Notes under the pieces: model-generated
Seen by the model: only the letters and a program-made list of their open reading frames with translations
What the model was told of the DNA's origin: nothing
Database searches by the model: none
Translations under genes and position numbers: made by a program
IMG/VR virus record: IMGVR_UViG_3300038309_000037
Location: 1 to 26,019 of that record
Reading direction: 5' to 3' (one strand)
Source: a virus
Length of the DNA: 26,019 bases
Part shown: positions 1-26,019 of the stretch, in pieces
How positions within the stretch are numbered: the stretch's first letter is position 1
Layout: every line of letters begins with the position of its first letter

Positions 1-54
1 TGGGAGGATTTTACAAGCCCTGACGGACGCAATGTAGGCAGAGGTTGCGACTGA
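1..54 (+). CDS. C-terminal end of an unidentified early protein (partial)
   Basis: Reading from base 1 gives 17 codons ending WEDFTSPDGRNVGRGCD and a TGA at 52-54. The last base of that stop is the first base of the next ATG (TGATG), the same tight packing seen throughout the window, which is why this is taken as a real gene tail. Nothing about function can be said from 17 residues. Confidence 0.45.
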   Translation, partial: WEDFTSPDGRNVGRGCD

Positions 55-257
55 TGCGTAACTGCAAACACTGCGACTTCCCGCATCATTTCGTCGGCGA
101 TGGATCATACCGGTGCGATAACTGCGGGAGGCACAACGGGGCCAAGACGGACCTGGAAGGACTTTGGGAGCCGAAGAGGGAATATAGCGATGGTAGCCCT
201 TTACCTGGCCTGGATGAAATCGAAAATTCAACGGAGAACAGCAATGACCCACGATGA
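54..257 (+). CDS. Small zinc-ribbon-like protein
   Basis: A 67-residue protein. Its first 24 residues hold two Cys-x2-Cys pairs (C4/C7 and C21/C24) with 13 residues between them, the spacing of a zinc ribbon. The rest is acidic and polar. In-frame TTG (45) and CTG (51) codons lie upstream, but the ATG at 54 overlaps the previous stop by one base and is preferred. Zinc binding is inferred from the cysteines only, and no family is recognised. The gene overlaps its downstream neighbour by 14 bases. Proteins of this kind in phage early regions are often nucleic-acid binding, but nothing here proves that. Confidence 0.6.
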   Translation: MRNCKHCDFPHHFVGDGSYRCDNCGRHNGAKTDLEGLWEPKREYSDGSPLPGLDEIENSTENSNDPR

Positions 258-525
258 AATGATAGCGGTAATTCAGGCTCACAAGGAAGGAAAGGCTATT
301 CAATTTAAACGGCACCTACGTGATAAATGGGAAGATGTAGATAGTGATCCGTCATGGAATTTTCCTGAAGTTGATTACCGTATAAAACCATCGCCTATGG
401 AAATATGGGGTAATTTCGTAGAAGATAAATTTATTTCAGCTTATTTTTCTTATGAAAAAGCCATATATCATGCAAATGAGATTATGCGCACAGTCAAATT
501 ACGCGAGGTTGTTGATGAAAACTAA
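244..525 (+). CDS. Small phage early protein with YRIKP motif
   Basis: A 93-residue protein. The ATG at 244 is chosen because the same frame upstream overlaps the previous gene and reads as low-quality sequence. The N-terminal half, with the order K-G-K-x-I-Q, W-E-D, P-S-W-N-F and Y-R-I-K-P, is a layout common in small uncharacterised phage proteins that contain a W...YRIKP segment. The C-terminal half (F-x-S-Y-E-K-A, then N-E-I-M) looks helical. No enzymatic motif is seen. It overlaps the upstream gene by 14 bases and the downstream gene by 11, so it belongs to the same rightward early operon. Function unknown. Confidence 0.7.
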   Translation: MTHDEMIAVIQAHKEGKAIQFKRHLRDKWEDVDSDPSWNFPEVDYRIKPSPMEIWGNFVEDKFISAYFSYEKAIYHANEIMRTVKLREVVDEN

Positions 526-649
526 AGAACAGCGCGAGAAAGAGTTTCATTCTCTTGATGATCTGCAATCATCAGAAACACGGTGCATCGAGCTGTCATA
601 TATAACACTAGATGAGATGATGTGCCTAGACTTGATAAAGCATGCCTAA
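515..649 (+). CDS. Short hypothetical protein
   Basis: A 44-residue frame starting at the ATG at 515 (MKTKEQREKEFHSLDD). This start is chosen because it overlaps the preceding stop by 11 bases and has a GAGG (504-507) upstream at usable spacing; the frame is open further upstream but inside the preceding gene. The N-terminus is charged and probably helical, the C-terminus mildly hydrophobic. No family is recognised. It is supported only by packing and the plausible ribosome site, so expression is uncertain. Confidence 0.4.
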   Translation: MKTKEQREKEFHSLDDLQSSETRCIELSYITLDEMMCLDLIKHA

Positions 650-695
650 GCGGCGACGGAAGATGGAAAGCAAGCAGTCTGAATTGATCAAATAG
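642..695 (+). CDS. Possible 17-residue basic peptide
   Basis: A short frame, MPKRRRKMESKQSELIK, starts at the ATG at 642 inside the last codons of the preceding gene and ends just before the ribosome-binding site of the next. It fills the only gap in the early operon and is strongly basic at its N-terminus. It has no clear ribosome-binding site of its own and could be chance. Confidence 0.2.
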   Translation: MPKRRRKMESKQSELIK

Positions 696-707
696 AGAGG
701 AAATGAA

Positions 708-1133
708 ATGGAAGAGTATAAAAGCCCAGTTGATACTGGAAAGATCTGGTCCATTGTGCGCGATGCAATGCTGAAAGGTAGCCGTTTGGGGAACAGGTTT
801 TGTGCTGGAAATACAGAAGAGTATCACTCCCATATTGATGCTGAATCTGCTCATTATGCCGAGAAGATTGCAGAACTATTCGCAGAACAGCCAGCGCAAG
901 AGCATCCAATCCCGGTGCGCACTTCTGATCGGCTGCCGACTGAGGCGGATGTTGAATTTTATATCCATGTAGGAAATGAGTGGGCCGATATGGCCACGTC
1001 AGGCTTGCAATGGCTTTTAAACATTCGGGACAATGTTTCAACCGTTGAATCCGCAATCGATAACATGCAGCAATTATTGAAGCATTGCCAGGAGACCGGC
1101 CTACGCAAGCCAACAGAACCCAGCAACCAATGA
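708..1133 (+). CDS. Hypothetical early protein
   Basis: A 141-residue soluble protein preceded by a strong ribosome-binding site (AGAGAGG at 694-700, 7 bases before ATG). The middle holds a proline-containing linker (P-A-Q-E-H-P-I-P-V) separating two mostly helical parts; the C-terminal part, with regularly spaced Leu/Ile/Met, may form a helical hairpin. Two cysteines lie far apart (FCAG near residue 32, KHCQE near 129) and do not suggest a metal site. No known family is recognised. It sits in the early operon, and the next gene begins 13 bases on. Confidence 0.65.
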   Translation: MEEYKSPVDTGKIWSIVRDAMLKGSRLGNRFCAGNTEEYHSHIDAESAHYAEKIAELFAEQPAQEHPIPVRTSDRLPTEADVEFYIHVGNEWADMATSGLQWLLNIRDNVSTVESAIDNMQQLLKHCQETGLRKPTEPSNQ

Positions 1134-1146
1134 AGAGGAAAGAGTG

Positions 1147-1536
1147 ATGGATATGCAAGACTATATCGACGGCCTAAGCGCAAGATGGCAGCGAGAGCGC
1201 GCAGAAACGCAAATGACGCTAGGTGGTCTAATCAAAAAGCTTGAATCATTTCCACATGATAAGAAGATTCAGGGCCTGACTGAGCCACATAGTTACCGAG
1301 GATACTACTCAGATTTGGCATTTGAGCCATCTGGCGATCCTGTTCTCGTTGGAGATCTTTTGCAGGAATGCAAGAGCGCCATGGGAAAGGTATTTGAGGG
1401 ATATAAGGGCGGTGATTACATGATGGGAGAGAATACGCCTGTCTGGGTGGCAAGCTATGGTTGCTGTGGCTTGAAGCTTATTGATATAGATGAGAACTGC
1501 GATCTGGTTACTCGGGAAGACGATGACCAACCCTAA
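1147..1536 (+). CDS. Conserved phage protein of the HSYRGYYSDLAFEP type
   Basis: A 129-residue protein. A GTG at 1144 and an ATG at 1153 are alternative starts; the ATG at 1147 sits 9 bases after an AGAGG. The core carries a T-L-G-x-L-I-K-K-L-E segment near residue 25, then P-H-S-Y-R-G-Y-Y-S-D-L-A-F-E-P near residue 46, then A-M-G-K-V-F-E-G-Y-K-G-G and G-E-N-T-P-V-W-V-A-S-Y-G towards the end. I recognise this motif order from uncharacterised proteins of many phages infecting varied hosts, but no biochemical role is known to me. It is the last gene of the early operon and is followed by an inverted repeat that could end transcription. Confidence 0.7.
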   Translation: MDMQDYIDGLSARWQRERAETQMTLGGLIKKLESFPHDKKIQGLTEPHSYRGYYSDLAFEPSGDPVLVGDLLQECKSAMGKVFEGYKGGDYMMGENTPVWVASYGCCGLKLIDIDENCDLVTREDDDQP

Positions 1537-1540
1537 ACAA

Positions 1541-1569
1541 AAGCCCCTTGCCATAACGGTTCGGGGCTT
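1541..1569 (+). terminator. Possible weak terminator after the early operon
   Basis: AAGCCCC (1541-1547) and GGGGCTT (1563-1569) form a perfect 7-bp stem around a 15-base loop, starting 4 bases after the stop codon. The following bases are A/T-rich (ATAGAATTAAAT) but lack a T run, so termination may be weak or conditional. Confidence 0.45.
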
Positions 1570-1741
1570 ATAGAATTAAATCAGCGTGGGATTTGGCAGA
1601 TCCCGTCAACACACTTACTGGCAAGTGCTTACCTGATGAAACGAATTATATCGAATCGGTCTTTGCAGTGCACTCCTAATCGGGGGTGAAATGCATTATT
1701 TCCATCATTTAACACCAAAAAAACAAACGGATTCCTGAACG
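1570..1741 (+). promoter_or_regulatory. Structured leader before the replication genes
   Basis: This 172-base gap holds three more inverted repeats: GGGAT/ATCCC (1588-1604), CACTT/AAGTG (1612-1627) and CACTCC/GGGGTG (1671-1688, with one G-U pair). The last is extended by TGCA/TGCA at 1664-1667 and 1692-1695. Two mini-ORFs start at 1636 and 1691. No convincing sigma-70 promoter was found: TTGGCA at 1593 has no -10 at proper spacing. The replication gene itself has no visible Shine-Dalgarno, so control by RNA structure and coupled translation is plausible but inferred. Confidence 0.45.
1691..1738 (+). CDS. Candidate 15-residue leader peptide of the replication gene
   Basis: The frame MHYFHHLTPKKQTDS starts at the ATG at 1691 and stops at 1736-1738, three bases before the replication gene's ATG at 1742. 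GGGGGTGA (1682-1689) matches the GGAGGTGA form of the ribosome-binding site at 7 of 8 positions. The replication gene lacks its own site, so translation of the peptide could bring ribosomes to it. The ribosome site and start codon lie in a predicted hairpin with CACTCC (1671-1676). Real translation is unproven. Confidence 0.4.
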   Translation: MHYFHHLTPKKQTDS

Positions 1742-2485
1742 ATGGAAGGCTGGATAAAGCTCCATCGATCTATGATTGCGCATTGGATTTGGGACTTCTC
1801 AGAGCCCGACAAGGCTATGGCCTGGCTTGATCTTTTGGCGCATGCCAGGCACTCAGATGGTCAAATTAAGATCAAAGGAAGCGTCATAACTCTGAAGCGT
1901 GGCGACATTGCTATGTCCCAAATAACATTACAAAAAAGATGGAAATGGTCACAAAACAAGGTAAAACGCTTCCTGAAACTTCTCGAAAAAGAGGGAATGA
2001 TAGAGCTATCAACGAACGTACACACAAGCATCATAAGTATATGTAATTACAATAAATATCAGGAAGACGAACGAACAGGCGAACGTGCAGACGGACGACC
2101 ACCCGAACGTACGGCGGACGACCACCCGAACGACGATATAAGAATGAAAGAAGGAAAGAATGGTAAGAATGTTTTAAATAATATTGCGCGCGGTACCCGC
2201 TTGCCTGCTGACTGGGTTCTGCCCGATGACTGGAAAAGCGAAGCGAAGAAGATCAGACCTGATTGGCATGATCAGCATATTCAGCGAGTTTCAGAAGGCT
2301 TCCGAGATTACTGGATAGCCAAGACCGGGAAAGATGCCACCAAGGCTAACTGGCTGGCTACTTGGCGAAACTGGTGCAGAAGAGACAAGACAACCCCATT
2401 TCCAGCGCCATCAGACTCCAACGGAAAGCCACCAGGGATGAGAAACATAAAACCTATGCCAAGACCAGGGGATAACCATGGATAA
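1742..2485 (+). CDS. Phage replication initiator / helicase-loader-like protein
   Basis: A 247-residue protein. Residues about 1-90 look like the winged-helix N-terminal domain of phage replication proteins (W-I-K-L-H-R, then R-G-D-I-A, then N-K-V-K-R-F-L-K-L-L-E-K-E-G-M-I). Residues about 106-147 form a charged linker encoded by repeat DNA. Residues about 186-214 (F-R-D-Y-W, G-K-D-A-T-K-A-N-W, W-R-N-W-C-R-R) match the DnaT-like C-terminal domain found in phage replication proteins. Expected role: bind the origin and load the DnaB-type helicase encoded next, which overlaps by 8 bases. The lambda O/P pair is the functional analogy, not a demonstrated homology. No Shine-Dalgarno precedes the ATG; see the leader peptide entry. 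Confidence 0.8.
   Translation: MEGWIKLHRSMIAHWIWDFSEPDKAMAWLDLLAHARHSDGQIKIKGSVITLKRGDIAMSQITLQKRWKWSQNKVKRFLKLLEKEGMIELSTNVHTSIISICNYNKYQEDERTGERADGRPPERTADDHPNDDIRMKEGKNGKNVLNNIARGTRLPADWVLPDDWKSEAKKIRPDWHDQHIQRVSEGFRDYWIAKTGKDATKANWLATWRNWCRRDKTTPFPAPSDSNGKPPGMRNIKPMPRPGDNHG
2013..2185 (+). other. Candidate replication origin inside the replication gene
   Basis: CGAACG occurs at 2013, 2068, 2080, 2104 and 2127. The longest copies form an identical 18-mer, CGGACGACCACCCGAACG, at 2092-2109 and 2115-2132, a 23-base period. Because 23 is not a multiple of three, the copies are translated differently (GRPPER versus DDHPND), so the conservation acts on DNA rather than protein. An A+T-rich, purine-rich stretch follows (about 2136-2185), as expected for an unwinding element. 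Lambda has the same arrangement, with its origin in gene O. Origin function is inferred. Confidence 0.6.
2092..2132 (+). repeat. Two identical 18-bp direct repeats (iteron-like)
   Basis: Copies at 2092-2109 and 2115-2132 are identical over 18 bp and separated by 5 bases. They lie in the linker-coding part of the replication gene and are read in different frames. Confidence 0.85.
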
Positions 2486-3761
2486 CTTCCTGGAGGCAGA
2501 ACAGGCTGTCGTGGGGGCGCTTCTTCTGGAGAACGGGAAGATCACCGATATTGATCTTTCGCCATTTGATTTTTGCGATGGAACTTTGGGACAGGTATTT
2601 GGCGCAATTCTAAATCTGGAGAGAAATCAGCAGCCATTCGATATGTGGACAGTCGCTGATGAGCTGGCAAGGACAACCGGAAAAGACTGGGTAACAACGA
2701 TTGCCAGCATTGCCAAAAACACTGTAAGCGCCAGAAACATCCAGACCTATGCGGAACACGTCAAACGCTACAAACGCAACCGTGAGGCCAGAAGGATCGC
2801 TAAGGAACTTGCCCAGGGCATTGGACAAGATGATACCGCCATCGACAGAGCGATCGCCGACCTAATGGCGCTGGATACTCAAGCACAACAAACAACCTAT
2901 ACCATCAGAGAGGCGGTTAAACTGGCGGTTGATCACGTAGATGCAGTTTGGAAGTCAGAAGGAAAAATAACCGGAATACCTACCGGACTATCTGATCTTG
3001 ATGACTGCATTGGAGGATATCAGAACGGTGATTTGTTTGTGCTGGGAGCTAGGCCAGCGATGGGTAAAACGGGATTTCTTCTATCGTCTGCTCTGTCGTG
3101 CGGTGTTCCTGCTGGCATAATTTCAGCAGAAATGTCTGCCTTTCAGCTTGGCATGAGGGCTATATCAACACAAGGAAGAGTAGATTCTCAAAAGTTGCGA
3201 ACTGCGAAATTAGACGATGAGGACTGGCCATTAATTTCGAACGGCGTTCACCAGTTAGCTGAAAAATCAATTGTAATTGACGACAGGTCAAGCCCTACGA
3301 TTGGAGAAGTTCAGCGCTGGGCAAGAAAGCAAAAGCAAAAATTCGGAATGCGAATTTTGTTTGTAGATTATCTTCAGCGCTTGAGAGGAAATAACCCAAG
3401 GCATTCAAGGATAGATCAGGTTGGAGAGATAGCGATGGGGCTTAAAACTATTGCCGGAGAACTTAATATTCCGGTTGTCGCATTGGCTCAGGTTAACAGG
3501 GACGTGGAAAAACGAAATGACAGAAGGCCGCTAATGGGCGACCTAGCGAATTCAAGCGAAATAGAAAAGGAAGCTGATGAAATCGTCATGCTTTACCGTG
3601 ATGAAGTCTATAATGAAGATACACAAGACAAAGGTATTGCAGAATTTAACATTGAGAAAAATAGGCACGGCCCTACAGGAATGATAAGGGCTGTTTGGCA
3701 AGCGAGATTCATAAAATTTGAAAATATTGCTACTCATTGGGAGCAGCAGAGGTCAAGATAA
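2478..3761 (+). CDS. dnaB: Replicative DNA helicase, DnaB type
   Basis: A 427-residue protein of usual DnaB length. Residues about 1-100 form the N-terminal helical domain (EAEQAVVGALL). Residues about 160-427 form the RecA-like motor: Walker A GARPAMGKT (190-198), the catalytic Glu segment SAEMS (E218), Walker B RILFVDYLQ (292-300), the DNA-binding region with LAQVNRDVEKR, and the EKNRHGPTG loop (393-401) that carries the arginine finger in the family. It unwinds DNA 5'-3' at the phage fork. The gene overlaps the upstream initiator gene by 8 bases and has AGGGGA before its ATG, so the two are probably co-translated. All key motifs are intact. Confidence 0.95.
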   Translation: MDNFLEAEQAVVGALLLENGKITDIDLSPFDFCDGTLGQVFGAILNLERNQQPFDMWTVADELARTTGKDWVTTIASIAKNTVSARNIQTYAEHVKRYKRNREARRIAKELAQGIGQDDTAIDRAIADLMALDTQAQQTTYTIREAVKLAVDHVDAVWKSEGKITGIPTGLSDLDDCIGGYQNGDLFVLGARPAMGKTGFLLSSALSCGVPAGIISAEMSAFQLGMRAISTQGRVDSQKLRTAKLDDEDWPLISNGVHQLAEKSIVIDDRSSPTIGEVQRWARKQKQKFGMRILFVDYLQRLRGNNPRHSRIDQVGEIAMGLKTIAGELNIPVVALAQVNRDVEKRNDRRPLMGDLANSSEIEKEADEIVMLYRDEVYNEDTQDKGIAEFNIEKNRHGPTGMIRAVWQARFIKFENIATHWEQQRSR

Positions 3762-4024
3762 TGAAACACGTTTCAGAGCCATTGGCGCGAGTCATCAAAA
3801 ATATTGCTGACAAATCGCCAGAGAACAAAGCGAAGATTCTGGAAATAATCAAGGATCTGAAAGAGAAAGCAGAAGCCAAGCAGGCAGCGAAAGAGCAGCA
3901 GGCCAAGAATGATATTGCAAAATCAGAGAAAGAGCGGGCAGAGCGATTCAACGGATATAGCGAAAGTCTTGCGAAAGATCACACCAACAAGAACTTTAGC
4001 GGGATGATGGGGTGGCGGCTATGA
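3761..4024 (+). CDS. Small coiled-coil protein
   Basis: An 87-residue protein that starts at the ATG sharing one base with the helicase stop (TAATG), with AGAGG at 3749-3753 as ribosome site. Residues about 20-70 are almost uninterrupted charged helix rich in Lys, Glu, Ala and Gln (KILEIIKDLKEKAEAKQAAK), a likely coiled coil. The C-terminal 20 residues (NKNFSGMMGWRL) are different in character. No family is recognised. Its place next to the helicase hints at replication-linked work, but that is only position. Confidence 0.6.
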   Translation: MKHVSEPLARVIKNIADKSPENKAKILEIIKDLKEKAEAKQAAKEQQAKNDIAKSEKERAERFNGYSESLAKDHTNKNFSGMMGWRL

Positions 4025-4227
4025 ATCCAGACGCATGGGCGACACAATGCTGCTCGACCAGCGCAAAAAGCGCGGAACGTTCTGAAATAGAAAGGCAAGT
4101 TCAGGAGTTTCTGAAAGCCGGTGGAAAGATCAAGCGGGAGGGCATTCAGCAGCGATCAGCGGAAGGCAGCAAATCGTTTTCGATTCACAAAAAACCAGGG
4201 CCAGGGAGGCTAAAGAAACGTGTATAA
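4021..4227 (+). CDS. Small basic phage protein
   Basis: A 68-residue protein that begins at the ATG of an ATGA overlap with the preceding gene; a GTG at 4012 is the alternative start. The central segment, E-I-E-R-Q-V-Q-E-F-L-K-A-G-G-K-I, resembles a short motif seen in small phage proteins of unknown role. The C-terminus is strongly basic (KKPGPGRLKKRV) and may bind nucleic acid. Function unknown. Confidence 0.55.
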   Translation: MNPDAWATQCCSTSAKSAERSEIERQVQEFLKAGGKIKREGIQQRSAEGSKSFSIHKKPGPGRLKKRV

Positions 4228-4387
4228 TCTGATTTATTTTGCGATATTATTGATCTGGTTATATATTGTCGTTATCTGGTTCTATATTGTCGTTGAAGCG
4301 AATTACGAACGGGATATGATGATGCTTGATCAGAAGGCAATGGATTTTGAGCGGATGGTTAGGGTAACGAATGAAATTAATTTTTAA
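4220..4387 (+). CDS. Small single-span membrane protein
   Basis: A 55-residue protein starting at a GTG (4220) that overlaps the previous stop by 8 bases and follows a strong GGGAGG site (4204-4209). Residues about 3-25 are a continuous hydrophobic segment rich in Ile, Leu, Val, Tyr and Trp, a clear transmembrane helix. A charged helical tail of about 30 residues follows (EANYERDMMMLDQKA). The helix contains a tandem heptapeptide, IWLYIVV-IWFYIVV, encoded by two nearly identical 21-bp units. The size and layout would suit a small inner-membrane phage protein such as an exclusion or inhibitor peptide, but no family is recognised. Confidence 0.6.
   Translation: MYNLIYFAILLIWLYIVVIWFYIVVEANYERDMMMLDQKAMDFERMVRVTNEINF
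4253..4294 (+). repeat. In-frame 21-bp tandem duplication
   Basis: Bases 4253-4273 and 4274-4294 are the same 21-mer with one difference (A at 4261, C at 4282). The duplication adds one heptapeptide to the transmembrane helix of the small membrane protein and looks recent. Confidence 0.85.
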
Positions 4388-4405
4388 TACAACAGGAGAT
4401 AGAAA

Positions 4406-4633
4406 ATGGGCATACAAGTTAATATTACTGACACCTATAGCATAACACTAAAAGAACTTCTGCAATTGGCTCCTAATAGCAAAGCCGCGAAAGAGGTTGA
4501 AGCAACAAGCGCAGAGATTCAGTTATTGCAGAAAATCGTAGCGGACGCATCTGACTGGGCAATCACCGAACTTCCCAGCAGGATAGAGCCACGATGGTTG
4601 GCTGATGCTCGTAAGTACCTTGGCACTAACTAA
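4406..4633 (+). CDS. Hypothetical protein
   Basis: A 75-residue protein with a good ribosome site (AGGAG at 4392-4396). The sequence is mixed: an N-terminal VNITDTYSITLKELL segment that reads as a beta strand and helix, then helices (AAKEVEATSAEIQLLQKIV) and a C-terminal RWLADARKYLG. No cysteines, membrane segment or known motif. It belongs to the block of small genes between helicase and recombination functions. Function unknown. Confidence 0.6.
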   Translation: MGIQVNITDTYSITLKELLQLAPNSKAAKEVEATSAEIQLLQKIVADASDWAITELPSRIEPRWLADARKYLGTN

Positions 4634-4686
4634 GCAATAATAAAGAGGTTTCTATTCACAAAACTTTTAGCGGATACTGAGATTCT

Positions 4687-4893
4687 ATGGCACGCACAAA
4701 AGCAAAGTTAACTAAAGGCTACACTTGTTATTGCGGTATTTGCGGAGAATATTTCAGTACGCTTTCCAACTTCGATCGGCACCGGACCGGAAAACATGGC
4801 AGTAAAATATGCGCTGATCCTGAATCTGTCGGCCTAGTTATTGGGTCTCGCGGAGAAGGGACCGTGTGGAGAATGCCTGGGCGTGAAGAATGA
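4687..4893 (+). CDS. Phage C2H2-type zinc-finger protein
   Basis: A 68-residue protein with C16-x2-C19-x12-H32-x4-H37, a classical C2H2 zinc-finger spacing around the sequence FSTLSNFDRHRTGKHG, plus a further CYC (C14) and C42. The FDRHR block followed by a conserved cysteine and a closing W-R-M-P-G is typical of small phage proteins near recombination genes. Probably binds DNA or a protein partner; target unknown. The ribosome site is weak (GAG about 8 bases before the ATG). It overlaps the following nuclease gene by 4 bases (ATGA). Confidence 0.7.
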   Translation: MARTKAKLTKGYTCYCGICGEYFSTLSNFDRHRTGKHGSKICADPESVGLVIGSRGEGTVWRMPGREE

Positions 4894-5183
4894 TTATATC
4901 AAGAAAGCTACGCGAATCAGCAAAAGGCCAGGAATGCACAATGCAGGTTGCTGGAATTTGCAACGAAAATCCCGAAACTTCAGTTTTGGCGCACATCCAA
5001 GTTGAAGGCGGAATAATGGGCGGAAAGACTGACGATGTTTCTGCCTGTATTGCCTGCTCTTCATGCCACGAATGGCTAGATCAGCATCGAGGCAGTGAGC
5101 TAGATGAATTGTTCTACACACGCAGAGCAATGGTCAGGACGCATTTGTTTTGGATTGAAAGGAAACTATTGGTGGTAAGATGA
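4890..5183 (+). CDS. YbcO-type nuclease (DUF1364)
   Basis: A 97-residue protein of the usual DUF1364/YbcO length, with the family's signature order: R-K-L-R-E-S-A-K-G-Q-E-C (C16), I-C-N-E-N-P-E-T (C24), V-L-A-H-I (H35), then C-I-A-C-S-S-C-H-E-W-L-D (C53, C56, C59, H60). The cysteines and histidines fit an HNH-like, metal-bound nuclease fold. E. coli YbcO, from a cryptic prophage, is the named relative. It lies directly before a RusA-type resolvase with a 4-base overlap, a pairing common in lambdoid phages, where both process recombination intermediates. The substrate is not known. Confidence 0.85.
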   Translation: MIISRKLRESAKGQECTMQVAGICNENPETSVLAHIQVEGGIMGGKTDDVSACIACSSCHEWLDQHRGSELDELFYTRRAMVRTHLFWIERKLLVVR

Positions 5184-5704
5184 GGATTGATATTAAACCG
5201 CTGAGCGTCAATGCTGCATGGCAGGGGCGCCGATTCAAAACTCCGGCGTATGAAAAATATGAGCGCGATGTATTGCTGTTGTTGCCGAAAATGGAAGTTC
5301 CGGATGGCTTGATGTGCATAAAACTAATATTTGGTTTTAGCAGCTTAGGATCGGATTTCGATAATGCAATCAAACCGTTTATTGACTGCATGCAGAAAAA
5401 ATACGGATTTAACGATAACAGAATAAAGCGGGCTATAATTGAAGTTGAGAATGTCGCAAAGGGCGCTGAATTTATCGAATTTGAGCTTTCTAATTATAAG
5501 CCCAGCATCAAAGAAAAATTATTTAGCTGGCGCGATGCATTTATGGCGCTTGTGAATCGGACGGAATCAAAAGAGTTGAACATCACATCGCGGGAGCTAG
5601 AGAAGGCGCGAAAAACGGATAATTCGATGCTGATTGATTCGAAGAAAGGGAAATACAAAATCATGGCCGGGCAGCTTCACGAAAATATACCGATTGGTGA
5701 TTGA
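5180..5704 (+). CDS. rusA: RusA-type Holliday-junction resolvase with C-terminal extension
   Basis: Residues about 1-105 match RusA endonucleases: an N-terminal strand (RIDIKPLSVNAAW), then the acidic active-site region S-D-F-D-N-A-I-K-P-F-I-D with D59, D61 and D69, then G-F-N-D-N-R-I with D79. RusA cuts four-way junctions symmetrically; in phages it resolves replication and recombination intermediates before packaging. Typical RusA proteins are about 120 residues. This one is 174, with an extra helical, basic tail (from about residue 108: KEKLFSWRDAFMALVNRTE onward) that I do not recognise. The start overlaps the YbcO-type gene by 4 bases. Confidence 0.85.
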   Translation: MRIDIKPLSVNAAWQGRRFKTPAYEKYERDVLLLLPKMEVPDGLMCIKLIFGFSSLGSDFDNAIKPFIDCMQKKYGFNDNRIKRAIIEVENVAKGAEFIEFELSNYKPSIKEKLFSWRDAFMALVNRTESKELNITSRELEKARKTDNSMLIDSKKGKYKIMAGQLHENIPIGD

Positions 5705-5705
5705 T

Positions 5706-6185
5706 ATGGCTTGGTATCTTATCCGCACAAAATACGGCAACGAAGAGCTGGCACAGGACAACCTAGAGCGCCAGGGATTCGAGACCTACAAGCCGCTGAT
5801 CAACTTGGAACGGATGCGCAAGGGCAAACTGGAGGCCCGCATCGAGCCAGCATTCCGCAGTTACGTTTTCGTAAATTTCAACCCAGAAACACAATCGGCA
5901 TACACGATCAACAACACGATCGGCGTCACAAGCCTGGTCAGTTTCGGCGGAATCCTCGCCTCAATTCCAAATCAAACCATTGAAATCATTAAAAAAACGT
6001 TTGAACATGCGGAACATTCTGACGGGTTCAAATCAGGGGAAGTCGTGCATATAACGGCCGGCCCGCTCAAGGGGTTGACAGCGATATTTCAAGAGCCGGA
6101 CGGCTTGAAACGCTCACATATCATGCTAAAATTGCTAAATCAGAAGTCTTTGATTACAATTGAAAACAAATTCATCTGCCGTTGA
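5706..6185 (+). CDS. rfaH: RfaH-like transcription antiterminator (NusG family)
   Basis: A 159-residue protein starting one base after the rusA stop. It aligns end to end with E. coli RfaH (162 residues). Shared blocks include WYL at 3-5, LERQ at 20-23, P-L-I-x-L-E, E-P-x-F-x-x-Y-x-F-V, TIN at 67-69, G-V-x-x-x-V-x-F-G, and a C-terminal I-T-x-G-x-x-x-G-x-x-A-I-F-x-E-P-D-G-x-x-R-S. Residues 1-100 are the NGN domain that holds RNA polymerase and 111-159 the KOW domain. The E. coli HTTT motif is SAYT here. RfaH joins RNA polymerase only at ops sites; an ops-like site lies 21 bases after the stop. The likely role is antitermination of phage genes. It is much closer to RfaH than to NusG. Confidence 0.93.
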   Translation: MAWYLIRTKYGNEELAQDNLERQGFETYKPLINLERMRKGKLEARIEPAFRSYVFVNFNPETQSAYTINNTIGVTSLVSFGGILASIPNQTIEIIKKTFEHAEHSDGFKSGEVVHITAGPLKGLTAIFQEPDGLKRSHIMLKLLNQKSLITIENKFICR

Positions 6186-6205
6186 TCTGGATTTGGCCAA
6201 GAATT

Positions 6206-6220
6206 GGCGGTAGCGTCCTG
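6206..6220 (+). promoter_or_regulatory. ops-like element (RfaH recruitment site)
   Basis: GGCGGTAGCGTCCTG begins 21 bases after the rfaH-like stop. Its first 11 bases equal the E. coli ops element GGCGGTAGCGTG; only the twelfth base differs (C for G). The original 8-bp core GGCGGTAG is complete. It is on the coding strand, in the leader of the next gene. Function is inferred from sequence identity and adjacency. Confidence 0.75.
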
Positions 6221-6250
6221 AAAAACATATCACCCACAGAGGAAGCCGAT

Positions 6251-6562
6251 ATGAGAAACGAAGCAGCAGTTGAACAAGAAATCCAAGACAAATCCTTGAC
6301 CGCCCCGCGCCTGACGCCTAAGAAAATCGATGATGCTATCAAAGCCGAGCAATATCATATCTTCCCCGGCACTACCGTCACCGTATGCTGCTTAACCCTG
6401 CAGAACGAATATACCGTGATTGGCGAAAGCGCATGTGCCAGCCCTGAAAATTTCGATGCCGAGCTTGGCCGTAAGATTGCCCGAGACAATGCCCGCAACA
6501 AAATCTGGGCGCTTGAAGGCTATCTGCTACGACAAACGCTTCATGATATTCAAACTACCTAA
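6251..6562 (+). CDS. N4 gp49 / Sf6 gp66 family protein
   Basis: A 103-residue protein; the ATG at 6251 is chosen for the AGAGGAAG site (6238-6245) and because the family begins near here. It has the family's order: A-P-R-L-T-P-K-K-I-D-D-A-I near residue 18, then E-Q-Y-H, then the highly conserved T-V-I-G-E-S-A-C-A-S-P-E-N-F-D and G-R-K-I-A-R-D-N-A-R-N-K-I-W-A-L-E-G-Y-L-L. The family is widespread in phages and has no settled function. It is the only gene between the ops-like site and the terminator, so it should be the first gene affected by an RfaH-modified polymerase. Confidence 0.85.
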   Translation: MRNEAAVEQEIQDKSLTAPRLTPKKIDDAIKAEQYHIFPGTTVTVCCLTLQNEYTVIGESACASPENFDAELGRKIARDNARNKIWALEGYLLRQTLHDIQTT

Positions 6563-6587
6563 GCCGGTCCCTAGCCGGCCTCTCTCG

Positions 6588-6623
6588 CCCCGGTCTGTCT
6601 CCCCGCAGCGCCGGGTTTTTTTT
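6588..6623 (+). terminator. Intrinsic terminator after the gp49-like gene
   Basis: CCCGG (6589-6593) can pair with CCGGG (6611-6615), followed at once by eight T residues (6616-6623). A second hairpin, GCCGG/CCGGC (6563-6579), lies just upstream and may assist or compete. The T run points to termination of rightward transcription, between the rfaH-like operon and the late genes. Confidence 0.7.
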
Positions 6624-6626
6624 GAG

Positions 6627-6806
6627 CTACTGACCTTTCATCGAGCGCAGATATTCAGCAGCGGCCTCAATGTCCGCCTTGGCTTCGGCAGTATCCGGAA
6701 TTACCACAGGAACCTCAGTAAGACCGGCATTGCGCATTTTGGCCCTACGCCTAGCCTGGCGTTCGGCATTCTGTTTGCGCTTGATCTCAGCTTTGCTGTC
6801 AGCCAT
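6627..6806 (-). CDS. Small basic helical protein (leftward)
   Basis: A 59-residue protein on the complementary strand. The start at 6806 (MADSKAEIKRKQ) has GGAG 9 bases upstream; longer in-frame starts lack such a site. Residues about 5-27 are very basic (KRKQNAERQARRRAKMRNAG), followed by LTEVPVVIPDT and a helix (AKADIEAAAEYLRSMKG). The R-R-A-K-M-R-x-A-G-L-x-E-V-x-V order resembles small phage and antitoxin-like DNA-binding proteins that carry a ribbon-helix-helix strand, but this is tentative. It is the last gene of the leftward block and converges on the terminator at 6588-6623. Confidence 0.6.
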   Translation of the reverse strand: MADSKAEIKRKQNAERQARRRAKMRNAGLTEVPVVIPDTAEAKADIEAAAEYLRSMKGQ

Positions 6807-6996
6807 GGAAACGATCTCCGAATCCATACCCGGAGTCAGCCGAGGGAACGGAAAACCTGGCTTTGCGGCGAGTCGTGGCAGCAATCGGACGTTTGCCGTT
6901 GACCGATACCGGCCTGAGCGCACAAATAGCTGCCAGCCGGAACCGGAAAGATGAGTTAAGTGCCTGAATTTTGGCGATTTGCTGGGAAAGTTTCAT
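6799..6996 (-). CDS. Hypothetical protein of the leftward block
   Basis: A 65-residue frame whose ATG at 6996 has a strong GGGAGG ribosome site (7003-7008 on the complement). It overlaps the next leftward gene by 8 bases, which suggests coupled translation. The composition is basic, with an N-terminal KLSQQIAKIQAL helix and an Arg/Ser-rich remainder (RRKARFSVPSADSGYGFGDRFHG). No family is recognised. The ribosome site is the best argument that it is real; the odd composition argues for some caution. Confidence 0.5.
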   Translation of the reverse strand: MKLSQQIAKIQALNSSFRFRLAAICALRPVSVNGKRPIAATTRRKARFSVPSADSGYGFGDRFHG

Positions 6997-7038
6997 AAAT
7001 CCTCCCTGGATAAAGCCCGGCGAACCGGGCGGTTGTGG

Positions 7039-7269
7039 TTAGACGTTTATGCCTTTCACCTTGTTGGCGATTTCCTGCAACGCAATATGATCGGTGCCTT
7101 GTTGTTCGCCCTTGAGGTATCGTTGGCAGACGTCGCGCTCTGCATTTGTCAAGCACGGCTGAAAAATAGCTACCCGCAGGGCATGGCCATTAAAGGTTTG
7201 ATTCAAAGCAATATCGATTAGAGCGTCGGACAGGTTATTCATGATATTTCCCATTTTCTGCTTCGGCAT
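7039..7269 (-). CDS. Hypothetical protein, first gene of the leftward block
   Basis: Up to 76 residues. The ATG at 7269 has GAGG 5 bases upstream; internal ATGs at 7254 and 7242 are possible starts. From the third start the protein reads as compact helices (MNNLSDALIDIALNQTF, then TNAERDVCQRYLKGE, then HIALQEIANKVKGI), a natural soluble small protein. It is first downstream of a likely leftward promoter with a palindromic operator. The two following genes lie 42 bases on. No known family is recognised; a regulatory role for the block would fit its isolation and opposite orientation, but this is inference. Confidence 0.6.
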   Translation of the reverse strand: MPKQKMGNIMNNLSDALIDIALNQTFNGHALRVAIFQPCLTNAERDVCQRYLKGEQQGTDHIALQEIANKVKGINV

Positions 7270-7291
7270 TATTGCCTCAGCTCATGAATTA

Positions 7292-7320
7292 ACTATAGCG
7301 CTACGTTACTAGTAACGCAA
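7292..7320 (-). promoter_or_regulatory. Leftward promoter with palindromic operator
   Basis: On the complementary strand TTGCGT (7315-7320), a 17-base spacer and TATAGT (7292-7297) form a sigma-70-like promoter: weak -35, good -10. The perfect 14-bp palindrome CGTTACTAGTAACG (7304-7317) fills most of the spacer and touches the -35, a typical repressor site. It would drive the leftward block, whose first start is at 7269. A rightward TTGCCT (7272-7277), 16 bases and TATAGC (7294-7299) overlap it, so the site might serve both directions. Prediction only. Confidence 0.5.
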
Positions 7321-7414
7321 TAGAAAGCATCTACCGTTCGTCGGGTTTGTCGACATGATAGTCCCTAAAAATCAAACAGATTCAGGTTGTAACAACAAAA
7401 CATCAGGCTAATCA

Positions 7415-7894
7415 ATGAGTTCTGCATCAGATCAGGCAATACAGGCAGTTTTAGAGCGCGAGGGCGGACTCGTTAACGACCCTGATGATCGTGGAGGACT
7501 GACGAAATACGGGATCAGCCAACGCACATACCCGGATTTGAATATTGCGAATCTGACAAAAGACCAGGCTGCGCAGATCTACAAAACAGATTACTGGGAT
7601 AAGCTGAATTTAGACCAGATTCATGATGTTAAGCTAGCCTCAGCGATTTTTGACACCGGGGTGAACATGGGCATCAGCACAGCCGCAAAACTCGTGCAGA
7701 CGCTCGTAGGCGTTGATGTGGACGGCAAAATAGGCCAATACAGCCTGGCGGCTATCAATGCTATCCCAGGGCACTATCTGCTGCCGCTGTACTTGCTGGA
7801 ACGCATTGATGCCTACATTGAGATCTGCTACCACGATCCCGGCCAGAAAAAGTTTCTCCAAGGCTGGATTTCTCGCGTTCTGAGCCTGAGATAA
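7415..7894 (+). CDS. Endolysin, GH108-type N-acetylmuramidase
   Basis: A 159-residue protein with the glycoside hydrolase 108 signature near the N-terminus: V-L-E-R-E-G-G-L-V-N-D-P-D-D-R-G-G-L-T-K-Y-G-I-S, where E16 of the REGG motif is the expected catalytic acid. It continues with Y-K-x-D-Y-W, F-D-T-G-V-N-M-G, then a C-terminal peptidoglycan-binding-like part with V-D-G-K-I-G and the closing F-L-Q-G-W-I-S-R. The enzyme cuts the glycan strand of peptidoglycan to release progeny. No signal peptide or membrane segment is seen, so a holin is needed for its export. It opens the lysis cassette. Confidence 0.92.
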   Translation: MSSASDQAIQAVLEREGGLVNDPDDRGGLTKYGISQRTYPDLNIANLTKDQAAQIYKTDYWDKLNLDQIHDVKLASAIFDTGVNMGISTAAKLVQTLVGVDVDGKIGQYSLAAINAIPGHYLLPLYLLERIDAYIEICYHDPGQKKFLQGWISRVLSLR

Positions 7895-7931
7895 TGTAAT
7901 TTTAAATATCAATTAAATCAAAGGTATGCAT

Positions 7932-8177
7932 ATGAATTTCGGACAAGCCATAGACTCACTGAAACTCGGCAGCAAAGTTGCGCGCAGAGGATGGAATGGA
8001 AAAGGCATTTTCATTGAAATGCAATTCCCTGACGAAAACAGCAAAATGACAAGCCCATATATCTACATCGATACTAGCGGACTGCAAACTGATAACCCGG
8101 AAGCACCAAAAAGCACAGTTCCTTGGCTGGCATCTCAGACAGACATGCTCGCCGAAGATTGGGAAATTGTGGCGTAA
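7932..8177 (+). CDS. DUF2829 protein, Thoeris anti-defence Tad2-like
   Basis: An 81-residue protein. The ATG at 7932 is preferred over 7926 because it sits 7 bases after AAAGG. It shows the DUF2829 pattern: N-F-G-Q-A-I, then A-R-R-G-W-N-G-K-G (17-25) and P-W-L-A-S-Q-T-D-M-L-A-E-D-W (64-77). DUF2829 is the family of Tad2, a phage protein shown to sequester the cyclic ADP-ribose signal of the Thoeris defence system. Whether this member binds a signal is unknown, since many DUF2829 proteins are untested. It sits, oddly, between endolysin and holin genes. Confidence 0.8.
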   Translation: MNFGQAIDSLKLGSKVARRGWNGKGIFIEMQFPDENSKMTSPYIYIDTSGLQTDNPEAPKSTVPWLASQTDMLAEDWEIVA

Positions 8178-8213
8178 ATCGCCACGAAGTATCGAAAATC
8201 CCCGGGCCGATAC
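8169..8213 (+). repeat. Two hairpins at the end of the DUF2829 gene
   Basis: GTGGCG/CGCCAC (8169-8174 and 8180-8185) is a perfect 6-bp stem with a 5-base loop spanning the stop codon. GTATCG/CGATAC (8189-8194 and 8208-8213) is another, with CCCGGG in its loop. No T run follows, so these look more like mRNA-stability or processing structures than a terminator. Confidence 0.5.
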
Positions 8214-8285
8214 CCAAAAACATGGTGAAAAGTGACAAGTAGTCATAATATGATCAAAAATAACACAGAGAAATGAGGTCATGTT

Positions 8286-8627
8286 TTGCACGACGATCCC
8301 AGTATTTACACTCAGATTGTGCAATGGTTACTACAGCGTCGCGACCAGTTTGCTACCCTGATCGGATTATTAATTGCCGGTGCCTGGGGTGGACTCATGA
8401 GATACGTTGATAATCAGCATGCGAGACATGCGGCTATGAAAATAGGCGAGGGTGCGATAGAGGTTTCATCGAGTGCGTTTGTGGGTGTTGTGATCGGGAT
8501 GGGAATGCATGCATTTACCTCTGATCTGTATAGTATGTGTGCTGCTGCTGCAGTTGCCGGGCACCTTGGGACACGAAACATATTCAAGTTGATCAATAAA
8601 TGGCTAGATAGGAAGATTGACGAATGA
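8286..8627 (+). CDS. Phage holin
   Basis: A 113-residue membrane protein. The frame has no upstream ATG before a stop at 8274, so it begins at TTG 8286, 6 bases after a strong GAGGT site. Hydrophobic segments at about 22-40 (LIGLLIAGAWGGLMRYV), 62-78 (AFVGVVIGMGMHAF) and 80-98 (LYSMCAAAAVAGHLG) give two or three spans; the charged C-terminus is KWLDRKIDE. The layout fits LydA-type phage holins, which open the inner membrane for the endolysin encoded nearby. A 4-base overlap joins it to the next gene. Confidence 0.82.
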   Translation: MHDDPSIYTQIVQWLLQRRDQFATLIGLLIAGAWGGLMRYVDNQHARHAAMKIGEGAIEVSSSAFVGVVIGMGMHAFTSDLYSMCAAAAVAGHLGTRNIFKLINKWLDRKIDE

Positions 8628-9154
8628 ATTGGTCTGACGTCGGAAAATGGCTGGAACAGAATGCAGGCAAAGGCGCTGCTCTGATTGGGTCGCTGGCAAC
8701 TGGCAATGTACCTGGCGCTGTCGCCGCCGGCGTTTCAATGATCAGCTCAGCCACCGGTACAAACGACCCACAGAAAGCTCTCGCAGCATTACAGCAAGAT
8801 CCGCAAACAATGATCGCGCTGCAAAAACTGGCCGATGACGAGAAAGACAGCATCCGAAAACATCTGGAGAACATGACAAGTCTACAACTCCAGGATGCTC
8901 AAAAAGAACAGGAACAAACGCAGCTCACAATCCGCAATGGCGACAACTCTGAATATCCTTTTGTTCGTTATACTCGGCCTGGGCAGAGCTGGCTAAGTCT
9001 GTTTGCTGCTATCTACTATGCGCTGCATGCACAATCTCCAGACCCTGTAATTCTCGGCGCTCTGCTCACATTGCCATTTGCATATGCAGGACTGCGCCAG
9101 ATTGGAAAAGGTGTCAGCGCATTCACACAAATGAAAGCTGCGATCGGGAAATAA
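8624..9154 (+). CDS. Membrane protein of the lysis cassette, 3TM-holin-like
   Basis: A 176-residue protein. Its N-terminal half is soluble: AALIGSLATGNVPGAVAAGV, then a helical region rich in Gln, Asp and Lys (residues about 47-102). The C-terminal part has R-P-G-Q-S-W-L-S-L-F-A-A-I-Y-Y-A-L (about 119-135) and L-G-A-L-L-T-L-P-F-A-Y-A-G-L-R-Q-I-G-K-G (about 144-163), typical of the gene-transfer-agent 3TM holin group. Probably a second membrane component of lysis, a holin or antiholin. It begins in an ATGA overlap with the holin. The family call is by motif memory, not a search. Confidence 0.65.
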   Translation: MNWSDVGKWLEQNAGKGAALIGSLATGNVPGAVAAGVSMISSATGTNDPQKALAALQQDPQTMIALQKLADDEKDSIRKHLENMTSLQLQDAQKEQEQTQLTIRNGDNSEYPFVRYTRPGQSWLSLFAAIYYALHAQSPDPVILGALLTLPFAYAGLRQIGKGVSAFTQMKAAIGK

Positions 9155-9321
9155 TGGCCGATCCAGAAAAACAATCAGACGATGAATTCGATAGGAGAAT
9201 CGTCGAACCTAAAAAATTCACAATTGAACTCTGGAATAAATGGATTGATGAGCACAATAGCACCGAACGGAAAAAACATTGCATTTTTTGCGGAGCGGAG
9301 TTGAAACGTGAGAAAAATTGA
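9154..9321 (+). CDS. Small charged protein with C-terminal CxxC
   Basis: A 55-residue protein whose ATG shares one base with the preceding stop (TAATG). The N-terminus is very acidic and basic by turns (MADPEKQSDDEFDRR), followed by a helix (FTIELWNKWIDEHN) and a C-terminal H-C-I-F-C-G-A-E-L knuckle, half of a zinc ribbon. Metal binding may need dimerisation. No family recognised. It overlaps the next gene by 14 bases. Confidence 0.55.
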   Translation: MADPEKQSDDEFDRRIVEPKKFTIELWNKWIDEHNSTERKKHCIFCGAELKREKN

Positions 9322-9850
9322 ATGGTGGGCAGTTGCAACGTTAGTGATCGCTTTTGTTGCGTTTTACATCAACTGCGCTGCTGCTGGAACAATTGTCAGC
9401 ACGCATCATGAAGAGCAAGCCGCTCGCAATGCCGCCATAGTAATTCTCCACGATAAGGGCTGCACCTTTCCGAGCGAAACCAGAATTGGCGATATCACGC
9501 TGACGCAGGAAGACGACGGAACGCTGACTGTCACTAAAAACCTGAAAATTTCCTGTCTGGAGTGGCGCCCATCACCCCCGGCAGGAAGCGGAACAGCATC
9601 AAGCGGGTCTGTGCAAATTACATGGTCTGCTCCGACAACTCGCGCTGACGGATCAGCACTGGCTCCTACCGAAATAGATCATTACTCAGTCTACGAAGGA
9701 ACTACTAAGATTATGACGACTGCTGGCCTTGGCGTAACCGTGCCCAATGTTACGCCAGGGACTCATAGCTACACACTGACCGCAACCGACACGAACGGCA
9801 TTGAATCTGCGCGGTCAGCTCAGGCCAGCATCAACATCACGGTGCAGTAA
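9308..9850 (+). CDS. Membrane-anchored fibronectin type III protein
   Basis: A 180-residue protein beginning at a GTG (9308) with GGAG 8 bases upstream. Residues about 7-27 are a hydrophobic N-terminal anchor or signal (VATLVIAFVAFYINCAAAG). Residues about 40-88 form a small domain with two cysteines (C52, C83) that could be disulphide-linked outside the cytoplasm. Residues about 95-180 are an Fn3 domain: V-Q-I-T-W-S-A-P, then D-H-Y-S-V-Y-E, then S-Y-T-L-T-A-T-D-T-N-G-I-E-S. Fn3 domains occur in phage tail and surface proteins. Its place between lysis and structural genes leaves the role open: virion surface part or envelope protein made during infection. Confidence 0.65.
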   Translation: MRKIEWWAVATLVIAFVAFYINCAAAGTIVSTHHEEQAARNAAIVILHDKGCTFPSETRIGDITLTQEDDGTLTVTKNLKISCLEWRPSPPAGSGTASSGSVQITWSAPTTRADGSALAPTEIDHYSVYEGTTKIMTTAGLGVTVPNVTPGTHSYTLTATDTNGIESARSAQASINITVQ

Positions 9851-10113
9851 TGACCGGAAAAAATAGGCCGAAAAATCCCGGTGACGTGCGGCTTAAAAAA
9901 CACATTGAGCATATACACCGTTGGGTTGAAACAAAAGACGGAAGGATTGGCCCGGATGGGTCTTTTAAAGACGTTGCGGATAAAAAGTTTTGCGTTTACA
10001 TGATCCGCGCAAAAGCGGGCGAGTTGATAGGCCCCGAGTTTTCAAAGCGTTACGGGATCAAACGAATAGAAGACGTAACCAGCGCGCTATTGCAGTCTGG
10101 AGACGCTGATTGA
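9850..10113 (+). CDS. Hypothetical protein
   Basis: An 87-residue soluble, basic protein that starts in a one-base overlap with the preceding stop. It contains H-I-E-H-I-H-R-W-V-E, a single cysteine, and a C-terminal helical half (AGELIGPEFSKRYGIKRIEDVTSALLQ). No family recognised. It lies between the Fn3 protein and the repeat protein in the same transcription unit and overlaps the latter by 4 bases, so a virion or assembly role is possible. Confidence 0.5.
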   Translation: MTGKNRPKNPGDVRLKKHIEHIHRWVETKDGRIGPDGSFKDVADKKFCVYMIRAKAGELIGPEFSKRYGIKRIEDVTSALLQSGDAD

Positions 10114-11525
10114 CGGCAGCTTTTGGTAGTATTACATCCGCGTACGTCACGTACAGCGACAACGCACCATCCGTTTCCGTACCATCTGGCGCAGCTGCCG
10201 GTGACGTTTTTATTTGGGTTGTCAAAAAGGGTAATGGCGAGATTATAACCCCGCCAACTGGTTTTTACGCGCTTGATAGCGCTGAAGAAACAAGCATTGG
10301 TAGTGGGATCTATACCTTTGCCAAAACGGCGGACGGCACTGAAAGTGGAAATTTTACGGGATCATCCTCCGCATATTCGTCATGGATATGCCTATGCTGG
10401 GTTACAACTGGCGTTTCATCCACGATAGTATCGCACAATGCAAATGACACTTATGCAGGCTATGTGTCTAGTGTGCCTTGTAGTACGGGTAGTATCGCGT
10501 CTTCATCCGGGGATTTTATTGTCGGTGTTTTTTCCGCAACCGATGCAGGTACCACGTCAACACTGAGTTTTGTACCTCCATCAGGGTTTACGACAGAAAA
10601 CATCGGCGGCAGCCCTATACTTGATTTGGGAAACTCGCGAGGAGTTGCTCTTGCATACAAAACATCTCCAGGTGAAACTGCGGCATATACAGCGGATATA
10701 AATTCCACCGCGACGACCACGTTTTCAGGGATGGGCGCGGGGTTTGTGTTTACGCCATCGGGCGGCGGTGGCGGAACTTCGGTAGCGCTTACAGGTCAAT
10801 CCTCAACTGCGGGGCAGGGAACGCTTTCTGTTGCCGGGAGCGCTAACAAATCACTTACCGGACAACAGATAACAAGCTCAATCGGGACGATTACTGTTTC
10901 TGGCTCTGCAGCCGTTACTATAACGGGACAGCAAGCAGATACAGGGCAGGGAAACCTGGTAGTTACGGGCAGCGCTAATGCCGTTCTGACCGGACAGGCC
11001 TCTACGCTCGGACAAGGCGGATTATCGGTTGCTGGTTCTGCCGCGCTAACGCTGTCTGGACTCGAAATAACATCAGGACAAGGAACCGTTTCTGTTTCAG
11101 TAAGCGGTTCTGTCACCGTCAATCTAACAGGGCAACAGCTAAGCGTATCGCAAGGTTCATTGAGTATATCTGGAGACGCATCTGTTACATTGACTGGTAT
11201 CGGAATAAACAGCCAGCAGGGCTCGCTAACGATTTCGGGCGATAGCACACTGGCATTATCCGGGCAGGCGTTATCATCTATTCAGGGAGCATTGGCGCTC
11301 ACAACTAGCTCATCGGTGGCCCTGACAGGACAACAAATAACCATAGGTCAGGGCATAATCACAATATCAACCCCCGGAGCATTTGTGACTGGCACAAAAA
11401 TATACCTTTGCGACACAATTTATAAAGACTACATCGCGACATCAAATGTCAATACATACATCTGCGATGTAGAAAACAAGCAATACACCGGAACTTATAC
11501 ATCTCGAACTTACGGAGCCACGTAA
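10110..11525 (+). CDS. Repeat-containing structural protein (tail or decoration)
   Basis: A 471-residue protein beginning at a TTG (10110) that overlaps the preceding stop, with GGAG 7 bases before it. Residues 1-215 form a beta-rich N-terminal domain ending in a Gly-rich hinge (PSGGGGG). Residues about 225-423 hold nine imperfect repeats of about 22 residues with the core L-T-G-Q-x5-x-Q-G-x-L-x-V-x-G-S-A. The C-terminal 45 residues hold two related blocks, I-Y-L-C-D-T-x-Y-K-D-Y and T-Y-I-C-D-V-x-N-K-Q-Y. Such LTGQ repeats occur in phage tail and surface proteins. It is probably virion-associated; host binding is possible but unproven. Confidence 0.65.
   Translation: MTAAFGSITSAYVTYSDNAPSVSVPSGAAAGDVFIWVVKKGNGEIITPPTGFYALDSAEETSIGSGIYTFAKTADGTESGNFTGSSSAYSSWICLCWVTTGVSSTIVSHNANDTYAGYVSSVPCSTGSIASSSGDFIVGVFSATDAGTTSTLSFVPPSGFTTENIGGSPILDLGNSRGVALAYKTSPGETAAYTADINSTATTTFSGMGAGFVFTPSGGGGGTSVALTGQSSTAGQGTLSVAGSANKSLTGQQITSSIGTITVSGSAAVTITGQQADTGQGNLVVTGSANAVLTGQASTLGQGGLSVAGSAALTLSGLEITSGQGTVSVSVSGSVTVNLTGQQLSVSQGSLSISGDASVTLTGIGINSQQGSLTISGDSTLALSGQALSSIQGALALTTSSSVALTGQQITIGQGIITISTPGAFVTGTKIYLCDTIYKDYIATSNVNTYICDVENKQYTGTYTSRTYGAT
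10782..11378 (+). repeat. Nine degenerate coding repeats, about 66 bp each
   Basis: The coding repeats start near each L-T-G-Q or variant (L-S-G-L, L-T-G-I, L-S-G-Q). They are diverged in DNA sequence and length (20-24 residues), so they are old and kept at protein level. Confidence 0.75.
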
Positions 11526-11954
11526 ATGGCTATTACAAGCGCAGTCCCTACCAGTTTTAAAGTGGAACTCTTAACTGCAACTCACGACTTTACTGCATCA
11601 ACCGGTGATACTTTCAAGCTGGCGTTCTATACTTCGTCTGCCACATTGGACGCTACCACTACCGCCTACACCACAACCAATGAAGTGACTGGTACAGGAT
11701 ACACTGCCGGTGGTGCTACACTGACAAGCTCAACACCAGTCACCTCAGGCACTACTGCGATTTGTGATTTTGCAGATGTGACATTTACTGCTGCAACAAT
11801 TACAGCGCGGGGTTGCATGATCTACAATTCAAGCAAATCCAACAAGTGCGTTTTGGTTGAGGACTTTGGGTCAGATTACTCCTCATCGGGCGGCAATTTC
11901 GTGGTCACGATGCCGACCGCAGACGCAAGTAATGCAATTTTGAGGCTTGCATGA
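11526..11954 (+). CDS. Conserved phage structural protein
   Basis: A 142-residue Thr/Ala/Ser-rich, beta-type protein starting directly after the preceding stop. The sequence F-K-V-E-L-L-T-A-T-H-D-F, then D-T-F-K-L-A-F-Y-T-S-S-A-T-L-D-A-T-T-T-A-Y and N-E-V-x-G-T-G-Y matches a family I recognise from tail and head regions of many phages, still without a named function. The composition suits a virion decoration or tail-associated protein. It overlaps the next gene by 4 bases. Confidence 0.7.
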   Translation: MAITSAVPTSFKVELLTATHDFTASTGDTFKLAFYTSSATLDATTTAYTTTNEVTGTGYTAGGATLTSSTPVTSGTTAICDFADVTFTAATITARGCMIYNSSKSNKCVLVEDFGSDYSSSGGNFVVTMPTADASNAILRLA

Positions 11955-12175
11955 TCATAGAGGCTCCCGACTCAAGGCCATCTATAACAGAGGCACTGAC
12001 AGGCCGCACTATTGACTATGTTATTCGCGGTGACCATTCAATTACGCTTTGTACAGTTTGCGGACGCGAGATATCACTTGAATCAGACAAGGATGGCAAT
12101 ATTCAGTTAAAGAATGTCGGCGTAAAAATAAAACTGCAGGGTTTGAGTCTTTTTGGTGATCAAGGCAAACTATGA
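11951..12175 (+). CDS. Small CxxC protein
   Basis: A 74-residue protein starting in an ATGA overlap. It contains I-T-L-C-T-V-C-G-R-E-I (a CxxC knuckle) followed by E-S-D-K-D-G-N-I-Q-L, a pattern seen in small phage proteins. Mostly beta-strand. Function unknown; it is part of the chain of small structural-region genes and overlaps the next by 4 bases. Confidence 0.55.
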   Translation: MIIEAPDSRPSITEALTGRTIDYVIRGDHSITLCTVCGREISLESDKDGNIQLKNVGVKIKLQGLSLFGDQGKL

Positions 12176-12459
12176 AAAATTTCAAGAACGATACCATGAA
12201 AGTAGGCGAGGCCTGGATTACCACATGGGATCTTTCTACGCAGACAGCCGCAACATCCGCAACGATTAGCGCCTCTGTCTGGTCTGTCTGCAGTGGCACA
12301 GGAATTACGATTTCTGCTGACTCTATTTCGGGGTCAAAGGTTCAGGCGCTTCTAACCGCCACTGCTATCGGCGTAACAACCGTTGACGCAACGGTCACTT
12401 ACTCTAATGGCGAAATAGGGGTGTATGAAGTCCAGGTAACGGTTCAGAAATTGTGTTGA
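12172..12459 (+). CDS. Small beta-sandwich protein, possible tail adaptor
   Basis: A 95-residue protein with the layout F-K-N-D-T-M-K-V-G-E-A-W, then T-I-S-A-S-V-W-S-V, then V-T-Y-S-N-G-E-I-G-V-Y-E-V-Q-V-T-V. This resembles small phage proteins with an Ig-like or adaptor fold placed between tail proteins, in which a 'S-x-W-x-V' strand precedes a 'T-T-x-x-G' turn. The assignment is tentative. It starts in an ATGA overlap with the preceding gene. Confidence 0.5.
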   Translation: MKNFKNDTMKVGEAWITTWDLSTQTAATSATISASVWSVCSGTGITISADSISGSKVQALLTATAIGVTTVDATVTYSNGEIGVYEVQVTVQKLC

Positions 12460-12466
12460 GGTCATT

Positions 12467-12685
12467 ATGGCAAAGTTAACTACCAAAAAGCGCAAATCAC
12501 TCCCGAAAGAAGATTTTGGCATGCCTGGGAGCCGGAAGTACCCTATACCAGACAAGTCGCACGCGGCCAATGCAAAGGCTCGGGCCGCGCAGCAGGAAAA
12601 GAAAGGCAATATTTCGCCTAGCACAAAGGCAAAGATTGATGCCAAGGCAAACAAAGTGCTTGGCGGCAAGAAAGGTAAAAAATAA
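12467..12685 (+). CDS. Conserved basic phage protein of the LPKxxFxxPGxRKYPI type
   Basis: A 72-residue lysine-rich protein. The segment K-K-R-K-S-L-P-K-E-D-F-G-M-P-G-S-R-K-Y-P-I-P-D-K-S-H-A-A-N-A-K-A-R is a pattern seen widely in phages, either as a stand-alone protein or as part of larger ones; its function is unknown to me. The basic C-terminus (VLGGKKGKK) could bind DNA or capsid. A GAGG site precedes the ATG, and its stop shares a base with the next gene. Confidence 0.65.
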   Translation: MAKLTTKKRKSLPKEDFGMPGSRKYPIPDKSHAANAKARAAQQEKKGNISPSTKAKIDAKANKVLGGKKGKK

Positions 12686-12951
12686 TGGGTTCAAAGGGTG
12701 GAGCGCCTGTAGGCAATAAGAATGCCGGAAAGCGTAATTCATGGTACAACACGCTTGACCGCGCTATTGCACAGGATAATGCCGATAGACTTAGAAAGGC
12801 GGCAGAACAGTTGCTAACTCAGGCTGCTGCCGGGGAGCAGTGGGCTATAAAAGAGCTTGCCGACAGATTAGATGGGCGAGCAAAACAATCAATTGATGTT
12901 GATGCGAATTTATCGCTTTCGCCAGAAGAATGGCTGGAAAAACTGAAATAG
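12685..12951 (+). CDS. Terminase small subunit candidate
   Basis: An 88-residue protein immediately upstream of, and overlapping by 22 bases, the large terminase. The N-terminal K-G-G-A-P-V-G-N-K-N-A-G-K is a motif common to small proteins before phage terminases. The remainder is helical (NTLDRAIAQDNADRLRKAAEQLL, then G-E-Q-W-A-I-K-E-L-A-D-R-L-D-G-R). The small subunit normally recognises the packaging site. The protein is shorter than typical small terminases (about 140-180 residues), so it may be a small version or an accessory. Position is the main argument. Confidence 0.6.
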   Translation: MGSKGGAPVGNKNAGKRNSWYNTLDRAIAQDNADRLRKAAEQLLTQAAAGEQWAIKELADRLDGRAKQSIDVDANLSLSPEEWLEKLK

Positions 12952-14495
12952 AAGCACGTATCAGGCTTAGAGATGATTTTGAATTTTATGCCAGAAACTG
13001 CTTATTTATCCGAACTAAGATTGGTGGAACAGAAAGATTCCATCTTAATGATGCGCAAAAATACATTAATGATCGCATTGAAGAACAACGAAGGAACACG
13101 GGAAAGGTAAGGGCAATAGTCTTGAAAGGGCGTCAACAGGGATGCTCTACATATGTTGAAGGCCGTTATTATTGGAGAACAACCCATAGAAAAGGCGTAA
13201 GGACGTTTATTCTTACGCATGAAGCTGAGGCAACCGCCAATCTATTCAACATGGTTGACCGTTATCACGATAACTGTCCCGAGTTTGTAAGACCTACAAT
13301 TGGAGCGTCAAACGCAAAAGAAATTACATTTCCTCGCCTGGATAGTGAATACAAAGTTGGAACCGCTGGCAACAAAGCGGTAGGACGAGGATCGACAATA
13401 ACTTACTTTCATGGCTCGGAAGTAGCGTTCTGGCCAAACCCAGAAGAGCACGTAAAAGGCGTAATGCAGGCAGTTCCAGATGCTGATGATACTGAAATCA
13501 TCTTAGAATCAACGGCAAATGGAATGGGGAATTTCTTTCACCAGCAATGGAAGAAGGCTGAATCAGGAGAAAGCGAATATATCGCTATTTTTGTGCCTTG
13601 GTTCTGGCAAAAAGAATACGCAAAGGCTATCCCAAAAGATTTTGTTCTTTCTCCTAAAGAATTAGAGCTTAAAGAGCAGTATTCTTTGTCGAACGAGCAA
13701 ATATTCTGGCGCAGAATAAAAATAGCTGAACTTTCAAGTAACGGAGCAAATGGTGAGCGTGCATTCATGCAAGAATATCCATGCAATGCGGCTGAGGCTT
13801 TCCAGGTAACTGGAAGAGATGGCCTGATAACTCCTGATATTGTTATGAGGGCGCGACATTCTGATGTAAAAGGAGGATTTGGCCCTCTTATAGTCGGGGT
13901 AGATCCTTCTCGTGGAGGCGATAGATTTTCAATAATCAGAAGGCAGACGCGAAAGGCATACGGACTAGAAAGCTATCATGGAGATCAGGTAGATACGCTC
14001 GGGAAGGCTGTAGCGATATGCAAGCGCATTTTAGATACAACGTGTCCAACTGCTGGGCGCCGCCCAGATATGATGTTTATTGATGCCGGGGGTGGAGCTG
14101 ACTTGGTAGACAGGCTACATGAACTTGGCTATCGGGATAGAGTAAGAGCAATAGCTTTTGGCTCTTCTCCTCTTGAGCCGCGAAAATGGCGCAATAAGCG
14201 CACCGAAATGTGGGGCCTATCCAATCTCTGGCTTAGAGATGAACACCTACCGGTCCAATTGCCAGATTCTGATAGCCTGCATGCAGATTTGTGTGCTTCT
14301 TTTTATGACAGGGACAGCAATGACGTCATTTCATTGTGGAGAAAAGAAAAAATCAAAGATGAAATTGGTTTTTCCCCTGATGAGGGCGACGCCCTAGCAT
14401 TAACATTTGCTGAACCTATAGAGTATTTTGATGAAGAATTTGAAGAAGACTACTACCAAGGCGAAGACGGAAGATCATCCGTTGCGGGATATTAA
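12930..14495 (+). CDS. terL: Terminase large subunit
   Basis: A 521-residue protein that fits the packaging ATPase-nuclease. Walker A is K-G-R-Q-Q-G-C-S-T (66-74). Walker B is I-I-L-E-S-T-A-N-G with E193 (190-198). The nuclease domain has I-V-G-V-D-P-S-R-G-G (D325), M-M-F-I-D-A-G-G-G (D385) and a C-terminal D-E-G-D-A-L-A-L-T-F (D484, D487), the three acidic sites expected for an RNase H-like fold. It pumps DNA into the procapsid through the portal encoded next, which starts directly after its stop. Length and motifs are complete. Confidence 0.95.
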   Translation: MAGKTEIEARIRLRDDFEFYARNCLFIRTKIGGTERFHLNDAQKYINDRIEEQRRNTGKVRAIVLKGRQQGCSTYVEGRYYWRTTHRKGVRTFILTHEAEATANLFNMVDRYHDNCPEFVRPTIGASNAKEITFPRLDSEYKVGTAGNKAVGRGSTITYFHGSEVAFWPNPEEHVKGVMQAVPDADDTEIILESTANGMGNFFHQQWKKAESGESEYIAIFVPWFWQKEYAKAIPKDFVLSPKELELKEQYSLSNEQIFWRRIKIAELSSNGANGERAFMQEYPCNAAEAFQVTGRDGLITPDIVMRARHSDVKGGFGPLIVGVDPSRGGDRFSIIRRQTRKAYGLESYHGDQVDTLGKAVAICKRILDTTCPTAGRRPDMMFIDAGGGADLVDRLHELGYRDRVRAIAFGSSPLEPRKWRNKRTEMWGLSNLWLRDEHLPVQLPDSDSLHADLCASFYDRDSNDVISLWRKEKIKDEIGFSPDEGDALALTFAEPIEYFDEEFEEDYYQGEDGRSSVAGY

Positions 14496-16478
14496 ATGAT
14501 TGAGCAGCCATCAAGCGTTGTTGAAATAGCGGTTACACCTGTCTATGGAAGCGCAAAGACACGCCTGATTGAAATGGCGAAAAAGGTTAATCTAGCTGAA
14601 GACATGAACGAAGAAGAGCTACAAAAAATAGGCTCTCAAGTAGTCGATGACTATGAAATTGACGAGGAAAGTCGCAAGGAATGGATTGACCGAAATAAAG
14701 AAGCAATCAAACTGGCCAACCAGATCAGGGAAGAAAAGTCATTTCCATGGCAAGGTGCTGCAAACGTCAAGCTGCCAATGATCGCGGATGCCGCAATTAA
14801 ATTTGCAGCTCGTGCCTATGCCGAAATAATCAAAGGGAATAGAGTCGTTCAGGGATCTGTGGTAGGTCCAGATCCAGGAGAGATGAAAGCACAGCGCGCT
14901 GATCGTGTTGGAAAGTTCATGTCGTGGCAGCTTTTGGAGGGCATGCCAGAATGGGAGTGCGATACCGATAAACTATTGCATGTTCTTCCTGTAATAGGCC
15001 ACGTATTCAGAAAGGTTTATTACAATTCAGCCAAAAAGCGCACCTGCAGCCAGATGGTTATGCCGGAAGATTTCTGTGTTAACAACAAAGCGCAATCATT
15101 AGAAGATGCCAGGCGTGGTACACATATTTTAAGAGCCGTCCCAAAGAACACGATAATAGAGAACCAGCGTTCTGGCGCTTGGCTTGATTTTGATATTGCT
15201 AAAATGCTGTCTACATCGGAAGTTGATGGTGAGCCTGAAGATTCTCGCTACTATGATTTTCTAGAACAGCATACATGGCGTGATCTTGATGGTGACGGTT
15301 ATGAAGAACCCTATTGCATTACCGTCGAAAAAGAATCAAGAACCGTCACAAGAATAGTGGCTCGCTATGAAGCTGATGGAATACTTGAAAACGCTAAGGG
15401 ACAGATCCAGCGAATAGATCCAAGCCTGTATTTTGCCGACTACAAGTTTCTGCCGTCATTTGATGGTGGGTATTATCATGTCGGATTTGGAACACTGCTG
15501 AGCCCTCTCAACGAAACTGCAAACACCATATTTAATCAGTTGCTTGATGCTGGAACCATGTCGAATCTAGGCGGTGGCTTTCTCTCAAAAGAGATTAAAG
15601 TCACGTCTGGTATTTATCGCTTTACGCCAAACGAATGGAAGAAGACAAGCGCAACAGCAGAGCAATTGGATCGCGGTGTGAAGCCCTTACCGGTTAGAGA
15701 GCCTTCGAGTGTATTGTTTAGCCTGCTTAGCCTGGTAATGGAATTAACCAAGGATCTGGCAAGCGTAAAAGATGTTTTAGCGGGTGACGCGCCAGGCGCC
15801 AATGTTCCGGCTACAACCGTAATGGCTTTGATTGAGCAGGGGCAAAAAACGTACAACGCCATTTACAAGCGTATTTACCGTTCATTGAAAAACGAGTTCG
15901 GCATCCTTTTCAGGCTAAATTCTGAATATCTTGATGAGGAAGAGTATTATAAAGTGCTTGATCAAGACGCTAAGGTTTACCGCGAAGACTTTAATCGTAA
16001 AGATCTTGACGTTATCCCGGTTGCTGATCCTGCCCTTTCAACAGACGTTCAGAGGATGGCTAAAGCTCAAGCCTTGGGTGAAATGGCAACCAGCGTCCCT
16101 AATCCCATTCCAATCATCAAGTATAAGCTAGAGATGATGCAGGTTGACCCTCAAATGATTGAGGAGATCATGACGCCGCAGCAGGGCGCACCTGATCCGG
16201 AAATGATAAAGATGCAGCATGAAGCTGCCATGAAGCAAGCTGATACAATGCTGAAAGAGGCAGAACAAAACCTAAAAGAGAAGATGGCCGAATATGACGC
16301 CATGCTGAAAGAAGCCCAAGCCGCACTGGCGTTTGCACAGGCAAATAGCATACCGGTACAACAACAAAACGTGGCACTTAAAACGCTGGTAGACAGCGCT
16401 CATCGACAGATAGATCAAGACTTAAAGCAGTCAGATCAGCCGACACAGCAGGCTCCTACAGATTTACCAACAACCTAG
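14496..16478 (+). CDS. Portal protein (P22-like)
   Basis: A 660-residue protein starting immediately after the terminase stop. Features typical of podovirus portals: an N-terminal acidic helical part, the stretch E-K-S-F-P-W-Q-G-A-A-N-V-K-L-P near residue 85, a long alpha/beta clip and wing region with Y-R-F-T-P-N-E-W-K-K, a Leu-rich crown-side helix (SVLFSLLSLVMELTKDLASVKDVLAG) and a C-terminal coiled coil (about 565-620) rich in Met, Lys, Glu and Gln. P22 gp1 (725 residues) is the model. The dodecameric ring forms the DNA entry vertex and docks the terminase and later the gp4-like adaptor. Confidence 0.9.
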   Translation: MIEQPSSVVEIAVTPVYGSAKTRLIEMAKKVNLAEDMNEEELQKIGSQVVDDYEIDEESRKEWIDRNKEAIKLANQIREEKSFPWQGAANVKLPMIADAAIKFAARAYAEIIKGNRVVQGSVVGPDPGEMKAQRADRVGKFMSWQLLEGMPEWECDTDKLLHVLPVIGHVFRKVYYNSAKKRTCSQMVMPEDFCVNNKAQSLEDARRGTHILRAVPKNTIIENQRSGAWLDFDIAKMLSTSEVDGEPEDSRYYDFLEQHTWRDLDGDGYEEPYCITVEKESRTVTRIVARYEADGILENAKGQIQRIDPSLYFADYKFLPSFDGGYYHVGFGTLLSPLNETANTIFNQLLDAGTMSNLGGGFLSKEIKVTSGIYRFTPNEWKKTSATAEQLDRGVKPLPVREPSSVLFSLLSLVMELTKDLASVKDVLAGDAPGANVPATTVMALIEQGQKTYNAIYKRIYRSLKNEFGILFRLNSEYLDEEEYYKVLDQDAKVYREDFNRKDLDVIPVADPALSTDVQRMAKAQALGEMATSVPNPIPIIKYKLEMMQVDPQMIEEIMTPQQGAPDPEMIKMQHEAAMKQADTMLKEAEQNLKEKMAEYDAMLKEAQAALAFAQANSIPVQQQNVALKTLVDSAHRQIDQDLKQSDQPTQQAPTDLPTT

Positions 16479-16488
16479 AGGTTAAGCT

Positions 16489-16722
16489 ATGACCCGCTCA
16501 GAGTGGGAAGAATGGGTGCGCTCGCCAATAACAAAGGCGGTTGCAAACCATTTGACCAACGTCAGCAATGACAGAATAGAATCCATGCTCAATTGCAACG
16601 CCGAAACCATAGAAGGTTTTGGTATTCGCCATTTAGCATATCGAAACCAAGTAAACGGAATTGCAGAATTCCTTGATTTTGAGACACTGGCAGAGAGCCT
16701 GGGAGTTCCCAATGAAGATTGA
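16489..16722 (+). CDS. Hypothetical protein between portal and co-chaperonin
   Basis: A 77-residue helical protein with an AGAGGT site 9 bases before the ATG. It carries W-E-E-W-V-R-S-P-I-T-K-A near the N-terminus and E-T-I-E-G-F-G-I-R-H-L-A-Y-R-N-Q-V-N-G-I-A-E-F-L-D near the end. Small helical proteins of this kind are common just after the portal in P22-like phages, with no known function. It overlaps the next gene by 11 bases. Confidence 0.6.
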   Translation: MTRSEWEEWVRSPITKAVANHLTNVSNDRIESMLNCNAETIEGFGIRHLAYRNQVNGIAEFLDFETLAESLGVPNED

Positions 16723-17056
16723 GCCAGCAGGGCACTATATTCTGGTTAAGCCGGATGAATTGACAAGCCTGGAGCAAAAAGAGCTTCAAAAATACGAACA
16801 TCTGCAGAAATCAGGTTTTTCAGTCAACGATTTGCAGGACAAAAAGCGAAAGGAAAAGGCGATCAATGTCGGTACTCTTGTAGCTGTCGGCATTAATGCC
16901 TGGAAGGGATTTGATGATGGCATCCCTTGGGCAAAAGTAGGCGATAAGGTCTATTTTGCCAAATATGGTGGGTTTGAGATCGAGCAGGATGGCCAAGTCC
17001 TTCGCTTGATGGCTGACGAGGATATTGTCGGAATCATCAGGGAGGGCGCAGCATGA
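16712..17056 (+). CDS. Phage GroES-like co-chaperonin
   Basis: A 114-residue protein; the ATG at 16712 follows GGGAG by 6 bases. The N-terminal P-A-G-H-Y-I-L-V-K-P-D and the C-terminal half (V-G-T-L-V-A-V-G-I-N-A-W-K-G-F, P-W-A-K-V-G-D-K-V-Y-F-A-K-Y-G-G, D-E-D-I-V-G-I-I) match the GroES beta-barrel pattern. A charged helical insert (about 18-50) takes the place of the mobile loop. T4 gp31 shows that a phage can replace host GroES for capsid folding. The location between portal and scaffold supports folding of the capsid protein with host GroEL (inferred). Confidence 0.8.
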   Translation: MKIEPAGHYILVKPDELTSLEQKELQKYEHLQKSGFSVNDLQDKKRKEKAINVGTLVAVGINAWKGFDDGIPWAKVGDKVYFAKYGGFEIEQDGQVLRLMADEDIVGIIREGAA

Positions 17057-17916
17057 GTGAAGAATTAGACGCAATCGATCAGATCAACGAGCTGATTGGC
17101 GATGCCGAATTTGAAGAGCCTGAAATCAAAGAGCCCCCCATTGATGCGCCTCCGCCTAATGAGACTCCGCCGTCGGAGCCAAACCCGATTGAGGATAAAG
17201 CACGTTCTTCCGGGTGGGTTTCGAAGGAAGAATGGGAGAGCTCCGGTAAAGATCCAGACCAATGGGTTGATGCTGGCGAATTCGTTCGCAGGGCTCCTTT
17301 ATTCCAAGAGCTTAAGGAACATAAACGCCGCAACAAAGACCTGGAAAAGCGCCTTGATGATGTCGCTCAATACGCTGCGAAAGCAGAGGAGATTGGACGC
17401 CAGCGCGCCTTAAAAGAACTTGATCAGAAGCGCAAAGAGGCCATAACTCTTGGTGATGTTGAGGCTTTTGAAGAAGCCGACAACGAGTATCAGAAGTTAC
17501 AGCTGGAAAAAGTGGCACCTCCAGAGCCTGCAGTCAAGAAAGAGGATGAGCAGCCACAGTATCCTCCAGAGGTCGTTGAATTTGCCAAGCGTAATGAGCG
17601 CTGGTTTGACAAAGATGTGGCCATGACGGCCTATGCTGTTGAGCAGACGCGCCGTTATCGTATGGCAGGCGATGAAATGTCTGAGGCCATGTCAAAGGCA
17701 GAAGCAGATGTAAAGCGAGAATTCGCCCACAAGTTCATCAACCCGAAGAAGGACCAGCCGTCTGCAGTGGCACAAGGATCTGGCGAGCAAAGACCTCAAA
17801 AGCACGGCTATAGTAGTTTAAATTCGGCGCAGCGTGCTGTTTTTGCTACACTTAAAAATGTAATGACTCTTGACGAATACATAGACGGCTTAAAGAAGCA
17901 AGGTGAATTGAAATGA
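17053..17916 (+). CDS. Capsid scaffolding protein
   Basis: A 287-residue highly charged, mostly helical protein. Residues 1-50 are acidic and Pro-rich (DAPPPNETPPSEPNP). Then W-V-S-K-E-E-W-E and D-P-D-Q-W-V-D-A-G-E-F-V-R-R, a motif frequent in podovirus scaffolds, and a long coiled-coil region (about 88-155). The C-terminal 40 residues (AQRAVFATLKNVMTLDEYIDGLKKQGELK) are basic and helical and could bind the capsid protein, as in P22 gp8. Expected role: internal scaffold for procapsid assembly, later released. It overlaps both neighbours by 4 bases. Confidence 0.82.
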   Translation: MSEELDAIDQINELIGDAEFEEPEIKEPPIDAPPPNETPPSEPNPIEDKARSSGWVSKEEWESSGKDPDQWVDAGEFVRRAPLFQELKEHKRRNKDLEKRLDDVAQYAAKAEEIGRQRALKELDQKRKEAITLGDVEAFEEADNEYQKLQLEKVAPPEPAVKKEDEQPQYPPEVVEFAKRNERWFDKDVAMTAYAVEQTRRYRMAGDEMSEAMSKAEADVKREFAHKFINPKKDQPSAVAQGSGEQRPQKHGYSSLNSAQRAVFATLKNVMTLDEYIDGLKKQGELK

Positions 17917-18323
17917 GCGGCCCGAAAAACAGACCTAAGCGCGTAAAGCTGGAAGAACGCAATGTAATGACAACTGATCAGCGTCCTGGATTTATCCGGC
18001 GCTGGGTCAATGATGAAAATGGCCGCGTTCAGAAAATGGAAAGGATAGGCTACGAAATTGTAAGAGAGTCTACAGAGGTAGGCGACAAGATGACAGGCCA
18101 CGCAAGCCAAGTAGGAAAACCTGTAAGAAAGCCCGTAGGTGGTGGGAAAAACGCGGTTCTCATGGAGATTCCAATGGAATTTTATACAGAGGATCAGCAA
18201 GCCAAAGAGGCGCAAATCAAGGAAAAAACTGAAGGACTTCTATCTGAGGTCAATGGCGACGGATTCTATGGTGACGGCGTGAAACTCAATCGCGGCGACA
18301 TTCCTAGAGTTCAAAATGAATAA
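17913..18323 (+). CDS. Conserved phage protein before the capsid genes
   Basis: A 136-residue basic protein. The core pattern I-R-R-W-V-N-D-E-N-G-R-V-Q-K-M-E-R-I-G-Y-E-I-V, then G-D-K, G-G-G-K-N-A-V-L-M-E-I-P and F-Y-T-E-D-Q-Q-A-K is found in many phages just upstream of the major capsid gene, without known role. The position between scaffold and capsid suggests a virion or assembly function. It starts in an ATGA overlap with the scaffold gene. Confidence 0.65.
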   Translation: MSGPKNRPKRVKLEERNVMTTDQRPGFIRRWVNDENGRVQKMERIGYEIVRESTEVGDKMTGHASQVGKPVRKPVGGGKNAVLMEIPMEFYTEDQQAKEAQIKEKTEGLLSEVNGDGFYGDGVKLNRGDIPRVQNE

Positions 18324-18342
18324 CTCCATGAGGAAATAAACG

Positions 18343-18906
18343 ATGGCTAATGTCGATCGTCCGAATGGTTTGCGTCCCGTTAAACACCTGACAGGTGCCC
18401 CCTACAACGGGCAAGCAAACAAATATTATATCCCTTCAACCGATGGTACCGCTGTATTTGTTGGAGACGCCGTTAAATCTGCTGGCTCAGCCGATGCTGA
18501 TGGTATTCCTACTGTGGCGCAGGCTGCAGCCGGTGACGCTATTCGCGGTGTGGTAGTAGGTGTGATTCCGGTCACTTCTTCGTCCACTATTTACCGCGAG
18601 GCATCCACCAGTCGTTACGTCCTGGTAGCGGACTCTCCTGATATACTTTTCGAGATCCAGGAAGATTCTGGCGGCGGTGCTTTGGCAGCCACGGATGTTG
18701 GCAATAATGCTGATATCGTGGTCGGCTCTGGCTCTACCACCACAGGAACCTCGGGAATGGAGCTTGATAGTTCCACCAAAAACACAACTTCTGCTCAATT
18801 GCGTATCGTGGAGCTTATTCAGACCGCTGACAACGCAATCGGCACCAATGCAAAATGGTTGGTGAAGATCAATGAGCATGAATTAACCTCAACTACTGGC
18901 GAATAA
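18343..18906 (+). CDS. Capsid-associated (decoration or cement-like) protein
   Basis: A 187-residue protein with GAGG 9 bases before the ATG. The sequence M-A-N-V-D-R-P-N-G-L-R-P-V, then S-T-D-G-T-A-V-F-V-G-D-A-V-K, then Y-V-L-V-A-D-S-P-D-I-L-F-E-I-Q-E-D and A-K-W-L-V-K-I-N-E-H is recognisable from structural proteins encoded immediately before the major capsid protein in several phages. It is glycine, alanine and serine-rich and beta-rich, without membrane segments. Its place directly before the capsid gene fits a head decoration or cement role, but no direct evidence is present. Confidence 0.7.
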   Translation: MANVDRPNGLRPVKHLTGAPYNGQANKYYIPSTDGTAVFVGDAVKSAGSADADGIPTVAQAAAGDAIRGVVVGVIPVTSSSTIYREASTSRYVLVADSPDILFEIQEDSGGGALAATDVGNNADIVVGSGSTTTGTSGMELDSSTKNTTSAQLRIVELIQTADNAIGTNAKWLVKINEHELTSTTGE

Positions 18907-18918
18907 GGAGCTGAAACG

Positions 18919-19824
18919 ATGGGCATTGTAAATACAGGCGCTATCGCCAAGGCCCTCTTGCCTGGGGTCAACAAGTTCTGGGGTATGGGTTATCAGGAAC
19001 TGCCGTTGCAATTGGCTGACGTTTTCGACACCGAGAATTCCACCAGGAATTACGAAGAAGATGTGCAGTTGGTTGGAACGGGTCTGTTTCCGAAGAAATC
19101 CGAAACGGCGGCTGTGAGTTATGACAGCATTCGCCAAGGGTTTACCACTCGATACACTCATGTCACCTATGCAATGGGCGTTATTTTCTCCTATGAAATG
19201 CTGGCTGATAATCAGTATGACTTGGGTCTGAAGCGCGTCAAGTTTCTGGGTCGTTCTGCACGATCAACCCAAGAAACGATTGCGGCCAACATCCTGAATC
19301 GGGCGTTCAATTCATCCTATACCTACGCGGATGGCGTTGAACTGTGCTCTACCTCAAACGTCAATATTTCTGGTGGAACCTACCAGAATACATTGACCAC
19401 GGCGGCGGATTTGAGCCAAGCATCTATCGAACAGGCACTGATTGATATTGGTAACACTACCGATGATCGCGGCCTGAAAATGGCGCTCAAGGGCGTAAGA
19501 TTGATTGTGCCAACCGCTCTGCACTTTGAGGCGGCGCGCATTCTCGACTCTGAGCTGGAAAGCGCCACCGCTAACAACGCACTGAACGCCATACGCTCTG
19601 AAGCTGGTCTGAAGTTTGTGGTAAACAACTACCTGACCGATCCGGACGCATGGTTCATCAAAACCGATGCAATGGACGGAATGAAGCGCTTTGTTCGTGA
19701 AGCTGTGGGTGCTCCTGTGCAGGAAAACGACTTTGATACTCGAAATATCAAATTCGCAACCTTTTTTCGGGAGTCCTATGGCGCTACTGATAAGCGCGGC
19801 ATTTATGGATCATCTGGCGCATAA
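18919..19824 (+). CDS. Major capsid protein
   Basis: A 301-residue protein with AGGAG 9 bases before the ATG. It carries F-P-K-K-S-E-T-A-A-V-S-Y-D-S-I-R-Q-G-F-T-T-R-Y-T-H-V-T-Y-A-M-G, then A-A-N-I-L-N-R-A-F-N-S-S, then L-I-V-P-T-A-L-H-F-E-A-A-R and F-F-R-E-S-Y-G-A-T-D-K-R-G-I-Y-G near the end. This pattern and position (scaffold before, terminator after) fit HK97-fold capsid proteins of podoviruses and related phages. It is shorter than P22 coat (430) and probably lacks the P22 insertion domain. The strong downstream terminator fits a gene needing high expression. Confidence 0.88.
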   Translation: MGIVNTGAIAKALLPGVNKFWGMGYQELPLQLADVFDTENSTRNYEEDVQLVGTGLFPKKSETAAVSYDSIRQGFTTRYTHVTYAMGVIFSYEMLADNQYDLGLKRVKFLGRSARSTQETIAANILNRAFNSSYTYADGVELCSTSNVNISGGTYQNTLTTAADLSQASIEQALIDIGNTTDDRGLKMALKGVRLIVPTALHFEAARILDSELESATANNALNAIRSEAGLKFVVNNYLTDPDAWFIKTDAMDGMKRFVREAVGAPVQENDFDTRNIKFATFFRESYGATDKRGIYGSSGA

Positions 19825-19829
19825 CAGTC

Positions 19830-19855
19830 GGGGGCTTCGGCCCCCCGCTTTCTTT
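19830..19855 (+). terminator. Strong intrinsic terminator after the major capsid gene
   Basis: GGGGGC (19830-19835), a TTCG tetraloop and GCCCCC (19840-19845) form a perfect 6-bp GC stem, followed by CGCTTTCTTTCT. It begins 6 bases after the capsid stop. It would limit or stop transcription before the tail genes; partial read-through is needed unless a promoter lies in the short gap that follows, where none is obvious. Confidence 0.85.
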
Positions 19856-19874
19856 CTGATTCGAGGAAATCAAA

Positions 19875-20621
19875 ATGTCAAATACAGCATTTAATGCCCC
19901 AATTGTTCACACCCGGTCAAACTCATATCCCTATCGGCAAGGCTTTGCCATGACGCCATCGGCTGAACAGGTATATTTCTTTGACGATTTTTCCAGCGTT
20001 GTGACCAGCAACCTCCCGACCGGCTGGGCCGCTGCGATCATTGACACCGGTGCCACAGTAACTCAGCTGTCAACCGATGCATACCCAGGTGGTATTCTCA
20101 AAATCGCATCTGATGGCACGTCAGAGGGTGCAGCCATTTATCTGGCAAAACAGATCCAGTTATCAGCCAAGCCATTTTTCATGGAATGCCGGGTCCAGAC
20201 AAACACGGCTGCCGAAGTAGATTTACAGTTTGGCCTATCTGCCTTGACCGCCACAACCAATCCCGAAGATCTTTGGACAACCACGGCAACTGATTTGATT
20301 GCGATGGGTCTGACTGCTGGCTCTGCCGATGTTGGCCTTCTGGTAGACAAAAACAACAGCGGTACCAGCGTGCAGGCAAGCACAACTGCTATTGCAGATG
20401 CTACCTGGACAACACTGGCCTTTTTGGTCAATGGAAATGAAACCGACGCCAGTATGTCAGTACGCGGTTATGTGAATGGAAATCTTGCGTTGACCTGGTC
20501 TGGCGCATCGACAACTGTTCCTGGCGACCTGGTTCTCGCCCCTTTTATTGGCGGTCGAACCGGGGCCACTGCAAGCAATACCGTTTACGTGGATTATGTC
20601 CGTTTCGGCGCAATCCGCTAA
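19875..20621 (+). CDS. Concanavalin-like beta-sandwich structural protein
   Basis: A 248-residue Thr/Ala/Ser-rich protein with GAGGAA 8 bases before the ATG. After about 30 residues it reads as one jelly-roll-type domain: Y-F-F-D-D-F-S-S, then L-P-T-G-W-A-A, then F-F-M-E-C-R-V-Q, T-T-L-A-F-L-V-N-G, V-R-G-Y-V-N-G and Y-V-D-Y-V-R-F-G at the end. This is the pattern of LamG or concanavalin-like domains that often bind sugars. It follows the capsid gene, so head decoration or a fibre is likely. Ligand unknown. Confidence 0.65.
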   Translation: MSNTAFNAPIVHTRSNSYPYRQGFAMTPSAEQVYFFDDFSSVVTSNLPTGWAAAIIDTGATVTQLSTDAYPGGILKIASDGTSEGAAIYLAKQIQLSAKPFFMECRVQTNTAAEVDLQFGLSALTATTNPEDLWTTTATDLIAMGLTAGSADVGLLVDKNNSGTSVQASTTAIADATWTTLAFLVNGNETDASMSVRGYVNGNLALTWSGASTTVPGDLVLAPFIGGRTGATASNTVYVDYVRFGAIR

Positions 20622-20633
20622 GGGGGTGGTGAC

Positions 20634-20951
20634 ATGAAGCCAAAAACGGTAACGGTAGACAGCACCAATACGCCTTATGTGATTCCGCTGGATTATCACG
20701 TCCAATCAACAAATATTCAGGCAATTGTGACCGGCACAATCAACTATGATGTCGATTACACAGCTGAGAATATTTATGCCTATACGGACCCAGCGACCAG
20801 CGCAAGCTGGACTGCAGTGTCAGGAATGGCAGGTGCCACAGCCTCGGCTAGCGCATTTCAGGATGGGTCAATAAACGCGATAAAGATCGTGGTTAACAGC
20901 GGATCTGGTTCTGTTAAAGTCAATGTTTCGCAAAGCGACATTCCATCGTGA
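20634..20951 (+). CDS. Small beta-rich structural protein
   Basis: A 105-residue protein with P-L-D-Y-H-V-Q-S-T-N-I-Q-A-I-V, then Y-D-V-D-Y-T-A-E-N-I and W-T-A-V-S-G-M-A-G-A-T-A. This is a pattern seen in small phage proteins between capsid and tail genes. The ATG follows a GGGGGTGG site. No named function. It overlaps the next gene by 4 bases. Confidence 0.6.
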   Translation: MKPKTVTVDSTNTPYVIPLDYHVQSTNIQAIVTGTINYDVDYTAENIYAYTDPATSASWTAVSGMAGATASASAFQDGSINAIKIVVNSGSGSVKVNVSQSDIPS

Positions 20952-21190
20952 ACTTTAAGTACCGCTTCGGCGATTATTTGGTGAAATGCGACATTTCAGG
21001 TCAAAAACGCCTTCGCTCTGAATGCGTTAAGATGTGGGATGGCAAAATTGTTGCCAGAGAGTTCGCCGAAGCCCGCCACCCATTGGATTTCGCAAAGCCT
21101 CCAAGACCTGAGCAGGTTCCACGCGAAACACGGCCAATGCCAGACCCCACTTATCTTTCTGCCGGTGATGTAACTGCGGATAGCTTATGA
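20948..21190 (+). CDS. Small conserved phage protein
   Basis: An 80-residue protein starting at a GTG in a GTGA overlap with the preceding gene. The sequence includes G-D-Y-L-V-K-C-D-I-S-G-Q-K-R-L-R-S-E-C-V-K-M-W-D-G-K-I-V-A, then H-P-L-D-F. Two cysteines around an S-G turn, a W-D-G and an H-P-x-D-F are typical of short phage proteins encoded near head-tail connector genes. Function unknown; possibly a minor virion or assembly factor. Confidence 0.6.
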   Translation: MNFKYRFGDYLVKCDISGQKRLRSECVKMWDGKIVAREFAEARHPLDFAKPPRPEQVPRETRPMPDPTYLSAGDVTADSL

Positions 21191-21885
21191 CGACATCAGG
21201 TTCAGTTAATTTCGAGCAAAGCGGGTCTGAGATTATAAAGGATGCGCTGCTGCTTGTTTCTGGTATTGAGGATGATGAAGATCCTAGCGACTCTCAATAT
21301 GCGATTTGCAATCGCCATCTCAATCGGATGTGTAAGGCCTGGAGCGCAAAAGGATTAAAGGCTTGGTGCAAACAAGAAGCTACTCTGAATCTTCTGTCTG
21401 GTTCCGCATCCTATACCATCGGCCCGACAGGATATTTGCAGATAAATAGGCCAATTTCAGTAGAAAATCCAAGAAGATATATTGATTCTGTTGAAACGCA
21501 GATACGAATTGAATCGCGCAACATCTACATGAATCAGCCAGCCAAGGACACGCAAGGCAAGCCAATTTTTGTATTTTATGACCCAACTTTAGATGATGGC
21601 ACGCTCTATGTGTGGCCAACTCCTGATTCTTCATCAGATTCTATAAAATTCACCTATAAGTCTTACATTGAGGATTTCGATTCTATTACCGACACTCCAT
21701 ATTTTCCGATTGAATGGGGCGAGGCTCTTGTATACGGCTTGGCCATGCGGATCATGCCGATGTACAAAGTAACAGAACCTGACGCAAGCCGTATACAAGG
21801 AATGGCTATGCAATTTTTGATGGATGCAGAAAATAATGACGAAGAGGAAGGTTCTGTTTATTTGACGCCGGAGTCTTATCGGTGA
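21187..21885 (+). CDS. Head-to-tail adaptor, P22 gp4-like
   Basis: A 232-residue protein. The opening helices (SEIIKDALLLVSGIEDDEDPS), then N-R-H-L-N-R-M-C-K-A-W-S-A-K-G-L-K-A-W-C, then Y-T-I-G-P-T-G, then Y-D-P-T-L-D-D-G-T-L-Y-V-W-P-T-P and P-I-E-W-G-E-A-L-V-Y-G-L-A match the layout of the P22 gp4 tail-accessory family. P22 gp4 (166 residues) adds to the portal after packaging and receives gp10. The position directly before a gp10-like gene supports this. It overlaps its neighbours by 4 bases each. Confidence 0.82.
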   Translation: MTTSGSVNFEQSGSEIIKDALLLVSGIEDDEDPSDSQYAICNRHLNRMCKAWSAKGLKAWCKQEATLNLLSGSASYTIGPTGYLQINRPISVENPRRYIDSVETQIRIESRNIYMNQPAKDTQGKPIFVFYDPTLDDGTLYVWPTPDSSSDSIKFTYKSYIEDFDSITDTPYFPIEWGEALVYGLAMRIMPMYKVTEPDASRIQGMAMQFLMDAENNDEEEGSVYLTPESYR

Positions 21886-23264
21886 GAATAAATCTTCTTG
21901 GCCCGCAAATGAAAGGTGTTAATGTTGCCGTCAATTGTCAATTAACGCGCAACATGTACGCGGTGCAATCACAGAATACACCTTCCGGATTTGCTTTAAT
22001 TTCATCGCCTGGAACGACCAAGCTGTCTGATGTTGCAGGTTCGTGCCGTGGACTTAAAGTCATGGCTGGTACTTTGTATGGGGTTTTTGGAACATCGCTT
22101 TATAGCTTTAATTCATCGCTGACTAGTGCAACATCTCTTGGGACTGTAGCGGGAACCAGCCGGGTTGGAATGGCGCATGATGGGACAAACCTTGTAATAG
22201 TTACAGGTTATGGCAATCCAGGCTACGTGTATAGCGGAACACTTACTCAAATATCAGATGCTGATTTTACTGGCGCAGATAGCGTAACCGAAACAGCGGG
22301 ATATTTTTGCTTTACAAGGAATAGCGGGCAGTGGTTTATCTGTGCCCTGGGTGACCCTACCAGCTACTCTGCCCTAGATTATGTAACAAACGAACTATCA
22401 CCAGATGGTGTGCTTCGAATAATTACAAGTCATGGCGAAGTACTCTGCTTCGGAGAAGAAACGACCCAAGTTTGGGATTTGACTGGAGCATCAACATTTC
22501 CATTTGAACTTAATAATTCAGCGCAAATAGAGCGCGGAACTTACGCAAGATGGTCTGTAGCAAAAAACGACAACACTGTACTTTTTCTAGGCGACGATTT
22601 AATTGTTTACCGACTTAACGGATACACTCCAGAAAGAGTTTCTGATGATGGTGTTGAGTCAGAACTTACAAAATATCAATTAGATGGCTATATAACAGAC
22701 CTTAAAAACACATACGCGTATACCTATAATGACCATGGTCATAAGTTCTATGTTCTAACTGTCCCAAATCGTGGCACGCATGTCTATGATATTGCGACAG
22801 GACAATGGCATTCAAGAAAGCATTGGGATTACGAAACACACCATTCAGCCGATTATGCGTTCATTAATGGCAGGCATGTCATAGGTGGAATAGGAAGCTT
22901 TCTCTACGAAATGAAGCGTGGCGTTTTTTCTGATGACGGAAAATATCTGGAAAGAAAGCGTGTTTCTCATGTCATGTCGAATGATAATCAACGGATACGA
23001 TACAAGGAAATAAAGTTCGACATATGGACTGGGCAGGGCCTTGCTTCTGGTCAGGGATCTGACCCAACCATGATAGTGCGCTGGGCAAATGATTTTGGAC
23101 AAACATTTGGAAAGAAAAAGTATCTGGGTATAGGAATCATGGGGGCCTATTCCAAAATAGTGAAACTGACAAATTGCGGATCTGCACGCAGAAGAGTAAT
23201 CGAAATGACAGTAACAGACCCAGTTGATTTTACAATCCTTGATGCGTTCGCGGAAATAGGATGA
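21882..23264 (+). CDS. Tail hub / packaged-DNA stabilisation protein, P22 gp10-like
   Basis: A 460-residue protein (P22 gp10 is 472). It starts at a GTG in a GTGA overlap with the preceding gene. The N-terminus reads R-N-M-Y-A-V-Q-S-Q-N-T-P-S-G-F-A-L-I-S-S-P-G-T-T-K-L. Repeated beta-strand blocks follow, such as G-L-K-V-M-A-G-T-L-Y-G-V-F-G and V-G-M-A-H-D-G-T-N-L-V-I-V, and near the end W-H-S-R-K-H-W-D. This is the beta-propeller pattern of gp10. It seals the portal channel after packaging and carries the needle or fibre protein. Confidence 0.82.
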   Translation: MRINLLGPQMKGVNVAVNCQLTRNMYAVQSQNTPSGFALISSPGTTKLSDVAGSCRGLKVMAGTLYGVFGTSLYSFNSSLTSATSLGTVAGTSRVGMAHDGTNLVIVTGYGNPGYVYSGTLTQISDADFTGADSVTETAGYFCFTRNSGQWFICALGDPTSYSALDYVTNELSPDGVLRIITSHGEVLCFGEETTQVWDLTGASTFPFELNNSAQIERGTYARWSVAKNDNTVLFLGDDLIVYRLNGYTPERVSDDGVESELTKYQLDGYITDLKNTYAYTYNDHGHKFYVLTVPNRGTHVYDIATGQWHSRKHWDYETHHSADYAFINGRHVIGGIGSFLYEMKRGVFSDDGKYLERKRVSHVMSNDNQRIRYKEIKFDIWTGQGLASGQGSDPTMIVRWANDFGQTFGKKKYLGIGIMGAYSKIVKLTNCGSARRRVIEMTVTDPVDFTILDAFAEIG

Positions 23265-24163
23265 GCGATCGGTTTAATTTTTTCCCGGCAAGGGTTTCCA
23301 TTGTTGATAGCGAAGGAAAGCCAACGCAATCAGCCGTCAAGGCCTTTAATAAAGTCGCCCAATTATTGGGAGGAGAGCTTGGCATACTCCCAACAAGCCT
23401 TATTGTAAAGCTTTTCGGCGAGAATGCGTTTGGCATCTTATACCTTGATGCTTCAAATAAGGCTGTTACCACCAGCGCGCTTACTAATGGTCAAGTTCTA
23501 ATAGGATCGACCGGAGCTGCTCCTGTTCCGGCAACATTATCCGGCACAGCTGATAGGCTGACAATAACCAATGGTGCCGGATCGGTAACTCTCGATATAG
23601 CAACCACCTATATTGGCCAGGACACAATAACAACGGTTGGAACAGTTACAAGCGGATCGTGGAATGCAGATGCTATTGCAGCCGGTTATGGCGGAACAGG
23701 GCTAACGTCCTATGCAGTTGGGGACATTATTTATGCTTCCTCAACTTCTGCTTTATCTGCTCTGGCTGCAGCAGCTTCTGGAAACGTATTATTATCTGGT
23801 ACAGCTCCATCATGGGGAAAAGTCGATTTAACGAGCCACATCACTGGAAATTTGCCAGTTTCCAATCTGGATAGTGGAACTTCGGCCAGCACTACAACAT
23901 TCTGGCGTGGTGATGGATCATGGGCAAATCCGATTCCACAAGCGCTAGACACAACGGATGATGTTACATTCAATAGCGTAACGGTTACGGCTGGATTCGG
24001 GTGTAACGGGAAGTCAGCCCAAACATCCTATACCGTAAATAGCGCAGTTACTGGAACGGCTGGCGCAACTTATGGCTCTACAGAACAGGCCATGATCAAT
24101 GACCTGGAAGCGCTTGTTAACCAATTAAGGGCTGCTTTGGTAGCTAACGGTATTGCGGTTTGA
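23261..24163 (+). CDS. Tail fibre or needle-like protein
   Basis: A 300-residue protein. The N-terminus (R-F-N-F-F-P-A-R-V-S-I-V-D-S-E-G-K-P-T) resembles the virion-attachment end of podovirus tail proteins. The middle is low-complexity Thr, Ser, Ala and Gly with fibre repeats: G-G-T-G-L-T-S-Y-A-V-G-D-I-I-Y-A-S-S, G-N-V-L-L-S-G-T-A-P-S-W-G, and F-W-R-G-D-G-S-W-A. The C-terminus has G-A-T-Y-G-S-T-E-Q-A-M-I-N-D-L-E-A-L-V-N-Q-L-R-A, a probable trimerising coiled coil. It takes the place of gp26 (the needle) in the P22 order but reads more like a fibre. It may bind the host surface. Confidence 0.72.
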   Translation: MSDRFNFFPARVSIVDSEGKPTQSAVKAFNKVAQLLGGELGILPTSLIVKLFGENAFGILYLDASNKAVTTSALTNGQVLIGSTGAAPVPATLSGTADRLTITNGAGSVTLDIATTYIGQDTITTVGTVTSGSWNADAIAAGYGGTGLTSYAVGDIIYASSTSALSALAAAASGNVLLSGTAPSWGKVDLTSHITGNLPVSNLDSGTSASTTTFWRGDGSWANPIPQALDTTDDVTFNSVTVTAGFGCNGKSAQTSYTVNSAVTGTAGATYGSTEQAMINDLEALVNQLRAALVANGIAV

Positions 24164-24597
24164 TTGAATGCAGAACTGCAACCCATGAAGAGATAGTGCA
24201 AGTTTTGTTTCACCCTGAAATATGGCCAAACATAACAGATGATAGATTTCCAGAACCATTTGATATTACCCCATATTTAGACGATTTCATGTCAATAGCA
24301 TGTCTAAAAGATGGAAACCTAATAGGAATTGCCATATTTCATCCGTTCATGGACGGAGAAAAATATCATATAAACATGCTGCCTGGTAACAAGAGAAGCG
24401 TTAGAGAGGTAATTTCAAAAACACTATCTCTTGCTGTGCACCCTGTTTATATCGATATTCCAGATAATTTCAAAGCACTTCAAAAGCTGGCAATTCGGTT
24501 TGGGTTTTCGGCTATATCGAAAAGAATTAGCGATGCGCCAAAGGGCGGAAAATACTATGAAATAAGTTTATTTAAGAGGCTCTCATGGGCGTTATAA
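24160..24597 (+). CDS. P22 gp14-like protein with GNAT-like fold
   Basis: A 145-residue protein starting at a TTG in a 4-base overlap. The pattern V-L-F-H-P-E-I-W-P-N-I-T-D-D-R, then D-F-M-S-I-A-C-L-K-D-G-N-L-I-G-I-A-I-F-H-P, then H-I-N-M-L-P-G-N-K-R and A-L-Q-K-L-A-I-R-F-G-F resembles GNAT acetyltransferase-like phage proteins of the DUF2824 group, to which I believe P22 gp14 belongs. P22 gp14 is placed between the tail and ejection genes, as here. Catalysis is not shown by the sequence: the acetyl-CoA loop is replaced by L-P-G-N-K-R. Confidence 0.62.
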   Translation: MIECRTATHEEIVQVLFHPEIWPNITDDRFPEPFDITPYLDDFMSIACLKDGNLIGIAIFHPFMDGEKYHINMLPGNKRSVREVISKTLSLAVHPVYIDIPDNFKALQKLAIRFGFSAISKRISDAPKGGKYYEISLFKRLSWAL

Positions 24598-25220
24598 CAG
24601 ACGTAGTTGATTCAATTTTCGGTGGAAATTCTGCAAACAAGGCTGCAAAGATAAGTGCTGGTGGCGCCGATCAAATGGCGCAGATTATCCAGGATCAATA
24701 CAACACAAGCAGAAATGACTTGGCGCCATGGAGAACTGTTGGAAAAAGCGCGCTCGACGAGCTAGCCGCTGCTACAGGAATACCGAATTCTAGCGGAGTC
24801 GTTTCACCATCTCCCGATTATTCAAGCTTTTACAAATCGCCTGATTACAATTTTGCATTCGATCAAGGACAAAAAGCTCTGGAAGGAAGCTTGGCTGCAA
24901 GAGGGCTTTCAAAATCAGGCGCAGCTCTAAAAGAGTTGACTGGCTTCGGGCAAGGCATGGCCAGTCAATATCTAAATAACTATCTCAATAGGTTGGCCAA
25001 TATTGCTGGATTGGGACAAACGGCAACTAATACAACAAGCGCCCTAGGGGCTAACGCAGCCACGAATTCAGGGCAGGCCATTGCCAATGCAGCAGATGCA
25101 ACAGCCTCTGGTTATCTTGCTAAGCGACAGGGGCAGCTTGGAGCCTTTGATGCCATTGCAAACCCTTTTAGCAGTGGCGGCGGTTCTTCACTCATGCAAT
25201 TAGCGCAAATGTTTATGTAA
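24585..25220 (+). CDS. DNA ejection (transfer) protein, P22 gp7-like
   Basis: A 211-residue protein (P22 gp7 is 229). The opening M-G-V-I-T-D-V-V-D-S-I-F-G-G-N-S-A-N-K-A-A, then N-D-L-A-P-W-R-T-V-G, then Y-N-F-A-F-D-Q-G-Q-K-A-L-E-G-S-L-A-A-R-G-L-S-K-S-G-A-A and N-Y-L-N-R-L-A-N-I-A-G-L-G-Q matches the gp7-type ejection protein group. Such proteins are carried in the virion and leave with the DNA to help it cross the envelope. It overlaps the preceding gene by 13 bases and is followed by another long Gln-rich protein, as in P22 (gp7-gp20-gp16). Confidence 0.8.
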   Translation: MGVITDVVDSIFGGNSANKAAKISAGGADQMAQIIQDQYNTSRNDLAPWRTVGKSALDELAAATGIPNSSGVVSPSPDYSSFYKSPDYNFAFDQGQKALEGSLAARGLSKSGAALKELTGFGQGMASQYLNNYLNRLANIAGLGQTATNTTSALGANAATNSGQAIANAADATASGYLAKRQGQLGAFDAIANPFSSGGGSSLMQLAQMFM

Positions 25221-25229
25221 GGGTGTTAT

Positions 25230-26019
25230 ATGACTTCTACAGCACTTGACCAACTTTTCATTGCAGCCGGTGATCCTGTGCGTCGCAAAATGGGACAGTT
25301 GCAACTTGCGCAAATGCAGAACAAGGTAAACAACCAGCCTTTAACGGATCAGCTCCTGCAGCAATCGGTTGATTCAGGAAACCTGAAGAATCAAGCATTC
25401 AAGGGCCAGATTGACGCAAACAAAGCCAAGCAAACCTTCACGCAATACGCGCTAGGAGCCTTGCAAGTAAAACCTTTGCTCGACCAGGGCAATTTACAAC
25501 AGGCAGATGCACAGTTATCCAATACCATCAAAAGCATGCAGAGCCAAGGGCTTGATACGTCAGAAGTCGAAGATTTCAGAAATTCACTTCAAACCGGACA
25601 ATTAACTCCGCAACAGGCATCGCAACAACTTGACCGGATTGTAAGTGCTGCGCAACAGTATGGGGTGCTGAGGCCAAATCCAAATGGCGGCTACACCCTG
25701 GGACCAGGTCAGACGCGCTTTAACCAAAACAATCAGCAAGTTGCTTCTGGTGTTGATAAGCAATCTGGGATGTCAGGCTATCATCCCCCGGTTCAAACAT
25801 CTGCCGGTTATCTATTCTGGAATAATGACAGCCAGAAATATGAACCTGCATTAGATAAAAATGGAAAACCCTATATGCCGACCTCTGCGGATGTTGGCCT
25901 GTATCATGACAGATCAATGGCAAGTTCTTCTGGTTCTGGCGCTGGAAAGAACGCAGAAACCTATCTTAATCTTGCCAATATGTGGGATTCCAATAAAAAG
26001 TTTATTGAAGGAAGCATAT
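25230..26019 (+). CDS. Second DNA ejection protein, gp20/gp16-like (partial)
   Basis: Starts at the ATG at 25230, 9 bases after the previous stop, and stays open to the end of the window (263 codons seen). It is rich in Gln, Asn and Ala, with helical stretches (R-R-K-M-G-Q-L-Q-L-A-Q-M-Q near residue 19, then Q-F-Q-T-type linkers and P-Q-Q-A-S-Q-Q-L-D-R-I-V-S-A-A-Q-Q-Y-G). Composition and place after the gp7-like gene fit a P22 gp20- or gp16-type injection protein. The family cannot be fixed from the N-terminal part alone. Confidence 0.65.
   Translation, partial: MTSTALDQLFIAAGDPVRRKMGQLQLAQMQNKVNNQPLTDQLLQQSVDSGNLKNQAFKGQIDANKAKQTFTQYALGALQVKPLLDQGNLQQADAQLSNTIKSMQSQGLDTSEVEDFRNSLQTGQLTPQQASQQLDRIVSAAQQYGVLRPNPNGGYTLGPGQTRFNQNNQQVASGVDKQSGMSGYHPPVQTSAGYLFWNNDSQKYEPALDKNGKPYMPTSADVGLYHDRSMASSSGSGAGKNAETYLNLANMWDSNKKFIEGSI

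Follow-up and report, generated by a model that had tools for sequence, protein, structure and literature searches.

The origin of phage lambda contains four iterons, each about 18 bp long and imperfectly palindromic, and in P22 the gene that follows the initiator (the gp18-gp12 pair) codes for a DnaB-type helicase. The closest described system is that of phage SPP1: gp38 binds the direct repeats of oriL, an experimentally established origin that lies within gene 38 itself, beside an A+T-rich opening element, and it is also bound at oriR, an intergenic site located some 13 kb from oriL, where it has been proposed to stall replication forks (PMC6316719). In Staphylococcus phage 80alpha the deletion of a gp38-like gene, ORF20, proved impossible to complement in trans, and the authors of that study read this as revealing an embedded origin (PMC5499656). 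A comparable setup is that of the RepA_N plasmids, where the N-terminal winged helix of pSK41 Rep binds boxes placed centrally in rep, the linker is dispensable as protein and, in the chimera pPR9, a phage-type N-terminus and its origin were exchanged together (PMC5703833).

The DNA analysed here, which we call the window, is the whole 26,019-nucleotide stretch of the IMG/VR virus record IMGVR_UViG_3300038309_000037. The features that we have to consider are the following:

1742..2485, plus strand: initiator (replisome organizer) gene, 247 aa, with winged helix, linker and C-terminal domain (open reading frame, PHROG, match to SPP1 gene 38, AlphaFold2)
1742..2062, plus strand: region coding for the winged-helix DNA-binding domain, residues 1-107 (AlphaFold2 with pLDDT mostly >90, alignment of relatives)
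2013..2018, plus strand: outlying CGAACG (same gene position, 272, in relatives L072 and L073)
2068..2138 (cores 2068-2132), plus strand: iteron array, six CGRACG-cored units (repeats, tandem-repeat search, synonymous-codon null, kept in relatives)
2092..2109, plus strand: first exact 18-mer copy, codon phase 2
2115..2132, plus strand: second exact 18-mer copy, codon phase 1
2137..2186, plus strand: putative DNA unwinding element, 78% A+T (A+T percentile, AAGAATG copies)
2225..2383, plus strand: region coding for a small C-terminal helical domain, about residues 162-214 (AlphaFold2 helices, homologues)
2478..3761, plus strand: DnaB-type replicative helicase gene (Pfam DnaB_C, E 2.9e-78, and DnaB, E 5e-19; PHROG 19)

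Residues 1-143 of the initiator match PHROG 2514, a DnaD-like helicase loader (E 5e-30), and SPP1 gene 38 is found by tblastn among the annotated phage matches (40% over 130 aa, E 4e-18). The best Pfam match, Phage_rep_org_N, stays below its family cut-off (E 0.009), and Pfam returned no match to the RepA_N domain. In the AlphaFold2 model the recognition helix spans residues 71-83 and the wing residues 87-100, with strands at 87-91 and 96-100; the linker is predicted to be disordered, confidence being low between residues 127 and 153. A Foldseek comparison with the PDB retrieved generic winged helices only, none at E <0.001, and adds 'winged helix' but no more, while a sequence search of solved structures gave marginal matches only. 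The C-terminal domain, which is presumed to recruit the helicase, is common to initiators of Pseudomonas and Mycobacterium phages, and one Pseudomonas phage gene that possesses it (L192) has an N-terminus of another type. The linker of that gene harbours a repeat of its own, CCCGAATCGGGTAGTGATCGC, present twice at a distance of 45 bp (L192:1315-1380), which is probably another embedded origin. In the window, the helicase gene begins at 2478, within the end of the initiator frame, and no separate loader gene is seen between the two.

The likeness to SPP1 is that of a homologous winged helix, and it extends to the DNA that follows: in gene 38 also, direct repeats about 11 bp apart stand right behind the domain-coding region, an A+T-rich element with short repeats comes after the iterons, and helicase genes then follow. 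The two systems differ in the iterons, which are of the AAACGACA type in SPP1 and of the CGRACG type in the window, in their C-terminal domains, which are unrelated, in the separate loader gp39 that intervenes in SPP1, whereas the helicase gene comes directly next in the window, and in oriR, of which no counterpart, that is, no second iteron array or oriR-like cluster, was found within the 26-kb window. 80alpha shares a gp38-like initiator with a presumed in-gene origin (PMC5499656), but its ORF20 acts together with a loader of the host helicase. The RepA_N initiators belong to another domain family, in plasmids and not in phages, with a C-terminus that contacts the host primase. We can understand these two, the pPR9 swap included, as parallel cases; the arrangement itself is that of SPP1 oriL. 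The initial annotation had called it 'lambda-type', and this stands as an analogy, inasmuch as iterons lie in the linker-coding part of the initiator gene with an A+T-rich segment adjoining. It does not stand for the protein, which has its homologue in SPP1 gp38 and not in lambda O: Phage_rep_O, the Pfam family of lambda O, gave no match at E up to 1, the O-like PHROG match is weak (E 0.0014), and the units of the window are 11-12 bp long. Lambda O is to be seen as an analogue and not as a relative; iterons and an A+T-rich segment support 'works like' and not membership. The likeness to P22 is in the DnaB-type helicase gene, next after the initiator gene in the window as well.

The array itself is easily described. 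The 18-mer CGGACGACCACCCGAACG occurs in two exact copies, at 2092-2109 and 2115-2132, 23 bp from start to start, as the initial annotation had reported; it had also placed them correctly in different reading frames, and the two copies encode different peptides. The further CGAACG copies that it mentioned resolve into six CGRACG cores, starting at 2068, 2080, 2092, 2104, 2115 and 2127 (spacings 12, 12, 12, 11 and 12), with units 1-4 in codon phase 2 and units 5-6 in phase 1, plus the outlier at 2013, which is possibly an extra site but may be due to chance. While the copies are exact, the 18-mer is not the natural unit of repetition: this is about 11-12 bp, and the 18-mer recurring at 23 bp is a composite of 12 + 11. 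Plus-strand CGRACG is found at only 20 sites in the 26 kb, and the segment 2065-2132 is the top-ranked tandem repeat of the window (score 87, Tandem Repeats Finder). Apart from the 18-mer pair, a single unrelated repeat (4262/4283) is all that a search of the whole window for exact 12-mers recurring within 60 bp brings up. The second-best tandem repeat, at 4253-4294, is a 21-bp direct repeat in two copies (ATCTGGTTATATATTGTCGTT) that codes in frame for a repeated hydrophobic peptide. When the codons of the initiator gene were shuffled among synonyms, the out-of-frame repeat score, 18.0 in the actual sequence, averaged 6.7 (p = 0.005, the lowest value that 200 shuffles allow), which bears out the earlier contention that selection on the protein cannot explain the repeats.

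The repeats are themselves poor in A+T (36.5% over 2063-2136). The segment that follows, already noticed as A+T-rich, is of a very different composition: 2137-2186 is at the 99.9th percentile of the 50-bp windows of the whole stretch (top 0.1%), and it carries AAGAATG three times, at 2140, 2156 and 2165. Across the relatives described below, mean A+T climbs to 72% at 75-105 nt past the winged-helix domain, and AAGAATG is found 146 times in the stretch 45-150 nt after the domain, where synonymous shuffles leaving the protein unchanged predict 36 (maximum 52), an excess of about fourfold. The same preference is visible in codon choice, as 182 of the 204 Lys-Asn pairs within this stretch are spelled AAG AAT, against 23 of 163 in the remainder of these genes. 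At least one copy is carried by 65 of the 140 genes and at least two by 51. Judged from these counts, AAGAATG is conserved at the level of DNA, across clades whose iterons differ, and its SPP1 counterpart is AACAATG. A DnaD recognition element (TnnT opposite AAGAATG) was considered and set aside, such short motifs being common in A+T-rich DNA.

Relatives were gathered mainly by the winged helix alone, which left the linker free to vary, although some searches used the whole protein; after dereplication there were 139 of them, hence 140 genes with that of the window. In each, the 102 nt that follow the domain were scored for their best out-of-frame self-match at lags of 7-40. This score exceeds that of synonymous-codon shuffles (p 0.05) in 127 of the 140 genes, its mean being 19.7 in linkers, 7.7 in the shuffles and 6.0 in control segments of the same genes. 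The best out-of-frame lag is 11 bp, about one helical turn, in 92 of these 127, the leading in-frame lag is 33 (3 x 11), and unrestricted autocorrelation (lags 3-60) is highest at 11, 22 and 33 bp and shows a secondary maximum at 12. It is from the best-lag list and the autocorrelation that the unbiased evidence for the period comes; the unit lengths given by our chain finder, confined to 10-12 and 21-24 bp, are illustrative only. Mismatches between copies are flat with respect to codon position (16, 14 and 13%), and all three codon phases are used in 102 of the 125 arrays with at least four copies. Because of this period, these flat mismatches and this use of phases, the peptide linkers of the gp38-type family, such as EQQKNNRRTTE in L005, are for the most part a DNA unit of 11 bp translated in each of the three frames. 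Relatives with the same domain but no repeats, which according to the initial annotation should tell against its reading, are reduced to one: among the 71 genes with at least 40% identity (the window counted), 70 carry repeats, the sole exception being L153, whose domain is 48% identical. In this relative, from Candidatus Scalindua, the linker is without clear repeat (L153:2489-2950); it is perhaps a decayed prophage, or its origin lies elsewhere.

If the array is the binding site of the domain encoded just upstream, the two should travel together. L002 and L003 share the winged helix of the window (68% and 63% identity over residues 1-107); they belong to the same contigs as L072 and L073, respectively, and all keep the array, including its 11-bp step, with C-termini unrelated to that of the window. 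The DnaB helicase of the window has no match in the L002 and L003 contigs, possibly fragments. Behind the L003 initiator, in the place of the DnaB helicase, there is a P-loop ATPase-like frame (L003:3690-4661), and we may see there the same DNA-binding and origin module, apparently coupled to other helicase machinery. Over all pairs, linker DNA has a similarity of 0.166 where two genes have the winged helix but not the C-terminus in common, and of 0.057 in the reverse situation; with each gene used once, the values are 0.190 and 0.057 (p 1e-4). As far as such comparisons can tell, it is with the winged helix, and not with the C-terminus, that the linker DNA goes, and the early expectation that the repeats would vary with the DNA-binding domain is in keeping with this; the physical closeness of linker and winged helix could contribute to their coupling. 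Beyond overall identity, linker similarity tracks columns 72, 71, 75 and 93 of the recognition helix and wing, as well as residues 58, 36-37 and 2-6. With the model as a guide, we drew up an interface set of 12 columns, which outscores 300 of 300 random sets; as the column scores had already been inspected once when the set was chosen, and as the relatives are non-independent, we take this covariation as supportive, not decisive. In a control region, the DNA coding for about residues 58-83, the interface set is not outstanding (p 0.12); its recognition-helix subset is (p 0.004), as expected because the DNA there codes for that very helix.

A positive control was provided by the SPP1-like phage 049ML003 (L193), whose initiator gene is 95.8% identical to SPP1 gene 38. 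The signature of iterons plus AACAATG occurs at two places only in this genome, one inside the initiator gene near 35.9 kb, the other between genes at about 4615, some 13 kb apart on the circle. The latter, an oriR-like site with iterons and AACAATG repeats (L193:4615-4690), has no feature annotated. In all likelihood it is oriR, the non-coding partner site already known from SPP1, since its intergenic setting and its spacing of about 13 kb match those of SPP1 oriR; a pattern derived from linkers would thus have located it.

Taken together, the homology to gp38, the out-of-frame repeats, the A+T-rich element, the coupling to the domain, the oriR-like signature, the adjacent helicase gene and the precedent of 80alpha ORF20 lead us to propose, with considerable confidence, that 2068-2186 is the theta replication origin of this phage, embedded in its initiator gene as had been surmised at the outset. 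The winged helix, which the 5' part of the gene encodes, would bind the six iterons, which, being about one helical turn apart, probably present themselves on one face of the DNA. The resulting nucleoprotein complex would strain and open the adjoining A+T-rich segment with its AAGAATG copies, and the C-terminal domain would then bring in the DnaB-type helicase whose gene comes next. Cumulative GC skew over the 26-kb contig is without informative switch at 2 kb. The window being a 26-kb virus record, a second origin may exist elsewhere.

An iteron array alone is no proof that replication starts where it lies, because sites of the SPP1 gp38 type also act at oriR. One may therefore conceive that the iterons bind the initiator mainly for regulation, through autorepression, handcuffing or a stalling of forks for the switch to concatemers, such as the stalling proposed for gp38 at oriR (PMC6316719), and all the sequence evidence for binding fits this equally well. 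The conserved AAGAATG and the A+T-rich segment beside the iterons nevertheless have the build of an opening site; in SPP1 the homologous site within the gene is an initiation origin, used for replication in vitro, and no second array accompanies this one in the window; we consider this regulatory role improbable as the main one. Direct repeats are also found at partition, packaging and recombination sites, and the array could belong to one of these. There is very little chance of this, as the sequence of the repeats goes with the winged helix encoded by the same gene and arrays stand right behind this domain in relatives found in phages and in many bacterial phyla.

Two other explanations would deny the array a function as DNA. 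A linker predicted to be disordered might tolerate any peptide, and linkers of this kind often contain tandem repeats, hence the possibility of a neutral expansion; yet slippage within a coding sequence would be expected to give periods divisible by three, when the period of the family is 11 bp, and neutrality sits badly with repeats in 70 of 71 genes of at least 40% identity, with an 11-bp step kept between phages about 60-68% identical in the domain, and with a repeat that tracks this domain. We give it hardly any credence. Selection might otherwise have acted on a repeated peptide, making for instance a flexible or multimerising linker, with the DNA repeat as a secondary effect, and there are indeed arrays wholly in frame with 12-bp units (L075, L076, L167 and L171). 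However, the peptides of the two 18-mers differ, the out-of-frame repeats vanish in synonymous shuffles that preserve the protein, codon position does not predict the mismatches, and AAG AAT is the codon pair taken for Lys-Asn in 182/204 cases in the stretch, against 23/163 outside; of all these readings it is the one that we find hardest to believe.

With an embedded origin as the preferred reading, we incline, without great assurance, towards a broader proposal for the gp38-type family: the linker would not have been shaped as protein but would be a helically phased 11-bp origin array, translated in three frames and cognate to its own winged helix, AAGAATG being perhaps a dedicated sequence for strand opening or helicase loading that is read by another factor. 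The embedded origin, of the SPP1 oriL type, is an arrangement already known. For the family-wide overlapping code, that is, the 11-bp three-frame iteron rule together with the AAGAATG element, no description was found in the open-access literature searched, and its novelty is uncertain. The immediate consequence is a precise origin candidate for this phage. Beyond this, the rule would account for the odd linkers of these initiators, the peptide being a by-product of a binding array; it would make the origins of many uncharacterised phages readable straight from sequence; each gene coming with its own likely binding site, hundreds of homologues would constitute a data set for a protein-DNA recognition code; and AAGAATG would be a concrete candidate for how such origins open.

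Two other frames of the window deserve mention. The one at 10110-11525 (471 aa), without PHROG match, is made of repeated LTGQ...GQGTLSVSG units and is possibly a repeat-built structural protein. The other, at 5703-6185, codes for a phage-encoded NusG/RfaH-like transcription antiterminator (PHROG 6386, E 2e-15).
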